From contig NZ_JMME01000013.1 in assembly GCF_000686945.1 (NCBI RefSeq), forward strand, positions 1 to 64,000: DNA of 64,000 bases. Reading direction: 5' to 3'. The notes under the pieces are model-generated. The model had not been told where the DNA came from. It did no database searches and saw nothing but the letters and a program-made list of their open reading frames with translations. The DNA is from Selenomonas sp. AE3005. GTDB taxonomy: Bacteria > Bacillota > Negativicutes > Selenomonadales > Selenomonadaceae. The position numbers were made by a program, and so were the translations under genes. Shown here in pieces: positions 1 to 64,000 of this stretch (positions within the stretch are counted from its first letter, which is position 1; each line of letters begins with the position of its first letter).

Positions 1-3000
1 CTATGCCCGTTATGCCGCGGCTCAGGTCATTTTTCAGCCAGCCATGGTTCAGGTAAACATAGCCCTCATGCGGGCCGCGCTTATAGCCGGCGTATACGCC
101 CAGGCGCGTATCCTGCACTTTACTGCTGGCCGAATCGGCCGCAAAGGAGCTGTTGCCATAGCTGACAAAACCGCCCACACGCCAGTTTTTCCCGGCCGCC
201 TTGTCATAGCCCAGGGCAAAAGTCGTACCATGATAATTGGCGCCGCCTTTTAACTCGCCCCAGTTCTTGGCCGTCTTGAACCAGATATTATTTTCCACGG
301 GCTGGTCAACTTTAGCCTGCAATTTCAGCCCTTCATTGACAGTTGACGCCTTATCATCAGCCAGTTTGGCCACGGGAACACTGATATCAACATTCTTCAT
401 GGCAAAAGCCTCTGACAGACGTGTGGACAGAATATGACTGGTCACCGTATTGGTCTGTGTCATACTTATGCCCTGTGCCGCAGCTGGGGAAGAAATCTCC
501 TTCAGGGCCTGTCTGGCATCTTTCGGCGATAAAGTAAATAGTTTATGCAACTCTACATTCTGGTATTTTTCTTCCTCCATGTTGTCATACATCTTAATTA
601 CATCATCGTAAGTTTCAATTACCTCTTCGTCTGTGGTGTCCAAGTTATTGGCAGCTGTTGTTTTTACGGTAATCGTAGTACGGTCACTACTGATTTCCCC
701 CCGGGCATTGAGCATACCAGATACAGGCACTTCTTTATCAGTGATCTTACCTTTGATTTCATCTGCCTTAAGGACAGTCCGATTCTCCTCCCCGGGCAGC
801 ATATTGTAGGCAGTCACTGTGGAGCCTTCAATATTGGCCGTACCATTGACGATTATCTGGCCTTTATCACCGCCGCCATAGGCCTGCAGTTTGCCATCGG
901 ATACCAAAGTGCCGTTAATTGTCATATTTTTATCAGCCGCCGAGGCGCCGATAGTACCGTGATTGATAAGCTGGCCTGTAGTCGTATCCGCAGCAAAATC
1001 TGTATGCTGTTTGCTGCTCATATCATTTACGGTATACGTACCGCCCAACAACGTCGCATCTTTGGCCACCTGTACGCTTACCACATCAGCTGAACCTTCA
1101 TAAGTCAGCGTGCCGTCATTAACATTCATCTTCATGTTATCTTCGCCGGTGATATTGCCGCTATAGGTCATATTCGTATTGAAATTAAGATTGGTCACCA
1201 GGTCTGGAATATACACATCATATTCATACCCAGCGTCCTCATACTGCTGATTATATTGAATACGCAGCGTGTCCAGATCTTCATCATTACTATCACCATC
1301 ATAAGCCTTTTCACATTCCTTTGCCCCAAACTGTTTCCAATCGGAAGTAATATTGCCCTGAATGCGGGCGCCCTCATTGATGTTGATATTTTTTACAAAG
1401 GCATTCTTGGAAATGTAGATGGCATTCTCGCTGCCGATAAGCGTACCGGACAGATTATAGTCATTTACCAGGGGCCCATTTAATTCATCTTTATTGGCAT
1501 TGTAGGTATTTGCGTCCATATCATTCAGGACAAGATTTTCAGCCGAATCAATTACTCCAGTATTTTTATTAACCGTTCTCTTATAGCGAATATACGAGCC
1601 ACGATACTCATCACTGGCTCCAATTGAGCTCGAACCAAAGTCAAAGCGTACCCCCGTACCGCCTTCACCTTTGGCCGTTACTGTTCCGACCTGATTTATC
1701 GAATGGTTCCTACCATAAGCTATTAACAGACCATTGCCACGCTTGCCGTCCGCATGAATTTCGGTATCTTCCGGCACCACCAAAGTATTGCCCGTACCAT
1801 CCACACGAATGCCGACAGCCCCCACACCATTGGTCATAATATCCGCATTCTGCGTCACCTTATTATCCGAGCCGTAGATATGCAGACCAACTCCCAACGG
1901 CACGAGGCTGTAGGTATTGGCCAGATAATCTGTGCCCTCAGCATTGCGCGCGAAATATCCCTGATTGTTGATGATATTGCCGCCGTTGCCATAGATAGAC
2001 CGGCCGTAAAAGGCTTTGCGGTCAATCTTGTAGCCCAGGTCCTGCATAACCGCCAGTTCCACCTCTAAAAAGGTCGTATAGTTGGAGTAGGGCCTATGGC
2101 TCATCATGCCAGCTGTCTGCAAATGGGCGCCATCAAATTTCACAGGCGTGTTACTATTGTTGTCATCATCTTCCCAGCCATTTACCGGCAGGGCGGAACG
2201 GCCGAAGAATTTCGCCCCGTCCAAAACTTCTGTCACATGGTCCCCATAAAAATAAGCATAGCCTTTCCCATCGTTTGTTATTTTCTCATCCACCACAAAA
2301 TAATTTTTAGCAGAACCTTTTATATCTTCAGTATCCACAATTGGCAGCCCAGCCCGGGCAGGGTTGCCGTTTTGATCCCGCAAATGCAGCGTCCAGGAAT
2401 TCTTATCCGTTATATTATCTATAATTTGTGTTCTCGCGTCATTAGTTGCCAAACTTATGCCCAGAGCATGTCCGAGTTCATGACGAAAAGCGCCCACAAA
2501 ATCATTAGCCTGTTCATTGGTCGGCAGTACCGTCTCCGAATCTATCCACCAACCATAACCACCATCATGTCCATAAGCTGTCGCCTGAGTACGCTTAGCT
2601 CCCATATACTTGCCAATTGCCACCATACTATAAGCATATTGCCCGGCAGGCAATAAATCATCCTTTGCCTCCTCATAGGTAAGAGGTGTAAACACTTTCC
2701 CCTGTTGCAGCTGCTCGCCTAAATAAAACTCAGCATTATAAAAACTATTCGATGCCGGATGCTTTCCATCAGAATTTATCGAGTGTGAAGACGCCGAGGC
2801 GTTTTGTATGTCGTATGTTCTGACAAAAATCTGCCAGGGTTTGCTATTTTTTGCTCCAGGCCCCAGAATATTTGTCCAATAATCCGTACTGGTCTTTGTT
2901 GCTGCCATGAGGGCAGCAGGTAAATCATAGGTTGACGAGTCAACCAGCCATTTATCCCCGCCAGCACCAATCCCGTAACCTATTTTCAAGAATTTTAATT

Positions 3001-3139
3001 CCGCAAAATGCTTGCCGTTGTAATCAGAGTATTGCGTTGCCAGATACGGATCTGCTTCTGCTGCCGCTGTATACGATAACGGCATGGCCAGACTGGACAA
3101 AACCGCTAATGTCAAAACACAATTCCTTTTGTTTTTCAT
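1..3139 (-). CDS. Autotransporter with metalloprotease-like passenger, partial (C-terminus beyond left edge)
   Basis: One open frame runs from ATG 3139 (preceded by AAAGGATG) to the window edge, about 1,046 residues. It opens with a signal peptide (basic MKNKR start, hydrophobic core, TAAA cleavage region). Around residues 220-230 is HELGHALGI, the zinc-binding HExxH helix with the glycine of metzincin-type peptidases. Later AGMMSHR resembles a Met-turn, followed by a VMQDLGY segment. The middle is a repetitive Gly/Asn/Thr-rich passenger. The last visible part (GELKGG..., RLGVYAGYKRG) is the start of an autotransporter beta-barrel, so the protein should be secreted through its own outer-membrane pore. 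The residue ten positions after the first His is Leu, not His or Asp, so the third zinc ligand of a canonical metzincin is missing at its usual place. Substrate unknown. Family confident, proteolysis inferred. Confidence 0.85.
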   Translation of the reverse strand, partial: MKNKRNCVLTLAVLSSLAMPLSYTAAAEADPYLATQYSDYNGKHFAELKFLKIGYGIGAGGDKWLVDSSTYDLPAALMAATKTSTDYWTNILGPGAKNSKPWQIFVRTYDIQNASASSHSINSDGKHPASNSFYNAEFYLGEQLQQGKVFTPLTYEEAKDDLLPAGQYAYSMVAIGKYMGAKRTQATAYGHDGGYGWWIDSETVLPTNEQANDFVGAFRHELGHALGISLATNDARTQIIDNITDKNSWTLHLRDQNGNPARAGLPIVDTEDIKGSAKNYFVVDEKITNDGKGYAYFYGDHVTEVLDGAKFFGRSALPVNGWEDDDNNSNTPVKFDGAHLQTAGMMSHRPYSNYTTFLEVELAVMQDLGYKIDRKAFYGRSIYGNGGNIINNQGYFARNAEGTDYLANTYSLVPLGVGLHIYGSDNKVTQNADIMTNGVGAVGIRVDGTGNTLVVPEDTEIHADGKRGNGLLIAYGRNHSINQVGTVTAKGEGGTGVRFDFGSSSIGASDEYRGSYIRYKRTVNKNTGVIDSAENLVLNDMDANTYNANKDELNGPLVNDYNLSGTLIGSENAIYISKNAFVKNININEGARIQGNITSDWKQFGAKECEKAYDGDSNDEDLDTLRIQYNQQYEDAGYEYDVYIPDLVTNLNFNTNMTYSGNITGEDNMKMNVNDGTLTYEGSADVVSVQVAKDATLLGGTYTVNDMSSKQHTDFAADTTTGQLINHGTIGASAADKNMTINGTLVSDGKLQAYGGGDKGQIIVNGTANIEGSTVTAYNMLPGEENRTVLKADEIKGKITDKEVPVSGMLNARGEISSDRTTITVKTTAANNLDTTDEEVIETYDDVIKMYDNMEEEKYQNVELHKLFTLSPKDARQALKEISSPAAAQGISMTQTNTVTSHILSTRLSEAFAMKNVDISVPVAKLADDKASTVNEGLKLQAKVDQPVENNIWFKTAKNWGELKGGANYHGTTFALGYDKAAGKNWRVGGFVSYGNSSFAADSASSKVQDTRLGVYAGYKRGPHEGYVYLNHGWLKNDLSRGITGI

Positions 3140-3305
3140 CGAAATAACATCCTTTCATCGGAAATCCTCTGATTTTAATTTGCACAATCCATTATCCCTA
3201 TATCGCATATATCGACTTTGGGGAGCAATTTATTAAATTAGAATTTCATTAGAGTATTTATTAGATAATTCCCGGCAAGATTCCTGCACGCTCCGGGCAA
3301 TTTTC

Positions 3306-3334
3306 TTGTTCATAAGCCGGCTATATGATATAAT
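3306..3334 (+). promoter_or_regulatory. Sigma-70-type promoter of the asnC-aminotransferase operon
   Basis: TTGTTC at 3306-3311 and TATAAT at 3329-3334 are separated by 17 bases. A C/G-rich inverted repeat follows in the leader (about 3367-3383), before the AsnC Shine-Dalgarno GGAAAGGGG. Assigned by pattern only. Confidence 0.6.
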
Positions 3335-3412
3335 TAGCAGGTACGAAATTTGACAAAAAGTCCTCGTCCCCACCGGGCGGGGATTTTACTGTAGCTGGAA
3401 AGGGGTTTATAT

Positions 3413-3892
3413 ATGCGTGAACTTTTGGAACTGCTGGAACACGATGCCCGTCGTCCTGTAGGCGAACTGGCCTCCATGCTGAAACGCAGCGAATATGAAG
3501 TGGAAAAGAACATCAAAGACCTGGAGAAGAACAAAATCATTCTCTCCTACAACACCCTTATCAACTGGGAAAAATTTGGTGATGATACAGTAACCGCTGT
3601 CATCGAAATCAACCTGACTCCCCAGCGTGAAGTAGGCTTTGATGCCATTGCTGAACGCATTTACCGTTTCGATGAAGTACGCACCGTTTACCTCATGAGC
3701 GGCAGCTTTGACCTGCTCGTTATCATCGAAGGCAAATCCCTTAAAGAAGTGGCCAACTTTGTTGCCACCCGTCTGTCCACCATCGAAGGCGTCACGGCTA
3801 CGCGCAGCCATTTCATGCTGAAAGCCTACAAAAAAGACGGCGTTATCATCAACGATGAAGAACGCGACCGCAGATTGGTGGTGTCCCCCTGA
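3413..3892 (+). CDS. Lrp/AsnC family transcriptional regulator
   Basis: A 159-residue protein of typical Lrp/AsnC length. Residues 1-55 form the winged helix-turn-helix (LLELLEHDARRPVGELASML, then YEVEKNIKDLEKNKII). The rest is the effector-binding RAM/ACT-like domain, with the conserved pattern around VRTVYLMSGSFDLLVII. The start ATG 3413 has GGAAAGGGG upstream. The stop overlaps the next start (TGATG), so it is translationally coupled to the aminotransferase. Regulators of this class usually sense an amino acid, and the pairing suggests that this one controls, or responds to a substrate of, the adjacent enzyme. The effector cannot be read from the sequence. Confidence 0.9.
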   Translation: MRELLELLEHDARRPVGELASMLKRSEYEVEKNIKDLEKNKIILSYNTLINWEKFGDDTVTAVIEINLTPQREVGFDAIAERIYRFDEVRTVYLMSGSFDLLVIIEGKSLKEVANFVATRLSTIEGVTATRSHFMLKAYKKDGVIINDEERDRRLVVSP

Positions 3893-5085
3893 TGGCCGAA
3901 ATGAATTGGAACGACCGCCTGTCACCGGCAGTAAATGCCATTGCTCCGTCGGGCATTCGCAAATTCTTCGACATCGCCGCCCAGATGGACGATGTTATCT
4001 CCTTAGGTGTCGGTGAACCGGACTTCGTCACCCCCTGGTCCATACGTGAAAGCTGCGTCTACGGCTTAGAGCAGGGCTACACTTCCTACACCGCCAACCG
4101 GGGCATGCCCGAACTGCGGCAGGAGATTGTAAACCTCTTTAAACGCCGCTATGACGTCGATTATGACTATAACACTGATGTACTTGTTACCGTCGGTGTC
4201 AGCGAGGCTCTGGACATTGCCATGCGCGCCATTCTGGCCCCCGGCGATGAAGTGCTTATTCCCGAACCCTGCTATGTGTCCTATCAGGCCTGCACGATTT
4301 TAGCCGGTGGTGTGCCTGTAGCCGTGCCGGCAAAAATTGAAAACGAATTCCGCATTACCCCGGAGGAGCTGGAAGAACATGTAACCCCTAAAACCAAAGC
4401 CCTTCTTATCGGCTATCCCAACAATCCGACCGGTGCCATCATGACGCGTAAAGACCTGCTGGCCATTGCCGACTTTGCGGAAAAGCACGACCTCATCGTT
4501 ATCTCCGATGAAATTTACGGGGATTTAACTTACGGCGAAGAAGAACATGTCTGCTTTGCCTCCCTGCCCCGCATGAAGGACCGCACCATTCAGTTAAACG
4601 GCTTTTCCAAGGCCTATGCCATGACCGGCTGGCGTATCGGCTACGCGCTGGGTAATCCGGCTGTCATCGCCGCCATGACCAAAATCCATCAGTACACCAT
4701 GCTCTGCGCGCCCATCACGGCACAGATTGCCGCGGTAGAGGCCCTGCGCCATGGCGAAAAGTACATGAAAAAGATGGTCGCTGAGTACGACCGCCGCCGC
4801 CGTCTTATCTATGACGGTTTCATCAAGATGGGGCTGGAATGCTTTGAACCCAAAGGCGCATTCTACATTTTCCCCTCCATCAAATCCACCGGCTATACCT
4901 CCGATGAATTTGCCGAAAAGCTGCTGAACACCGAACACGTAGCCCTTGTTCCTGGCAGTGCCTTTGGTAAATGCGGTGAAGGTCATATCCGCTGTTCCTA
5001 CGCTACCTCCATTGACAAGATTTCCGAGGCCCTTAACCGCATCGAAAATTTCTTGAAAAACCATAAAAAATTAAAAAAGTGTTGA
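3892..5085 (+). CDS. PLP-dependent aminotransferase, class I/II (aspartate aminotransferase-like)
   Basis: A 397-residue fold-type I aminotransferase. The Schiff-base lysine lies in NGFSKAYAMTGWRIGY (about residues 230-245), the cofactor aspartate in VISDEIYGDL, the NNPTG substrate/cofactor loop in YPNNPTGAIM, and the terminal arginine motif in GHIRCSYA. It probably transfers the amino group of aspartate, an aromatic or a branched amino acid to 2-oxoglutarate in the cytoplasm. The subgroup resembles PatA/AspC-like enzymes, but specificity cannot be fixed. The start overlaps the asnC stop by one base, so the pair is an operon. Its last codons contain the -35 box of the following tRNA promoter. 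Confidence 0.9.
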   Translation: MAEMNWNDRLSPAVNAIAPSGIRKFFDIAAQMDDVISLGVGEPDFVTPWSIRESCVYGLEQGYTSYTANRGMPELRQEIVNLFKRRYDVDYDYNTDVLVTVGVSEALDIAMRAILAPGDEVLIPEPCYVSYQACTILAGGVPVAVPAKIENEFRITPEELEEHVTPKTKALLIGYPNNPTGAIMTRKDLLAIADFAEKHDLIVISDEIYGDLTYGEEEHVCFASLPRMKDRTIQLNGFSKAYAMTGWRIGYALGNPAVIAAMTKIHQYTMLCAPITAQIAAVEALRHGEKYMKKMVAEYDRRRRLIYDGFIKMGLECFEPKGAFYIFPSIKSTGYTSDEFAEKLLNTEHVALVPGSAFGKCGEGHIRCSYATSIDKISEALNRIENFLKNHKKLKKC

Positions 5086-5110
5086 CAAGCGTCCCGTTAA
5101 TCCGTATAAT
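5082..5110 (+). promoter_or_regulatory. Consensus promoter of tRNA-Pro
   Basis: TTGACA (5082-5087), 17 bases, then TATAAT (5105-5110) is a perfect consensus sigma-70 promoter 14 bases before the tRNA. The -35 box overlaps the aminotransferase stop codon (5083-5085). Confidence 0.85.
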
Positions 5111-5124
5111 ATTTCTTGTGACTA

Positions 5125-5201
<77 letters not shown>

Positions 5202-5213
5202 TTGTTAATTCAA

Positions 5214-5255
5214 GGCGCTGTGATAAAGTTTTACATTTTATCACAGCGCCTTTTT
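5214..5255 (+). terminator. Rho-independent terminator after tRNA-Pro
   Basis: A 14-bp perfect stem (GGCGCTGTGATAAA and its complement) with a short loop, followed by TTTTT. Confidence 0.9.
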
Positions 5256-5374
5256 GGTATTTAGTTTTATTTCCGCCTTGTCCCATCTGTGAGTCGGTCA
5301 CATATATTTATCTGACCTCTTGCTATAATGTAACCAATAAGACAACGTACACACGCAAAGGAGGATTCTATCTT

Positions 5375-5683
5375 ATGGCAACTACGATTCTCACCAACGA
5401 TAATTTTCAGACTGAGGTCTTAGACTTTTCCGGTACCGTGCTCATCGACTTTTGGGCAGAATGGTGCGGTCCCTGCCGCATGCTGAGCCCCGTCATTGAC
5501 GAAGTGGCCGCGGAAAATCCTCAGATAAAAGTCGGCAAGGTCAATGTTGATGAACAGCAGGAACTGGCCGCCCAGTTCGGCATTATGAGCATTCCCACGC
5601 TGCTCGTATTCAAAAACGGCACTAAAACCAATGAGTCCATCGGACTTATCCCCAAGGAACAGGTGGAAAACTTAATAAAATAA
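5375..5683 (+). CDS. trxA: Thioredoxin
   Basis: A 102-residue single-domain thioredoxin, the normal length. The active site WCGPC lies in FWAEWCGPCRML (about residues 28-39), and the cis-proline loop is MSIPTLLVFKNG. It reduces protein disulfides in the cytoplasm with electrons from thioredoxin reductase, which is not in this window. ATG 5375 was chosen because AAAGGAGG lies just upstream. The same frame stays open back through the tRNA gene, but that part is not coding. A TATAAT lies at 5324-5329. The gene is monocistronic between two terminators. Confidence 0.95.
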   Translation: MATTILTNDNFQTEVLDFSGTVLIDFWAEWCGPCRMLSPVIDEVAAENPQIKVGKVNVDEQQELAAQFGIMSIPTLLVFKNGTKTNESIGLIPKEQVENLIK

Positions 5684-5686
5684 GCC

Positions 5687-5726
5687 AAGGGCTATGACAG
5701 CGAAAATAAACTGTCATAGCCCTTTA
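5687..5726. terminator. Bidirectional terminator between trxA and the LOG gene
   Basis: Arms AAGGGCTATGACAG (5687-5700) and its complement (5711-5724) flank a 10-base A-rich loop. T-runs on both strands allow use by the convergent genes. Confidence 0.85.
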
Positions 5727-5746
5727 TCATTGGCGTATATATAATT

Positions 5747-6286
5747 TTATGCCTTATTCTCGATAAAGCTGTACAAAGCCGCCAGCGAATCAGCATAGAA
5801 TACTTCCCTGGCCCAGGGCTCTTCCAAAAAGCCCTCTTTCACCATGTGCCCCAAAAACTGCCGCAAAGGCTCATAATAGCCCTCGATATTCAGCAGGCAA
5901 AACGGTTTCGGCAGCTGACCGATTTTGTTGAGCGTCATGACCTCGGCAATTTCTTCCAAAGTGCCGATACCACCGGGAAAGGCCACAAACACATCGCCAA
6001 GTTCGCGCAGTTTCTCCTTGCGCTGTGCCATGGTGTCCGTGACAATCAGCTGGTCAATGGCGTCATACTGTATCTGCCCGTCCACAAAATAACGGGGCTC
6101 CACGCCGATGACCTTGCCGCCGGCCTCTATAACGGCCTCTGCCAGCGCGCCCATCAGCCCCACCCGGCTGCCGCCGTAAATAAGGGTATGCCCCGAGCGT
6201 CCGAGCCATGATCCCAACTCCGTCACCGCCTGCCGGAAAACCGGTCTGTTTCCCTCACTTGAACCCAGATAAACCGTAACGTTCAT
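5747..6286 (-). CDS. LOG family protein (nucleoside 5'-monophosphate phosphoribohydrolase-like)
   Basis: A 179-residue Rossmann-fold protein of the TIGR00730/LOG family. It shows the two signatures of the group: YGGSRVGLMG (about 37-46) and PGGIGTLEE (about 104-112), the latter holding the catalytic glutamate. Characterised members cleave cytokinin ribotides or AMP into the base and ribose 5-phosphate. The old annotation as lysine decarboxylase is unsupported. The start ATG 6286 follows TTGGAGG. It begins 18 bases after the P-type ATPase stop, so it is probably the last gene of that operon. A link to metal handling is not evident. Confidence 0.85.
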   Translation of the reverse strand: MNVTVYLGSSEGNRPVFRQAVTELGSWLGRSGHTLIYGGSRVGLMGALAEAVIEAGGKVIGVEPRYFVDGQIQYDAIDQLIVTDTMAQRKEKLRELGDVFVAFPGGIGTLEEIAEVMTLNKIGQLPKPFCLLNIEGYYEPLRQFLGHMVKEGFLEEPWAREVFYADSLAALYSFIENKA

Positions 6287-6304
6287 TAAAAGACCTCCAA
6301 CGAT

Positions 6305-8410
6305 TTATCGCTGCCGGCGGGCATAGCCGCGTTTGCTGGGTGTGAGGATTCGGCAGCTGTTCAAGACCACCGCCAGGGTAGCAGTATTATGAATTACCGC
6401 CGCCCACAGGGGATTTATCTTGCCCAAAGCACCCAGGAGCATAGCCGAAGAATTGACCAAAATGGTAGCCATGAAATTCTGGTGTACCAGGTCCATGGTG
6501 CGCCGTCCCAGGTCCAAGGCCTCCATCAGACGCGACGGGTCCTCGGAGTGAATGGTCACAGCCGAAGATTCAGCCGCAATATCCGTCTGCCGTCCGCCCA
6601 AAGAAACGCCCACATCAGAGAAAGCCAGCGCCGGGGCGTCATTTATGCCGTCCCCTACCATCATAACCGTACCGCGCTGTTTGAGCTTGTTCACATAATG
6701 TGACTTATCCTCCGGCAGGATTTCCGCATAGTAGGAATCAATATCCATGCTGTGCGCGACTTCAGCCGCCACTTCCTTGCTGTCACCGGTGAGCATGACG
6801 ATTTCGTCCACCCCATGACGGCGCATCTGGTTAAGCGTCTTTTTCATCTTGGGACGCACAGGGTCCTCGATACCGATAATCCCCAACAGCTGCTTGTCGC
6901 GGGCCACATAGAGGAGGTTTTTAAATGTCTGCCCCTCTGCGAGGCCTTCCGTATCTTCAATGCCATTTTCACGCAGGAATTTCAGGCTGCCGACACGCAC
7001 GAGGCCGCCCTTGTACCCTTCGAAGTCAGGAACTTCGGCCTGCATGCCCCGGGCCACAATGGTCTTGGAGGACTTATGCTGCGGCGAAGTCCATTCCTTG
7101 CCCTGCACGTATTTCTGAATAGCCACAGCCAAAGGATGAACAGAATGCTGCTCGGCGGAGGACGCCAACAGAATCATTTCCTTTTCTTCCACGCCCTTGG
7201 TCGTCTTGATAAAAGCAATCTGCGGAATCCCTACCGTGAGGGTGCCGGTCTTATCCAGCACCACCGTATCGGTTTCTGCCAGAGCCTCGATGTAGTTGCC
7301 GCCCTTGACCAGAATACCGCGCTTGGCAGCAGCCCCGATGGCCGCCGACATAGCCGTAGCCGTGGACAGTTTCAGACCGCAGGAGAAGTCGATAAACAGC
7401 AGGTTCAGCACACGCTGCCAGTCACGGGTTGCCCCGTAGACAATCCCGGCACCGATGAAGGAAATCGGTACGAGGAAGTTGGCCATCTTATCGGCAAAAT
7501 TCTGTACCGGCGCCTTGCGGTTCTGCGCCTCCTCCACCAGATGGACGATATGGGCCAGCGAGGTATCCTTGCCGACCTTTTCCACCTTGATGGTAAGCTC
7601 ACCAGCCTCCACCACACTGCCGGCATACACCGCCGATTCAGCATGTTTCATGGCCGGATTCGATTCACCGGTAATGGAGGCCTGATTGACCGCCGCATCA
7701 CCATTGATAACGTGGCCGTCCACCACGATTTTTTCACCGGTATGGGCCGCAATAACGTCCCCAACCTTCACCTGCTCGACGGGAACCTTGCGCTCCACAT
7801 CACCTTCCACCAGCCACACATAACGCTGGTCAAGAGACAACAGGCCGGAAATATGGGTACGTGCTTTCTCTGCCGCATAACTAGTGAGCATTTCCGCACC
7901 GTTGGACAAAGCCAGCAGCGTCAGACTGGACTCCGGTTTCCCGGCCAGTACCGAGGCAATCACCGCCGTAGCGGTCAAGGTGTCGGCATTGGGCTGGTGG
8001 TCCTGCACCACACCCTGCACACCATTCTGAATGAACTTACGGGCAATGCCGAGCACCAGCAGGCTGCGCAGCACCGTAGCTCCGGCAAAAGCCGCCGGCG
8101 AAGTACGTTTTAAGATTTCCATGCTGGCAAAGCTGGCCAAAGACATCACGGCGTCACGGCGGTATTCTGCCAGACGTTCGGCCGGCGTAACAGCTGCCTC
8201 CTGTGCCTTCTTGACCACTTCAATCAGCATTTTCTGAATCTGTTTTAACTGATAGGGCGTCATTTGCCGCTTGTACCAAAGATGTACCTTGCGTTCATCA
8301 ACCGTTACCGCCACGACATTGCGGTTGCGGCGGATTTTGGCGGCCAGTCTGGCCCGTTCCTCATGGGACAGAACTGCCTGCAAATGAAAATAACAATTTC
8401 CGTATATCAT
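6305..8410 (-). CDS. P1B-type heavy-metal ATPase without CPC motif (FezB-like candidate)
   Basis: A 701-residue metal-transport ATPase. It has the actuator loop TGES (about 247-250), phosphorylation site DKTGT (386-390), nucleotide-binding SVHP and hinge GDGIND (586-591). In the transmembrane helix where P1B pumps carry CPC, CPH or SPC it has SCGLK (343-347). The first 70 residues look like a degenerate HMA-like domain without a CxxC metal site. An ATG at 8410 forms an ATGA overlap with the upstream gene. In-frame ATGs at 8422 and 8449 are alternatives. Three neighbours carry related HMA-like domains. An odd P1B pump with such partners is the composition of ferrosome loci, where FezB is a P1B-6 ATPase. 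Iron as substrate is therefore inferred, not shown. Confidence 0.88.
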   Translation of the reverse strand: MIYGNCYFHLQAVLSHEERARLAAKIRRNRNVVAVTVDERKVHLWYKRQMTPYQLKQIQKMLIEVVKKAQEAAVTPAERLAEYRRDAVMSLASFASMEILKRTSPAAFAGATVLRSLLVLGIARKFIQNGVQGVVQDHQPNADTLTATAVIASVLAGKPESSLTLLALSNGAEMLTSYAAEKARTHISGLLSLDQRYVWLVEGDVERKVPVEQVKVGDVIAAHTGEKIVVDGHVINGDAAVNQASITGESNPAMKHAESAVYAGSVVEAGELTIKVEKVGKDTSLAHIVHLVEEAQNRKAPVQNFADKMANFLVPISFIGAGIVYGATRDWQRVLNLLFIDFSCGLKLSTATAMSAAIGAAAKRGILVKGGNYIEALAETDTVVLDKTGTLTVGIPQIAFIKTTKGVEEKEMILLASSAEQHSVHPLAVAIQKYVQGKEWTSPQHKSSKTIVARGMQAEVPDFEGYKGGLVRVGSLKFLRENGIEDTEGLAEGQTFKNLLYVARDKQLLGIIGIEDPVRPKMKKTLNQMRRHGVDEIVMLTGDSKEVAAEVAHSMDIDSYYAEILPEDKSHYVNKLKQRGTVMMVGDGINDAPALAFSDVGVSLGGRQTDIAAESSAVTIHSEDPSRLMEALDLGRRTMDLVHQNFMATILVNSSAMLLGALGKINPLWAAVIHNTATLAVVLNSCRILTPSKRGYARRQR

Positions 8411-9048
8411 ACGGTACGCCATCCTCTCATCAACGTCACAGCCCACCATAACATTTGCGAACCGGAGGGATACTGACCTGTAAGCAGCATTTTACGCAGG
8501 CCCCTTAGCAGGAACAACAGGGAGGCCAGTGAACTCATGTCAAACCAGCCGCAGGTATGGTCCTTAATCCACTGGCTGAAAGCTCGGGCCGTATTGCGTA
8601 CACTGCGCGTAATGGAACCGGCATGGGCCTCACTGCCAGCCAGCAGAGCCATCTTCGCCTTGTTCAGCGGACTGCTGAAGAACTTATTCTCCAGCCACTT
8701 GGCCAACTGGTCAATGCTGGCCTCATCGGCCTCCGCAAAGGTCAGCAGAATGCTGCCGCTGACAGCATTTACGCTTACAGACTGCACATAGCTGAGCTTT
8801 ACCAGCTGTTCTTCGAGCAGTTTCGCCAGTTCCGGGGACACCTTGCCCACACGGTAACGGCGGCGTCCCGGCAGGCTGGATACCAGTTTAAAGCTCTGGG
8901 CCGGGCAAACGGCTTTTAAAGCCGCTTTTTTCAGCTGACAGCCAGCTGCAGGTCTTGGCCCGGCAACCGATGCACCGCCTCCGGCTACCATACGGCGAAT
9001 GCTCTTGCCGATAGCCGCCCCCATCATAAATCCAGATACATACGACAT
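8407..9048 (-). CDS. Membrane protein with PGRxR-type HMA-like domain (ferrosome-locus type candidate)
   Basis: A 213-residue protein. It starts with a Gly-rich hydrophobic segment (GFMMGAAIGKSIRRM, glycine-zipper-like). Residues about 52-126 form an HMA-like ferredoxin fold beginning SSLPGRRRYRV and containing VSVNAVSGSILLTF. A hydrophobic region near the end (SSLASLLFLLRGL, QMLWWAVTLM) is likely membrane-embedded. The CxxC that binds soft metals in classical HMA domains is absent. GGAGG lies 7-8 bases before ATG 9048. The gene starts three bases after the preceding HMA-like gene and overlaps the ATPase start, so it is tightly coupled. A role as partner or scaffold for the pump is inferred. 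Confidence 0.8.
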   Translation of the reverse strand: MSYVSGFMMGAAIGKSIRRMVAGGGASVAGPRPAAGCQLKKAALKAVCPAQSFKLVSSLPGRRRYRVGKVSPELAKLLEEQLVKLSYVQSVSVNAVSGSILLTFAEADEASIDQLAKWLENKFFSSPLNKAKMALLAGSEAHAGSITRSVRNTARAFSQWIKDHTCGWFDMSSLASLLFLLRGLRKMLLTGQYPSGSQMLWWAVTLMRGWRTV

Positions 9049-9051
9049 TCG

Positions 9052-9351
9052 TTATTTCCTCCTTGCATGAGTCATAATATATTCTTCCACCTTGCGCAAT
9101 TCCGCATTCCGGCGAAGTCTTTCCGGCTGATAAAGGATAAGTATAGAACCCGACGTGGTATTAGTCTGTACGCTGTCTATCTCCGCAAACGCCATCAGCT
9201 GTGCCTTAACCTGCAGCTCCAGCTCACTATTGCCAATGAGATTATTAGAATACAGCCGTACCCGTCCCGGCAGATAGGACGATATTTCCACTGAACGGAT
9301 GAATAAATCCAACTTATTGGTTGGGATTTGCATTTTACCCAGCAAACTCAA
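9052..9351 (-). CDS. Small HMA-like domain protein with PGRVRL motif
   Basis: About 99 residues, almost entirely one HMA-like domain: SSYLPGRVRL (about 25-34), then VQTNTTSGSILILYQPE. It has no CxxC and no clear membrane segment. The first in-frame GTG (9366) lies on top of the Shine-Dalgarno. TTG 9351 has GGAGGG seven bases upstream and is the better start. ATG 9333 has no ribosome site. It ends three bases before the 213-residue HMA-like gene. Function unknown; the repeated fold suggests hetero-oligomerisation or metal delivery to the ATPase. Confidence 0.75.
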   Translation of the reverse strand: MSLLGKMQIPTNKLDLFIRSVEISSYLPGRVRLYSNNLIGNSELELQVKAQLMAFAEIDSVQTNTTSGSILILYQPERLRRNAELRKVEEYIMTHARRK

Positions 9352-9372
9352 ACTCTTTCCCTCCACATTATA

Positions 9373-9406
9373 AGAAAAGACTGCCGCATAAAAGAGCGGC
9401 AGTCTC
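9373..9406 (-). terminator. Terminator-like hairpin inside the HMA/ATPase cluster
   Basis: Arms AGACTGCCGC (9378-9387) and complement (9396-9405) are followed on the minus strand by TTTTCTT. It lies after the 69-residue gene and before the next HMA gene, so it may attenuate rather than end transcription. Confidence 0.7.
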
Positions 9407-9422
9407 TTTTCGTCAAAAACGA

Positions 9423-9632
9423 TTATTTAGCCTTTTTTGCTTCCTGTGCAGCAATGAGGTCTTCCAGAGCCTCTTTCTGACGCTGCAGTTCAGCCATCGG
9501 CAGTTCAGCAGCTGGTTCAGCCTGCTGCATAGCAGCCAGCTGAGCTTCGCGCTCCTGCATAAAACGATAGCCAAAGATACCAGCAACAGCACCTACAGCC
9601 AGACCAATCCAAAAATCAGTTTTCTGGAACAT
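9423..9632 (-). CDS. Small membrane protein with Ala/Gln/Glu-rich coiled-coil tail
   Basis: A 69-residue protein. One membrane helix near the N-terminus is rich in small residues (WIGLAVGAVAGIFGY, about 8-22). A charged, Ala/Gln/Glu-rich tail follows that should be helical or coiled coil (REAQLAAMQQ, RQKEALEDLIAAQEAKKAK). AAGGAGG lies before ATG 9632. It is the first gene after two tandem promoters and precedes the HMA-like proteins and the ATPase. No family was recognised. In context it could anchor or shape a membrane compartment, which is speculation. Confidence 0.75.
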   Translation of the reverse strand: MFQKTDFWIGLAVGAVAGIFGYRFMQEREAQLAAMQQAEPAAELPMAELQRQKEALEDLIAAQEAKKAK

Positions 9633-9775
9633 CTAATCCATCCTCCTTAAAAATAAACATCCACAAACGGGTTATTCCCGTCTATAGCCAAAGTTTACAT
9701 GGGCATCCAAGTTTCCCCATTCTGCCATTGGAGAAGAAAACCAATAATGTAGAAATATTATCAATTTCATTCTTC

Positions 9776-9804
9776 ATAATAACAAAATTGAGAGTTCTTG
9801 TCAA
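9776..9804 (-). promoter_or_regulatory. Proximal promoter of the HMA/ATPase cluster
   Basis: On the minus strand TTGACA (9804-9799), 17 bases, TATTAT (9781-9776). TGATAAT and ATTATTG stretches lie just downstream and could be an operator, but no clear Fur box is seen. Confidence 0.75.
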
Positions 9805-9830
9805 TTCCCGATTATCTTTAACATAAATAT

Positions 9831-9860
9831 ATTATACATTTCTGATTTTTTAATTGTCAA
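9831..9860 (-). promoter_or_regulatory. Distal promoter of the HMA/ATPase cluster
   Basis: TTGACA (9860-9855), 18 bases, TATAAT (9836-9831) on the minus strand, about 55 bases upstream of the proximal promoter. Confidence 0.7.
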
Positions 9861-9891
9861 TAAATTAAGCACAATCATAAATAATTATTAT

Positions 9892-10034
9892 TTATAACGC
9901 CGTTGTTCCAGTTTTGCCGTAGGCAAAACTTCCTCTTGGCGTTTCAACGAGGCGGGAGATATGTGCTCACCGCCTGTTATGATATTCGCCCCCCCCACCT
10001 GCAGAGGTGGGGGACATCTTCTTCCGAGTTATAA
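9892..10034. repeat. Hairpin-rich intergenic repeat, copy A
   Basis: About 143 bp, nearly identical to 27077-27216. It begins TTATAAC and ends GTTATAA, a 7-bp terminal inverted repeat. Inside are an outer AACGCC/GGCGTT pair around the hairpin AGTTTTGCC-GTA-GGCAAAACT, a GGCGG/CCGCC stem, and a CCCCACCT/AGGTGGGG stem. It has no ORF. It sits between the two minus-strand transcription units of the HMA cluster. It could be a MITE or a structured intergenic element. Confidence 0.8.
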
Positions 10035-10051
10035 TTGACTCTCTTTCCCAA

Positions 10052-10537
10052 TTAGCTTTGTGACTCTGCCAGCCTGGCTATAGCCTTTTCCAGGGCTGCC
10101 AGCTTGGGCTTTTTCTGCAATTCATCAGGTTTATAGGTAATGAGCAGCGAACCCGTCAAGGGAGTTACCACCGCGCTTTTTACGCCTGTAAAGGATTTTA
10201 CATACTCCTCCACCGGCTGCTGCCACTGCGGATTGGCCGCCAAAAGCAAGCTGCGCAGGCGCACCCGGCCCGGCGTATAGGCATCTACCTGAAAGCTGTC
10301 CACCATGGCCGCCAGGGTGTTTTCCGCCGGCTCGCCAGCCTCCTTACACCAGGGAATACGACAGACATCAGCCTGCATTTTCTTGCGGTGCTGCCAGCCA
10401 TGCCATAGTGAAAGCACCGTCCATACCGCACCAAAACCGGCATGAAACCGCTTGCCGGCCACTAGTGTCGCCACGGTACCAATAGAGGCCAAAGTCAGCG
10501 GCAGCCCCAGAGGTAATGATTTAAACTTATCTTGCAT
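10052..10537 (-). CDS. Membrane protein with C-terminal PGRVRL-type HMA-like domain
   Basis: 161 residues from ATG 10537, chosen for AAAGGAGGG seven bases upstream. The longer frame to 10636 has no ribosome site. Residues 8-28 (LPLGLPLTLASIGTVATLVAG) and about 33-46 are hydrophobic, followed by a basic stretch. From residue 85 (DAYTPGRVRLRSLL) to the end is an HMA-like domain with AVVTPLTGSLLITYKPDE. No metal-binding CxxC is present; C59 and C64 lie in the linker. It is the third protein of this type in the cluster, on its own promoter. Function unknown, probably partner of the P1B ATPase. Confidence 0.78.
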   Translation of the reverse strand: MQDKFKSLPLGLPLTLASIGTVATLVAGKRFHAGFGAVWTVLSLWHGWQHRKKMQADVCRIPWCKEAGEPAENTLAAMVDSFQVDAYTPGRVRLRSLLLAANPQWQQPVEEYVKSFTGVKSAVVTPLTGSLLITYKPDELQKKPKLAALEKAIARLAESQS

Positions 10538-10559
10538 GAAAATCCCTCCTTTGCAGTTA

Positions 10560-10589
10560 ATTATAACTCTAGTAAAGATTTTTTTCCAA
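10560..10589 (-). promoter_or_regulatory. Promoter of the 161-residue HMA-like gene
   Basis: TTGGAA (10589-10584), 18 bases, TATAAT (10565-10560), just upstream of the Shine-Dalgarno and divergent from the bioY promoter. Confidence 0.6.
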
Positions 10590-10629
10590 ACGAAAAATCC
10601 GCACAAGTAAACTATGTGTAATTTATTAG

Positions 10630-10672
10630 TTGACAATAATAAACAAGCCGTCTACAATGAAGAAGGCTTGTT
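10630..10672 (+). promoter_or_regulatory. bioY promoter with overlapping inverted-repeat operator
   Basis: TTGACA (10630-10635), 17 bases, TACAAT (10653-10658). Perfect 8-bp arms AACAAGCC (10642-10649) and GGCTTGTT (10665-10672), 15 bases apart, straddle the -10 box. Spacing and place resemble a BirA operator, although the half-site differs from the usual TTGTAAACC-like sequence. Repressor identity is inferred. Confidence 0.65.
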
Positions 10673-10698
10673 ATAGAATAATATTAGGAGGCTCTCTT

Positions 10699-11268
10699 AT
10701 GTCCAATAAATCATTAACTGCAGATTTTCCCCAGGAACACTTTACTCCCCGGGAAATGATGAAAATGGCTTTGTGCATTGCCTTTTGCGCGGTGTCGGCC
10801 TTTATTTCCTTTCCTCTGCCCTTCACCCCGGGCCTGGTTACGGCGCTGACCATCGCCCTGACCGTCACGGCTCTGGTACTGCCGCCGCGGCTGGTGTTCA
10901 TCACCGTAGCGTCCTACCTGTTTCTCGGTGCTATCGGCCTGCCCATTTATCCCGGCGGCGTCGGCGGCCTGGGCCGCCTTTTCGGCCCCACAGCCGGCTT
11001 TTACATCGGCTGGCCCTTCGTCTGTGCTATTGTCAGTATGCTGAAAGGCTCTGCCATTAACTTCCGCCGTTACGCGCTCGTTTCCGTCCTGGCCGGCGTA
11101 CCGCTCACCTATGTCGGCGGCGTTATCTCCATGATGCTGGTACTCCAGATTGACCTCTGGCAGAGTCTGGCCATGGCTGTTCTCCCCTTCATTCCCGGGG
11201 ATATACTAAAGGCCCTGTTGGCGGCCTTTATCGGCTATCGTGTCAACAGGGCACTTGCTAATCGCTAA
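10699..11268 (+). CDS. bioY: Biotin transporter BioY (ECF S-component)
   Basis: A 189-residue integral membrane protein with about six hydrophobic segments. It has the BioY signatures PLPFTPGLVTALT near the N-terminus and PGGVGGLGRLFGPTAGFYIGW in the middle. It binds biotin in the membrane and works alone or with the shared EcfAAT module, which is not in this window. ATG 10699 follows AGGAGG at the right distance. The frame extends upstream to 10630, but that part overlaps the promoter. It is monocistronic and ends seven bases from the convergent Crp/Fnr gene. A biotin requirement fits the biotin-dependent carboxylation chemistry suggested by the carboxyltransferase at 25,627. Confidence 0.93.
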   Translation: MSNKSLTADFPQEHFTPREMMKMALCIAFCAVSAFISFPLPFTPGLVTALTIALTVTALVLPPRLVFITVASYLFLGAIGLPIYPGGVGGLGRLFGPTAGFYIGWPFVCAIVSMLKGSAINFRRYALVSVLAGVPLTYVGGVISMMLVLQIDLWQSLAMAVLPFIPGDILKALLAAFIGYRVNRALANR

Positions 11269-11274
11269 ACCAGC

Positions 11275-11970
11275 TTACATATCCACTTGATTTCCCGCGA
11301 GCTCCTGCAACGAATCACGCTTAATGATGGTTATGCAGCCGCGGGAATTTTTTATCCAGCCTTCCTGATTGAAGTATTTCACCAGACGGCTGACAACCTC
11401 CCGGGCCGTGCCCATATAGCGCGCAATCTGCTCGTGCGTCAGATGAACTTCGTCCCCGCCGTTCTTTTCCGTTTCCTCCAACAGGAAGATAGCCAGCCGT
11501 CTGTCGGCCGACAGGAACAGTACCTGTTGCATTTTCCACAGCATTTCCGACAGGCGCTGGGTGGCCAGCTGATAGGCATAGCAGCGGACGTCCGTGTTGG
11601 CCTCAGCCAGCCGCCGGAAAGCCGCCACCTCTGTCAGCAGCACCTCCGTATCTTCCTCAGCATCAATATAAACGTCAAAGGTCAGATACTCCAGGGCACA
11701 GGAGGCCGTCAGTATACCCACATCGTCAGCAAACAGACGGTAGAGTGTCACTTCCCGGCCGTCTTCCGAGAGGGTATACACCCGGAGCTGTCCTGATTTG
11801 ATAAAGACTACACCGATACAATCCAAGGGGCCCTGATGAACATGGTCGCCCTTGCTGTAATTAACAATTTTAGTATTTTCACTCAGCAGCTGCTTTTCCT
11901 CTGCTGACAATTTAGGCCAAAAGTCAAAATGCTGGATAAATAAATCTGTGGCTGACTGCGTATTCGCCAA
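11275..11970 (-). CDS. Crp/Fnr family transcriptional regulator
   Basis: About 231 residues. The N-terminal cyclic-nucleotide-type beta barrel is seen around FIKSGQLRVYTLSEDGREVTL. A long dimer helix follows, and the C-terminal winged helix contains LTHEQIARYMGTAREVVSRL (about 170-190), close to the Fnr recognition helix. There is no N-terminal cysteine cluster as in iron-sulfur Fnr. The start is probably TTG 11970 (AGGAGG eight bases upstream) or TTG 11973. The GTG at 11979 overlaps that ribosome site. It may sense redox state or a small ligand. Targets are unknown. Confidence 0.85.
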   Translation of the reverse strand: MANTQSATDLFIQHFDFWPKLSAEEKQLLSENTKIVNYSKGDHVHQGPLDCIGVVFIKSGQLRVYTLSEDGREVTLYRLFADDVGILTASCALEYLTFDVYIDAEEDTEVLLTEVAAFRRLAEANTDVRCYAYQLATQRLSEMLWKMQQVLFLSADRRLAIFLLEETEKNGGDEVHLTHEQIARYMGTAREVVSRLVKYFNQEGWIKNSRGCITIIKRDSLQELAGNQVDM

Positions 11971-12041
11971 CAATAACACCTCCTAAAGTATTATTATTTC
12001 AGTATAAACAATTATTATTTATATTTCTGTAACCAACACAC

Positions 12042-12070
12042 AAAAGCCTTCCTCAAAGAGGAAGGCTTTT
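12042..12070 (-). terminator. Terminator of the ispE-gntR-glmU-prs operon
   Basis: AAAAGCCTTCCTC and its complement form a 13-bp stem with a 3-base loop, 30 bases after the prs stop. A T-run follows on the minus strand. Confidence 0.85.
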
Positions 12071-12099
12071 AAAAATATTTTTTTCGTTACAATTTGCAA

Positions 12100-13047
12100 T
12101 CAGCGGAACAGCTGGCTTACAGAACGGCGGCTCTGAATCCGCATGATAACGTCACCGATGGCATTGGCCAGGGACAGCGTTACGAACTTTTCGGAATGTT
12201 TCTCCGGCGGCAGCGGAATAGTATTGGTGATAACCAGCTTTTCAATGCAGGATTCATTGATGCGCTGCACAGCCGGGTCACTTAAGATAGCATGCGAGCA
12301 GGAGGCAAACACACGCTTAGCACCACGTTTTTCCAAAGCCTTGGCACCTTCACAGAGGGAACCGGCCGTATCAACGATATCGTCGATAATGATGGCCGTC
12401 TTGCCTTCCACATCACCGATGAGGTTCATAACCTCAGCACAGCCCGGCTGCGGACGGCGCTTTTCAATGATGGCAATCGGTGCATGCAGATGGTCTGCCA
12501 AAACACGGGCACGAGTTACGCCGCCCAGGTCAGGCGATACAACCACCACATCGTCCAATTTCTGGGAACGGAAGTAGTTGGCAATGGTCGGAGCTGCTGC
12601 CAGATGGTCCACAGGGATATCGAAGAACCCCTGAATCTGACCAGCATGGAGGTCTACGGTTACGACACGGGTTACACCGGCCGTGGTCATAAGGTTAGCT
12701 ACCAATTTAGCAGAAATCGGTTCACGACCGCGCGTCTTGCGGTCCTGACGTGCATAAGCATAATAGGGCACAACAGCCGTAATGCTGTGAGCCGACGCAC
12801 GTTTGCACGCATCAGCCATAATCAGAAGTTCCATCAGGTTGTCATTAACCGGATAGGAAGTCGGCTGAATGATGAAAATGTCCTTGCCGCGAATACTTTC
12901 GCTAATCATAACCTGGGTTTCACCGTTGTTGAAATGACCGACGTATGCATCGCAAAGGTTTACACCGATGTGGTCCGCAATTTCTTTGGCAAGCTGCGGG
13001 TTAGCGTTACCAGTCAGGATGCATAAGTTGCCTGTGTCTAAAGCCAT
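12100..13047 (-). CDS. prs: Ribose-phosphate pyrophosphokinase (PRPP synthase)
   Basis: 315 residues, the normal length for class I PRPP synthases. It makes PRPP from ribose 5-phosphate and ATP for purine, pyrimidine, histidine and tryptophan synthesis. It shows the ATP/ribose-phosphate region [20 protein letters not shown], the histidine loop [12 protein letters not shown], and the PRPP-binding loop [16 protein letters not shown] 13047 is preceded by GGAGG 11 bases upstream; a TTG at 13065 overlaps that site and was rejected. It is last in the operon with glmU, whose product also consumes nucleotides. A TATACT between glmU and prs could add an internal promoter. Confidence 0.95.
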
Positions 13048-13184
13048 TTTGTAAAAGTCCTCCAAATCTTTCTTTTCCTACAAATTAACTCTTCTTGGGG
13101 AAGTGACGACTGCCACTTTCTATCTACAACAGTATAACACTGTTTGTATTTAACATAAAGCCTTATTTATGATTGTTTGCCCAA

Positions 13185-14549
13185 TTATTTACGCTTGTCA
13201 GCCCAGCCAGTGATATTGGTCTGACGGGCTCTGGCAATGGCCAGCGTGCCCTGCGGCACGGTCTTGGTGATGGTGGAACCGGCACCGATATAAGCACCGT
13301 CTTCAACCTCTACCGGGGCTACGAGATTGGAGTTGCAGCCCACAAAGGCGTCATTGCCAATCTTGGTGCGGAACTTGGTCTTGCCGTCGTAGTTGACCGT
13401 GATAGTGCCGCAGCCCATGTTGACGCCGGAGCCCATGTCCGTATCACCGATGTAGGACAGGTGCGGCAGCTTGGAGCCTTTGCCCACCGTGGAATTTTTG
13501 ACTTCCACGAAGTTGCCCATCTTGACGCCCTCCTGCAAATGGGAGTCAGGACGGATATGATTGAACTGGCCCAGAGCCACGCCATCATCAATTACGCAGT
13601 CATGGTAGTAACCGAACTGGCCGGTTACCTTATTGCCCATTTTGACATTCTGGAAACGGACGGACGGCCCGATTTCGCATTCTTCACCGATAACCGTATC
13701 GCCTTCAATCCAGGTCATGGGATAAATTACCGTATCACGGCCGATTTTTACATCGCAGTCCACATAAGTGGTATCCGGGTCCATCAGCGTAACGCCGTCA
13801 GCCATCAGCTCTTCATTCTTGCGGCGGCGCAAAATCTTTTCTGCCCCGGACAGCTGCTGACGGGAGTTAATGCCCAGCGTAGACTCGTAATCATCAGCGG
13901 CTACGGCCCAGATTTTTTCGCCCTGTTTCTGGAGAATTTCCAGTACGTCCGGCAGGTAGTACTCGCCCTGGGCGTTGTCATTGGTAACCTTGCTCAGGGA
14001 TTCAAAGAGAGCGCGGGCGTCAAAGCAGTAAATACCGGAATTGACTTCGCGGACCTGACGTTCTTCTTCCGTAGCGTCCTTATGTTCCACAATTTTCAGC
14101 ACGCTGCCGTCATTAGCACGGATAATACGGCCATAACCAGTGGCGTCCGGCATGATAGCCGTCAGCACCGTGGCCTTGGCCTGTGCCTCTACATGGGATT
14201 CATAGAGTTTTTTCAGCAGGTCGCCCGTGAGCAGCGGCGTATCACCGCACAGTACCATGACTGTGCCCTGTTCATCTTTCAGCAGGTCTGCCGTCTGCAG
14301 TACTGCATGACCAGTACCGAGCTGCTCCTTCTGCTCAGCAAATTCAGCCTGATTGCCCAGTGCCTCACGCACCATATCACCGCCGAAACCGGTTACCACG
14401 ATGTTGCGTTTTGCCCCGGCAGCTTTGGCCGCGTCAATAACGTGCTGTACCATGGACTTGCCAGCGGCCTTATGCAGGACCTTCGGCAGTTTGGACTTCA
14501 TACGGGTTCCCTTGCCGGCAGCAAGGATAACAGTTACTAAATCTGACAT
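13185..14549 (-). CDS. glmU: Bifunctional UDP-N-acetylglucosamine pyrophosphorylase / glucosamine-1-phosphate N-acetyltransferase
   Basis: 454 residues, full length. The N-terminal uridyltransferase domain has the signature LAAGKGTRMKSKLPKVLH (about 10-27). The C-terminal left-handed beta-helix is built of hexapeptide repeats (IGEECEIGPSVR, VGKGSKLPHLSYIGDTDMG) with the acetyltransferase histidine region. It catalyses the last two steps to UDP-GlcNAc, the precursor of peptidoglycan and lipopolysaccharide. The Shine-Dalgarno AAGGAG overlaps the gntR stop, so the two genes are translationally close. Confidence 0.96.
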   Translation of the reverse strand: MSDLVTVILAAGKGTRMKSKLPKVLHKAAGKSMVQHVIDAAKAAGAKRNIVVTGFGGDMVREALGNQAEFAEQKEQLGTGHAVLQTADLLKDEQGTVMVLCGDTPLLTGDLLKKLYESHVEAQAKATVLTAIMPDATGYGRIIRANDGSVLKIVEHKDATEEERQVREVNSGIYCFDARALFESLSKVTNDNAQGEYYLPDVLEILQKQGEKIWAVAADDYESTLGINSRQQLSGAEKILRRRKNEELMADGVTLMDPDTTYVDCDVKIGRDTVIYPMTWIEGDTVIGEECEIGPSVRFQNVKMGNKVTGQFGYYHDCVIDDGVALGQFNHIRPDSHLQEGVKMGNFVEVKNSTVGKGSKLPHLSYIGDTDMGSGVNMGCGTITVNYDGKTKFRTKIGNDAFVGCNSNLVAPVEVEDGAYIGAGSTITKTVPQGTLAIARARQTNITGWADKRK

Positions 14550-14555
14550 TGCTCT

Positions 14556-15287
14556 TTACTCCTTAGCTTTCTTTGTTTTGGCTTTGCCTTTTTTATTTTC
14601 ATCCCCTGGTTTCTGCAGGGCCTCCATGGCCTTGAGCAGGGTTTTCTCCGAGTTTTCCATGTGGCGCTCAGCAGCTTTGCTGGCGGCACGTTTATCACCA
14701 TTGGCAATGGCTTCCACTATGAGCTTATGCTCTTCCAGCGTTTCTTCCAGACGTCCGGGATAAGACATGGACAGCGTCCGGAAACGCGTAAGCTGGTCGC
14801 GCAGGTTGGAGATAATACCCACCAGCCGCTGGTTACGGGCTGCATGATACATCACATCGTGGAACTCGATATCCGTTTCCACGATTTTCTCGATGTTGCC
14901 CTCTTTGATATAACCGCCGATAACCACGAGCAGGCGCTGCAAGTGCTCCAGCTCCTCATCGGTGATATGGTCTGCTGCCAGACCATTGGACAGGGATTCC
15001 AGGGCCGTGCGAATCTCAAATATCTCATTGATATCCCGGATAGACATACTGGCCACATACGTACCGCGGCGCGGCATCATCACCACATAGCCTTCCAGCT
15101 CCAATTTACGGATAGCCTCACGTACCGGCGTACGGCTGACGCCCAGTTCCTCGGCCAGCTGAATCTCCATAATGCGTTCGCCGGGTTTCAGGACGCCTTC
15201 ACGAATGGCATTACGCAATGATTCACAAACCACTTCCCGTAAAGGCTGATAGCTGTCTAATCTTATAGGCGCTAATCTACTGCTCAT
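14556..15287 (-). CDS. GntR family regulator, FadR/FCD subfamily
   Basis: 243 residues. The N-terminal winged helix has the GntR signature LAEELGVSRTPVREAIRKLELEG (about 44-66). The C-terminal all-helical FCD domain carries the metal/ligand residues in DIEFHDVMYHAARN and HKLIVEAIANGD...ERHMENS. A Lys/Glu-rich tail (KKGKAKTKKAKE) extends past the domain. It lies inside the ispE-glmU-prs operon; a GntR gene at this place seems common in Negativicutes, from memory. The ligand, usually a small organic acid for this subfamily, is unknown. Confidence 0.88.
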   Translation of the reverse strand: MSSRLAPIRLDSYQPLREVVCESLRNAIREGVLKPGERIMEIQLAEELGVSRTPVREAIRKLELEGYVVMMPRRGTYVASMSIRDINEIFEIRTALESLSNGLAADHITDEELEHLQRLLVVIGGYIKEGNIEKIVETDIEFHDVMYHAARNQRLVGIISNLRDQLTRFRTLSMSYPGRLEETLEEHKLIVEAIANGDKRAASKAAERHMENSEKTLLKAMEALQKPGDENKKGKAKTKKAKE

Positions 15288-15314
15288 CTGGGTTTCCCTC
15301 TCTTGCTCCTAATA

Positions 15315-16184
15315 TTATGCTTTCATTCGGTTCAATTGAAATGTACGGGTGACAAAAACATCAGCATTCTTTTCCTGACGCATAAAGCCGGCGATTTCTT
15401 CCGCCTGTTCACGATTCTTGGCCAGGGCAAAAACTGTCGGGCCGCTGCCGGACATCATGCTGGCCATCGCCCCTTTCGCAAGCATCATCTGCTTGTAGCG
15501 TTCTATCACATCATACTTATTTATAGTAACACTTTCCAGAACATTACACAACAATTTTGCCACGCCTTTTCGGTTGCCACGGGCAATTTCTTTCTGTATA
15601 GCCTCGTTGTCCGGGTGCCGCTCTGCCCCCTGCTCATCATAATTCTGATAAGCCCAGGCCGTGGATACGGAAATCCGGGGCTTGACCAGCACTACCCAGG
15701 TTTCCGGCATATCCGGCAGACGTTTCAGCACCTCACCGCGGCCGGTGGCCAGCATGGTGCCCCCAAGCAGACAGAAAGGAATATCCGAGCCCAGCTTAGC
15801 GCCGAGTTCACAGAGCTTGTTGTCACTAAGATTCAAGCCGTACAACTCGCTCATGCCCTTAAGTACCGCAGCTGCGTCAGCACTGCCGCCCGCCAGACCG
15901 GCAGCCACAGGAATGCGCTTGATAAGTTCAATATGCACGCCGCCTGTCAGGCCGAACTCCTCCTGCACCAAAGCCGCCGCCCGCCAGGCCAGATTCTTTT
16001 CGTCTGCTTTCAGCCATGGTACATTGATATTAAGGGAAATTCCCTGCTCCCGCTTTTCCAGTGTCAGTGTATCATGCAGGCCCACAGTCTGCATGACCAT
16101 CGCCACCTCATGATAACCATCAGGACGCTTGCCCAAAATATCCAGCGTCAGATTTATCTTTGCATTTGCCTCTACCGTTACCAT
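15315..16184 (-). CDS. ispE: 4-diphosphocytidyl-2-C-methyl-D-erythritol kinase
   Basis: A 289-residue GHMP kinase. The N-terminal ANAKINLTLDILGKRPDGYH and the ATP loop PVAAGLAGGSADAAAVL are diagnostic for IspE, as is the C-terminal MSGSGPTVFAL. It phosphorylates CDP-methylerythritol in the MEP route to isoprenoids, which feed undecaprenyl phosphate and quinones. ATG 16184 has GGGGAGCAAGG upstream. It is the first gene of the ispE-gntR-glmU-prs operon and divergent from the SpeD-like gene. Confidence 0.95.
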   Translation of the reverse strand: MVTVEANAKINLTLDILGKRPDGYHEVAMVMQTVGLHDTLTLEKREQGISLNINVPWLKADEKNLAWRAAALVQEEFGLTGGVHIELIKRIPVAAGLAGGSADAAAVLKGMSELYGLNLSDNKLCELGAKLGSDIPFCLLGGTMLATGRGEVLKRLPDMPETWVVLVKPRISVSTAWAYQNYDEQGAERHPDNEAIQKEIARGNRKGVAKLLCNVLESVTINKYDVIERYKQMMLAKGAMASMMSGSGPTVFALAKNREQAEEIAGFMRQEKNADVFVTRTFQLNRMKA

Positions 16185-16341
16185 ACCTTGCTCCCCACCT
16201 TTATTAGCATTACAATATAAATAAGGATATCAATTTTTTTCCTGTAAGGCAAGGAAAACAGACATTTTCAATTTGACGAAGGCTGCAAATATCCACTATA
16301 ATATAAGTTATGTCATTAGCAATTTGCGAAGGAGCGAACAA

Positions 16342-16803
16342 ATGAAAATTTTAGCCCGGCACTTAACTGCTGATTTATTTAACTGTCAAAATTACCAATT
16401 AAATGATAATGAACTCATAAAGGATATGCTGGTCAATCTCATTCAGAAATTTGAAATGCAGCTTATCAGACTCTCCATGGAGGCGCTGGACTCCAGTCAT
16501 ACTGTCTACATGGCCGTTCTGGGACAGGGCCATATAACCATGCACGTTTACCCGGAACTCAAATACGTTTCCCTCGACATCTTCCTCTGTCAGGAAAATG
16601 CCGAACCGGATAAGCTCGGTCAGGCCGTCCGCAACTACTTCAAGCCTGACAAGACAAAAACTACCGTACTGAAACGCGGCGACTTTGGCACCGCCAAGGA
16701 TTTAAAACCCAAAGTCAAAACCAAGGTTGCCCCCCTGCGGAAAATCCACAACACCGGCGCCAAGGTCATCCGTATCCTGGCCCGCCGCAATAACAACCAG
16801 TAA
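16342..16803 (+). CDS. SpeD-like protein lacking the pyruvoyl-forming serine
   Basis: 153 residues from ATG 16342 (GAAGGAG upstream). The sequence follows prokaryotic S-adenosylmethionine decarboxylase: MKILARHLTADLFNC at the start, HITMHVYPELKYVSLDIFLC in the centre. In SpeD the self-cleaving serine sits in ESHxxIHTWPE; here the equivalent is GQGHITMHVYPE, so that serine is Gly. The processing His and the catalytic Cys are kept. Without the serine the usual pyruvoyl cofactor cannot form, so this should not be a normal AdoMet decarboxylase. A basic tail of about 30 residues (KPKVKTKVAPLRK, RILARRNNNQ) is extra and could bind nucleic acid. No polyamine genes lie nearby. Confidence 0.8.
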   Translation: MKILARHLTADLFNCQNYQLNDNELIKDMLVNLIQKFEMQLIRLSMEALDSSHTVYMAVLGQGHITMHVYPELKYVSLDIFLCQENAEPDKLGQAVRNYFKPDKTKTTVLKRGDFGTAKDLKPKVKTKVAPLRKIHNTGAKVIRILARRNNNQ

Positions 16804-16812
16804 ATAAGACAT

Positions 16813-16841
16813 AAAAAACCTCCCTTCCCGGGAGGTTTTTT
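16813..16841. terminator. Terminator between the SpeD-like gene and thrS
   Basis: AAAACCTCCC and its complement around a TTCC loop, followed by TTTTTT. The symmetric A and T runs make it usable from both sides. Confidence 0.88.
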
Positions 16842-16852
16842 AGTGCCTTTAA

Positions 16853-18772
16853 TTAAAATTCTTCGCTCTTGCTGGCGATTTTTTCCTGGACGTACTTAAT
16901 GAAGTCATCAACCTTCATCGTTTCGCTGTCCTTCACGCCGCGTTTGCGGACTGCGGCCGTGCCGTCAGCCATTTCCTGGTCACCGACAACCAGCGTGTAC
17001 GGCGTTTTCTTGACCTGGCTTTCACGGATTTTGTAGCCCGTCTTTTCATTGCGGTCGTCCACTTCAACACGCAGGCCGAGGTCAAACATTTTCTTCTTGA
17101 GCTCGTAAGCGTAATCAGCATGCTTGTCCGTAATCGGCAGGATACGTACCTGTACCGGAGCCAGCCAAGTTGGGAAAGCACCGGCGTAGTTTTCAATCAG
17201 AATACCGATAAAGCGTTCAATCGAGCCGTATACCACGCGATGCAGCATAACCGGACGATGCTTTTCGCCGTCTTCGCCTACATAAGTCAGGTCAAATTTT
17301 TCCGGCATCAGCATATCGAGCTGAATCGTACCACACTGCCACGTACGGCCAATGGAATCACGCAGGTGGAAGTCAATCTTCGGGCCGTAGAACGCGCCGT
17401 CACCTTCGTTGATAACGTACTTGAGGCCGCGGTGCTCCAACGCATTGCGCAGGGCGTTCGTAGCATTTTCCCAGATTTCATCAGAACCCATGGAATCCTC
17501 AGGACGCGTGGACAGTTCTGCCGTGTACTTCAGACCAAACGTGCTGTACACTTCATCAAAGAGGTCAATCGTGTGCTGGATTTCTTCCTCAATCTGAGCC
17601 GGCGTGATGAAAAGATGCGCATCGTCCTGCGTAAAGTTGCGGACACGGAACAGGCCGTGGAGTGCACCGGAAAGCTCATGGCGGTGAACAAGACCAAGTT
17701 CGCCCATACGCAGCGGCAGGTCACGATAGCTGTGCTGATGGGATTTGTACACCAGCATACCGCCCGGGCAGTTCATGGGCTTTACAGCATAATCTTCATC
17801 GTCAATCTTCGTGAAGTACATGTTTTCTTTGTAGTGGTCCCAGTGGCCGGACGTTTCCCACAACTTGCGGTTCATAATCATCGGCGTCTTGATTTCCTGA
17901 TAGCCATAACGGCGATGAACTTCACGCCAGTAGTTAATCAGTTCGTTGCGAACAACCATACCGTTCGGATGGAAGAACGGGAACCCCGGGCCTTCTTCAT
18001 GCAGGCTGAACAGGTCAAGTTCCTTGCCCAGTTTGCGATGGTCGCGCTTGGCAGCCTCTTCGAGCATGTGCAGGTATTCATCAAGGTCAGCCTGCTTTTC
18101 GAAAGCCGTACCATATATACGCTGCAGCATCTTGTTCTTTTCGCTGCCGCGCCAGTAAGCACCAGCAACACTCTGCAGCTTGAGTGCCTTAACCTTGCCC
18201 GTAGATAATACATGGGGGCCGGCGCAGAGGTCCGTGAATTCGCCCTGCGTATAGAGCGTAATCAGCGCATCTTCCGGCAGGTCGTTGATAAGTTCGACCT
18301 TGTAGCTTTCGCCCTTTTCCTCAAACATTTTAAGAGCCTCGCTGCGGCTTACTTCTTTGCGTTCGAGCTTAAGGTTTTCCTTGACGATTTTCTTCATTTC
18401 CTTTTCGATATCCTTAAGGTCGGATTCGCCTAGCTGACGGTCCATATCGATATCGTAGTAGAAACCATTGTCAATAGCCGGGCCGATAGCCAGTTTTACA
18501 TTATCTTCCTTATAAAGACGCTTTACAGCCTGTGCCAGAATATGAGAGGCCGTGTGACGCAGTGCCCAGCGGCCGTCAGCCTCTTCAAACGTCAGGAACT
18601 CTACCGTGCAGTCCTTATCAAGAACAGCCGTCAGGTCCTTCGTTTCGCCGTCAACCTTGGCAGCCAGTACCTTCTTGGCCAGACTGTTGCTGACCTGTTT
18701 TACAAAATCCAAAATGCTCGTGCCTGCCTCAACCTCGCGCAGCGCACCGTCCTTCAACGTAATCTTCAGCAT
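16853..18772 (-). CDS. thrS: Threonyl-tRNA synthetase
   Basis: 639 residues, full length. Order: TGS domain (1-62), editing domain with HxxxH (RHTASHILAQAV, about 70-80), class II catalytic core with MNCPGGM (about 335-341) and RHELSGALHGLFRVRNFTQDDAH, motif 3 HRVVYGSIERFIGILIEN, and C-terminal anticodon-binding domain. It charges tRNA-Thr. ATG 18772 follows AGGAGGG. Expression is controlled by the T-box leader directly upstream. Confidence 0.97.
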   Translation of the reverse strand: MLKITLKDGALREVEAGTSILDFVKQVSNSLAKKVLAAKVDGETKDLTAVLDKDCTVEFLTFEEADGRWALRHTASHILAQAVKRLYKEDNVKLAIGPAIDNGFYYDIDMDRQLGESDLKDIEKEMKKIVKENLKLERKEVSRSEALKMFEEKGESYKVELINDLPEDALITLYTQGEFTDLCAGPHVLSTGKVKALKLQSVAGAYWRGSEKNKMLQRIYGTAFEKQADLDEYLHMLEEAAKRDHRKLGKELDLFSLHEEGPGFPFFHPNGMVVRNELINYWREVHRRYGYQEIKTPMIMNRKLWETSGHWDHYKENMYFTKIDDEDYAVKPMNCPGGMLVYKSHQHSYRDLPLRMGELGLVHRHELSGALHGLFRVRNFTQDDAHLFITPAQIEEEIQHTIDLFDEVYSTFGLKYTAELSTRPEDSMGSDEIWENATNALRNALEHRGLKYVINEGDGAFYGPKIDFHLRDSIGRTWQCGTIQLDMLMPEKFDLTYVGEDGEKHRPVMLHRVVYGSIERFIGILIENYAGAFPTWLAPVQVRILPITDKHADYAYELKKKMFDLGLRVEVDDRNEKTGYKIRESQVKKTPYTLVVGDQEMADGTAAVRKRGVKDSETMKVDDFIKYVQEKIASKSEEF

Positions 18773-18789
18773 TGTATTTCCCTCCTAAA

Positions 18790-19050
18790 ACAAAAAAACT
18801 TCGTCCCTAAATAGGGACGAAGTTATAACCTCGTGGTTCCACCCTGATTGCCACAGACTATGCCCATGGCCGCTCAGCGCTTGTAACGATAGCGTAACCG
18901 TCTGCCAATACTGATGGGCCCAGCCCACGTTCCTGCCAGCAGCTCCAAAGTGGTAACAGCAACAACTAACCCAGAACCCTTGCACCATACAGGTTCCTCT
19001 CTAAGAGCCGTTTCCTCGCTGTCATGTCTCTGTCTTTGCCTTTAACCGAT
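18790..19050 (-). ncRNA. T-box leader (threonine) of thrS
   Basis: The minus strand carries the T-box core GGGTGGAACCACGAGG (about 18842-18827). A terminator follows with arms AACTTCGTCCCTA and complement, ending in TTTTTTT (18792-18824). The upstream 200 bases hold the stem I region. An ACC triplet at 18954-18952, in a GCTGTTACCACTTTGG context, is a plausible specifier for tRNA-Thr. Uncharged tRNA-Thr should stabilise the antiterminator and switch thrS on. Confidence 0.92.
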
Positions 19051-19056
19051 AGACAT

Positions 19057-19085
19057 ATTATAGGTTGCCCAAGTTGACATGTCAA
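19057..19085 (-). promoter_or_regulatory. thrS/T-box promoter
   Basis: TTGACA (19085-19080), 17 bases, TATAAT (19062-19057) on the minus strand, a perfect consensus. The -35 lies within the palindrome TTGACATGTCAA. Confidence 0.88.
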
Positions 19086-19201
19086 GGGATAACACCAAAA
19101 TCCCCTGTAAAAAATTCCCCTGCCCTTTTCACTTGTCGTGGCAGGGTTATGAGCTGCCAAAGTTGAATAAGTATAGCATAAATCTAAAGGAGGCAGTAAA
19201 A

Positions 19202-19582
19202 ATGAGTATTATCAGCGGACTAATCGGCAATGCGGCGGAAACGGATATCGAAGATGTAAAAAAAGACTACGGCAAACTATTGGGCAAGAGTGAACAGGTA
19301 ATCCAGGCCTACCAATGGGTGCGCGACCTGCTTATCTTCACTGACTACAGACTGATACTGGTGGATATACAGGGTGCTACCGGCAAAAAAGTCGACTACC
19401 ACTCCATTCCCTACAAGAGTATCCGCCACTTCGCCGTAGAATCCACCGGACACTTTGACCTGGAGGCGGAGCTTAAAATATGGGTAGCCGGTCTTGGTGC
19501 TGAACCACTGGTCTACACCTTCAGCAAGGACGCCGACGTCTACCGCGTACAAGCCCTGCTGGCAGAATGCGTCGGCAAATAA
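19202..19582 (+). CDS. Bacterial PH-domain protein (bPH_1 type)
   Basis: 126 residues from ATG 19202 (AAAGGAGG upstream). It matches the bPH_1 (PF08000) pattern: KLLGKSEQVIQAYQWVRDLLIFTDYRLILVD, then GKKVDYHSIPYKSIRHFAVES, a beta sandwich ending with a helix (DADVYRVQALLAECV). There is no signal peptide or membrane helix, so it should be cytosolic. The molecular role of this family is not established. The next gene, a VWA protein, starts 36 bases on, so they may share a transcript. Confidence 0.82.
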   Translation: MSIISGLIGNAAETDIEDVKKDYGKLLGKSEQVIQAYQWVRDLLIFTDYRLILVDIQGATGKKVDYHSIPYKSIRHFAVESTGHFDLEAELKIWVAGLGAEPLVYTFSKDADVYRVQALLAECVGK

Positions 19583-19618
19583 GCAAAAAGAACGGATAAA
19601 AAACAGGAGCTGATTCAC

Positions 19619-20410
19619 GTGTATAAAACTTTAATATCACTGGCAGCGGTGCTCGTCATGAGTACCAGCCTGTGCTTTGCCCGGGAACTGCCAACGGATA
19701 AACCGGTGGAAAAACCGTCCACAGAAGTACAGCAGCCACTGTTCCTGCAGCATGAGCATACGTCTAAATGTATTCTTACCTCTGCCGACCCCGTGCAGAT
19801 AATCTGCATTCTTGACCGTTCCGGCTCAATGCGCAAGGTAGCCGAAGATACAATTGGCGGCTATAACACTTTCATAGAAAAACAGAAACAGAAAAAAGGA
19901 CGCGCCGAAGTTACCACCGTCCTATTCGATGACAGATACGAAAAAATCGTAGACGCCAAAGATATCCAGAAAGTACCGGAGCTGACCAGTAAGAGCTACT
20001 ACCCCCGTGGCATGACGGCCCTGCTTGACGCTGTCGGCCGCACCATCACCGGCACCATGGATAAAATGAATCAGAACGGCATCTGCCCAGCCAAGCGGCG
20101 CGTGCTGTTCCTCATTATGACCGATGGCAAAGAAAACAACAGTGTAGAATACACCAAAGCTGACGTAAAAGCCATGATTGATACAGCCTCTAAAGAATAT
20201 AAATGGAATTTTATCTTCATGGGGGCCAATATCGACTCGGTATCTGAGGCTGCAGCCCTAGGTATCGGTGCTGACCATGCCGTGAATTACAAACACGACG
20301 CCGGCGGCGTAAGACAATCCTTCTCCCGCATGGACGCCGCCGCCAGTGAAATGCGCGACAAAGGCAGCGTCGGCGAAAGCTGGAAACAAGCCGGCGAACA
20401 GTCACAGTAA
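19619..20410 (+). CDS. Secreted von Willebrand factor A-domain protein
   Basis: 263 residues from GTG 19619, with CAGGAG nine bases upstream. A signal peptide (LISLAAVLVMSTSLCFA, about 4-20) predicts export. From about residue 58 runs a VWA domain with the MIDAS motif LDRSGSM, conserved Thr in SYYPRGMTALLDAVG, and the aspartate in LIMTDGKENNS. It should bind a divalent cation and a protein partner. The C-terminal 40 residues are Gly/Ser-rich. It follows the PH-domain gene. No partner such as a MoxR ATPase is nearby, so the role is open. Confidence 0.85.
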   Translation: MYKTLISLAAVLVMSTSLCFARELPTDKPVEKPSTEVQQPLFLQHEHTSKCILTSADPVQIICILDRSGSMRKVAEDTIGGYNTFIEKQKQKKGRAEVTTVLFDDRYEKIVDAKDIQKVPELTSKSYYPRGMTALLDAVGRTITGTMDKMNQNGICPAKRRVLFLIMTDGKENNSVEYTKADVKAMIDTASKEYKWNFIFMGANIDSVSEAAALGIGADHAVNYKHDAGGVRQSFSRMDAAASEMRDKGSVGESWKQAGEQSQ

Positions 20411-20456
20411 ATCCTTTAAACATCTCCCCATCGCTTACTGACAAAATTTTCATAGC

Positions 20457-20501
20457 AAAAGGCAGTGACAAAATGCTTGCGCATCTTGTCACTGCCTTTC
20501 A
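20457..20501. terminator. Bidirectional terminator between the VWA gene and tyrA
   Basis: AAAAGGCAGTGACAA and its complement surround a loop, with A and T runs on both sides. It serves the convergent VWA and tyrA transcripts. Confidence 0.88.
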
Positions 20502-20514
20502 GTATTCTATGCAG

Positions 20515-21411
20515 TTAGTTCGGGTCGAATTTGTTTTGGGCGTTTTCGAGCAGGGCGTCACGGCGTTTCTTGGAGGCGGTGAAGTAGTCGTAGACGGCCT
20601 GTCTGTCCTGGGACTCACAGGCTGTAATCACAGTGCCGATAATTTCCTGCAAGGTCCTGAGGTTGGCAGCAATGGCCTTGCCGTTGGTCATGCAGATATC
20701 TGCCCACATATCGGCATTGGACGAGGCGATACGGGTGGTATCCTTGAAACCGCCGCCGATAAGTTTGATACAGGACTCCATATCGCCGCCAGACTGGTTG
20801 AGGAGTGTTACCAGCGCTGCCGCCGCTACATGGGGCACATGGCTGATAACGGAGGCACAGCGGTCATGTTTGGCGATATCGAGCGTTGTAAAGTTGGCTC
20901 CGGTATGCTTTAGCAGCGCCATGAGCTTTGCATGCGCCTCTGGCGGTGCGCCTGTGTCCTCCACGATGACGTAGGCCTTGCCCACGAACAAGTCTTTTTT
21001 CGCTGCGGTCACGCCGCTTTTTTCCCGGCCGGTCATGGGGTGGCCGGCGATGTAGTAGATATCCGGGGGCAGAATCTTTTGCAGATGCTCCCAGATATAC
21101 TGCTTGGTACTGCCGGCGTCGGTGATAATCGCGCCTTTTTTCAGATAGGGCAGTATCTTTTCCACCATGGGCACGATTTGCAGTACCGGCGGGCTCAAAA
21201 AGATGATATCCGCCTGCTCCACAACGGCTTTTACGTCCGGCGAGGCAAAGTCCACTGCTCCCAGTTCCATAGCCTTGTCCATGGAGGCCTGGCTGCGGCA
21301 CAGGCCGGTGATGTAGATATCATCGCCCAGCTTGTCCTTTAGGCACAGCCCCAAGGAACCGCCAATAAGGCCCACACCGATAATGGCCAGCGTTGTTTTT
21401 TCCTGTGCCAT
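20515..21411 (-). CDS. tyrA: Prephenate dehydrogenase
   Basis: 298 residues. The N-terminal NAD-binding Rossmann motif is IIGVGLIGGSLGLCLK (about 9-24). The catalytic region has YIAGHPMTGREKSGVTAA with the conserved His, and a helical C-terminal dimer domain follows. It converts prephenate to 4-hydroxyphenylpyruvate in tyrosine synthesis. No ACT domain is attached. The ATG directly follows the aroF stop (TAAATG), so the two are translated from one message. Confidence 0.93.
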   Translation of the reverse strand: MAQEKTTLAIIGVGLIGGSLGLCLKDKLGDDIYITGLCRSQASMDKAMELGAVDFASPDVKAVVEQADIIFLSPPVLQIVPMVEKILPYLKKGAIITDAGSTKQYIWEHLQKILPPDIYYIAGHPMTGREKSGVTAAKKDLFVGKAYVIVEDTGAPPEAHAKLMALLKHTGANFTTLDIAKHDRCASVISHVPHVAAAALVTLLNQSGGDMESCIKLIGGGFKDTTRIASSNADMWADICMTNGKAIAANLRTLQEIIGTVITACESQDRQAVYDYFTASKKRRDALLENAQNKFDPN

Positions 21412-22425
21412 TTATACAGTGCGCTCCATTACCGCCGCAATTTTGCCCAGGTCCTCCATCAAGCGGTTGAAATTCTTCGGCGTCAGGCTCTGGTCACCAT
21501 CGGAAAGCGCCACCTCCGGATGGGGATGTACTTCGATGATGAGGCCGTCACAGCCGGCAGCCACAGCCGCCCGGGCCATGGGCTGAACCATCTGCCAGCG
21601 GCCGGTGCCGTGGCTCGGGTCCACGATGATGGGCAGGTGGGAAAGTTCCTTCACGGCCGCCACAGCGCTGAGGTCCAGCGTGTTACGGGTAAAGGTTTCA
21701 TAGGTGCGGATACCGCGCTCGCAGAGGATAACCTGCTCGTTGCCGCCAGCCATGATGTACTCGGCAGCGTTGAGCCATTCGCTGATGGTCGCCGACAGGC
21801 CGCGTTTTAACATAACGGGCTTTTTCACTTTGCCCAGGGCCTTTAACAGCTGGAAGTTCTGCATATTGCGCGCGCCGACCTGATAAACATCAGCGTATTT
21901 GCCCACCAGTTCCAAATCGTCTTTATCGACGATTTCCGTAACGACTTTGAGGCCTTCTTCATCTGCAACCTGACGGAGCATTTTGAGTCCTTCTTCTTCC
22001 AGTCCCTGGAAGTCATAGGGGCTGGTACGGGGCTTGAACGCACCGCCGCGCAGGAACTTGGCACCGCCGGCCTTCACGGCCTTGGCAGCCTCGCGGAGCT
22101 GGTCAATGCTCTCTACGGAGCAGGGGCCGGCCATAACCACGATTTCCTTGCCGCCGATTTTCACCCCGTCCACGTCCACGATGGTTGCCTCGGGATGGAA
22201 GTTACGGCTGACCAGCTTGTATTTTTCCGTGATACGGACGGTCTTTTCCACACCGTCCATCATATTCATTTCCAGATTGGCAATCTTGCTCTTTTCACCA
22301 ATTACACCAACTATTGTTACTTCAGCACCTTCCGATATATGGGTTTTAAGTCCAGCTGATTCAATCTTTTGAATGACACGCTGCAAGTTTTCTTTAGTAG
22401 CATTGGGGCTCATTACAATAATCAC
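21412..22425 (-). CDS. aroF: 3-deoxy-7-phosphoheptulonate synthase (DAHP synthase, type I beta)
   Basis: 337 residues. The first 70 form the ferredoxin-like N-terminal domain of the I-beta class ([20 protein letters not shown]). The TIM barrel follows with [30 protein letters not shown] and VDPSHGTG. It condenses PEP with erythrose 4-phosphate, the first step of the shikimate route. In this class the N-terminal domain often mediates feedback inhibition by aromatic amino acids. The start is GTG 22425 with TGGAGG seven bases upstream. It is first in an aroF-tyrA pair. Confidence 0.94.
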
Positions 22426-22447
22426 GCTAATACCTCCATTACTTACA

Positions 22448-22900
22448 TTACACCTTCACCATAGCGATTTCATCGCAGTTAGGGAATTTGGGGCAATCTA
22501 TACATTCTTTCCACACCTTATGCGGAAGTTCCTCTTTATTTATGACGGTAAAGCCCAAAGCCTTGAAAAATTCCGGCTGATAAGTCAGGGTAAAGAACTT
22601 CTCAATGCCCAGGTTTTCGCCTTCGGCCAGCAGGTGGCGGACGATTTCCGCGCCTATGCCCCGGCGCCGCTTTTGGGGTGATACGGCCATGGTTCGCACC
22701 TCAGCCAGTTTATCCCAAATGATATGCAGGCCGCCGACACCGGCCAGCGTGCCGTCATCGTCAATGGCCACCACCATATCCCGCAGGGTTTCATAGAGGG
22801 TGTTACGGGAACGGGCCAGCATAACTCCCTCGGCGGCATAATCAGCCACCAGTTCATATATTGCCTCCACATCAGCAAATGTGGCTTTGCGATAAATCAT
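22448..22900 (-). CDS. GNAT acetyltransferase, short ArgA-like (N-acetylglutamate synthase candidate)
   Basis: A 150-residue GNAT protein. The acetyl-CoA loop is VSPQKRRRGIGAEIVRHLL (about 72-90). The C-terminal block FFKALGFTVINKEELPHKVW, then CIDCPKFPNCDEIAM, is typical of short stand-alone N-acetylglutamate synthase-like proteins, from memory, and its three cysteines are unusual for GNATs. No arginine genes lie nearby, so the substrate is inferred. It lies 15 bases after nth and 23 before aroF on the same strand, so they may be co-transcribed. Confidence 0.8.
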   Translation of the reverse strand: MIYRKATFADVEAIYELVADYAAEGVMLARSRNTLYETLRDMVVAIDDDGTLAGVGGLHIIWDKLAEVRTMAVSPQKRRRGIGAEIVRHLLAEGENLGIEKFFTLTYQPEFFKALGFTVINKEELPHKVWKECIDCPKFPNCDEIAMVKV

Positions 22901-22914
22901 GCTCTCATCTCATT

Positions 22915-23544
22915 TCATTGACAACTGGGGCACACCTCAGCCAAAGGACACTCATGACACAGCGGCTTGCGCGCCTTGCAGATATTCCGGCCATGCCAGA
23001 TAAGCCAGTGATGGGCTGCCGACCATTTTTCCTGCGGAATGGCTTTCATCAGCCGTTTTTCCACAACCAGCGGTGTGTCGCCCACTGCCAGTTTCAGCCG
23101 GTTGGCCACACGGAAAACATGGGTATCTACGGCAATAGCCGGTATGTCAAAGCCTACGCTCAGCACCACGTTGGCCGTTTTGCGGCCGACACCGGGCAAT
23201 TCCATCAGCAGTTCAAAATCCGCCGGTACTCTCCCCTGAAATTTGTTGCACAGTTCCTGACAGGCGCCCATAATGTTTTTGGCCTTGTTATGGTAGAGAC
23301 CGCAGTCACGGATTTCTTCTTCGAGTTTCTCCAGCCCCATGTCCATAATGTCTTCCGGCATGGTTACCTTTTTAAACAGCCGGGCCGTGGTCACATTGAC
23401 GCGTTTGTCTGTGCACTGGGCCGACAAAATCACCGCAATCAGCAGTTCAAAGGGATTGTGGAAAATCAGCGCCGGTTTGGCATCTTTGTAGACTTCCCCT
23501 AAAATGCGTATCTGTTCTTCTTTAATTTTATTGGTAACACGCAT
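22915..23544 (-). CDS. nth: Endonuclease III
   Basis: 209 residues, normal length. The helix-hairpin-helix is LPGVGRKTANVVLSV (about 112-126), with the catalytic Lys in the hairpin region and the catalytic Asp in AVDTHVFRVANR. The C-terminal iron-sulfur loop has four cysteines spaced 6, 2 and 5 (CKARKPLCHECPLAEVC). It removes oxidised pyrimidines and cuts the abasic site in base excision repair. ATG 23544 follows TAGGAG. Confidence 0.96.
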   Translation of the reverse strand: MRVTNKIKEEQIRILGEVYKDAKPALIFHNPFELLIAVILSAQCTDKRVNVTTARLFKKVTMPEDIMDMGLEKLEEEIRDCGLYHNKAKNIMGACQELCNKFQGRVPADFELLMELPGVGRKTANVVLSVGFDIPAIAVDTHVFRVANRLKLAVGDTPLVVEKRLMKAIPQEKWSAAHHWLIWHGRNICKARKPLCHECPLAEVCPSCQ

Positions 23545-23591
23545 AATGCTCTCCTAATACTAATGGAGCCGCCAAGCAGCTCCATTTATCT

Positions 23592-24953
23592 TTAATTGGT
23601 AAGACTGCGAATCGGTGCCGGAATACGGCCGCCACGGGCGATAAACGCCGCCGAGCTGTAATCGTTCTTCACCGGCACAATGGGGCAGTAACCCAGCAGG
23701 CCGCCAAATTCCACCATATCCCCGACCTTCTTGCCCGGTACTGGGATAACGCGGACAGCCGTGGTCTTGTTGTTAATCATGCCGATAGCTGCCTCATCAG
23801 CGATAATGCCGGAAATTGTCGCAGCGGAAGTATCGCCTTCAATAGCAATCATATCCAGGCCGACGGAGCAGACACAGGTCATGGCCTCCAGTTTTTCCAG
23901 CGACAGGCTGCCAGTCTTGATGGCGTTAATCATGCCTTCGTCCTCGCTGACGGGGATAAAGGCACCGGACAGGCCGCCCACGTGGGAAGATGCCATCAGA
24001 CCGCCCTTTTTCACGGCGTCATTCAAGAGGGCCAGAGCTGCCGTCGTGCCTGGAGCACCGCAGGACTCAATGCCCATTTCCTCAATGATACGGGCCACGC
24101 TGTCACCCACAGCCGGCGTTGGTGCCAGTGACAGGTCAATAATGCCAAAGGGCACGCCCAGACGCTTGGAGGCCTCCCGGGCCACCAGCTGACCGACACG
24201 GGTAATCTTAAAGGCCGTTTTCTTGATGGTTTCAGCGACTTCTGTAAAGTCAGCACCCTTCTTGGCCTCCAAAGCGTGTTTTACCACGCCGGGGCCGCTG
24301 ACGCCCACGCTTACCACCTTGTCAGCCTCACTGACACCGTGGAAAGCACCGGCCATAAAGGGGTTATCCCCGGGGGCGTTGCAGAATACTACGAGCTTGG
24401 CACAGCCCAAAGCGTCATTATCGCGGGTAAGCTCCGCTGTACGCTTGATGACCTCACCCATTTCGCGGACGCAGTCCATGTTGATACCGGTCTTGGTAGA
24501 ACCGAGGTTTACCGAGGAGCACACCACGTCCGTGGTAGCCAGAGCCTGCGGAATAGAGTTAATCAAGATACGGTCGCCATTGGTAAAGCCCTTTTCCACC
24601 AGGGCAGAAAAACCACCGATAAAGTTGACGCCGATTTCCTTAGCTGCCTTGTCCATAGCCTCAGCCACGGGCACATAGGTGTCCGTCTTGCAGGCGTCAG
24701 CTGCGATGGCGATAGGCGTTACCGATACGCGCTTGTGAATGATGGGAATACCGTATTCCGCCTCGATATCCTCACCGGTTTTCACCAGGAACTCTGCCGA
24801 TTTGGTAATCTTATCATAGACATTACGGCAGAACTGCTCCATGTTGGGGTGCGCGCAGTCACGCAGGGAAATGCCCATTGTAATGGTACGCACGTCCAGC
24901 TTATTTTCGGTAATCATCTCATTTGTTTCGATGATATCATCTATACTAATCAA
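23592..24953 (-). CDS. PFL family protein (DUF711)
   Basis: 453 residues of the UPF0210/DUF711 family, annotated PFL because its fold is related to pyruvate formate-lyase. Typical blocks are [20 protein letters not shown] near the N-terminus, [14 protein letters not shown], and the C-terminal [13 protein letters not shown]. It has no glycyl-radical motif of true PFL. Biochemical activity is unknown. The start is probably TTG 24953, with GAGGAGG eight bases upstream. The ACT-domain gene lies 26 bases before it; this pair is conserved in many Firmicutes and the small protein is thought to be regulatory. Confidence 0.9.
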
Positions 24954-24979
24954 AAATTTTTCCTCCTCGTAAGGCCTGC

Positions 24980-25249
24980 TCAGATATTGTGCATTACATT
25001 AAAGATATCAGCGTGCTGTGCCTTGATATCCACATTGATTTCCTGACCGCTTTCCTTCAGTTTCTGCTGCAGGTCCACCAGCTTGATTTTACTGCTGCTG
25101 ATTTCAGCAATCAGAATCATATTGAAATAACCATCGAGGATATTCTGATTGATTGACAGAATGTTGACATTGTTCTCGGCAAGAATCTGACTGACCATGG
25201 CAATGATACCTACACGGTCTTTTCCAACTACGGTGACTACAAGTTTCAT
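24980..25249 (-). CDS. ACT domain protein (UPF0237 type)
   Basis: 89 residues, a single ACT domain: [20 protein letters not shown], then [20 protein letters not shown]. The protein is the usual partner of DUF711 and probably senses an amino acid or similar ligand. The start ATG 25249 has AGGAGA upstream. It is first in the operon with the PFL-like gene and divergent from the carboxyltransferase. Confidence 0.92.
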
Positions 25250-25449
25250 TTACACATTTCTCCTCACAATTTCAAATTTAGCCGCCCATTGTGTAAACAT
25301 AGAACAATGTGTCAACACAAATTAGCTTCTCTCATTATACCAAGGCCTCGCTAAAAAACCAATACTTCCCCGGAAAAACTTTCCCTTTTTAATAGTACAC
25401 TTTTATTATTCTAAATGGTTATAGTACGGGAAAAAAATCACATTTTACA

Positions 25450-25478
25450 TTGACATTCTGCCAATTAGTACCTATACT
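25450..25478 (+). promoter_or_regulatory. Promoter of the carboxyltransferase gene
   Basis: TTGACA (25450-25455), 17 bases, TATACT (25473-25478). The leader to the ATG is about 140 bases and begins with two TTGTGAT direct repeats 16 bases apart, a possible operator. The rest of the gap 25250-25626 shows nothing further. Confidence 0.78.
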
Positions 25479-25626
25479 GTATTTGTGATGTTAATTATTG
25501 TGATACTCCAAAAACCTTGTATACACGCCGTCTGATGGCTGTAAGAACTTCGTTTTTTCAGTTTATCACGTCATAATAAACATAACTAAGGTTTATGTAT
25601 TTATAGTTTAGAGGAGAGTGTTAGTT

Positions 25627-27015
25627 ATGGCAAAGAAACCTGTAAAGATTATGGAAACCGTACTCCGCGACGGTCATCAATCTTTATGTGCAACCCGCAT
25701 GCGTATCGAGGATATGCTCCCGCAGCTCAAAGCTCTGGATTCCGTGGGCTACAAAGCCTTGGAAGCATGGGGCGGTGCTACCTTTGATACCTGCCTGCGT
25801 TTCCTGGGTGAAGACCCCTGGGAACGTCTGGATACTTTGAAGGCTAACCTCAATACTCCGATTCAGATGCTCCTGCGCGGCCAGAACCTGCTGGGCTATA
25901 ACCACTACTCCAATGACGTAGTGGAAAAATTCGTCCGCAAAGCCTCCGCTCATGGTGTTGGCGTATTCCGTATCTTTGACGCCCTGAACGATGTACGCAA
26001 CTTGAAAGTAGCTATCGAGGCTGCTCTGGCCTGCCCGGAAAAGCCGGAAGTACAGGGGTGCCTGGTTTACACCATCAGCCCGGTACACACCAACGAAAAG
26101 TTCGTGGAACTGGCCAAAGAACTGCAGGATATGGGCTGCCATTCCGTCTGCATCAAGGATATGTCCGGTCTTTTGAAACCTTATGTTGCTGAAGATTTGG
26201 TCAAGAAACTGAAAGCAGCGCTCGACATTCCTGTAGAACTGCATACTCACTGCACCTCCGGTTTCGGCCATGCTACGTACCTCAAAGCTATTGAGGCCGG
26301 CGTAGATATCATCGATACGGCTCTGGCTCCGTTCTCCTCCGACACCTCCCAGCCCTGCACGGAAACCATGGTCCGCGCTCTGGAAGGCACGGAATATGAC
26401 ACGGGTATCGACGTACAGAAACTCACGCCGATTTCCAAGCACTTCCTCGATGTTAAGAAACGCGTTATCAACGAATTCAACCTCAAAGGTTACTTCGATA
26501 TCAACCCCAACGTACTGGACTTCCAGATTCCGGGCGGTATGCTCTCCAATCTGGCCAACCAGCTCAAAGAGGCCGGCATGGAAGACAAATATCAGGAACT
26601 GCTCGACGAAATGCCGCGCGTCCGCAAAGACCTCGGCTATCCGCCGCTCGTTACGCCGTCTTCCCAGATTGTGGGCACCATGGCAACCTTCAATGTCATG
26701 AGCGGTGAACGCTACAAGATGGTTCCGAAAGAATTCAAAGACCTGGCCCGCGGCAAATTCGGCCGTACGCCGGTTGCTATCGACCGCGATTTCCTCACCA
26801 AGACGCTGGGCATTGCTCCCGAAGACATCATCGAGGATTGCTCTGTCGAGGACGCAAAGGCCAAGACCTTTGCCGAGTTCGAATCCGAACTGAAGGAAAA
26901 AGGATTCCTCAACCCCTCCGAAGAAGATGTGCTCTCCTATGCTCTCTTCCCGCAGGTGGCCGAAGAATTCTTCCAGAAACACTATCAGAAGGTTACGGCT
27001 TACAAACGTTCCTAA
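25627..27015 (+). CDS. Carboxyltransferase subunit (oxaloacetate decarboxylase alpha / transcarboxylase 5S type) without biotin domain
   Basis: 462 residues. The N-terminal TIM barrel has ETVLRDGHQSLCATRM and the metal site ELHTHCTSGFG (about residues 205-215). A PYC_OADA conserved domain reaches the end (GYPPLVTPSSQIVGTMATFN). No biotinyl MKM motif follows; the protein stops where linker and carrier would begin. It therefore works with a separate biotin carrier, like the 5S subunit of methylmalonyl-CoA transcarboxylase or a split oxaloacetate decarboxylase or pyruvate carboxylase. This fits succinate/propionate fermentation in Selenomonadales. ATG 25627 has GAGGAGA upstream; GTG 25618 is less likely. 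No carrier gene is in the window. Confidence 0.88.
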   Translation: MAKKPVKIMETVLRDGHQSLCATRMRIEDMLPQLKALDSVGYKALEAWGGATFDTCLRFLGEDPWERLDTLKANLNTPIQMLLRGQNLLGYNHYSNDVVEKFVRKASAHGVGVFRIFDALNDVRNLKVAIEAALACPEKPEVQGCLVYTISPVHTNEKFVELAKELQDMGCHSVCIKDMSGLLKPYVAEDLVKKLKAALDIPVELHTHCTSGFGHATYLKAIEAGVDIIDTALAPFSSDTSQPCTETMVRALEGTEYDTGIDVQKLTPISKHFLDVKKRVINEFNLKGYFDINPNVLDFQIPGGMLSNLANQLKEAGMEDKYQELLDEMPRVRKDLGYPPLVTPSSQIVGTMATFNVMSGERYKMVPKEFKDLARGKFGRTPVAIDRDFLTKTLGIAPEDIIEDCSVEDAKAKTFAEFESELKEKGFLNPSEEDVLSYALFPQVAEEFFQKHYQKVTAYKRS

Positions 27016-27040
27016 CCCCAAGAAAATATTCCAAGTCAAA

Positions 27041-27078
27041 AAAGCAGTACCAGAACCGGCGGTTCTGGTACTGCTTTT
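27041..27078 (+). terminator. Terminator of the carboxyltransferase gene
   Basis: AAAGCAGTACCAGAACC and its complement form a 17-bp stem followed by T's. It abuts repeat copy B. Confidence 0.88.
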
Positions 27079-27216
27079 ATAACGCCGTTGTTCCAGTTTT
27101 GCCATAGGCAAAACTTCCTCTTGGCGTTTCAACGAGGCGGGAGATATGCTCGCCGCCTGTTTTGGTATTCGTGCCCCCACCTGCTGAGGTGGGGGACATT
27201 TTCTTGCCTCGTTATA
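27077..27216. repeat. Hairpin-rich intergenic repeat, copy B
   Basis: About 140 bp in the same orientation as copy A (9892-10034), differing at few sites and by small indels. The central hairpin AGTTTTGCC-ATA-GGCAAAACT has a changed loop base. The GGCGG/CCGCC and CCCCACCT/AGGTGGGG stems are kept, and the ends are TTATAACG and CGTTATA. It lies between the carboxyltransferase terminator and corA. Confidence 0.8.
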
Positions 27217-27226
27217 TTTTATGAGC

Positions 27227-28180
27227 TTAAAACATATCTTTTTTCCATAAGGCATACGCCCCGGTAATACTGATGCCGAAAGCTATCAGCATGATATACA
27301 GGAAACCGAACCTGTTCTCCGTAAAGGGCACAGGCACGTTCATACCAAAGAAACTGGATACAACTGTAGGTATAGCGATGATAATCGTCATCGCCGCCAG
27401 GAATTTCATCACGAGGTTCTGATTGTTGGCAATGATGGACGTAAAAGTATCAGCCATGCGGGCCAAAATCTTGCTGTACATCTCCACCATTTCCTTGGCC
27501 TGCTTGTTCTCGATAATGACGTCCTCGAGCAAATCCTCGTCCTCTTCGTAGGCCTTGAGAATTGGCGTCAGCGCCGGGTTTTTACGCATGCGCAGCAGTT
27601 TATCGAGCACCGCACCATTAGAACGGATAGCGGCGTTGAAGTACGTCAGACCCTTTTGCAGTTCGAGCAGGCGCAGGATTTCACTGTTTTTCATATCATG
27701 GCGCAGCTGGTTTTCGATATCATCAGAGCGCTTGCTGATTTGCCGCAGGTAACGCAGGTAGAAGGTCGCGGACTTATACAGAATCTGAAAGAGGAACCGG
27801 GTTTTCTTATAAGTACGGAAGAGCTTAGCCGTCCGTTCATTGAACTCAGCCATGACCGGGGTTTCCTCGAGGCAAACGGTAATGATGTAGTCCTCGCTGA
27901 TGATAATGGCCAGCGGCAAAGCGTCATAGCTGTCATCGCCGCGGTTCACCGCCACATTGGTCAGGACCATGACGGAATCGTCCTCGATATCAGTATGAGA
28001 GCGTTCCTCATCATCGAGTGCCGAGCGCAGAAAATCCGGGTCAACCTCTGTAAGGTTGCTGACCACTTTCAGCTCGTAAGGTGTGGGGTCCACAATGTTT
28101 ATCCAGGCTCCGGACTCCAGCGTCTTTAGAGTCAGTTTCTCCAGCGGCCCACTTTCCATGGACTTGTAAATTTCAAGCAT
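27227..28180 (-). CDS. corA: CorA family magnesium/divalent cation transporter
   Basis: 317 residues. A large cytosolic domain with a long helix is followed by two C-terminal membrane helices. The selectivity motif is FFGMNVPVPF (GMN, about residues 277-279), and the periplasmic loop is PFTENRFG. It forms a pentameric channel for Mg2+, possibly Co2+ or Ni2+. ATG 28180 follows AGAGGAG. It appears monocistronic. Confidence 0.93.
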   Translation of the reverse strand: MLEIYKSMESGPLEKLTLKTLESGAWINIVDPTPYELKVVSNLTEVDPDFLRSALDDEERSHTDIEDDSVMVLTNVAVNRGDDSYDALPLAIIISEDYIITVCLEETPVMAEFNERTAKLFRTYKKTRFLFQILYKSATFYLRYLRQISKRSDDIENQLRHDMKNSEILRLLELQKGLTYFNAAIRSNGAVLDKLLRMRKNPALTPILKAYEEDEDLLEDVIIENKQAKEMVEMYSKILARMADTFTSIIANNQNLVMKFLAAMTIIIAIPTVVSSFFGMNVPVPFTENRFGFLYIMLIAFGISITGAYALWKKDMF

Positions 28181-28354
28181 GGTTATCTCCTCTCTATGGG
28201 AGGAACCTGCTCACGCCCTAATCAGTATACCGGTCAGGATAACAGAGTAAGTTCCCCATGTTTTTAATGTGCATCGCTTAGGGTTTGCCGTATCAGGGTG
28301 ATCGTCCATTATCCTCACCAGCCTTTCTGTCAGTAATTTTCCAACCTGTATTAT

Positions 28355-28459
28355 AACGCTAAATTATCTATTTTGCTAGAGGCAAAATAGATAATTTAGC
28401 GTTTCGTCGGGCTTGTCCCGGCATAACGCCGTGGTTCAGATTTTGCCAAAGGCAAAATA
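28355..28459. repeat. Divergent relative of the intergenic repeat, with long perfect hairpin
   Basis: In the 322-bp gap 28181-28502. A 22-bp perfect inverted repeat (28355-28376 and 28382-28403) with the 5-base loop TAGAG begins AACGCT and ends AGCGTT. It is followed by a CGGG/CCCG mini-hairpin and, at 28423-28459, a segment close to the start of copies A and B (TAACGCCGTGGTTC, ATTTTGCC-AAA-GGCAAAAT). The remaining gap sequence shows no gene. Confidence 0.7.
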
Positions 28460-28502
28460 TAAAATCCGGGAAGCTCAAGGCTCCCCGGAAAACAGCTGCT
28501 TA

Positions 28503-30491
28503 TTACAGTTTAAACTTATTGATGGCATTCTGCATATCTGCTGCCAAATGGGCCAGGGACTGCGACGCGGCGGCAATTTCTTCATTGGAGGCCGACTGCG
28601 ACTCTGTGGAGGACGAAATCGTATTCGTGTGCTCCGCGGTCTTGCGGCTGATACTATCGATGGAATCAACCGCCTCGACAATGTTGCCGGCACCTTCCGA
28701 TACGGAATGAACCGATACGCCAATCTCATCAATCTGATTTTTGATGCCGTTGACCTGACTCATTATATCCTGGAACTGCTCGCCCACCGTGCGGATAGCC
28801 TCAGCACCGGACTGGACTTCATTCTTGCCTTCCTCCATAGCGGCTACCGCATTGGCAGTGTCGTTCTGAATCGTGAGAATACGCGCCTTTATCTGTTCAG
28901 CCGACTCCTGTGACTCGGCCGCCAGCTTTCTGACTTCATCGGCTACCACAGCAAAGCCACGGCCGTGTTCACCGGCCCGGGCCGCCTCAATGGCCGCATT
29001 GAGTGCCAGCAGGTTGGTCTGGTCAGCAATAGCGGAAATCGCCTCGACAATCTGGCCGATTTGCTGGGAGCTGTCCCCCAAAGTTCTAACCACGTCAGCA
29101 GAGTTCATAACACTCTTTTCGATATGCGCCATCTTGGTGGTGGCGTCCTGCATGAGCTGTTCACCGCGCTTGGCAGCCTCGGACGTAGTCAGCGCTGCCG
29201 TCGTAACCTTCTTTGTTTTTTCCGTCATGGCAGTGATATCCACGAACACGCTGTCCACGTTCTTCTTGGCACCGTCAATATCAGTAAGCTGCTGGTCCAT
29301 GCCCATGGACACCTCACTGATGGTTTCCGCTACATGCACAGAGGCGTCTGCCGACTGATGGGCATTAGCCGTGAGCTGTTCGGAAGAGGCCGCCACCTGC
29401 TCAGAGGTAGCCGCCATCTTGGCAATGAGGTCATGCAGATGTTCCTGCATGGTATTAAAGGCATTGGTCAGGGAGCCGATTTCATCACCGGACGTAACGG
29501 GCAGCTTATTCACTCGCAGGTTGCCATCAGCCAGCTGCGTTGCCTGTCCCTCCAGGGCCACAATGGGCCTGGTGATACCGAGTGCAAAGTAAAAGCACAT
29601 GCCCACTATCAGCAGAAAGCCTATCACGGTAAGCAGGCCGTATACCAGGCGCATATGGTTAAGGGGGCCAAACACATAATCCATCGGCACCGCCATGGCG
29701 ATAAGCCAGCCGGTGGTAGGTACTGTGGTATAAGCCAGCACCTGGCTGACACCGTCAGCGTCCTCAAAGGTAAAATAGCCGCTGCCGCTTTGGAACATGG
29801 AATCCAGCTTTTCCCCTATGCCCTTTATATCCTTGGCCTCGGACATTGGCTGTTCCTTGCCGGACGTCGCCAGCAGCTTGCCCGTCTTTTCAATAATGTA
29901 ACCAATACCCTGGTCACGGTATTTGATACGCTGTACCTGTTCTTTTAACACTGTCAGGGTGATATCACCGCAGATAGCTCCACGGAACTCCTTGTTTTCC
30001 CCATAAAACGGTGCTACAGCCGATACAACGAGGTCACCGGTACTCTTACTCTTGTATACGTCCGTATAAACTGTCTTGCCGGCCTCCCGGGCCTGCGCAT
30101 ACCACGGCCGCATACGTGGGTCAGTTTTCCCCGTTTCATCAGGGCTGTAAAAAGGCAGGAACATGCCGTTTTCATCGCCGCGTGTCATTTCCTGAATATC
30201 CTTATCCGAGGCAGCCACGCTCAGGAGCAGCTGCATGTCAAAGGTGTCAAGCTGCATCCACGGGGCCTTTTCCAGTTCCGTCATCAGGTCAGCCTGCGAA
30301 GTGACAGGTTTAGCCTTCTCCTTCAACCAGCCATCAACGGACTCACGTTCAGCATTGATATTGGCGACAATTTCCTCGTTCACCGCCTCTGACAAATTGT
30401 TGTAGGCCGTGTAGTAACCTGTCAAGGATACCGTCATCAAAATAACGCCCACCACACCTGCCAGCAGGATAAACTTCTGCTTGATGCCCAT
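28503..30491 (-). CDS. Methyl-accepting chemotaxis protein with dCache-type sensor
   Basis: 662 residues. Residues about 8-28 form a membrane helix. A periplasmic double-Cache domain follows, with [23 protein letters not shown] (the WY pair of ligand-binding Cache domains) and [20 protein letters not shown] second membrane helix is near 285-305, then a HAMP domain ([17 protein letters not shown]), and the signalling hairpin with [20 protein letters not shown]. Cache sensors of this form often bind amino acids, but the ligand is not evident. It is monocistronic, and no other chemotaxis gene is adjacent. Confidence 0.94.
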
Positions 30492-30673
30492 TTCTTCACT
30501 TCCTTATATTCTTATGCCATCACATACCATAAAGCAATTTCATTCTAGAGATATTATCCGAAGTAATAATTCTACATCAGGCATAAATATCCTGCCTTTA
30601 CCTGCCATATTTTAGACAGGCAGGCCTTGGTTTTACTCATTTTTTCAAACTAAATATGGAAAATATCTTTCCC

Positions 30674-30703
30674 TTGACAAACATGGCACATAAATGTTAT
30701 ATT
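30674..30703 (+). promoter_or_regulatory. ssrA promoter
   Basis: TTGACA (30674-30679), 18 bases, TATATT (30698-30703), 18 bases before the tmRNA 5' end. Confidence 0.8.
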
Positions 30704-30721
30704 ATGTGTTACAATCAATTT

Positions 30722-31062
30722 GGGGATGTAATGGTTTCGACGGGGTATTGAAGCCACGAGGTTCGCAGGCCAATGGTTATGAAGCCTAACTCTTAACCGC
30801 TAAATGTAATTGACGAATTCGATTACGCTTACGCTGCCTAAGCCTCGCGCTTAGTTAGCCCCCTCGGTATCACTAGCTGTGGGCAGGGCTGAGGGTTTTA
30901 AATAAGCACAGCAGTTTTCCCTGTTTTCGCAAAACCGGGTGGTGGAGAACTCTGAATCCCAGAGTAACGCGCCTATGTTGCTGGCATACTCCAGCTATTG
31001 CGATAATGCCTTGTGATGTGGATGTATTTCGGACAGGAGTTCGATTCTCCTCATCTCCACCA
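30722..31062 (+). ncRNA. ssrA: Transfer-messenger RNA (tmRNA)
   Basis: The 5' end GGGGATG pairs with CATCTCC just before the terminal ACCA. The T arm has GTTCGATTCTCC, and the 5' segment has the typical TAATGGTTTCGACGGGGT. The tag reading frame ends in a DYAYAA stop (codons GAT TAC GCT TAC GCT GCC TAA). Read backwards it gives NVIDEFDYAYAA; the exact resume codon is uncertain. One piece, not permuted. It rescues stalled ribosomes and marks the product for proteolysis. Confidence 0.96.
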
Positions 31063-31076
31063 AAAATGGAGATACA

Positions 31077-31116
31077 GGCGCTGACATGTCATTTTTGACA
31101 AGTCAGCGCCTTTTTT
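31077..31116 (+). terminator. ssrA terminator
   Basis: GGCGCTGAC pairs with GTCAGCGCC, with inner TGTCA pairing, followed by TTTTTT. Confidence 0.9.
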
Positions 31117-31149
31117 GTGTTTCAACTCAATATAGTAAAGCTTAACGCC

Positions 31150-31199
31150 TAACACACGCGTGCATTAAAATTGATTTCAATACACGCGTGTGTTAAAAT
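31150..31199 (+). promoter_or_regulatory. Double palindromic operator overlapping the AlbA_2 gene promoter
   Basis: 13-bp arms TAACACACGCGTG (31150-31162) and complement (31183-31195) are 20 bases apart. Each arm also contains the palindrome CACGCGTG, with centres 28 bases apart. A promoter TTGATT (31171-31176), 17 bases, TAAAAT (31194-31199) has the right palindrome in its spacer. This layout suggests repression, most simply by the gene product itself. Confidence 0.75.
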
Positions 31200-31221
31200 A
31201 TGTGTAAAGGAGGCGATAGCC

Positions 31222-32871
31222 ATGTGTATTCTCCCTCAGGCAGAAACTTTGACTATTGAATTTAAGAGCGATAAAACTCCCCTGCCGGACAATGATATTA
31301 TTGACGCAGTAGTCGCTTTTGCCAACACCGAAGGTGGCGATTTATACCTGGGCGTAGAAGATGACGGCACCATAACCGGACTTCATCCCAGCCATCAGGA
31401 TATCACCCGGCTGACTGCTTTTATCGCCAATAAAACCGTCCCCCCCGTCAGTACCCGGGCCTCCGTCCTTACCGCTAAGAACCAGCCAGTGCTGAAAATC
31501 AGTGTACCGAAATATACATCTATCGTTGCCAGTTCCACAGGAAAAATTCAGCGCCGCCGGCTGAAGGCTGACCACACGCCCGAAAACGTCCCCCTCTATC
31601 CTTACGAAATTCCCCACCGCCTGTCCAGCCTTTCCCTGCTTGATTTTTCTGCGCAGACTCTGCCTGACACCACACGCCAGGACCTCGCTGCCACGGAACG
31701 GGAGCGCCTGCGCAATATCATCCGCACCTATCATGGCGAATCCACGCTGTTGGAACTTGATGATTTGGAACTGGACAAAGCCCTGCGGCTTGTCGCCAAA
31801 GTCGGTGAAGAATACGTGCCCACCGTTACCGGCATGCTCCTTATCGGCCGTCAGGAGCGCTTGCAGGAACTTATACCCACCGCTGAATCATCCTTGCAAA
31901 TTATGGATAACGGCCAGCTCCGCATCAACGAAACCTATACAATGCCCTTGTTGGCCAGCATTGAAAAAATCAACAATTACTTCACCACCATCAATCAGGA
32001 AGACGAAATGGATGTGGGTATGTTCAGAGTACCTATTCCTCATTATTCTCCACAAGCTTTCCGCGAGGCATTGGTCAATGCCTACAGCCATCGTGATTAT
32101 TCCCTGCTGGGCCGGGTTCGCGTCCTCATTGAACGGGAAGGCATCACCATCAGCAACCCCGGCGGCTTTATTCAGGGAGTTACTTACGACAAGCTCCTTG
32201 ACGCCGAACCGCACGGGCGCAATCCTGTGCTGGCTGACTGCCTGAAACGTATAGGTCTTGCCGAACGCTCCGGCCGTGGCATTGACCGCATCTATGCAGG
32301 CAGCCTGCGCTACGGAAAAATGCTCCCGGATTACAGTGATTCCACAGCAGATAACGTACGCCTTTACATCCCGGCCAGCCGCCCGGATAAGAATTTTATC
32401 CATCTGCTGACAAAAAAACAGGAACAACTTCACCGCGATTTCACTATTTATGAATTGATGGTGCTCAGACAGCTAAAAGGACATCATTTACTGACGTGTC
32501 AGGAAATCTCTGCTCGCACAGGTATTCCTGCTTACAAATTGGAAAGCACCCTGGAAACCCTGACTGCGGAAAAAATGATAAAAACCAGCCAGCAAGGAAA
32601 ATGCACCTGCTATACCTGCACGGGGCAATCATACCAAACGCCCCCAAGCGAAATAAACTATATCAAAGAGCCCATCACAGACTACGCCGATTACAACCAA
32701 CGCATTATGAAACTTGCCAATAAAAACGGAAGAATAACCCGGTCAGATGTCACCGCCCTTTTACCAGTTTCCCCAGCGCAGGCTTATCGGTTGTTAAATA
32801 GGCTAAAAGAGCATAATTTGCTTATTTTAGAGGGAAAAGGAAAGTATGCTCACTACAAGCCTGTTTTGTAA
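31222..32871 (+). CDS. AlbA_2/Schlafen-type ATP-binding protein with C-terminal winged helix
   Basis: 549 residues from ATG 31222 (AAAGGAGG upstream). Residues about 8-125 are an AlbA_2 (Schlafen-like) domain: TIEFKSDKTPLPDNDIIDAV, then FANTEGGDLYLGVEDDG. Around 270-370 lies a GHKL-like ATP-binding domain with FREALVNAYSHRDYS and RNPVLADCLKRIGLAERSGRGI. The last third has two helix-turn-helix regions, one ending with ITRSDVTALLPVSPAQAYRLL. Proteins of this build are annotated as transcriptional regulators, and the palindromes upstream fit autoregulation. Some relatives act in defence. No clear target genes are next to it. Confidence 0.85.
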   Translation: MCILPQAETLTIEFKSDKTPLPDNDIIDAVVAFANTEGGDLYLGVEDDGTITGLHPSHQDITRLTAFIANKTVPPVSTRASVLTAKNQPVLKISVPKYTSIVASSTGKIQRRRLKADHTPENVPLYPYEIPHRLSSLSLLDFSAQTLPDTTRQDLAATERERLRNIIRTYHGESTLLELDDLELDKALRLVAKVGEEYVPTVTGMLLIGRQERLQELIPTAESSLQIMDNGQLRINETYTMPLLASIEKINNYFTTINQEDEMDVGMFRVPIPHYSPQAFREALVNAYSHRDYSLLGRVRVLIEREGITISNPGGFIQGVTYDKLLDAEPHGRNPVLADCLKRIGLAERSGRGIDRIYAGSLRYGKMLPDYSDSTADNVRLYIPASRPDKNFIHLLTKKQEQLHRDFTIYELMVLRQLKGHHLLTCQEISARTGIPAYKLESTLETLTAEKMIKTSQQGKCTCYTCTGQSYQTPPSEINYIKEPITDYADYNQRIMKLANKNGRITRSDVTALLPVSPAQAYRLLNRLKEHNLLILEGKGKYAHYKPVL

Positions 32872-33050
32872 TTTAAAAGTATTACAAATATCTTAATTTT
32901 TTTCGCAGGACAAGCTTCCGTAACCATATTTGGTGATTTAACAAAAATATAATCGTATTTTTATGGTATTCCAATCTCCAGCGCCTAGAATAAGCCCATG
33001 GAAAATAATCCCAAGGATGGCTTGATGTATTTTGAAAGGGGATTATCTCT

Positions 33051-33311
33051 ATGAAAAAGAAATTTATGTTAGCCGCCGCTTTAGCTGTAACGACTTTCTC
33101 CGCTGGTCTTATGGGCAATGTTGCCAATGCCAGTCAGGCCCCGGCGCCGAAACCACCTATCGTCCAGCAGCAGGATAAGAAAGATGTAAAACCGGCCAAA
33201 GCCGAACCTCAGAAGAAGGACGTCAAAAAGCAGGCGCCTCAGAAACCAGCCAAGGACAAGAACGACAAAGATAAACAGCATAAGGAATATCAGCCCCCCA
33301 AAGCTCGCTGA
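33051..33311 (+). CDS. Small secreted Lys/Pro-rich protein
   Basis: 86 residues. A clear signal peptide (MKKKFMLAAALAVTTFSAGL, cleavage near NVANAS) precedes a mature part of about 60 residues made of Lys, Pro, Asp, Gln and Ala (PKPPIVQQQDKK, DKNDKDKQHKEYQPPKAR). It must be disordered and strongly basic. A GGGG-containing ribosome site lies before ATG 33051. No family was recognised. It may bind the cell wall, lipopolysaccharide or other polyanions. The IS element starts 18 bases after its stop. Confidence 0.75.
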   Translation: MKKKFMLAAALAVTTFSAGLMGNVANASQAPAPKPPIVQQQDKKDVKPAKAEPQKKDVKKQAPQKPAKDKNDKDKQHKEYQPPKAR

Positions 33312-33328
33312 CTTCTATTATGGAAAAT

Positions 33329-35206
33329 GGGCTGTTGCACGTAATGTGACGTGCAGCAGTCCTTTTTCATGTGCAAAAAAATAATCCCGGGGCTTGAATG
33401 CCTCGGGATTAGGTGTAGAATTTAGATATGCAAAAACCAAATTCACAAAAAGATTATACGTCTTTTGAAGGAAGCTATCAAGTATTTCTTCCATTTAATC
33501 TTGAATTTCAGATTGGCAAAGATGACCCCGTCCGCCTGCTTCGCCATTGTATTGGGGGTATGGATATTACGGCACTGGAAAAGACCTATCAGCGAATAAA
33601 TCGAAATTTGGCGTCGCCAAGGCAGATGTTGGCCATCATTGTCTATGCCGGAATGAATCATATTTTCAGTTCTCGCAGAATAGAACTTGCCTGCAGGCGG
33701 GATATCAATTTCATGTACCTGCTGGAGGGGAAGCCTGTGCCTGACCATACAACCATCGCCCGGTTCCGTTCCAAACATTTGGCTTCCTGCATTAAGGAAC
33801 TGTTTGCCCAGATGGACTTCATGCTGGAAGATATGGGGGCTATTTCCCTACTGGACATTTTCATCGATGGAACAAAAATCGAATCCGTTGCCAACAAATA
33901 CAAGTTTGTCTGGAAAAAGTCTGTTCAAAAGAATCAAGCCAAGCTTATGGAAAAGATGCCGGACTTCGTGGACAAAGTCAAGGAAGATTTTTCGGTTTCC
34001 CTCTCACATGGCAAAGATATCCAACTGCACCATCTAAAGAAGCTGCGCCGCAAATTGAAATTCCGGCAGAAAGAGCAGGGAATCCAGTTTGTCCATGGAA
34101 TTGGGAAACGCAAAACTAGCCTGCAGAAAACCATGGAACAGCTGGACGAGTTCATCGCCCGGCTCAAGAAATACAACAAATACCTGCACATCATGGGAAA
34201 ACGCAACAGTTTTGCCAAAACAGACACAGACGCTACATTTATGCGGATGAAAGAAGATGCCATGAAAAACGGCCAGCTAAAACCTGCCTACAACATCCAG
34301 TACGGCACGGATTCTGAATTTGTTACATGGGCTACAGTTGGCCCGCAGCCAACGGACACCACAACCCTGATTCCCTTTTTGCAGGAAATTGAACACTATA
34401 CACACAAACGTTACCGTAATGTTGTAGCAGATTCAGGCTATGAAAGCGAGGAAAACTATCTTTACCTCGAAACACACCAACAGCATTCTTTTATCAAGCC
34501 CAGTAACTACGAAAAAAGCAAGACCCGAAAATGGAAACAGGACATTGGCCGCAGAGAAAACATGACCTATCTGGCTGATGAGGATGCCTACCTCTGTGTC
34601 CAAGGCAGAAAGCTGACTGTAACCAAGGAATTTACCCGCAAAAGCAAAACCGGATTTCAAAGCAAGATAACCCATTACAGCTGCGAAAATTGCAAGGACT
34701 GTCCGGTAAAAAGTCAGTGCATACATGGAAATCACTGCAAAACGCCACTGGAAGAACGAACCAAGAATATAGAAGTATCCAAACGGTTCCAGCGCCAACG
34801 GCAGGAAGATTTGGAACGGATAACCTCGCAGAAAGGCATCCAATTGCGTGTAAATCGCAGTATTCAGGCAGAAGGAGCCTTTGCCGTGGTAAAAGCGGAT
34901 ATGAGCTTCCGCCGATTTTTAACCCGTGGCAATAAAAATGTCCTTGTGGAAACGATGCTGCTTGCAATGGCTTATAACATTCAAAAGCTGCATTGCAAAA
35001 TACAGGCAGAAAAGCTTAACCGGCACTTAATCCCTGTGGATAACGCTGCTTAAAAAATCAAAGAGCGCAAGAAACAAAGACGATTTTCAGACCGTCTGGT
35101 GTCTTGCGCTCAAAATTCCTGTATTTTGCTCTTACTTTTAAGATATCGTCAAGTTGAAAAGCTAATGGGGCTGTGCATAAGTAATTTCTCACTCATGCAA
35201 CAGCCC
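33329..35206. mobile_element. IS1182-type insertion sequence
   Basis: About 1.88 kb carrying one transposase gene. The outer ends are inverted copies of GGGCTGTTGCA (33329-33339 and 35196-35206), and each end is the outer arm of a local hairpin. Two differing flanks mean no target duplication is visible. Another hairpin (35063-35111) lies after the transposase. The left-end hairpin could also serve as a terminator for the secreted-peptide gene. Confidence 0.7.
33428..35053 (+). CDS. IS1182 family transposase
   Basis: A 541-residue DDE transposase, full length and without frameshift, so probably active. The N-terminal part has the IS1182/IS5-like DUF772 helix region (FRSKHLASCIKELFAQMDF). Catalytic acidic residues are seen in LLDIFIDGTKIES, VADSGYESEENY, and the C-terminal SIQAEGAFAVVKADMSFRRF. 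A four-Cys knuckle (CENCKDCPVKSQC) lies before the last motif, as in this family. It cuts and pastes the element bounded by the GGGCTGTTGCA ends. Confidence 0.92.
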   Translation: MQKPNSQKDYTSFEGSYQVFLPFNLEFQIGKDDPVRLLRHCIGGMDITALEKTYQRINRNLASPRQMLAIIVYAGMNHIFSSRRIELACRRDINFMYLLEGKPVPDHTTIARFRSKHLASCIKELFAQMDFMLEDMGAISLLDIFIDGTKIESVANKYKFVWKKSVQKNQAKLMEKMPDFVDKVKEDFSVSLSHGKDIQLHHLKKLRRKLKFRQKEQGIQFVHGIGKRKTSLQKTMEQLDEFIARLKKYNKYLHIMGKRNSFAKTDTDATFMRMKEDAMKNGQLKPAYNIQYGTDSEFVTWATVGPQPTDTTTLIPFLQEIEHYTHKRYRNVVADSGYESEENYLYLETHQQHSFIKPSNYEKSKTRKWKQDIGRRENMTYLADEDAYLCVQGRKLTVTKEFTRKSKTGFQSKITHYSCENCKDCPVKSQCIHGNHCKTPLEERTKNIEVSKRFQRQRQEDLERITSQKGIQLRVNRSIQAEGAFAVVKADMSFRRFLTRGNKNVLVETMLLAMAYNIQKLHCKIQAEKLNRHLIPVDNAA

Positions 35207-35306
35207 CTTTTTACTGCACTGACGTTTCTTATTTCCATTATGTTATTTTCGTTATATAATTAAAGTATCCTAGCAAGTAGTCATGTAATAGCTAAGGAGG
35301 CCAATT

Positions 35307-35585
35307 ATGTTGTACTCAACTTTTTTGTTAAAAAACAATATCCATCTTAATGTCTATGTCCTTAGAGAATACGAGGACAGAGACGGTGGAATCAATTTAG
35401 CTATCCGCATTGAGCAGGAAGGCCATGCCGAAAACTATAGCGAATGGCGCCTTCCTGATGTTGCCTGTGCTAAGTCATTTGGCTTTTCAGAATCAGACAA
35501 CTTCAAGGTTGAGGATTATCTGATAACCAATGAGTCCATTATTTGGGACGATTGGAGGGAACATAAAAATGCCCGAACTGCTTGA
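35307..35585 (+). CDS. Small protein of unknown family
   Basis: 92 residues from ATG 35307, with TAAGGAGG upstream. The sequence is acidic, with alternating strands (LNVYVLREYED, INLAIRIEQEG) and a C-terminal WDDWREHKN. No signal peptide or membrane helix. No family recognised. Its last codons overlap the start of the DUF4160 gene by 17 bases, so the two are translated together. DUF4160 genes often have such a small partner, which suggests a two-gene module of unknown function. Confidence 0.7.
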   Translation: MLYSTFLLKNNIHLNVYVLREYEDRDGGINLAIRIEQEGHAENYSEWRLPDVACAKSFGFSESDNFKVEDYLITNESIIWDDWREHKNARTA

Positions 35586-35810
35586 TATATATCTTGGCTA
35601 CAATTTTTATGTAAAGTCTGATGGTGATAATGAACCTGTCCATGTTCATGTAGCAAAAGGGCATCCTGAACACGCCACCGAGGCTGTCCCAAATTTTGGA
35701 TAACCACCGACTCCGTAGAACTTGCAAAAGATTGCGGAACAGTTGACGCCAAAGACATGAGCAAAGTTCTGCGATTAACATTTTACTCCGACTTCGCTAT
35801 CGGAATATAA
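35569..35810 (+). pseudogene. DUF4160-like gene interrupted by a -1 frameshift
   Basis: The ATG at 35569 opens a frame whose NEPVHVHVAKGHPEH is the DUF4160 core, but TAA comes at 35701 after 44 codons. The -1 frame continues as FWITTDSVELAKDCGTVDAKDM to a TAA at 35808, restoring about 80 residues, the normal family size. The junction lies at C CCA AAT (35688-35694), which fits the X XXY YYZ slippery heptamer. So it is either an inactivated gene beside an IS element or a case of programmed -1 frameshifting. Its 3' end overlaps the convergent restriction gene by 28 bases. Confidence 0.7.
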
Positions 35811-36772
35811 ACCATCTTCAATGGAATCATCTTTTTATATTTATCGCTCAAATTATCATAATATTTCAATATCAGTTCGACAAGCTCTGTACCATTTATC
35901 CCCCTAATTATCGGCGTGGTTTCAAGATACTTCTGAGCATTTTTCGTATAATTAGATAGCGTAACAAACAACCCATAATCCCCTTCACGCATAGCACCTT
36001 TTAGGGACTGAATTGTTGCTTCTTTAATATCGCTATCCTGGCTCTTAACCTGCACCAAAATTCGTGGTGGCAATTCATCCTTATACGCAGTAATATCTAT
36101 ACCGCTATCTCCTCCATGTGGAGAAACTATCGTTCGATAGCCCATCGCACCTAAAAGGTCAGCCACAAACTCCTCTAAATCATATCCTTTTAATTGACGG
36201 CTTAGCTCTTTAAGTATGAAGTCTTTCGTATTTTCAATTATATCATCGGCAGTTGCCCCGACACTTTCATCTTCGGCATCTGCGGATAAAGACTTCTTGA
36301 ATTCGTTCTTGAGTGCCCCCAAGAACTCTTCTGCGTAGTTTTTCACACTAAAAAACGTCATAGCTGAACCAATTTCATAAAGTGCTCCTTGCGAAAATGC
36401 CATACGCGGCATATGTTTCAGCCACTTAACTTTTCTAGTCTGCACATATTCTTCCTGCGTAGAATCATAAATATACTCACCTTCTATCACACCAATATTT
36501 ACCTCGCGATTAATTTTGGATGGAAATACAACATAATCCCCTATCTGCACTTCATGGCAAAATCGATAAAGCATCCCCGCGCTAGTCGCAACGTTCCCCT
36601 TCTTAGCATCAGGATAAACCTGCACATATTTTTCCTTAAATGCCTCTCTGTTTGCTTCCACTAAGACAAGGTTCCCCATCTTCGGCCAACCGATTGCAAT
36701 TATATTATCTTTAAGAAACAGATTATCATTCAATGTATGTATTCCCCAAAATCTGCTTTCTTCATTTTCCAT
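35783..36772 (-). CDS. Mrr-type restriction endonuclease with N-terminal EVE/PUA-like domain
   Basis: 329 residues from ATG 36772, with GGAAGG eight bases upstream. A longer start at 36811 has a weaker site. Residues 1-110 (FWGIHTLNDN, IIAIGWPKMG, GDYVVFPSKIN, NIGVIEGEYIYD) look like an EVE/PUA-like module of the kind that reads modified bases. The C-terminal part has the Mrr catalytic pattern: LEEFVADLLGAMGY, GGDSGIDITAY, and ILVQVKSQ (D-QxK). It should cut modified foreign DNA (type IV). No methylase is nearby, consistent with that. It lies next to an IS element, in an accessory stretch. Confidence 0.85.
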   Translation of the reverse strand: MENEESRFWGIHTLNDNLFLKDNIIAIGWPKMGNLVLVEANREAFKEKYVQVYPDAKKGNVATSAGMLYRFCHEVQIGDYVVFPSKINREVNIGVIEGEYIYDSTQEEYVQTRKVKWLKHMPRMAFSQGALYEIGSAMTFFSVKNYAEEFLGALKNEFKKSLSADAEDESVGATADDIIENTKDFILKELSRQLKGYDLEEFVADLLGAMGYRTIVSPHGGDSGIDITAYKDELPPRILVQVKSQDSDIKEATIQSLKGAMREGDYGLFVTLSNYTKNAQKYLETTPIIRGINGTELVELILKYYDNLSDKYKKMIPLKMVYIPIAKSE

Positions 36773-36850
36773 AATTATATCCTTCCCTCTTCCAACAATC
36801 TTCTTAAGCATAATTCGCTGTTATCCTCTTTTTTCCTGCCTTTCCTCTGC

Positions 36851-36902
36851 AAAACAGGCTGTGAAGTTACGGATATTCAATCCGTAGTTTCACAGCCTGT
36901 TT
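36851..36902 (-). terminator. Terminator after the ZIP transporter gene
   Basis: A long stem: AAACAGGCTGTGAA with its complement outside, and ACGGAT/ATCCGT inside, in the gap between two minus-strand genes. Confidence 0.82.
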
Positions 36903-36967
36903 GTCTAAAATATATAATTTGCTTATATAGTACAACTTGTTCCATTCTGGAACAAGTTGACCTTCCT

Positions 36968-37750
36968 TCACCCCAGTGCCACATCCAAGGTCATCATCAG
37001 CGTAAATCCCACAGCAAAAGCAACTACACCGATATTACTGTGTTCGCCGGCTGACATTTCGGGGATTAGTTCTTCCACTACGACATAAATCATAGCACCG
37101 GCGGCGAAGGCCAGGAGATATGGCAGGATTGGCAGGACGAGGCTGGCGGCGGCGATGGTCAGCAGGGCACCAATTGGTTCAACGACGCCAGAGAGCATGC
37201 CGCTGAAGAAGGCTTTATGTTTCCCCATGCCTTCCGCCCGTAAGGGCAGGGAAATAATCGCGCCTTCGGGGAAGTTTTGGATGGCGATACCGATGGACAG
37301 GGCCAGCGCACCACTCAGGGTGATATCAGCATTGCCTGCCAGCCAGCCGGCAAAAACCACGCCCACCGCCATGCCCTCAGGAATATTATGCAGGGTTACG
37401 GCCAGCAGCAACATGATATTTTTCGGCAGTTTGCATTTTATGCCCTCTGCCTCTTGCGCGTCCATGTGCAGATGCGGAATGATATGGTCAAGGGCCAGCA
37501 GGAACAGCGTCCCTGCCCAAAAGCCGATGACCGCCGGCAGAAAAGCCATTTTCCCCATAGCTGCACTGCCCTCCATCGCCGGAATCAACAGACTCCAGAC
37601 AGAGGCCGCGACCATGACGCCGGCAGCAAAGCCAGTCAGTCCTTTCTGCACGCCCGGCTTTAGTTCTTTTTTCAGTATGTAAACACAGGCGGCTCCCAAC
37701 GTGGTTCCCAAAAAGGGAATCAGCAGTCCCTGCATTACTTCGATTGACAA
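36968..37750 (-). CDS. ZIP family metal transporter (GufA/ZupT-like)
   Basis: 260 residues with about eight membrane segments. The ZIP metal site is HNIPEGMAVGVVFAG (helix 4) and NFPEGAIISLPLRAEG (helix 5). A short His-containing loop (DHIIPHLHMD) lies between helices 3 and 4. It imports Zn2+ or other divalent ions across the inner membrane. The best start is TTG 37750, with AAAGGAGG eight bases upstream; GTG 37756 is too close to that site and ATG 37735 too far. It begins 15 bases after the addA stop, so it is transcribed with addBA. Confidence 0.9.
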   Translation of the reverse strand: MSIEVMQGLLIPFLGTTLGAACVYILKKELKPGVQKGLTGFAAGVMVAASVWSLLIPAMEGSAAMGKMAFLPAVIGFWAGTLFLLALDHIIPHLHMDAQEAEGIKCKLPKNIMLLLAVTLHNIPEGMAVGVVFAGWLAGNADITLSGALALSIGIAIQNFPEGAIISLPLRAEGMGKHKAFFSGMLSGVVEPIGALLTIAAASLVLPILPYLLAFAAGAMIYVVVEELIPEMSAGEHSNIGVVAFAVGFTLMMTLDVALG

Positions 37751-37764
37751 TCGCACCGCCTCCT

Positions 37765-40700
37765 TTACTCTGCTTTATCCATCGGGACAAAGCTGCCATT
37801 CTGCAAAAGATACAAATACGAACGGCTCACCTTGCGCCCTAAGATGGCCTCCACGGCGTTTTTATACATATCCAGCTGAATATGATAGCGCCGCCGTATG
37901 CGGTCATGGTCGGTCAGCCTGTCAGTCTTGTAGTCGATGAGGATAAGCTCCCCCTCTGCCGTTTCCACCAACAGGTCAATCACGCCCTGGGTAAATACCA
38001 GTTCCTTTTCCTCCTGCACTTCGGGGTAAAAGTCCTTAGCGCGCAGCATACGGCTGAAGGGCAGTTCCCGATATACGTGCGGTGCGACCTGCACCAGACG
38101 GCCGATTTCCGAGTCAAAGAATCCCTGTATGCCCTTAATATAAACCACCTTGCCGGCGTCCTCCGGCAGTATGCCTTTGGCCTCCATCGCCGCTACCTGT
38201 TTTTTTATTCCCTGATAGCTGATATCGCCGGCAAAATCCAGGCGCTGCATGACGGTGTGCATAATGGTGCCCCGTTCCATGGCGGAGATTTTCTTTGCCT
38301 GCTCCTGCAAAAAACGCGGCTGCGGCCAGTCCGTGGTATCCTTGGCGGCCACGGCGGTGACAGCATTGGTGTCAGTGTCCACGGCCTCCAGTTCTTCATT
38401 GTCATGCATGACGATGAGCTGCCGGGGGCCGGGAACTTCCTCTTCCCAAGCCTGATTATCAGCAAAGCGCCGTTTTATTTCCGTGACGGTGAGTTTGGCC
38501 GGTACGTTTGCCAGTCCCCTATCCTCATATTGCCAGCTCAGCAGGGACTCCACGCTGTCCTTGGCCGCTGATGACGGCATGGGTTTAAGGGCAGCTGCCG
38601 CCTGCAATAGTCCGTCCTGCTTGCTTTCCTGCGGCGCTCCTGCGGCCAGTTCTGATTCTTGATAGAGGTTAATCTTTATCTGCGCCTCAGGTTCAAGCTG
38701 TTTTTCCAGACCGCCGTCAGCGCTTATGCCGGCCATTTCCCACAGGGGGCCAGCCGCACTGTGCCGGCATAAGGCCGCTGCCACCCAGTCAAGATAACTG
38801 TCGGCCTTGGTGATGGCAAAGTCCGGCAGCTGGTATTCTTCCCGGTCAGCGTAACGGCAATAGCCCTGCGCTTTTTTTTCGCTGTTTTTGCCGGGGAGTA
38901 CCCCCGTCAGTATCAGCTTTTCCCGGGCTCTGGTCATGGCCACGTAGAGAATCCGCATTTCCTCGGCCTTGGATTCGCCCCGTATTTTGGCGGCCACCGC
39001 CTGCCAGGGCAGGGATTTGTAGATTTGCCGTCCCGTCCGGGAACGCTGGGCCAGGCGCACGCCAATCCCGAGTTCCTTATGCCGCAGGAAGGTTCCTTGC
39101 GCGTCACGCAGGTTAAATTTCTTGGCAATATCTGCCACAATCACCACGGGAAATTCCAAGCCCTTGCTGCGGTGGATACTCATAATCCGCACGACATTTT
39201 CGCTCGCCCCCAGGGTACGGGCTACTGACAAGTCCGTATCGCGTTTCTGCAGATTCTCGATAAAGCGCAGGAACCGGAACAGTCCGCGGTAATTACTGCG
39301 TTCATATTCTGCGGCCCTGTCGGCCAGCATGCGCAGGTTGGCCTGACGCAGCAGGCCGCCCTTCAAGCCGCCCACATAGTCATAGTAACCTGTTTCCCGG
39401 TACAGGAGCCAGATGAGTTCCGGCACGCTGTGGCTGGCGGCAAAACGCCGCCACCGGGCCAGTTCCGCCTGAAAGTCCGCCGTCCGCGCGGCCAGTTCCT
39501 GCGGCAGACTGCTGTCTACGGAAAAACTGGCCAACAGGCCGTCATATAAATCCCCCGTCGCCGAGGCCAGGCGGATTTGCGTGAGTTCCGTCATGGAAAA
39601 GCCGCCGATAGGCGAGGCGAGCACGGCGGCCAAAGGAATATCCTGCCGCACGTTGTCAATTACGGTCAGCAGGGCCAGCACCAGCCGCACTTCGGGGGCC
39701 TCAAAATAGCCGCCGTCCACATCAGCATAAGCCGGGACGCTGTTTTTCCGCAGGGCCTCGAGCAAAATATTGGCCTTGCCGCTCACGGCACGCATGAGCA
39801 CAGCAATATCACGGAAAGCCAACGGACGGTAGCTGTCCGTATCCTTGTCTTTGACCATATAGCCCTGTTCCATGAGCCGGCTGATACGCCGGGCAATATA
39901 CGCGGCCTCCAGATTAAAGCCGGAGAGGTCCTCACCTTCCTCATCGTCCGCACCAGGCTTGCCGTCTTTTTCCTGCACTTCCCGTTGAATCAAATCCAGT
40001 TCCAGCGCACCGGCAGCTCCGGCAAAAGTATGTTCGTGTTCCTCATAAGCCGCCCCGGGATACAGTTTGCTGTTCGCGTCATAGGCAATTTCCACCGCCT
40101 CCTTGGTCATAATCTGGTCAAAGATAAAGTTTATCGGTGCCAGTACCTCCCCACGGCTGCGGAAATTTTTCTTCATGTTGATAAGCTGATTTTTATCGTC
40201 AGCCTGCGGCTCTAATGGGAAACTATCGTATTTCGCCTGGAAAAGATACGGGTCGGCCAGGCGGAAACGGTAAATGCTCTGTTTCACGTCACCCACGGTA
40301 AAGCGGTTGTTATCCCGGGCAATGAGGTTCAAAATCGCCTCCTGCACGCCGTTGGTATCCTGATATTCATCGACCATAATGGATTTATACTTTTCCTGCA
40401 AAGCCAGGGCCGTTTCTGTGGGCGCAATTGCCCCCCCATCGTCTGCCGTACACAAAATGGCCAGCGCATAATGCTCCAAGTCGTTAAAATCGAGGATATT
40501 ACGCTCCTTCTTAGCCGCCTGCAAAGCCCGGCCAAAATCCAGGGCCAGGCCGGCGTAAACAGCCGCCGCGCGGTGATTGGCGGCAATATCTTCCTCTATC
40601 TGCGCGGCCTCCTGGCTAAGATAGTTTTCCGCAAATTTTTTCAGCGCCTTTTTGACAGCGTCCCGGCGTGCGTTGAATTCTTCCCTGATATCCGGGTACA

Positions 40701-41634
40701 GATTTTTCAAATCGCTGTAGACTTTGCCGCGCATGGCTGTCCAGGAAAACTTGCCGACCTGACGGGCTAGTTCGTCCCATTTGGCTGCGTCCGGCTTATG
40801 TTCCAGCACGTTAAAAGCCTCGCGGATAGCGTCCAGGCCGGCTAAATCCTGCTGTATCAGTTCTGCATATGGCACCCAGGCGGCGGTGAGCGCCGGGTCT
40901 TCTGTGCCGGCAGTCAGCCCGGCTGTTTCCTCGTACTCGCTGATAACCGTCATAAGGCCGGCCCGCATTTCCGGCACGGCTGCCGTCAGCCACGGCGAAT
41001 CTGCAATACTCTGCCCCTGTCCCTCCTGCTGGCTTAGCAGCCACTTTTCAGGGAACGGCTGGCTTTGGGCAAAATTATGGAGGTCCAGTATGGCCTTTTT
41101 TACCTCTTCGTCGCCCTGCTCATCGCCGTAATCGTCCATAAAGGAAATAAACTCCTCCCAGGCCGGCAGTTGTTCTGCTGCCAGTGGCCGCTCATATTTA
41201 TCTTCCAGCAGGGATTCGAGCGTGTCGTTTTTCAGCAGGACGAGCTCCTGTTCACTGGCCAGACGAAATTTGGGGTCCACGTCCAGGGATTCAATATGCT
41301 GGCGGATAAGCCGCTGGCAGAAGGAATGGAAGGTGCAGATATCGGCCCCGGTCAGGAGTACCATCTGCCGTTCCAGCCGGGCTGCCTCTTCCTTTTTGGC
41401 CGCGGCCGCCAGTTCCCTGGCCAGTGCCCCTTCAATGCGTTCGCGCATTTCGGCCGCCGCCGCATTGGTAAAAGTCACCACTAAAAGCTCATCAACGTCC
41501 AGTTCACCTGCAGTAAGCTGGCGGATAATACGCTCCACCAGCACCCGGGTTTTGCCGGAACCGGCAGCAGCAGCCACCAGGATATTCCGGTCACGGGCCT
41601 TTATGGCCGCCAGTTGGTCATTGGTGTATGGCAT
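37765..41634 (-). CDS. addA: Helicase-nuclease subunit AddA
   Basis: 1,289 residues, full length. UvrD-like helicase: Walker A AAAAGSGKTRVLVERI (about 20-35), motif II MVDEYQDTN, motif IV-VI RIMSIHRSKGLEFPVV and ILYVAMTRAREKLIL. The C-terminal RecB-type nuclease has VIDLLVET and LILIDYKTDR. With AddB it resects double-strand ends up to a Chi-like site and loads RecA. Its start overlaps the addB stop by 17 bases, so the subunits are translated from one message. Confidence 0.97.
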   Translation of the reverse strand: MPYTNDQLAAIKARDRNILVAAAAGSGKTRVLVERIIRQLTAGELDVDELLVVTFTNAAAAEMRERIEGALARELAAAAKKEEAARLERQMVLLTGADICTFHSFCQRLIRQHIESLDVDPKFRLASEQELVLLKNDTLESLLEDKYERPLAAEQLPAWEEFISFMDDYGDEQGDEEVKKAILDLHNFAQSQPFPEKWLLSQQEGQGQSIADSPWLTAAVPEMRAGLMTVISEYEETAGLTAGTEDPALTAAWVPYAELIQQDLAGLDAIREAFNVLEHKPDAAKWDELARQVGKFSWTAMRGKVYSDLKNLYPDIREEFNARRDAVKKALKKFAENYLSQEAAQIEEDIAANHRAAAVYAGLALDFGRALQAAKKERNILDFNDLEHYALAILCTADDGGAIAPTETALALQEKYKSIMVDEYQDTNGVQEAILNLIARDNNRFTVGDVKQSIYRFRLADPYLFQAKYDSFPLEPQADDKNQLINMKKNFRSRGEVLAPINFIFDQIMTKEAVEIAYDANSKLYPGAAYEEHEHTFAGAAGALELDLIQREVQEKDGKPGADDEEGEDLSGFNLEAAYIARRISRLMEQGYMVKDKDTDSYRPLAFRDIAVLMRAVSGKANILLEALRKNSVPAYADVDGGYFEAPEVRLVLALLTVIDNVRQDIPLAAVLASPIGGFSMTELTQIRLASATGDLYDGLLASFSVDSSLPQELAARTADFQAELARWRRFAASHSVPELIWLLYRETGYYDYVGGLKGGLLRQANLRMLADRAAEYERSNYRGLFRFLRFIENLQKRDTDLSVARTLGASENVVRIMSIHRSKGLEFPVVIVADIAKKFNLRDAQGTFLRHKELGIGVRLAQRSRTGRQIYKSLPWQAVAAKIRGESKAEEMRILYVAMTRAREKLILTGVLPGKNSEKKAQGYCRYADREEYQLPDFAITKADSYLDWVAAALCRHSAAGPLWEMAGISADGGLEKQLEPEAQIKINLYQESELAAGAPQESKQDGLLQAAAALKPMPSSAAKDSVESLLSWQYEDRGLANVPAKLTVTEIKRRFADNQAWEEEVPGPRQLIVMHDNEELEAVDTDTNAVTAVAAKDTTDWPQPRFLQEQAKKISAMERGTIMHTVMQRLDFAGDISYQGIKKQVAAMEAKGILPEDAGKVVYIKGIQGFFDSEIGRLVQVAPHVYRELPFSRMLRAKDFYPEVQEEKELVFTQGVIDLLVETAEGELILIDYKTDRLTDHDRIRRRYHIQLDMYKNAVEAILGRKVSRSYLYLLQNGSFVPMDKAE

Positions 41635-44600
41635 CGGCTAAATCCTCTCTTCCTATTTTTTCCGCCATGCGGCGTTCCATTTCTTCCTCGTCAAAATTGC
41701 TAACTTCGTTGTAAGTATAACCATCTACGCCCAGCTCAAAGCCGCAGAGAACACGGTAGTTACAATACCTGCAGGCCGTGCGCTCGGAATTTTTATCATA
41801 GCGGCAGGGATTTACACGGATATCGCCGTCTAAAATGGCCCGGCCGGTGTCGCGCAGAATATAATCCACATAGCCCAGCATGAGTTCAAATTCCTGCTGC
41901 GTGCGGATATAATGCCCCTTGATGGTGGTGCTGTCCAGCTCCCCGTCTTTTTTCGTCTGCGGCTTGATATGTTCCAGGTTGGCATCAATGCTGCGGATAA
42001 CGTCCATATCAGCCAGCACCCAGCCGGGCATGGTGAGTTTCTTTTTGACAGCCTCGGCCATCGCCTCACTGCTCAGGCGTGTATCCGTGACAATGGTCGG
42101 ATTATGGAGCAGCGCGTAAAGAATGCCGGCCGGCAGGCGTTCCGTATCCTGCTGTTTTAATAGTTCCTTGGCCACCAGCACATAGACCAGCAGCTGCAGT
42201 TTCAGCCCGTAATAAACTTCAAAGAGATTGATAGCGGCCTGCCCGGTCTTGTAATCGAGCACCAGGAAATAAGGATTATCCTGATGAACGTCCAAGCGGT
42301 CAATCTGCCCCTTTAAGGACAGGGAATAGCCATTGCCCAGCGGCAGGGGGGTGAGTTGTACTTTGTCAGCAGCGTGGCCAAAGCCCTCCTCAAAATACGC
42401 CGGCTGGAACTCTGACATGGCCGCCCAGGCTGACAGGTGATTGACAGCCTGCAGGGCTGTAGCCTCCATGCGCCGCTTGTAATGGCGGTAATCGGGACGG
42501 CTCAACAGGATTTCACTTTGCAGGCGCGGTGCAATCTCCTCCACTAAGTCATGGCAGATGGCACCGCGTTTATCCTCCGGCACGTCCTGCCAGCGGCGGT
42601 TGTAGTCACGGCTTACCAGCTCGCCATACTCGCGAATAACTTCATGCAGCAGCTGGCCTAAGTCCATGTGACGGAACTCGTAGGTACGCCGTTCCGTCAG
42701 TTTCAGGCCGTAGCTGGCAAAATGGGCAAAGGGACAGCGGCGGAATTGTTCAAACTGGGTGACACTGCCGCGCAGGAATTTCCCCCGTAAGTAGATAGCC
42801 TGTGCGAGCTCCGGGGGAATATTCTCCACCTGCGCCTGCGGCGCGAGGCCGGCCAGGGCCAGCTGCAAGGGACGCTGCAAAGCCTCCTGGGACAGCGCCC
42901 AGTTATAAACGTCCTGCCAAAACTCGTCCATTTCGCCTTCATCGCGCCGACCACGCAGGGCACTGGCCAGTCCTGACACCGCCGGCCCGGGCGCAGCGAG
43001 CTGCTGTATATCATGCCGCCCCAGTGTTTCCAGCGGAATGGATACTGTCTCCAGCTCCGGAAAACACTGCCGCAAGCGTCCCACCAGCGAGGCCGGCTGC
43101 AGGCCGCTGCCCTCCTCGTCCGCCAGGGCGTAGGAAATCCAAAGATAATCACTGGCCTCCGTAAAGCCCCGGTAGAGCACAAAACGCTCACCGAAACTAC
43201 GCTCCTGTCCCCCCCGGGAAATAACGGCCGTTTCCCCGTTATCGGCCGGCATTTTTGCTAAAGCCTCTGCTAAATGCAGCCTGTCGGCGTCAGTGAACAT
43301 GCCTGTATCCACTGTGCGCCGGGGCATGGTACCGGCATTGGCCCCCAGAATGTACAGGGCTTTCGTGCCGGCTAAACTGTTCTGGTCAAACATCGCCACG
43401 GTCACATAGTCAAGACCGGGGGGAATCAGCGATAAGGACACCGCGTCCAGGCCATCGCCCAGGACAGACGCAAAATCACTCAGACTCAGTTTTTCCTGGC
43501 CGCTTATCTCCACGAGCTGGTCAAAGAAGGCCATGATATCGGCCCAAATCTGCCGGTGTTCGGCAGCCTCGGCCAGCCGGCCTTCGCCTTCGGCCACTTC
43601 CTGCCACTTGGCCAGATGAGCCGGCACTTCCAGGGCTATGAGGAAATCATACAGCGCCTGCACCTGACTTGTCACCGTGTCCGCCTGACGAATTGACTGG
43701 TCAAAATCACCCAGTGCGGCCACAGCCTGACGCCGCAGGCCGTCTATGAGCACCAGGCGCTGCTGTGTTTCCGCGTCCACGGCCTCGTCCTCCCCGTCCA
43801 GCGAGTAACGGCGGTGCCAGTTCCAGTCCTCAGCCTGCAGCCAGCGTTTACGGCCGCGCAGGCCAAACTCGAGCACATAGTTTTCCAGTTTGTCCACGTC
43901 TTCCTGCACCAACGGGAAAAAGCCCGTACGCAGGCAGCGGAAGATATTTTCGTAGTTCCAGCCCTTCTGTACCACTTCCAGGCTGGAACGCAGGAGTTCG
44001 GCCAGGGGGTGATGGATACTCTGACGCCGCCCGTCCTGAAAGAAGGGAATGCCGTAATCCTGAAAGACCAGCGGCAAAATACCATCATAATCTTCAGCAT
44101 TGCGAATAAGGACGCCGATTTCCCGGTAGCGATAGCCTTTCTCCCTTACCAGACGCAGGATATCGGTGGCCGCCGTTTCGAGCTCAATGCGGCGGTTGGC
44201 CGCCTCCACCAGCCGTATATTTTCCGGCTTGCCTGCTGCTGCCTCCACCTGCCCAAACAGCCTGGCCTCCAGCCATTTCAGCTCAGGATTATGCGCCCGC
44301 TGATTCTCCGTCAACAGGGTAACCGGCTGCCAAAAGCCTGGCTGTCCCGGGGCCAGTTCCTGCATTAACCGGCAGATATTTTCCAATGTGCGATAGGGAC
44401 GGTTAAAGAGTCCGGCCTCGCTTATGTTTTCTGCCAGCTGAAATTTCACCTGTCCCCCCGGCAGGGCCTCGCCCTGCATAGGCAGGGTAATATGCACCTT
44501 ATCTGCTGCGGCCAGAATCGCCGCGAGCACATTCATTTCCTGCGGATTGAAAAAAACAAAGCCGTCTATCCAGACTTCTGCCCCCTGCAGGAGCTGCGTC

Positions 44601-45190
44601 TCGGGAATTTTTTCCGCCAGCAGATTCATCAGGTCCTCTGCGTCATTTTTGCGGCCGGCCATGGCCGCGGCGAACTCATCAGCCAGGGTGCTTAGTTCGC
44701 GCACCTTGCCCGACAGGCGTTCCTGCCCCGTCCCCACCATGTCAGCTGCCTGCCGCAGGGTGTCCGTACTCAGGCGGTAACTTTTAATTTCCTTAATGGC
44801 CTCCGATAACGTCTCCGTAAAGCCGCGCTGCCGGGCCGCCCGGGCAAATACCGTCAGGTCTTTGTCCTTCTGATGGCGGAGCAGGAGCTTTTGCAGCAGC
44901 AGGCGCCGCCCTACATCACTTATACGGGGCAGGTCGCCGCCGGTTTCCAGCAGTATCTGCCGCGCAAAACGGCGGAAACCAAAGACATAGGCCCGAAAAA
45001 AGCCCTGTCCCGTCTTTTCCATCATGGTGGCCAGTTCCCGTTCCGTCTTATAGGTCATGTGTTCCGGCAGCAACAGGATAAGTGCCGGCCCTAAAGGCCG
45101 CGCCGTCATTTCCTGCTGCATGGCCTGCAGGCAGGCGTGTGTCTTGCCAGTGCCGGCACGGCCAATGATGAAATCTAACTTTGCTGTCAT
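41618..45190 (-). CDS. addB: Helicase-nuclease subunit AddB
   Basis: 1,190 residues. The N-terminal Walker A is GRAGTGKTHACL (about 10-21), the remnant ATPase that guides the other strand. The C-terminal nuclease has FLVLDYKTGQAA. The iron-sulfur cluster that clasps the nuclease is supplied by the Cys in FRRCPFAHFA and the cysteines in TACRYCNYRVLC. The start ATG 45190 is preceded by TGAGGAA. It is first in the addB-addA-ZIP transporter operon. Confidence 0.96.
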   Translation of the reverse strand: MTAKLDFIIGRAGTGKTHACLQAMQQEMTARPLGPALILLLPEHMTYKTERELATMMEKTGQGFFRAYVFGFRRFARQILLETGGDLPRISDVGRRLLLQKLLLRHQKDKDLTVFARAARQRGFTETLSEAIKEIKSYRLSTDTLRQAADMVGTGQERLSGKVRELSTLADEFAAAMAGRKNDAEDLMNLLAEKIPETQLLQGAEVWIDGFVFFNPQEMNVLAAILAAADKVHITLPMQGEALPGGQVKFQLAENISEAGLFNRPYRTLENICRLMQELAPGQPGFWQPVTLLTENQRAHNPELKWLEARLFGQVEAAAGKPENIRLVEAANRRIELETAATDILRLVREKGYRYREIGVLIRNAEDYDGILPLVFQDYGIPFFQDGRRQSIHHPLAELLRSSLEVVQKGWNYENIFRCLRTGFFPLVQEDVDKLENYVLEFGLRGRKRWLQAEDWNWHRRYSLDGEDEAVDAETQQRLVLIDGLRRQAVAALGDFDQSIRQADTVTSQVQALYDFLIALEVPAHLAKWQEVAEGEGRLAEAAEHRQIWADIMAFFDQLVEISGQEKLSLSDFASVLGDGLDAVSLSLIPPGLDYVTVAMFDQNSLAGTKALYILGANAGTMPRRTVDTGMFTDADRLHLAEALAKMPADNGETAVISRGGQERSFGERFVLYRGFTEASDYLWISYALADEEGSGLQPASLVGRLRQCFPELETVSIPLETLGRHDIQQLAAPGPAVSGLASALRGRRDEGEMDEFWQDVYNWALSQEALQRPLQLALAGLAPQAQVENIPPELAQAIYLRGKFLRGSVTQFEQFRRCPFAHFASYGLKLTERRTYEFRHMDLGQLLHEVIREYGELVSRDYNRRWQDVPEDKRGAICHDLVEEIAPRLQSEILLSRPDYRHYKRRMEATALQAVNHLSAWAAMSEFQPAYFEEGFGHAADKVQLTPLPLGNGYSLSLKGQIDRLDVHQDNPYFLVLDYKTGQAAINLFEVYYGLKLQLLVYVLVAKELLKQQDTERLPAGILYALLHNPTIVTDTRLSSEAMAEAVKKKLTMPGWVLADMDVIRSIDANLEHIKPQTKKDGELDSTTIKGHYIRTQQEFELMLGYVDYILRDTGRAILDGDIRVNPCRYDKNSERTACRYCNYRVLCGFELGVDGYTYNEVSNFDEEEMERRMAEKIGREDLADAIHQ

Positions 45191-45206
45191 GCTTATTCCT
45201 CAACTA

Positions 45207-45235
45207 GAAAAGCCTCCCTATAAAGGGAGGCCGTT
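45207..45235 (-). terminator. Terminator of the cheR/PaaK-like unit
   Basis: GCCTCCC and its complement around TATAAA, followed on the minus strand by TTTTC, ten bases after the PaaK-like stop. Confidence 0.82.
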
Positions 45236-45244
45236 TAACATATC

Positions 45245-46222
45245 TTACATAAAGGTAAAGGGTGTTGTCACCCGGTACAGCGTGCGGCCGCATTCGCAGG
45301 GATCTGTTTCCAGCATTACCGCCTGCCCTGTCCGGTAGCGAATCAGCGGCATGGCCTCCGCCATCAGGGTTGTCACTACGAGCTCGCCCATCTGATGCGG
45401 CTCTGTCACCACCTGGTCGCTATGGAAAGCCACTATTTCCGGATAGAAATAATCCTCCTGAATGTGATAACCCTTATGAGCCTCACACTGGTACAACATG
45501 CCGGCCATGCCCAGTTCCGCCGGTTCATAGAAGTTATAAACCTTGGCGTGGGTTCTGTCGGCAATATGACGCTGCATGGCGTTCTGTAAGCCCTGCTCAT
45601 TCAGACAGATAATCCGGTTCAGCGGATAATCAGCAATATTCTTGCCCGTGGCCTGCAGCTGGATAATCAGCTGCATGATAAGCTGCGGCGAGCTGATAAT
45701 CGTATCCATGCTGACCAGTTCCATAAAACGCAGCCATTGCCGGTAATCCGTGCCCATGTTCACCACGGTCGCGCCAATCACTTCCAAAGCGTACTGAATG
45801 TCCAGCATACGGCTGTCAGCCATATCCCCCTGCAGGGCCACTACGGAAGTCTGATTGATATCTGCGGCCACTAAAGCCCGGGCCATCATATCGACATTAT
45901 GCCCGATATCACCGTTGGTATACAGCTTGACAACTTCCCCATTCTCCTGGGACACCACGCTGAAACGCAGGATACTGGATAAGGGTGTCGTCAAAATGTC
46001 CAGCGAATCAATCTGATAAATTTCATTTGCGGTCAGGAAAGGAAGCTTGGCAATATCAGCCAGAGATTTAATATCTCCGACAGACACACCATGCTTTTCA
46101 AATTTCTGCTGGTAGAAAAAACTTTTCTCCTGCACCCAGCTCAGCTGCTTTTGCAGTCTGGCCAGCTGCAATTCCTGCAGCTTATCCCTTGCAATTAGTT
46201 CTATTTCTTGATTCGCGTACAT
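45245..46222 (-). CDS. Degenerate, truncated PaaK-like adenylate-forming protein
   Basis: 325 residues, about 100 shorter than phenylacetate-CoA ligases, which have about 430. The N-terminal half follows the family (FFYQQKFEKHGVSVGDIKSL, LPFLTANEIYQ). The ATP loop SSGTTGxP is replaced by SVVSQENGEVVKLYT, and the aromatic-Gly-Ser-Glu motif by NFYEPAELGMAG. GELVVTTLMAEAMPLIRYRTG is kept, but the protein ends at the CECGRTL segment with no C-terminal lid domain. Catalysis by the usual route is unlikely; it may bind an adenylate or acyl ligand. It lies 33 bases after cheR on the same strand and has only a weak ribosome site. An open frame with no internal stops argues against simple decay. Confidence 0.78.
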   Translation of the reverse strand: MYANQEIELIARDKLQELQLARLQKQLSWVQEKSFFYQQKFEKHGVSVGDIKSLADIAKLPFLTANEIYQIDSLDILTTPLSSILRFSVVSQENGEVVKLYTNGDIGHNVDMMARALVAADINQTSVVALQGDMADSRMLDIQYALEVIGATVVNMGTDYRQWLRFMELVSMDTIISSPQLIMQLIIQLQATGKNIADYPLNRIICLNEQGLQNAMQRHIADRTHAKVYNFYEPAELGMAGMLYQCEAHKGYHIQEDYFYPEIVAFHSDQVVTEPHQMGELVVTTLMAEAMPLIRYRTGQAVMLETDPCECGRTLYRVTTPFTFM

Positions 46223-46255
46223 GTCTAAGCTCCGTTCTCTTGCTATATTTGGGTT

Positions 46256-47047
46256 TTACGCCAGCGGTTTCTGATAGAAGAAAGGCTGGAAACTGGTATA
46301 ACCCAACTTGCGGAAGTTCAGAATTGCCTCCGTGGCGCCTACAAAGAGGATACCACCCGGTTTCAACGCCTTAAAGAAGTTTGCATAAAGCTGGTCCTTG
46401 GCCTCCTCTGTGAAGTAGATAACCACGTTACGGCAGAGGATAAGGTCAAAATTGTTTTCAAAGGGGTCCTTCAAGAGATTATGACGTTTAAACTCAATGC
46501 AGTTCTTAATATCCTGACTAACCGCGTATTTGTCACCTTCAACAGTCTTGAAGTATTTGGCCAGACGGTCAGGTTTCATGGCCTTGATTTCTTCTTTAGT
46601 ATACACGCCACGTTTCGCCTTGGCCAGGATTTCAATATCCAAATCCGATGCCAGAATGCGATGACGGGTATTCGGCGTCATTTCCTTCATTATAATGGCC
46701 AGAGAATAGGGCTCAGCGCCAATGGAACAGCCGGCACTCCAAATATTGAGTTTGGGTGAACGTTTCATCAAATCGGGAATAACATCTGTTTCCAGCTTGT
46801 CAAATTTCTCCGGGGTACGGAAAAATTCCGAGACGTTTATCGTCAGATATTCGATGAAGGCTGCGAAATCATCTTTGTTCTTGGCGGCATTATCAAAGTA
46901 TTCCGTATAGGAATTCATGCCGGCTCTGGTCACCAGGTTGCCGATACGGCGTTTCATCTGCGGCTCTTTATACAGGTCAAGGTCTATTTCCGTTTTGCCT
47001 TTTAACTTCCGTTTAAATTCCGCCCAATCCTTTTCGTCCATCATCAT
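46256..47047 (-). CDS. cheR: Chemotaxis protein methyltransferase CheR
   Basis: 263 residues. The N-terminal helical domain (LVTRAGMNSYTEYFD) precedes the SAM-dependent methyltransferase with the family signatures NVSEFFRTPEKFD, IWSAGCSIGAEPYSLAI, and LILCRNVVIYF. It methylates glutamates on chemoreceptors such as the two found in this window. Three ATGs in a row (47047, 47044, 47041) follow GGGAGGG; a later one may be the real start. It is first in a pair with the PaaK-like gene and is not part of a larger che operon here. Confidence 0.94.
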   Translation of the reverse strand: MMMDEKDWAEFKRKLKGKTEIDLDLYKEPQMKRRIGNLVTRAGMNSYTEYFDNAAKNKDDFAAFIEYLTINVSEFFRTPEKFDKLETDVIPDLMKRSPKLNIWSAGCSIGAEPYSLAIIMKEMTPNTRHRILASDLDIEILAKAKRGVYTKEEIKAMKPDRLAKYFKTVEGDKYAVSQDIKNCIEFKRHNLLKDPFENNFDLILCRNVVIYFTEEAKDQLYANFFKALKPGGILFVGATEAILNFRKLGYTSFQPFFYQKPLA

Positions 47048-47194
47048 TATTCCCTCCCAAAACCTCTGGCTGATTTCAATTTATTGCTTTAGTTACTATT
47101 CCCTTTTCCCCTGTAAAAATCCTGCCTGTTTTCTGCGAACATGTTAATTTTTTCGCAAAAAAATTCATACATCTTCCTTATTTTATCACAAATT

Positions 47195-47238
47195 AAGGCT
47201 GCTGGCACGAAAAACACGCTTTTCGCAACAGCAGCCTT
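47195..47238 (-). terminator. Hairpin after hsp20
   Basis: AAGGCTGCTG and its complement, with an A/T-rich loop, between hsp20 and cheR. The following T-run is weak on the minus strand. Confidence 0.6.
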
Positions 47239-47284
47239 GCCATTTTTTCACGCCACAGGGCGGAAAACCTCTTCTTTCACGTCG

Positions 47285-47731
47285 TCACTCGATATCAAAT
47301 ACGGTCCGGTTGTCCTCTTCCTTCTGTTTGGGCAGGACAACGTGCAAAATGCCGTTTTCAAAAGCCACGTTGACAGCCTTCTTGTCAATCATATCGATGT
47401 AGAAGGTACGTTCAAAGTCACCGGTCTTGCGCTCACGGCACAGGTATTTAATGCTCGCGTCCACCGCCTCGGCCCGCTGGGCTTTAATCCTTAAGTAATT
47501 GTCATCATCATAGGAAACGGTAATCTGTTCCTTGTAGAACCCGGGCAGCTCCGCAAAGAGTTCATAGGCCGTCTCTGTCTCAATCACATCCACCTTGAAA
47601 GAGGACAGGGCGCCGCTGACCTTGCCTAAGGGATTCAAGGACTGCTCTGCCGCATAGCTCAAAACTTTTTCCAAAACGTCATAACCCCGCTCAGCATTTT
47701 CACGGAGATTAAACGGTACTGCTCTAAACAT
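47285..47731 (-). CDS. Small heat shock protein Hsp20
   Basis: 148 residues, normal length. The alpha-crystallin domain runs from about residue 45 (VDVIETETAYELFAELPGF) to IDKKAVNVAFENGILHVVLPK, with the conserved GxL region (ENGILHVV). It holds unfolding proteins as an ATP-independent chaperone. ATG 47731 follows GGGAGGGG. No CIRCE-like inverted repeat was noticed upstream. Monocistronic. Confidence 0.93.
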   Translation of the reverse strand: MFRAVPFNLRENAERGYDVLEKVLSYAAEQSLNPLGKVSGALSSFKVDVIETETAYELFAELPGFYKEQITVSYDDDNYLRIKAQRAEAVDASIKYLCRERKTGDFERTFYIDMIDKKAVNVAFENGILHVVLPKQKEEDNRTVFDIE

Positions 47732-47816
47732 AAAAACCCCTCCCTAGTATGAATTTACTCGATATGACATATTGTACTATAATTTTCTGAAAATTGCAAG
47801 CTGACATATAGCATAA

Positions 47817-47851
47817 ACTAAAAGCCCCTACCGCAAATACGATAGGGGCTG
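47817..47851 (-). terminator. Terminator of the tRNA-Glu pair
   Basis: AGCCCCTA and its complement around a 12-base loop, followed by TTTTAG on the minus strand. Confidence 0.82.
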
Positions 47852-47859
47852 TAATTTCC

Positions 47860-47934
47860 TGGTGACACCTACGGGATTCGAACCCGTGAACCCGGCGTGA
47901 GAGGCCGGTGTCTTAACCGCTTGACGAAGGTGCC
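47860..47934 (-). tRNA. tRNA-Glu (anticodon CTC), copy 2
   Basis: 75 bases with encoded CCA. The acceptor is GGCACCT/AGGTGTC, the anticodon stem CCGGC/GCCGG, and the loop CTCTCAC gives anticodon CTC for GAG codons. It differs from its neighbour only by a compensating A-T for G-C pair in the acceptor stem. Confidence 0.95.
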
Positions 47935-47936
47935 GC

Positions 47937-48011
47937 TGGTGACGCCTACGGGATTCGAACCCGTGAACCCGGCGTGAGAGGCCGGTGTCTTAACCGCTTG
48001 ACGAAGGCGCC
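47937..48011 (-). tRNA. tRNA-Glu (anticodon CTC), copy 1
   Basis: 75 bases with encoded CCA. The acceptor is GGCGCCT/AGGCGTC, the same anticodon loop CTCTCAC. It lies two bases from the other copy and 33 bases after the glutamyl-tRNA synthetase stop, so tRNA and enzyme may share a transcript. Confidence 0.95.
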
Positions 48012-48043
48012 GCTTGTCTTAGCTGACTCAAATTATTATAGCA

Positions 48044-49498
48044 CTACGCCGTAAGGTTGGCAAGGCTTTTTTGCAGACGAGCCAAAGAATTTTCCTTGCC
48101 CAGAACGGACAGGATTTCCGTAGCACCGCCGGGAGTAACAGACTTACCGGCTACGCCGATACGCAGCACCCACATGACGAGGCCTTTTTTAAGCTCATTG
48201 GCAGCAATGTACTCCTCCAGTTTGGCATAGAGGCTGTCATTGTTCCAGTCAGACTCGCTGACATTTTCGAGCAGGGCCACGAGTTTGGGCATGAGTTCCG
48301 CGGCCTTTTCGGGGTTGACCTTGTTGCGCTTGTTGTTGTAAAGGTCAGCGTCGAAAGCCGGCATGTCAACGAGGAAGTCGATTTCTGCCTGCACATCGCT
48401 GAACCGCTGTACACGCGTCTTTAAGAGGGCTGCGACCGTCTGCCAGTTGGCCTCCAGATAGTCAGGCAGCTCCTGTACGAAGTCATGGGCACGCTTGGCA
48501 AATTCTTCATCGCTCATGGCCTTGAAATATTCGCCGTTAATCCAGCCCAGCTTGTCATAGTCAAAGACAGCCGGGGACTTGGACAGACCGTCCAGACCGA
48601 AATGGGAAATGAGTTCTTCCATGGAGAAGATTTCCTGATTGGTAGTCTTGGGGTTCCAGCCTAAGAGAGCCACATAGTTGGTGATGGCCTCCGGCAGATA
48701 ACCGAGTTTCACCAAATCGTCAAAGCTCGTAGCGCCATGACGCTTGGAGAGTTTGGAAACGCTGCCGTCCTCATTCTTGCCCATAACCGGTGCCAGATGA
48801 ATGAAGGTCGGCACTTCCCAGCCGTAGGATTCGTAAAGCAGAATGTACTTCGGCGTGGAAGTGATGAATTCCGCACCGCGCATGATATGGGTAATGCCCA
48901 TCAGATGGTCATCGATAACGTTGGCAAAGTTGTAAGTCGGCATGCCGTCACGCTTTAAGAGCACCTGGTCCTCCAGCTCGGAGTTGGGAATGGTGATGTT
49001 GCCATGCAGTACGTCAAAAAAGGTCGTGGAACCGTCCAGCGGCATCTTCTGACGGATAACGTACGGGTCACCGTTCTGCAGGTGTTGCTCGATGACAGCA
49101 GCATCAAGGTCACGGCAGGTGCGGTCGTAGCCGCCGAACTCGCCGGCAGAATGGTCCTCATCGGGGTCACAGAAACAGTAATAAGCATGACCGCTCTGCA
49201 CCAGTTCTTCCGCGTATTTCTTATAAATGTCCATACGTTCGCTCTGCACGTAAGGGCCGCAGTCACCGCCGATATCCGGGCCTTCATCAGGCACGATATG
49301 GGCCATTTCCAGAGTGCGGTTGATGAAATCCACCGCATCAGCCACATAACGGGTTCTGTCCGTATCTTCGATACGCAGAATGAAATCACCCTTCTGGGCC
49401 TTGGCATAGAGATAACCGTACAGGGCAGTACGAAGGTTGCCGATGTGCATATAGCCCGTGGGGCTTGGTGCAAAACGGGTACGAACTTTCTGACTCAC
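48044..49498 (-). CDS. gltX: Glutamyl-tRNA synthetase
   Basis: 484 residues, full length. The class I HIGH motif is FAPSPTGYMHIGNLRTALY (about 8-26), and KMSKS appears as VSKLSKRHGA (about 250-259). The C-terminal all-helical anticodon domain is present. In Firmicutes this enzyme is often non-discriminating and also charges tRNA-Gln for amidation by GatCAB. The start is GTG 49498, with AGGAGG eight bases upstream. Two tRNA-Glu genes lie directly downstream on the same strand. Confidence 0.96.
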   Translation of the reverse strand: MSQKVRTRFAPSPTGYMHIGNLRTALYGYLYAKAQKGDFILRIEDTDRTRYVADAVDFINRTLEMAHIVPDEGPDIGGDCGPYVQSERMDIYKKYAEELVQSGHAYYCFCDPDEDHSAGEFGGYDRTCRDLDAAVIEQHLQNGDPYVIRQKMPLDGSTTFFDVLHGNITIPNSELEDQVLLKRDGMPTYNFANVIDDHLMGITHIMRGAEFITSTPKYILLYESYGWEVPTFIHLAPVMGKNEDGSVSKLSKRHGATSFDDLVKLGYLPEAITNYVALLGWNPKTTNQEIFSMEELISHFGLDGLSKSPAVFDYDKLGWINGEYFKAMSDEEFAKRAHDFVQELPDYLEANWQTVAALLKTRVQRFSDVQAEIDFLVDMPAFDADLYNNKRNKVNPEKAAELMPKLVALLENVSESDWNNDSLYAKLEEYIAANELKKGLVMWVLRIGVAGKSVTPGGATEILSVLGKENSLARLQKSLANLTA

Positions 49499-49527
49499 TT
49501 AAACTTCCTCCTAATATAAACCGCTTA

Positions 49528-50151
49528 TCAGTATTTCAAGAACTGATAAAGGGCACGATACATAATCATGGTGCTGACAGCGCCAGGGTCTTCTACGCCA
49601 ATGCTGCGTTCTCCCACCAGACTGGCACGGCCCTTTCTGGCCGGAATGGTCTTGGTGTAGCTGACGCCGTCACCGGCAGCCTTGGAGGCCTCCTGCAGCA
49701 CTTCATAGAGATTCTTGTCCTCGGTATTTTCCGGCAGGAAACAATCTCTGATGGGAATCAGGGCGTCCAGAATGGTCTTATCACCCTGCTGGGCATGACC
49801 GCGGTCCTGAATGGCCTTAACAGCTGCATCGAGCAGCTTGGCAAAGCTCTGTTTGTTCATTGCCGTGTCATCGTCACAGGCCTCCGCAGCCTTGACAAAA
49901 GCAGCACCGTAGAGCGGGCCGGCCGCGCCGCCCACATTCTGGATAAGTGCCTTGCCGATGGTTTTCAGCACAGGCCCGGGCTTGGAGGTATCCTCCATTT
50001 CGTCCACAGCGTCACGCGCAGCTGTAAAACCTCTGGCCATGTTAAAGCCGTGGTCACCATCACCGGCTTTAGCGTCAATACCGGACAAATAGTCCTTCTG
50101 GGAAATGATGGTATTTGCCACAGCGTCAAATGCGTCTTTGATTCTCGACAT
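49528..50151 (-). CDS. dhaL: DhaL-type (DAK2) dihydroxyacetone kinase subunit
   Basis: 207 residues, one DAK2 domain. The ADP-binding motif with metal-ligating aspartates is GIDAKAGDGDHGFNMARGF (about 24-42), and the glycine loop is NVGGAAGPLYGAAF. In the PTS-type dihydroxyacetone kinase DhaL carries ADP and works with DhaK and DhaM; neither is in this window. DAK2 domains also occur in fatty acid kinase FakA, but the length and the motif fit DhaL. It lies 29 bases before gltX on the same strand. ATG 50151 follows AAGGAG. Confidence 0.88.
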   Translation of the reverse strand: MSRIKDAFDAVANTIISQKDYLSGIDAKAGDGDHGFNMARGFTAARDAVDEMEDTSKPGPVLKTIGKALIQNVGGAAGPLYGAAFVKAAEACDDDTAMNKQSFAKLLDAAVKAIQDRGHAQQGDKTILDALIPIRDCFLPENTEDKNLYEVLQEASKAAGDGVSYTKTIPARKGRASLVGERSIGVEDPGAVSTMIMYRALYQFLKY

Positions 50152-50279
50152 TGTTTAACTCCTTGCAGTAAAAATTTCTGTAAATTTCATCAATTGGGGA
50201 AGTAATGAATAATTTTCAAAACAGATACTAACCATTATATCACGCAGAAAACAAAGCGCAAGAGTTGATTTTACAGGAG

Positions 50280-51191
50280 TTATATCTCTTCGCTGCCGTG
50301 TTTGTAGCGCAATTCCTGATTCTTGACACTAACTCTGGTTTCCGGCGGCACCGAATGCGTCAGGAATACGTTGCCGCCGATAAGCGAACCGCGGCCGATA
50401 ACGGTATCGCCGCCCAGAATGGAGGCCCCGGAATAGATGGTCACATAATCCTCAATCGTCGGGTGGCGCTTTTTATTGAAAAGTTTACGGCCACCGGAGG
50501 TAGAAAGCGCCCCCAGTGTCACCCCCTGATACAATTTCACATGTTCACCGATTTGCGTGGTTTCCCCGATGACAATCCCCGTGCCATGGTCAATCATGAA
50601 ATACTTGCCAATCGTGGCCCCGGGGTTGATATCAATCCCCGTCTTGCTATGGGCCAGCTCCGTCATAATCCGCGGAATAACCGGCACATTGAGTTTATAC
50701 AGTTCGTGGGCAAAGCGGAAAATTGCCACCGCATAGAGACCGGGATAGGCAAAGATGATTTCGTCGGCACTTTCCGCCGCCGGGTCACCGTCAAAGAGTG
50801 CCTCCACATCTGTAGCCAGAAACTCTCTAATCTGCGGTATGCGCCGCAGGAATTCCAATGTAATGCGCTGCGACTCTTCCCTAGTAGCCGCCAAAGTTTC
50901 CTCGTCCAGTTTCATACCATAGCGCATGGCAATGGCAATCTGCTTGTTCAGGCGGAAGGCAATATCCTCTATCACCATGGCCATATTCTGCCGAATATCG
51001 TAAATACGGTAATTATTATCCTTTACATAGCCGGGAAAGGCCACACGCGTAAGCTCGTGAATGAGTTCGTAAATCACCTTGGTGTCCGGCTGATTGAATA
51101 CATCTAATTTGTCAATGTGACGCCCTTTGTCATAGTCATCAATAATGGCCGTGCTGATAGCTTTGATTTCCTTGCCGATAATATCCTGCAT
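50280..51191 (-). CDS. Serine O-acetyltransferase (EpsC/CysE-like)
   Basis: 303 residues from ATG 51191 (AAGGAG upstream), longer than the short 230-residue form. The N-terminal 150 residues are helical. The C-terminal left-handed beta-helix has HSKTGIDINPGATIGKYFMI, DHGTGIVIGETTQIGEHVKL and ILGGDTVIGRGSLIGGNVFL, with the catalytic His-Asp pair. It makes O-acetylserine from serine and acetyl-CoA for cysteine synthesis. No cysK is in the window. The upstream extension to 51254 overlaps a terminator and was rejected. Confidence 0.9.
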   Translation of the reverse strand: MQDIIGKEIKAISTAIIDDYDKGRHIDKLDVFNQPDTKVIYELIHELTRVAFPGYVKDNNYRIYDIRQNMAMVIEDIAFRLNKQIAIAMRYGMKLDEETLAATREESQRITLEFLRRIPQIREFLATDVEALFDGDPAAESADEIIFAYPGLYAVAIFRFAHELYKLNVPVIPRIMTELAHSKTGIDINPGATIGKYFMIDHGTGIVIGETTQIGEHVKLYQGVTLGALSTSGGRKLFNKKRHPTIEDYVTIYSGASILGGDTVIGRGSLIGGNVFLTHSVPPETRVSVKNQELRYKHGSEEI

Positions 51192-51215
51192 AATGACTCC
51201 TTTATATATACACGA

Positions 51216-51256
51216 AAATGGCTCCAAACGCGGCAGGGCCGCGTCTGAAACCATTT
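51216..51256 (-). terminator. Terminator of the second chemoreceptor gene
   Basis: A 19-base arm beginning AAATGG pairs with its near-complement around a short loop, one or two mismatches, between the chemoreceptor and serine acetyltransferase genes. Confidence 0.75.
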
Positions 51257-51305
51257 AATTTCACCATATTGATATGGTAACATTCCCCTCGGGGACTGTC
51301 AATAT

Positions 51306-53081
51306 TTAAATCTTGAACTTCTCTACCGAGGCCTCCATGCTATTGGCCATTTCCGTCAGCTGACGGCTGGCACCAGCAATCTCGTTCATGGTAGCCGTCT
51401 GTTCCTCAGTAGCCGCCGAAACAGTTTCTGCCTCCGCAGCCACGTTGCGGCTCATCTCGCTAATCTTGTTGATAGCCTCGGAGATGGTAACGGCATTGCT
51501 GGCCAGACCGGTTACGGTGCGTTCCATTTCATCGGTTTCATCAACAACCTGCTGTACCATTTCTGCAATATCCTTAAAGCTGGTGCCGGCACCGTTGACG
51601 GCTCCTACACCATTCTGCACCTGCGTAACGCCATCGTGCATTACGGATACGGCATTTCTGGCCTTGCTCTGAATCGAAGTAATGAGGCTGGCAATCTCAC
51701 CGGCCGAAGAACTGGACTGTTCAGCCAGTTTTCTGACTTCATCAGCTACGACAGCGAAACCACGGCCATGTTCACCGGCTCTGGCGGCCTCAATTGCCGC
51801 ATTGAGTGCGAGCAGGTTGGTCTGTTCAGCAATCTGGGAAATAGCGTCGACAATGGCACCGATTTTATCGGATTCATTGCCCAGTTCCTCAATAACCTGC
51901 GCGGACTGGCTGACGGACTGCTCGATGAGTTCCATCTGCTGTACGGCGCCGGATACTTCCTTCTCACCACTGTCAGCCTGAGATTTTGCCCGGGCTACAA
52001 CCTGACCGGCTTTTTCGATGGTAGCTTTAAAGCGTTCCATACTCTGGGAAAGGCTTTCGATATGCGAGCTGGCATTTTCCACTTCCGTGAACTGCTCACT
52101 GCAGGCACCAGCCACGTTGACAATGGAATCTGCCACCTGGCCGCTGACTTCTGCGGACTGTTCGGAACTGTTGGTCAGCTGCTGGCTGGAAGTAGCAACC
52201 TGCTGACTGGATTCCACAATCTGCCGCATCATATTGCTGACCTGCGTCTGCAATTTATGCAATGCCCGGCTCATTTCACCAATTTCATCACTACGATGGA
52301 ACAAATCCTCCAGGGAATTGTCTTCGCGCAAGTCGCCGGTAGCCATAACGCCCAAACGGCCGGTTACGTTGTGCAGCGGACCGACAATGCTCTTGGCGGC
52401 AAACAGGCCGGCGAGGGAGAAGATAGCCAGCAGAACGATATTGATGATGAGAGTTTTAATCATCGTGGAGTTAAAGGCCTCGTCGGCTGCAGCCTGCTCG
52501 GCGGCTACGCGGCCATCAATGTAGTCAATCCAGACACCAGTACCCAGTACCCACTGATAGGGAGCAAAAGTGGTAGTATAGTTACGCTTGGGCAGCGGCG
52601 TAGTTTCGTTAGGCTTGGCAAACATCAGGTCTGTATAACCGCCGCCGTCTTTACGGCCGTTTTCAATCATTTCCTTGATGAAATGTCTGCCGCTCGGGTC
52701 AGTGAGGTTAATACGGGATTTTCCTTCCGTGTCACGGCCTAAAAGTACTACGTTTACGCCGTCATAAGTATCAACCCAGAAATAGCCCTTGCCATCATCA
52801 TAGCGCAGGTCACGAATATAATCCGCAGCCATTTTCTTGGCCTGCTCTTCCGTCAGCTCACCCTTCTGCTGACGATTATAGACCTGTTTAATGATGGATA
52901 CAGCTGTTTCCGTTTCGATTTTCAGCTCACGCTCCACATCTTCGGTCAGCGTCTGCCGAATCGACGCCACCTGACGTTCCGATTCCGATTTAAGATTCAT
53001 GATGAATACTGCGCTGACGCACAGGGTGGTCATAACCGCAATGCCGACCACCATCAAAACAAACCGCCCTTTTAGTGACAT
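51306..53081 (-). CDS. Methyl-accepting chemotaxis protein with single-Cache sensor
   Basis: 591 residues. A membrane helix (about 7-28) precedes a periplasmic sCache_2-type domain: [21 protein letters not shown], then [21 protein letters not shown] second membrane helix is near 205-225, followed by HAMP ([14 protein letters not shown]) and the signalling hairpin [20 protein letters not shown], identical to that of the first receptor. Single-Cache receptors of this type often sense short organic acids; the ligand is unknown here. ATG 53081 follows GGAGGGATAAGG. Confidence 0.94.
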
Positions 53082-53159
53082 TCCTTATCCCTCCAAATCC
53101 TCACAAAATATATTTTAGATAATTCAATATCTTTTCTAAAGTCACTATTCGACAACAAG

Positions 53160-53826
53160 AAAATTTCTCCTGCAAAAAAATATTTTTATGTATAAAATAC
53201 GATTGTGCGGCGGCCATATATATAATTGCAGATTATCCGGTAAAAAGTTCTTAAAAATATCCCGTCAGTCCGTGCCTGGGGTTCACGGGGGAGTAATTTT
53301 GCTGCCTCCGCTAAACGACACACCTCGGGAAATAGAACTGTCCAGTAACCTGCGCCGGGCAGGCCAACGGCGCTCCTTTCAGCGTAGTTGCTTAGCGATT
53401 GTCTACAGTGTGCCGGCCTTCGCTGCGCTCAGGCAGTCGCTCCCCGCAGAAAAATCACTCCCCCGTTCGCCCCCTGTAACGGTCTATACAATTGCTGCGA
53501 ACCCGTTTTCCCGTTACAAGAACATCGATGTGCTTGTTCCCTGTCACTGCGAAATAATCAATTTATACGGACGCCGCTTAGGGGTGGAGGTGGTGATGCT
53601 TTTCGCAGTGGAACGACTGTCCGAACGTAGTGAGGACTGGCCCACAAACAACAGTTCCTGGAAACTGAGTTGAACAATCGCGCCGACTGCTTGCCGGCGC
53701 ATGTAACTGGAAAAGTTCATATATTGCTGGTGGGTCATTTAGTGCAACAGCGAAAAGTATTACCACCTCCGCCCCAACTGAGTTGTATCAAATAAAATAA
53801 AGCACACGATAACCAACAGACTGCAA
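53160..53826. other. Long GC-rich stretch without a supported gene
   Basis: About 670 bases between the second chemoreceptor and the small secreted-peptide gene. Frames in it are open because the region is GC-rich, but none has a ribosome site, family motif or natural composition. It contains dense G/C-rich inverted segments. It may be a decayed gene or an RNA-coding region; nothing specific is recognised. Confidence 0.5.
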
Positions 53827-53864
53827 TAAAAAAAGCCTGCTGACTTTCCGCAACAGACTTTTTA
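53827..53864 (-). terminator. Terminator of the TlpA/4Fe-4S operon
   Basis: On the minus strand AGTCTGTTG pairs with CAGCAGGCT (two G-T pairs), followed by TTTTTTT, just after the secreted-peptide stop. Confidence 0.8.
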
Positions 53865-53872
53865 TAACGGTG

Positions 53873-54037
53873 TTATTTATTGCCGCCTCTTCTCCACGGG
53901 CACACACCATCTTTACAGCCATTATCGCTTTGCTGGTAATTGCTGCTATTATTTTCATCACTCTCTGCCGCCATGGCCGGGGCAGATACTGCCATTACTA
54001 CCAGCGCCAGCAGCAGGGCAAAAATTTTCTGTTTCAT
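53873..54037 (-). CDS. Small secreted CxxxC-containing peptide
   Basis: 54 residues, from ATG 54037 with GGGAGG upstream. A standard signal peptide (MKQKIFALLLALVVMAVSAP, AMAA cleavage) leaves a mature peptide of about 31 residues, starting AESDENNSSNYQQ and ending NGCKDGVCPWRRGGNK. Two cysteines in CKDGVC could form a disulfide or bind metal. It starts 24 bases after the 4Fe-4S membrane protein stop, so it is the last gene of that redox operon. No family recognised. It may be a substrate or carrier for the TlpA-like protein. Confidence 0.78.
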   Translation of the reverse strand: MKQKIFALLLALVVMAVSAPAMAAESDENNSSNYQQSDNGCKDGVCPWRRGGNK

Positions 54038-54061
54038 ACTTAAACCTCCCAAGACTTTACC

Positions 54062-54925
54062 TCATTGTGAATCCGCAGCCGTTTTAGCTGCCGGAGCCTT
54101 AATCCCCAGGTGCAGGGCTTTTTGCGGACAGGCCTCGACGCATTGACCGCACATAATGCACTCCGGCGAATGGAGCTGCGCCACCGGGTCTATATCCATA
54201 GGGCAGACCTTGCGGCAGCGGCCGCAGGACACACAACTTTTTTCGTCCAGATGCAGCCTGCAGATACTAACGCGATTCAGCAGGCCGTAAATTGCCCCCA
54301 GCGGACAAAGCATTTTGCAAAAGAACCGGCTGATAAACAGGCAGCCGATAACCACGGCTATCAATATTACGGACTTTAACGCAAACAAGCCGCCGACAGC
54401 CTGCCGGTATTCCGCATGTGTTAACAGCAGCGGCACTGCAGCCTCCAGTGTACCTGCCGGGCAGATGTACTCACAAAAGGCCGGTGCGCCCACACCTTTA
54501 AACAGCATGAGCAGCGCGGGCAACAGCAGGACAAAGACCACCAGCAGCACGTACTTCACATAACGCAGCGGCGGATACAGGCGTCTTTTCCGTACCGGCA
54601 GTTTGCTCAGCAAATCCTGCAGCAGGCCGAAGGGACACAGAAAGCCACAGGCCAGCCGTCCCCAGAGCACACCCAGCAGCAGCAAAAAACCGCCGGCATA
54701 AAAACTGAAACCATAACCGGCTGTACCGCCGGCTGCCTGCAGCGCCCCCAAGGGGCAGGACAAGGTGGCGGCCGGACAGGAATAACAATTAAGTCCGGGC
54801 GCGCACAGATTCTTGGCACTGCCCTTGTAGAGCTTGCCTGACGTCAAATTCAGCAATTGCTGATTAGTCAGCACAGCCGCCAGCAGCTGGATAAAACGAC
54901 GATTAACAGAACGGGTGATATTCAT
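54062..54925 (-). CDS. NapH/CcoG-like 4Fe-4S membrane protein
   Basis: 287 residues. About five membrane helices alternate with CxxxCP motifs (CGFLCPFGLLQ, CEYICPAGTLE, CKMLCPLGAIYG). An N-terminal CYSCPAATLSCPLGALQ adds cysteines. The C-terminal part has two [4Fe-4S] ferredoxin motifs (CVSCGRCRKVC, CIMCGQCVEACP). Proteins of this form pass electrons across the inner membrane. Its partners here are a TlpA-like thioredoxin and a CxxC mini-protein, so it may feed reductant to a periplasmic thiol system. ATG 54925 lies four bases after the mini-protein stop. Confidence 0.9.
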   Translation of the reverse strand: MNITRSVNRRFIQLLAAVLTNQQLLNLTSGKLYKGSAKNLCAPGLNCYSCPAATLSCPLGALQAAGGTAGYGFSFYAGGFLLLLGVLWGRLACGFLCPFGLLQDLLSKLPVRKRRLYPPLRYVKYVLLVVFVLLLPALLMLFKGVGAPAFCEYICPAGTLEAAVPLLLTHAEYRQAVGGLFALKSVILIAVVIGCLFISRFFCKMLCPLGAIYGLLNRVSICRLHLDEKSCVSCGRCRKVCPMDIDPVAQLHSPECIMCGQCVEACPQKALHLGIKAPAAKTAADSQ

Positions 54926-54929
54926 CTGC

Positions 54930-55070
54930 TCACCCCAATCCTATACATTCCATGCACACACGCACGGCTTTATGGAGTATAATCCGGGCCTCACCGCGCC
55001 ACAGTCCCCACAGTATACAGCAGACGGCCAAAGCCAGCAGCAGGCTGCGGATTTTGCCCAGTCTGGTCAC
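54930..55070 (-). CDS. CD1871A-type CxxC mini-protein
   Basis: 46 residues. The GTG start overlaps the stop of the TlpA-like gene (AAGTGA). AAGAGG lies at the right distance inside tlpA. The sequence opens with a basic VTRLGKIRS, then one membrane helix (LLLALAVCCILWGLW), a GEA turn, and ends in KAVRVCMECIGLG. The C-terminal CxECIGxG is the signature of the CD1871A family, whose members are found beside TlpA and 4Fe-4S membrane proteins. It probably presents the CxxC at the membrane as a thiol or metal partner. Role unproven. Confidence 0.85.
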   Translation of the reverse strand: MTRLGKIRSLLLALAVCCILWGLWRGEARIILHKAVRVCMECIGLG

Positions 55071-55603
55071 TTGAGGTACCTCTTAACCTGCTCTTTGTAT
55101 TTAGGTACATCAGCACCTACAACCTTTTCCCCGATGATATTGCCGTCCGCATCAACAAAGATGGTCGTGGGTACAGCATCTTCTTTTTCCAGGAACTTCA
55201 GCAGGCCTTCGTCAGGCAGAATGTTGACAAAACCGGCATTGGCCTCATTTAAGATTTTGATAGCTGCTGACTTGGTTTCATTATCGTTCGGGCCGCTGGC
55301 GTCACATACAATACCGATAATCTGCGCGTCCTGCGGCATTTCCCGGGCCCATCTGCCTAGTTCCGGCATTTCGCCAATACAGGGCGGACAGAATGTTCCC
55401 CAGATATTTACGACAGTTATTTTCTTGCCTTTGAAAATATCCTGCGTAACGGTATTGCCGTTTACGTCCACGGTCTTAAACGCCGGGAACTTATTGGCTG
55501 CGCCCTGGGCAGGTTTGCCATTTTCAGCCGAACAACCTGCGGCTAAAAAGATGGTCGAAAATGCTACCATCGACAGCAAAAGAATTCTAAACAGTTTGTT
55601 CAT
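55067..55603 (-). CDS. TlpA-family thiol-disulfide lipoprotein
   Basis: 178 residues. A lipoprotein signal peptide with lipobox LAAGC (Cys about 24) anchors it on the outer face of the inner membrane. The thioredoxin domain has VNIWGTFCPPCIGEMPELG, active site CPPC, and cis-Pro in AVPTTIFVDADGNIIG. It should reduce disulfides outside the cytoplasm. It is first of a four-gene operon with the CxxC mini-protein, the 4Fe-4S membrane protein and the secreted CxxxC peptide. ATG 55603 follows GAGGAGG. Confidence 0.92.
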   Translation of the reverse strand: MNKLFRILLLSMVAFSTIFLAAGCSAENGKPAQGAANKFPAFKTVDVNGNTVTQDIFKGKKITVVNIWGTFCPPCIGEMPELGRWAREMPQDAQIIGIVCDASGPNDNETKSAAIKILNEANAGFVNILPDEGLLKFLEKEDAVPTTIFVDADGNIIGEKVVGADVPKYKEQVKRYLK

Positions 55604-55741
55604 ACCATTTCCTCCTCTTGTTTGCCACGGGGATAAATCTCCCCCAATTACCTTCTAACTATTATTATCGGTGAAAAATGTGATTACTTAAGAAAAAAGC
55701 AGCCAACCATCTTTATGATGGCGGCTGCCTGCGCAGTTCGC

Positions 55742-57184
55742 TTAACTTTGCTGCAAAATGGAATAATTTTCCGGGTGCATGCCCGGCGCTGCTGTTACCT
55801 TGATATCCATGCCGAACTCTGCAGCCAGATTCATCAGCAGCTGATTGTGCCGGAGCTCTTCAGCCACGGTCTCATGGACTTCAATTTCATAACCGCCATC
55901 AGCATGGAATTTGTGTTCCATACGGCGGATATCCCCGGCAATGCGGATACTAACCGTTTCCGGGGATTCCACCCGGCCACGGCCATGGCAGACCGGACAT
56001 TCACTGTAAATAATGCTGTCCAGATTCTGCCGTGATTTCTTCCGCGTGATTTCCACCAGTCCCAGGCTGGTAATATCCACGATATTGGTCTTGGTGCGGT
56101 CCTCTTTGGCCAGCTCACGCAGCAGGGTCAGAAGTTGTTCCTTCTGCTCCTCTTTTTCCATATCGATAAAGTCGACAATGATAATGCCGCCGATATCCCG
56201 GAGCCGCAGCTGCCGCATAATTTCCGCTGCCGCCTCCAGATTCGTGCGGTAGACGGTTTCCCCAAGATTGCTGTTGCCCGTGTACTTGCCGGTATTCACA
56301 TCAATAACCGTCAGGGCCTCGGTCTTATCGATGACCAAAAAGCCGCCGGATTTCAGTTCCACCTCACGGCCGCCCACGTTTTCCAGCTCTTCTTCCAGAC
56401 CGTAGTGCTTAAACAACGGTTCCCGTTCCTCATATAGCTTAATGCGTTCCACCAGGGCCGGCGATAACAGCTGAACAAACTCACAGACACGCTGGTAAAC
56501 AGCCCGGTCATCAATGAGCATTTCCCCCACGTCCTCCGTAAGCGAATCACGGACTATGCGGATGATGAGGTCGGCGTCCCGGTACAGGAGGCTCGCCCCC
56601 TTGCTCTTGATATTAAACCGGGCCAGCAGCGAATGCCACAGTTTCTCCAGATACTGTACGTCCTCAGCCAGCGCCGTTTCACTGGCTCCGGCTGCCACTG
56701 TGCGGACGATAAGTCCCATGTCCTGCGGACAGATTTTTTCTGCTATCGCATGCAGACGGCTCCGCTCCGTTTCATCTTCAATGCGCCGTGACATGCCGAT
56801 ATACGCCGCCGTCGGCAGCAGCACCACATGACGCCCCGGCAGGGTGATATGCGTTGTTGCCCGCGGCCCTTTGCTGCCGCTGGCGTCCTTCACAATCTGC
56901 ACCGGCAGCTGCTGGCCGATATGGATTTTCTGCGGCTTGGGCAGGGTATGCAGGGTATCTGCCGGCAGGCCGTCGCCAATATACATAAAGGCATTCTTGC
57001 CCGTGCCAATATCCACAAACGCTGCCTGCATTCCCGGCAGTACATTCTGCACCTGCCCTTTGTAGATATTCCCCACTAAATGAGAATGCGTCGCCCGCTC
57101 CACTTCCAGAGCCATCAGCCGCCCCTCATCCAGAACCGCCGCCCGAGTCTCCTCCGGCACTACCGTAATCAAAATAGTTTTCAT
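55742..57184 (-). CDS. rng: Ribonuclease G/E family endoribonuclease
   Basis: 480 residues, the size of RNase G. An N-terminal S1 domain (GNIYKGQVQNVLPGMQAAFV) is followed by the catalytic domain with metal-binding aspartates in LTVIDVNTGKYTGN and IIIVDFIDME, and the zinc-link motif CPVCHGRG. It cleaves single-stranded A/U-rich RNA in rRNA processing and mRNA decay. There is no long RNase E tail. ATG 57184 has GGGGAGG seven bases upstream; the GTG at 57190 is too near. It follows the radical SAM gene, as in many Firmicutes. Confidence 0.93.
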   Translation of the reverse strand: MKTILITVVPEETRAAVLDEGRLMALEVERATHSHLVGNIYKGQVQNVLPGMQAAFVDIGTGKNAFMYIGDGLPADTLHTLPKPQKIHIGQQLPVQIVKDASGSKGPRATTHITLPGRHVVLLPTAAYIGMSRRIEDETERSRLHAIAEKICPQDMGLIVRTVAAGASETALAEDVQYLEKLWHSLLARFNIKSKGASLLYRDADLIIRIVRDSLTEDVGEMLIDDRAVYQRVCEFVQLLSPALVERIKLYEEREPLFKHYGLEEELENVGGREVELKSGGFLVIDKTEALTVIDVNTGKYTGNSNLGETVYRTNLEAAAEIMRQLRLRDIGGIIIVDFIDMEKEEQKEQLLTLLRELAKEDRTKTNIVDITSLGLVEITRKKSRQNLDSIIYSECPVCHGRGRVESPETVSIRIAGDIRRMEHKFHADGGYEIEVHETVAEELRHNQLLMNLAAEFGMDIKVTAAPGMHPENYSILQQS

Positions 57185-57320
57185 CCACACACCTCCCCTC
57201 TAGCAGGTAAATAAAATTATGTCAATCAACAGGGCCAGCAAAGCGTTGCCCCAGTCATAACCGCCATCTAAAACAAATTAACTACAATCATCTGCAAGGC
57301 AAATACCAGCTATTTGCCCA

Positions 57321-57415
57321 GCGCCCAAGGACGGGCGCTAAAGGCCTTCAAATCCCGTGATGGGATTTAGGCCTTCGCTTTCTTTTGGTTACTTTTCTTC
57401 GCAAAGAAAAGTAAC
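57321..57415. repeat. Cluster of three intergenic hairpins
   Basis: In the gap between the radical SAM gene and rng. GCGCCC/GGGCGC (57321-57338) is followed by AAATCCC/GGGATTT inside GGCC/GGCC (57343-57373), and then a perfect 12-bp stem GTTACTTTTCTT with its complement (57388-57415). The last motif with flanking CTTTTGG resembles a known dispersed intergenic hairpin, from memory. The lack of a T-run on the minus strand argues against a standard terminator. Confidence 0.55.
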
Positions 57416-57426
57416 TGCTCCTCGAA

Positions 57427-60039
57427 CTACACGAGTTCAAGCAAACCTTTCCCCCCGGACAGCATGGCTGTGCGGGTAATCTTCGCCTCAGCCGGGTTGA
57501 CGGGCAGCCCGAACTGTTCCGTCAGTACCAGAATAACCTCACTGGGCTTGACACTGCCGGACTGGGTGATGGCAATATCCAGCTCCATTTCCAGCTGACC
57601 GCCGTTTTCCCGTAAGGTCAGCGGCTGCAGCATATACTGCTTTAACTCAATATCACGTTTCTTCTTGGGCGTAATGCGCTGATAATTGACCTCGGCGGCC
57701 TCATTATACCGGCGTACAGCGGCCAGAGCCTCTGCCGCCGGCCCCGTCAGTTCCAGGCAGGCGCGGTAACGGGCCTCATCGGCCTCCGCCATCAGCGCCT
57801 TGTGTTTACCGTGGACTTCACGCAGACCTTTGAGTTCAATCCCCTTAGGCAGCTGCGCCTTTAACTTATCAAAGACCTCCGGCTGGCACACGGGTTTTAA
57901 CAGTTCAAATTCCATGTACTCCGCCTCACTCGTCACGCCCAGGGACAAGGCCGAGGCAAAAGCCACCTTCATGTGGTGGTTGAACCCCTCGGAGTAAGCC
58001 ATGGGCAGCTGGGCACGCTTAAAGGCCCGAATGAAGATATTGGCGTAATCCAGATGGGAAACATAACGCAGTTCCTCGCCTTTGGTGACCTCCGCCCGGA
58101 ATTTATACAGGGTACGGGGACGGCCGGCGTCCTTGGGGTCACGATGAACTTTCGGCGGCAGTTCCGGTGACTGGTAATCACGCTCCGCCTCGGCCTTGGC
58201 GTAGTCGATAACATGCACGCCCAGGTTCGGGCAGATACCGCAGGCGCTGCATTTGCCCCGGCGGCAGTCCTCAGTCAGTGCCGCCTGCATGGCCTTCTGC
58301 CACTCACGCTGCAGGAACTCTGCATTGACACCCGGGGAAGTAATTTCCCAGGGCAGGGCCTCATTGAAATCACGCGTACGCTGGTTGTAATAAGTGCCAT
58401 CGATACCGCATTTTTCCAAAGCCGTCAGCCAGATTTCATGCTTGTACAAATCCGTCCAGCCATCGAACTTGGCCCCGTCCTGCCAGGCCTGGTACAATAC
58501 CTTGGCCAGGCGCCGGTCACCACGGGCAAAAATTCCCTCAATGACCGACAGTCGGGCATCGTGATAGTTAAACGTAATGGCCCGGTCCGTGATATGGGAC
58601 TTTAAGAGCTCCTGCCGGCGCTGGAATTCCTCGATGGGCAGCTGGCCGAACCACTGGAACGGCGTATATGGTTTGGGAACGAAACAGGACACGGACACCG
58701 TGACCTTGCAGCCGCGTTTGCCCTTGATTTCCGTATAGAGGTCAACGACCTTCTTGGCCAGCCGGGCAATGCCGATAACGTCCTCATCAGTTTCCGTGGG
58801 CAGGCCCATCATGAAGTAGAGTTTTACCTGTTTCCAGCCCTGCTTAAAGGCGGAGGCACAGGCATTCATGAGGTTTTCCTCCGTGACGCCCTTGTTAATG
58901 ACATCACGCAGGCGCTGGGTGCCGGCCTCCGGCGCAAAGGTCAGGCCGGATTTACGCACCTGCTGCATTTTGTGCGCGAGGTCGATGGAAAAGCTGTCAA
59001 TACGCAGGGAAGGCAGGGAAAAGCTGACTTCCTCGTCCTTGAACTCCGCAAACAGGTCGTCAACCAGCCGTCCCAGACAGGAATAATCCGCTGAGGACAG
59101 GGAGGTCATGCTCATTTCATTGTAACCGGTGCTGTCGATAAGCCCGCGGGCCATGGACTTCAGATTTTCTTCCGTGCGTTCCCGGGCCGGACGATAACAG
59201 ATACCGGCCTGACAGAAACGGCAGCCCCGTGAACAGCCACGGAAAAGTTCCAGCATCACGCGGTTATGGACGATATCCATATAGGGCACCAGCGGATTTT
59301 CAACGGAACGTACCTTGTCCATATCACGGCAGACACGCTTATAGATAAGCGTCTTTGCCTGTTCATGCAGGGGTTTTATGCCCGTATAGTCACCATCAGC
59401 ATTATACTGCGGCTCATAGAAGGAGGGCACATAAATACCGTCGATGGACAGCAGGCTTGCCAAAAAGCCGCGGCGGCCGCCCGGACGGCCAGCCTTTTTC
59501 CACGCAATCAGGGCCTTAGAGACTTCGACCACAGCCTCTTCCCCTTCACCCACGATGAAGAAGTCAAAGAAATCGGCCACCGGTTCGACGTTGTACACGC
59601 AAGGGCCGCCGCCGACAATAAAGGGCATATCCTCGCCACGGTCACGGCTCCACAGGGGAATCCCGGCCAGGTCCAGCATATTGAGCACATTGGAGAAAAT
59701 CATCTCATACTGCAGGGAAAAACCAACGAGGTCAAACTTATTTATTTCATGTTTGCTCTCCAGGGAGAACAGCGGAATCTGCCGCTGCCGCATTTCCTGT
59801 TCCATATCAATCCAGGGCGTGTAAACGCGTTCGGCGGCAATATTTTCTTCCCTGTTCAAAATCTCATAAAGAATCGCCAGGCCCAGATTGCTCATGCCCA
59901 CTTCGTAAACATCGGGCAGGGCCAGGGCAAAGGTACAGTCAACGCTGTCCCAGTCCTTGACCTGGGCATTCCATTCGCCCCCTGTGTACCGGGCTGGTTT
60001 CAACACCGACTGGAGCACTTCATGTTCAAGTCGTACCAT
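57427..60039 (-). CDS. B12-binding radical SAM protein fused to DUF2344 (TIGR03960/TIGR03936)
   Basis: 870 residues from ATG 60039 (GGAGG 11 bases upstream); ATG 60069 is an alternative. The N-terminal part has a B12-binding-like domain (VYEVGMSNLGLAILYEILN). The radical SAM core carries the cluster motif CSRGCRFCQAGICYRP. A Cys-rich segment (CRRGKCSACGICPN) links to the C-terminal DUF2344 domain (LRYVSHLDYANIFIRAFKRA). The fusion is typical of Negativicutes and some Firmicutes, from memory. The substrate is unknown; association with RNase G suggests RNA modification or processing. It lies after rodA with a hairpin between. Confidence 0.9.
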   Translation of the reverse strand: MVRLEHEVLQSVLKPARYTGGEWNAQVKDWDSVDCTFALALPDVYEVGMSNLGLAILYEILNREENIAAERVYTPWIDMEQEMRQRQIPLFSLESKHEINKFDLVGFSLQYEMIFSNVLNMLDLAGIPLWSRDRGEDMPFIVGGGPCVYNVEPVADFFDFFIVGEGEEAVVEVSKALIAWKKAGRPGGRRGFLASLLSIDGIYVPSFYEPQYNADGDYTGIKPLHEQAKTLIYKRVCRDMDKVRSVENPLVPYMDIVHNRVMLELFRGCSRGCRFCQAGICYRPARERTEENLKSMARGLIDSTGYNEMSMTSLSSADYSCLGRLVDDLFAEFKDEEVSFSLPSLRIDSFSIDLAHKMQQVRKSGLTFAPEAGTQRLRDVINKGVTEENLMNACASAFKQGWKQVKLYFMMGLPTETDEDVIGIARLAKKVVDLYTEIKGKRGCKVTVSVSCFVPKPYTPFQWFGQLPIEEFQRRQELLKSHITDRAITFNYHDARLSVIEGIFARGDRRLAKVLYQAWQDGAKFDGWTDLYKHEIWLTALEKCGIDGTYYNQRTRDFNEALPWEITSPGVNAEFLQREWQKAMQAALTEDCRRGKCSACGICPNLGVHVIDYAKAEAERDYQSPELPPKVHRDPKDAGRPRTLYKFRAEVTKGEELRYVSHLDYANIFIRAFKRAQLPMAYSEGFNHHMKVAFASALSLGVTSEAEYMEFELLKPVCQPEVFDKLKAQLPKGIELKGLREVHGKHKALMAEADEARYRACLELTGPAAEALAAVRRYNEAAEVNYQRITPKKKRDIELKQYMLQPLTLRENGGQLEMELDIAITQSGSVKPSEVILVLTEQFGLPVNPAEAKITRTAMLSGGKGLLELV

Positions 60040-60093
60040 TTCGTTAATTTCCTCCATACATCTTTTCATTACATGTTCTATGTAGAACTTAGA

Positions 60094-60115
60094 GAAGGCT
60101 CCCTAAGGAGCCTTC
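60094..60115 (-). other. Perfect hairpin between rodA and the radical SAM gene
   Basis: GAAGGCTCC, a 4-base loop, and its complement lie just after the rodA stop. There is no T-run, so it may be a processing or attenuation site rather than a terminator. Confidence 0.55.
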
Positions 60116-60116
60116 C

Positions 60117-61220
60117 CTAAAATTCTAATTTCTTTTTTCTAAGTTGAATGTTTATGAGTATCGCCACCGCCATAATGTTGGTAGTCAGCGAGCTGACACC
60201 GTAACTCATCAGCGGCAGGGGAATGCCGGTAACCGGCATTATGCCCAGCGTCATGCCCACATTGACCAGCACATGGAAGGCCAGCATGGACGTGATACCC
60301 ACCGCCAGCAGGCGGCCAAACATATCACTGGCGTCCTTGGCTATCTGTATGCCGCGCCACAGGACAACCATATACAGCAGGAGCAGGCACACCACACCGA
60401 TGAACCCCAGTTCCTCGCCCACGACGGCGAAAATGAAGTCTGTGTGGTTCTCCGGCAGGAAGTTCAGCTGACTCTGGGTGCCTTCAAAGAGCCCCTTGCC
60501 CCATAGCATACCCGAGCCAATGGCTATCTTGGACTGAATGATATGATAACCGGAGCCTAAAGGGTCCACATTGGGGTCCATAAATACCATGATACGCATT
60601 TTCTGATAATCCTTCAAAAAATGCCATAACAGGGGCATCATCGCGATGCCGGCAGCAAATATGCCCCCGAGCAGCCGCAGTCGTATACCGCAGACAAAGA
60701 CCATGCCGAAAAATATGGCCATAAATACCAGCGACGTCCCGAGGTCCGGCTGTTTCAATACCAGCAGGAACGGCAGCCCCACATAGGCCGCTACGGGAAT
60801 GAGTTCTTCCAGCGTATTGAGCTTGCCCACCTTTTCTTCCAGCATGCCGGCCAGGGACACAATCATAATCAGCTTGGAAAATTCCGAAGGCTGAATACTG
60901 ATGGGGCCGATGGAAATCCACCGCTGAGCGCCCAAAGCCGACTGACCGACCAGCATAACCGCCAGCAGCATTATCAGGTTGAAAATGTAGAGCTTATTGC
61001 CATACCCCTGCAGCATCTTGTAATCAAAATTCATCAGAAACGCTGCCATGGCCAGATTAACTACAGCAAAGAGTCCCTGCCGGGCCACGAACCAATAACG
61101 CTCCTCACCGGGCGTATTGATATGCGTGGCACTGCCGATGATGATGAGGCTCATCAGGATAATCCCTGCCGTAGCCATCATTAACGTCCAGTCTGTGCGG
61201 CGCAGGATATTTTTTGTCAT
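60117..61220 (-). CDS. rodA: Rod-shape peptidoglycan polymerase RodA
   Basis: 367 residues, ten predicted membrane helices of the SEDS family. Signature regions are LNFLPENHTDFIFAVVGEELGF and the C-terminal GIPLPLMSYGVSSLTTNIMA. It polymerises glycan strands from lipid II together with PBP2, the product of mrdA at the right edge of this window. ATG 61220 follows AGATAGGA. Together with min and mrdA it forms one cell-shape operon. Confidence 0.95.
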   Translation of the reverse strand: MTKNILRRTDWTLMMATAGIILMSLIIIGSATHINTPGEERYWFVARQGLFAVVNLAMAAFLMNFDYKMLQGYGNKLYIFNLIMLLAVMLVGQSALGAQRWISIGPISIQPSEFSKLIMIVSLAGMLEEKVGKLNTLEELIPVAAYVGLPFLLVLKQPDLGTSLVFMAIFFGMVFVCGIRLRLLGGIFAAGIAMMPLLWHFLKDYQKMRIMVFMDPNVDPLGSGYHIIQSKIAIGSGMLWGKGLFEGTQSQLNFLPENHTDFIFAVVGEELGFIGVVCLLLLYMVVLWRGIQIAKDASDMFGRLLAVGITSMLAFHVLVNVGMTLGIMPVTGIPLPLMSYGVSSLTTNIMAVAILINIQLRKKKLEF

Positions 61221-61241
61221 GCTATCCTATCTTCTCTCCCC

Positions 61242-61508
61242 TTAACCCTTGTCATGTTTCATGTTGTTGACGGGGATATTGGCTACCAATGCTACGGAAT
61301 CATCATCATTGGCCAGGGAAATTTCCATGTCCTTCTGATTGATTTCCATGTAGTTGGAAATAACCTTGATAATATCGTTTTTCAAGTTGTCCATGACATC
61401 CGGGGAAATATTGGCCCGGTCATGAATGAGTACGACCTTCAGACGGTCATGGGCAATCTTTCCTGACTGTTCTTTCTTGCCAAAAATCTTCATCAATGCG
61501 TCCAACAT
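61242..61508 (-). CDS. minE: Cell division topological specificity factor MinE
   Basis: 88 residues from ATG 61508 (GGAGGG upstream), normal length. The N-terminal MinD-activating part includes IAHDRLKVVLIHDRANISPD. The rest is the dimeric topological specificity domain. It stimulates the MinD ATPase and drives pole-to-pole oscillation or polar positioning of the division inhibitor. It starts 15 bases after minD. Confidence 0.95.
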   Translation of the reverse strand: MLDALMKIFGKKEQSGKIAHDRLKVVLIHDRANISPDVMDNLKNDIIKVISNYMEINQKDMEISLANDDDSVALVANIPVNNMKHDKG

Positions 61509-61522
61509 ATTCGACCCTCCTA

Positions 61523-62311
61523 TCATCTCTTGAAAATATGCTTAAGACGTTTCCACCAGCCGTCTTTATGGAATTCCATAAAGGGCACATCTTCGCCCAT
61601 CATACGGGCTACGATGTTGCGATAAGCCTGGCCAGCCTGGGAATCCTCCAAAGTGATGCATGGTTCACCCTTGTTGGTGCTGGTAACGACCTTGATATCG
61701 TCCGGCACCTGACCGATGCAGTCCAGGGACAGGATATCATTGATATCGTCCATATTCAGCATGTCGCCGCTTTCCACCATGTTGGGACGGATACGGTTGA
61801 CGATGAGTTTGATATTTTCCTTGTCGGCACGGCCGAGCTCGCCGATAATCTTGTCGGCGTCACGCACAGCAGAAATCTCCGGCATGGTGACCACCAAAGC
61901 CGTATCCGCAGCAGCAATGGCCGTCTTGAACCCCTGTTCAATACCTGCCGGACAGTCGATGATGATGTAGTCAAATTCCTTGCGCAGCTCATCACAAAGT
62001 TTTACAAGCTGTTCCGGATTTACTGCCATCTTGTCCTTTACCTGGGACGTCGGCAGCAAAAAGAGCGTTTCATATTTCTTATGACGAACCAGAGCCTTCT
62101 TGTAAGGAACACGGCCTTCGGTAACGTCGATGAGGTCATACATAATGCGGTTTTCCAGGCCGAGGAGCAGGTCAAGATTGCGCAGGCCCGTATCAGTATC
62201 CACCAGCACTACCTTCTTGCCGCGCATAGCAAGGCCCATACCTAAATTTGCCGTTGTCGTAGTCTTACCAACGCCGCCTTTACCAGAGGTTATTACATAG
62301 ATTTCACTCAT
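61523..62311 (-). CDS. minD: Septum-site determining ATPase MinD
   Basis: 262 residues. The deviant Walker A is SGKGGVGKTTTTANLG (about 8-23), switch regions VDTDTGLRNLD and IIIDCPAGIEQG, and a C-terminal amphipathic membrane helix (WWKRLKHIFKR). ATP-dependent dimerisation brings MinC to the membrane. Spacing to minC is 12 bases. Confidence 0.97.
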   Translation of the reverse strand: MSEIYVITSGKGGVGKTTTTANLGMGLAMRGKKVVLVDTDTGLRNLDLLLGLENRIMYDLIDVTEGRVPYKKALVRHKKYETLFLLPTSQVKDKMAVNPEQLVKLCDELRKEFDYIIIDCPAGIEQGFKTAIAAADTALVVTMPEISAVRDADKIIGELGRADKENIKLIVNRIRPNMVESGDMLNMDDINDILSLDCIGQVPDDIKVVTSTNKGEPCITLEDSQAGQAYRNIVARMMGEDVPFMEFHKDGWWKRLKHIFKR

Positions 62312-62322
62312 ACTGTTAATTC

Positions 62323-62997
62323 CTACCTTTCTATTGGTTCGATTACGATTTGACCATCTTTTATGGACGCGCGCTCAGCACGGTCCGTTTTTTCCATCTC
62401 GTCCGGGCTCCGGGCGATGAGGTTGGAAATCCTTATCTGGGTGGGCATCAGGTGGTCAGCGATGATAAACGCCGTGCTGTCGCCATAGGCGCCGGCATGT
62501 ACCATGCCCCGGCAGGTACCGCGGATATCAATGCTGCCGCCGGCGATAATCTGTGCGCCGGGGTTTACGTTGCCGCATACCAGAACCGATGATTTCGTCG
62601 TGATTTCCTGGCCGCCGCGCAGGGTGCGGTTAATGACCACCATTTCCTGCGGCTGCAGTTCATCCTTGGCCGCCGGCGGTTCCGGCTGGGCCTGTTTTAC
62701 CTCAGCCTGCGGCCTCTTTTCCGCCTGCATTTTCGCGGCCTGTTCTTCCTCTGATTCGGGGCGCTGTGTCCGGCAAATCAGACCATGCTCGTGGAAGAGC
62801 CGCTGCAATTCATCACGCTCACTGCCCCGAAACACATCCCGGGGAATGAGGACCAAGGTGCCCCGCAGGAAAAAGGTGGAGCCGGACTCCAGCTTTTTCA
62901 GCAAGTTTGCCCGCACATCCTCAAAGGATGCATCAGGAGCAAAGCTGAGCTGCAAACCCAGGGATGTACCCTTGATTTTTACAATATCTTCACTCAT
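62323..62997 (-). CDS. minC: Septum-site determining protein MinC
   Basis: 224 residues. The N-terminal domain (LGLQLSFAPDASFEDVRANL) inhibits FtsZ. A Glu/Gln/Pro-rich linker follows, and the C-terminal beta-helix has TLRGGQEITTKSSVLVCGNV, then GTCRGMVHAGAYGDSTAFII, which binds MinD and dimerises. ATG 62997 follows GAGGAC. It lies after mrdA in the same operon. Confidence 0.95.
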   Translation of the reverse strand: MSEDIVKIKGTSLGLQLSFAPDASFEDVRANLLKKLESGSTFFLRGTLVLIPRDVFRGSERDELQRLFHEHGLICRTQRPESEEEQAAKMQAEKRPQAEVKQAQPEPPAAKDELQPQEMVVINRTLRGGQEITTKSSVLVCGNVNPGAQIIAGGSIDIRGTCRGMVHAGAYGDSTAFIIADHLMPTQIRISNLIARSPDEMEKTDRAERASIKDGQIVIEPIER

Positions 62998-63024
62998 GGC
63001 TGTCCTCGTTTCTCTTAAAAATAT

Positions 63025-64000
63025 TTATTGCTTAGCGGCCTGCTGTGCTGCCCCGTTTTGCGGTGCGGCAGGTTTGTTCAGGCCAAACCAGGCTTCTAAA
63101 ACCTTACGGCCGATAGGCACGGCGGACTGCGAACCGAAACCGCCCTGTTCCACCACTACGGCCACAACTATATCCGGATTGGCAAAAGGCCCATAGGCCA
63201 CAAACCAGCCATGGTCACGACCATGCGGGTTTTCTGCCGTACCGGTCTTACCGGCAATCTCGATGGGGAATCCCCTAAAGATTGAGGCTGCCGTACCAAC
63301 CTTGGTAACGTCATGCAGACCAGCCTGTACGAGGCTGATAACATCTGCCGGCACATCAAGTGTTGACAACAGTTCCGGCTTAAATTCCTTGACGGTACTG
63401 CCATCAGGCCCCACAATGCGGTTAACCAGATGGGGTTTAAAGCGCTTGCCGTTGGCAGCGATTTCCCCCATAACCATGGCCGCCTGCAGGGGTGTCACCA
63501 GATTAAAGCCCTGACCGATGGCGGCGTCGAAGGTTTCCGACAGGTACCAGTCGCCGTCCTCAAAGTTCTTTTCCTTGTAACGGCGGTTGGCCACAAGGCC
63601 ATCGGACTCATACGGCAGGTCAATGCCGGTAATCTTGCCCAGACCAAACATCCGGGCGTATTTTTCCAGCCGGTCAATGCCTAAGCGGTTGCCCATTTCG
63701 TAGAAATACACGTTATCGGAATGAGCCATGGCCTGTTGGAAGTTGATGAGGCCCAGCGCCTCACCTTCGGCGTTGCCCTTGGGGATAATCCAGTGATGAC
63801 CACTGTCCATGATGAGTTCTGACGGACTCACGACGTTTTCCGTCAGCGCGGCCGTACCCGTTATAATCTTAAAGGTAGACCCTGGCGGATATTCACCGGT
63901 GATAGTCTTGTTATCCATCGGATGATAGGGATTGTTATTAAGTTTATCCCAGTCCTTGCTGGATATGCCATGGGCAAAGAGGTTGGGGTCAAAGGCCGGC
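63025..64000 (-). CDS. mrdA: Penicillin-binding protein 2, partial (N-terminus beyond right edge)
   Basis: The last 325 residues of a class B penicillin-binding protein; the start lies outside the window. The transpeptidase domain shows the active-site serine in YPPGSTFKII (SxxK), the second motif in AHSDNVYFYEMGN (SDN), and AGKTGTAEN (KTG). It cross-links peptidoglycan made by RodA during elongation. A Gln/Ala-rich tail (KPAAPQNGAAQQAAKQ) ends the protein. First visible gene of the mrdA-min-rodA operon. Confidence 0.95.
   Translation of the reverse strand, partial: PAFDPNLFAHGISSKDWDKLNNNPYHPMDNKTITGEYPPGSTFKIITGTAALTENVVSPSELIMDSGHHWIIPKGNAEGEALGLINFQQAMAHSDNVYFYEMGNRLGIDRLEKYARMFGLGKITGIDLPYESDGLVANRRYKEKNFEDGDWYLSETFDAAIGQGFNLVTPLQAAMVMGEIAANGKRFKPHLVNRIVGPDGSTVKEFKPELLSTLDVPADVISLVQAGLHDVTKVGTAASIFRGFPIEIAGKTGTAENPHGRDHGWFVAYGPFANPDIVVAVVVEQGGFGSQSAVPIGRKVLEAWFGLNKPAAPQNGAAQQAAKQ

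Follow-up and report, generated by a model that had tools for sequence, protein, structure and literature searches.

Genes and features of the locus

The window (the whole 64,000-nucleotide stretch of Selenomonas sp. AE3005 DNA analysed here) encodes three HMA_2 (PF19991) genes, a small membrane protein gene (small69) and a P1B ATPase gene on the minus strand between 10537 and 6305, and these open reading frames lie where the first-pass annotation had placed them. From right to left, the features are:

10052..10537, minus strand: HMA_C, N-terminal hydrophobic segments followed by an HMA_2 domain with TPGRVRL (PF19991, 36.6 bits)
9892..10034, no strand: repeated palindromic element of ∼143 bp, outside the machinery (42 matches in its own genome including this copy)
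9776..9860, minus strand: two sigma-70-like promoter matches 5′ of small69 (12/12 and 11/12; consensus matches only)
9423..9632, minus strand: small69, Gly-rich hydrophobic segment FWIGLAVGAVAGIFGYR and helical-looking tail; proposed assembly or scaffold partner (13-row alignment, hhalign)
9375..9408, minus strand: 13 bp terminator-like hairpin in the gap between small69 and HMA_A, a possible attenuator (similar hairpins follow the small gene in just 9/31 relatives' loci, so no general claim is made for it)
9052..9351, minus strand: HMA_A, an HMA_2 protein with PGRVR, no evident membrane segment and no CxxC (PF19991, 52.7 bits)
8407..9048, minus strand: HMA_B, an HMA_2 protein that has PGRRRY and long helices at the C-terminus (PF19991, 81.6 bits)
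6305..8449, minus strand: P1B ATPase, TM4 IDFSCGLKLST and TM6 IHNTATL (TIGR01525, family alignment, tree)
5747..6286, minus strand: LOG-family hydrolase (TIGR00730, 152 bits) immediately 3′ of the ATPase gene, judged to lie outside the system

BioY, Crp-family and thioredoxin genes, and by reading an Lrp-like gene, flank the cluster. Its synteny is conserved: at a threshold of E ≤ 1e-120, 31 of 60 genomes of relatives (its own among them) carry the ATPase, beside the same neighbours, so the cluster is real and chance is excluded, and the small-HMA2-HMA2-ATPase core is found repeatedly across the ATPase family. HMA_B and the start of the ATPase reading frame overlap by at most 43 nt. The proposed HMA_A start at 9351 (TTG, MSLLG) is better than that at 9366, since several relatives start there; the Pfam score given for HMA_A was taken on the reading frame 9052–9366. 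About 420 nt containing the repeat, which has 41 further matches in the genome, cut HMA_C off from the other cluster genes. In the nine nearest relatives that were read (L034–L042), an HMA_C homologue (60–64% identical) lies directly after the ATPase gene; relative to these, HMA_C is displaced in this window. The LOG-family hydrolase had been suggested as a possible member of the operon, but none of 34 relatives' loci (including L061, which ends just past the ATPase gene) carries such a hydrolase, and it was set aside.

The best Fur box match at the window cluster is 13/19, which was equalled by 29 of 100 dinucleotide shuffles, the control used here; a Fur box for this operon was dropped as within chance. 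Likewise discarded was an earlier estimate of Fur-site density (6 sites of at least 16/19 per 46 kb vs. 2 per 460 kb); such counts were replaced because they relied on crude shuffles or contrasted an intergenic-rich zone with sequence that is largely coding.

The ATPase and its partner proteins

The ATPase matches TIGR01525 with 523.7 bits (cut-off 346) and contains the P1B core including DKTGT. It had been described as having SCGLK in place of CPC, and TM4 indeed reads DFSCGLK (with Cys357 and Lys360), where the genome's two other full-length P1B hits have SCPC. All eight rows of the family alignment retain DKTGT, TGE, GDGxNDAPAL and the TM4 and TM6 motifs intact and without variation, the TM6 residues H687 and N688 included, and the N-terminus resembles a degenerate HMA domain without PGRxR. 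An SC-type TM4 motif with a basic residue and without CPC is the published motif of the P1B-6 class. The ATPase thus has the P1B-6 features that were sought, DFSC..K in TM4 and HN in TM6. HN is counted among the P1B6 features in PMC9374683, and Fe(II) is the substrate listed for P1B-6 in PMC7558416. HN is present in TM6 of 103/103 SC[GA] ATPases, chosen by the TM4 pattern D[FYW]xC[GA]x[KR], vs. 17/67 of the CPC/SPC/CSC type, where one of the 17 matches (L144) looks spurious.

In a tree made without the TM4 motif columns, the SCG ATPases form one well-supported clade (support 100; SCA 95–99, classical exporters 99). Two long-branch rows (L072 second ATPase and L002) were removed before the AU tests and the final tree. 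A single clade of SCA and SCG, where the FezB row is the presumed Clostridioides difficile sequence, was not rejected (AU p 0.28), and neither was a grouping of SCG with classical exporters (p 0.24) or with PacL-type pumps (p 0.08). The expected separation from the sampled CPC/SPC/CSC exporters is seen in the tree, but the AU tests favour no single sister group.

All three HMA-like proteins exceed the HMA_2 cut-off of 30 bits, as their first description as HMA-like would have it. That description also gave them PGRxR, an SGS strand and no CxxC; PGRxR is present and CxxC absent in all three, and SGS is found in two, HMA_A (LPGRVRL...SGSILILY) and HMA_B (LPGRRRY...SGSILLTF), HMA_C having TGS (TPGRVRL...TGSLLITY). 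The arginine pairs are invariant: HMA_A has P28, G29, R30 and R32 (alignments of 24 and 22 rows), and HMA_B has R62 and R64 along with G98, D170 and W202 (24 and 23 rows). The AF2 model of HMA_A (pLDDT 87.6) gave no Foldseek match at E ≤ 0.001, and its similarity to HMA domains is moderate (Z 4.4–5.3), tied with RNA polymerase L/K subunits; HMA_B (pLDDT 81.1, pTM 0.46) has no significant match among solved structures. Multiplication of the HMA-like part had been taken as a peculiarity of this genome. Within 5 kb of the SCG ATPase, however, three HMA2 genes lie in 23/53 loci, two in 28/53 and one in 2/53; the profile behind these counts was built from at most 14 proteins, taken from the window and the loci being counted. 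Up to three are present in Priestia, Fusobacterium and Clostridia too, so a tripled HMA2 is ordinary for the SCG type, and triplication as a local novelty was dropped.

The small69 protein is 69 amino acids long, and its first reading as a membrane/coiled-coil protein agrees with the single Gly-rich hydrophobic segment and the helical-looking QKEALEDLIAAQEA tail seen at 9423–9632. Invariant in 13 rows are F7, G10, G14, G18, G21 and Y22 of the N-terminal part and E48, L49, Q52, K53, E54, L56, E57, D58, I60 and A61 of the tail, which is not His-rich. No Pfam or NCBIfam family scores above cut-off. The protein is homologous to the small protein of clostridial and Fusobacterium clusters (hhalign 97%). 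The small partner at the presumed C. difficile fez locus is of the DUF6110 family, to which small69 has no hit at E ≤ 1 and a weak likeness by hhalign (48%; 7.7% for its clostridial and Fusobacterium kin). It has no hit to DUF1490 either, and hhalign gave 0.4% with one PacL; kinship with DUF6110 or PacL is thus unsupported by the profile scan and by hhalign. The published link between DUF6110 and DUF1490 (PMC9374683) was not reproduced in a comparison with one PacL sequence (0.6%). The small-protein models have 13, 8 and 8 rows, nearly all from loci of the set, and the A5 model includes the window row; the Pfam scan of the A6-type small proteins covered the L178 member.

Two layouts and their association with iron genes

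We compared 170 neighbourhoods, excluding six ATPases of unclear motif; the SC[GA] loci, which come from similarity searches, are mutually related. A small69-type protein together with HMA2 is found in 51/53 SCG loci, and a different small protein without HMA2 in 38/50 SCA loci; the two layouts are never mixed among the 103 loci. No match at 1e-150 was found in five genomes of the genus of Clostridioides mangenotii.

ATPases of the SC[GA] type are associated with genes for ferrous-iron uptake. feoA or feoB lies within 5 kb in 25/103 SC[GA] loci vs. 1/67 CPC/SPC/CSC loci (p 1.2e-5), flanks being shorter at the classical loci (8.1 kb on average, against 9.3 kb overall), and with one locus per 60%-identity cluster the counts are 7/30 vs. 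1/39 (p 0.01); the Feo references came from L181, L096, L189 and L206, which are themselves members of the set. In two loci the genes are co-directional, as feoA-feoB-HMA2-HMA2-ATPase-HMA2-small (L181) and feoB-HMA2-HMA2-ATPase-HMA2-small (L189). A tblastn search found no feoA or feoB in the 64-kb window (the best result was a 12-residue match, E 0.44). Upstream Fur-box-like sites of at least 14/19 occur in 23/103 loci vs. 3.2 expected from shuffles, and of at least 16/19 in 5/103 vs. 0.03 expected.

Few bacteria have so far been shown to form ferrosomes. Ferrosome clusters are known in Rhodopseudomonas palustris (RPA2333–2338), where the fez cluster has several genes, and in Desulfovibrio magneticus, and some ferrosome clusters include a DUF4405-like cytochrome, FezC (PMC11334425). 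In C. difficile, the ATPase CD630_05910 and its neighbour 05920, which are fezAB (PMC11651100), increase when iron is low and when fur is mutated (log2 about 1.9–2.8 for RNA and 5.2–7.5 for protein), and 05920 has a Fur box (PMC6311696). The organelle there requires both the ATPase and the small membrane protein (PMC12574912).

Our set contains the presumed C. difficile fezAB locus (L178), with DFSCALK and a Gly-rich small protein of DUF6110 (79.8 bits). The window resembles it in DFSC[GA]LK in TM4, in HN in TM6 and in an ATPase beside a small Gly-rich transmembrane protein with a helical tail, so the P1B-6 ATPase and adjacent small membrane protein that mark fez loci are both present. The small proteins are of different families, however, and the presumed C. 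difficile locus has SCA in TM4 and no adjoining HMA2; the ATPase is 31.6% identical to the presumed FezB over 656 residues. The same kinds of genes as in the window, and ATPases of the same clade, make up the cluster on the pBM400 plasmid of Priestia megaterium (laboratory strain QM B1551) and its counterparts in Fusobacterium and clostridia. Clusters of the pBM400 type run two HMA2, ATPase, a third HMA2 after the ATPase and the small transmembrane/coiled-coil gene last, whereas in the window small69 comes ahead of HMA_A, HMA_B and the ATPase gene, with the third HMA2 gene displaced.

Proposed roles: ferrosome-type vesicle or efflux platform

We lean towards a P1B-6 ATPase that handles iron and is encoded together with dedicated assembly partners; the most likely outcome would be an iron-filled vesicle of the ferrosome type. 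The pump would probably export Fe(II) from the cytosol through a transmembrane site where CPC is replaced by [FY]SC and a lysine three residues on. The Gly-rich membrane/coiled-coil protein small69 is probably a scaffold that brings the pumps together within the membrane, much like PacL with the Ctp pumps. The HMA2 proteins, two or three in number, would dock at the N-terminal region of the pump through the invariant arginine pair; they would probably act in an adaptor or regulatory role and not carry metal as CxxC domains do. The ferrosome-like cluster that was proposed at first keeps its P1B-6 features, the feo link of its ATPase type and the layout of a pump with a small Gly-rich membrane protein; the LOG hydrolase and the local multiplication of HMA fall away. 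In the genome that would host the proposed vesicle, there are only two ferritin-family (PF00210) matches, both weak and both read as rubrerythrins.

A plain plasma-membrane Fe(II) efflux pump for detoxification, which the small and HMA2 proteins would stabilise or cluster with no organelle formed, would have the same genetics, with the same feo neighbours and Fur-like sites in relatives, and PacL proteins gather Ctp pumps into "effluxosomes", platforms in the membrane with a role in metal resistance (PMC13043812). We nevertheless find this unlikely: in the C. difficile papers cited above, the ATPase and small protein are required for an organelle and rise at low iron, which is not expected of a detoxifying pump, though that system is of the SCA type. 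Less probable still is a platform that exports some other divalent metal (Zn, Cd or Mn), as actinobacterial PacL/CtpC does. In the PacL/Ctp systems (DUF1490 with a P1B6-like ATPase; PMC9374683 and PMC13043812), a Gly-motif transmembrane protein likewise lies beside a P1B pump that has an HMA2-like N-terminus and HN; in one such pump, linked to a PacL in Rhodococcus, the N-terminus is HMA2-like with AGRIRV and TM6 carries HN, and the grouping of SCG with PacL-type pumps was not rejected in the AU test noted above. Those systems are Zn/Cd effluxers with a metal-binding PacL1, and the PacL-type pumps examined keep CPC in TM4, whereas the window has FSC there and SCG pumps have one Cys, followed three positions later by a basic residue; small69 has neither a His-rich tail nor a DUF1490 hit, and only one CPC/SPC/CSC-type locus of 67 has feo nearby. 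That CPC has lost its first Cys and its Pro, and that TM4 contains a Lys, might instead point to a regulatory ATPase complex whose odd transmembrane site no longer transports metal. With all the catalytic and TM4/TM6 motifs intact and invariant, we regard this as very improbable.

Taken as a P1B-6 iron pump with assembly partners, the cluster represents a second layout of such a system, which judging from sequence is probably ferrosome-forming. It is possible, though we hold this stronger claim only tentatively, that an SCG P1B-6 clade, a non-DUF6110 coiled-coil microprotein and two or three arginine-type HMA2 adaptors constitute a second iron-organelle architecture. Since the tree does not establish SCG and SCA as sisters, this could be either a deep split among ferrosomes or an independent origin, and it would be spread over didermic Firmicutes, Clostridia, Fusobacteria, Bacteroidales and Bacilli (in Bacilli on plasmids). 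If the layout builds ferrosomes, there would be an iron organelle in many didermic Firmicutes and in some clostridia and fusobacteria, and one would even be encoded on a Priestia megaterium plasmid; the invariant HMA2 arginine pair would then be a handle on the loading or shaping of such compartments, and a comparison across the split between the DUF6110 and HMA2/coiled-coil layouts would test what components are necessary.

Gene organization and conservation of the cluster

The Selenomonas cluster is transcribed from the reverse strand, and its features are listed here in order of transcription.

Features of the cluster
10537-10052, reverse strand: HMA_C; above the Pfam HMA_2 cut-off; PGRVR; no CxxC
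9632-9423, reverse strand: small69, open reading frame, second in transcription order
9351-9052, reverse strand: HMA_A; above the Pfam HMA_2 cut-off; PGRVR; no CxxC
9048-8407, reverse strand: HMA_B; above the Pfam HMA_2 cut-off; PGRRR; no CxxC
8449-6305, reverse strand: P1B ATPase, full P1B pump by profile; TM4 motif IDFSCGLKLST
6286-5747, reverse strand: LOG-family hydrolase, after the ATPase and last in transcription order

The first-pass annotation described three HMA-like proteins with PGRxR and without CxxC, and all three indeed score above the HMA_2 cut-off. Its SCGLK in place of CPC is also borne out, being read as IDFSCGLKLST in a complete pump, whereas the two other full-length P1B matches in this genome carry CPC. 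The ATPase N-terminus resembles a degenerate HMA2 domain that lacks PGRxR, and its open reading frame overlaps HMA_B by up to 43 nt. Two consensus-like promoters lie upstream of small69 (the 69-aa Gly-rich protein), and the stretch between small69 and HMA_A holds a 13 bp terminator-like hairpin.

The ATPase is present in 31 of 60 relatives' genomes (E ≤ 1e-120) and in 15 of 398 genomes sampled from the phylum (E ≤ 1e-170), this genome being counted in both. In the 34 relatives' loci read, which were chosen around the ATPase or around HMA2 genes, the recurring core is small69, HMA_A (or a membrane HMA2 protein), HMA_B and the ATPase; in some more distant loci the small gene lies 3′ of the ATPase. 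The LOG hydrolase, suggested earlier to belong to the operon, occurs in none of these 34 loci, one of which (L061) stops just after the ATPase. In the nine closest relatives read (ATPases 87-89% identical), HMA_C comes directly after the ATPase; here it lies upstream, ∼420 nt from the rest of the cluster. Within this gap, beside the displaced HMA_C, is a ∼143 bp palindromic repeat (9892-10034). The genome holds another 41 matches to this repeat, mostly ∼76-90% identical over at least ∼140 bases, along with a few partial ones. PGRxR is invariant in HMA_A (24 and 22 aligned rows), as are R62, R64, G98, D170 and W202 in HMA_B (24 and 23 rows) and G10, G14, G18, G21 and the tail ELxxQKExLEDxIA in the small69 family (13 rows).

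Two layouts of SCG and SCA loci

Priestia megaterium plasmid pBM400 carries the order HMA2, HMA2, ATPase, HMA2, small gene, and its record labels three of these genes "HMA2 domain-containing protein". The five-gene layout also occurs in Fusobacterium vincentii and in seven genomes of the family of Clostridioides mangenotii, and a Bacteroidales contig shows part of it up to the contig end. Because the layout is shared this widely, three HMA2 genes are usual for the type, and the multiplied HMA part noted earlier is not peculiar to this genome. Small69 is homologous to the small proteins of the clostridial and Fusobacterium clusters (hhalign 97%). The F. vincentii record (NZ_CP084075.1, 2.1 Mb, one annotated feature) is filed as a plasmid and looks like a chromosome.

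ATPases with DFSCALK- or DYSCAIK-like motifs and no HMA2 genes are found in Lachnospiraceae, methanogens and 4-Mb genomes of C. mangenotii's family, most of them beside a different small Gly-rich transmembrane protein. That of the presumed C. difficile fezAB locus (L178), the sole member of this type (A6) scanned, is a DUF6110 protein (79.8 bits). In genome G498 the ATPase lies at 711.6-713.7 kb of a 4.1-Mb contig with the small gene at higher coordinate; this locus is presumed to correspond to the fezAB pair of C. difficile (PMC11651100), in which CD630_05910 is the ATPase and CD630_05920 a hypothetical protein. Expression of both genes rises under iron limitation and also in a fur mutant (PMC6311696, Table 1), and a Fur box is reported at CD630_05920 (PMC6311696).

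The 103 loci with SCG or SCA in TM4 comprise 53 SCG and 50 SCA loci. At least one HMA2 gene lies within 5 kb in 53/53 SCG loci, and, by models built in part from the loci they were counted on, a small69-type protein is present in 51 (the exceptions, L065 and L071, are on contigs of 5.2 and 7.4 kb) and an A6-type protein without HMA2 in 38/50 SCA loci. The other 12 SCA loci match no small-protein model; ten come from genomes in the same order as a Hyphomicrobiales MAG (six with HMA2) and two are methanogen loci near contig ends. SCA-type ATPases lie on Methanobrevibacter and Methanovirga contigs L081, L085 and L089, the last with an A6-type protein. In the Hyphomicrobiales MAG's order, three SCA-type ATPases (L205, L206, L208) lie near feoA/feoB and an HMA2 gene, and L206 has upstream a 134-aa protein of another kind with a hydrophobic segment near its C-terminus. 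An Anaerosolibacter MAG (L072, 3106-8202) has two neighboring P1B ATPases, each with an N-terminal PGRxR, flanking a 139-aa Gly-rich protein; one has CPKP for CPC and a very long branch.

Class of the ATPase and links to iron

In a tree of 66 ATPases with the TM4 motif columns removed, SCG and SCA each form one clade (20 rows, support 100; 15 rows, support 95), and the 26 classical exporters group apart (support 99); with two long rows dropped, the supports are 100, 99 and 99. The phylogeny, earlier set as a check, does not group the ATPase within the sampled Cu, Zn or Mn exporters; sisterhood with FezB (SCA and SCG as one clade) has p-AU 0.28, and the rivals, SCG with classical or with PacL-type pumps, 0.24 and 0.08. 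None of these three groupings is rejected, and P1B-6 membership is therefore assigned by motifs, namely loss of CPC and HN in TM6, which is present in 103/103 SCG and SCA ATPases and is named as a P1B6 feature (PMC9374683). The P1B-6 substrate is listed as Fe(II) (PMC7558416, table).

Genes feoA/feoB lie within 5 kb of 25/103 SCG and SCA ATPases versus 1/67 CPC/SPC/CSC-type ATPases (p 1.2e-5). Reduced to one representative per cluster, these become 20/70 versus 1/66 at 80% identity, 14/52 versus 1/53 at 70% and 7/30 versus 1/39 at 60% (p 0.01). At L181 (C. mangenotii family) and L189, feo genes are co-directional with the five cluster genes on one strand. Fur-box-like sites within 300 nt upstream, scored against the 19-nt Fur consensus, reach at least 14/19 at 23/103 clusters versus 3.2 expected from dinucleotide shuffles, and at least 16/19 at 5/103 versus 0.03. 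No feoA/feoB lies within the 64-kb window, and by that consensus the best site of its cluster is 13/19, which 29/100 shuffles reach.

Putative function

Most likely the ATPase exports cytosolic Fe(II) across a membrane, with small69 by analogy an assembly partner of the pump and the HMA2 proteins, with their invariant Arg pair and no CxxC, possible adaptors. One published account relates DUF6110 to DUF1490 (PacL) proteins and presents both as small transmembrane partners of P1B6 and P1B6-like ATPases (PMC9374683), and cluster formation in PacL2 depends on one lysine and two glycines in its transmembrane segment (PMC13043812, section 14). Small69 has a Gly-rich segment comparable to that of PacL, but no sequence similarity to the one PacL compared (hhalign 0.4%) and weak similarity to DUF6110 (48%). 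The AlphaFold model of HMA_A is alpha/beta (pLDDT 87.6) and scores a Z of just 4.4-5.3 against HMA domains, no better than against RNA polymerase L/K subunits.

In C. difficile, ferrosome formation needs FezA and FezB (PMC12574912), and by analogy the end product here is probably an iron-storing vesicle; plain efflux with no such vesicle is possible. A search of this genome (99.96% complete) for the ferritin family PF00210 gave just two weak matches, which we read as rubrerythrins from their rubredoxin-like CxxC pairs, and the search brought out no clear ferritin or Dps. Ferrosomes, P1B-6 pumps and the association of P1B6 with DUF6110 have all been published; none of the literature matches listed links ferrosomes to clusters with DUF6110 or HMA2, and the two founding Nature papers, outside that coverage, may list the layout. 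The ferrosome as such is putative here, and the SCG/HMA2 cluster would be a further form of P1B-6/ferrosome-type systems.
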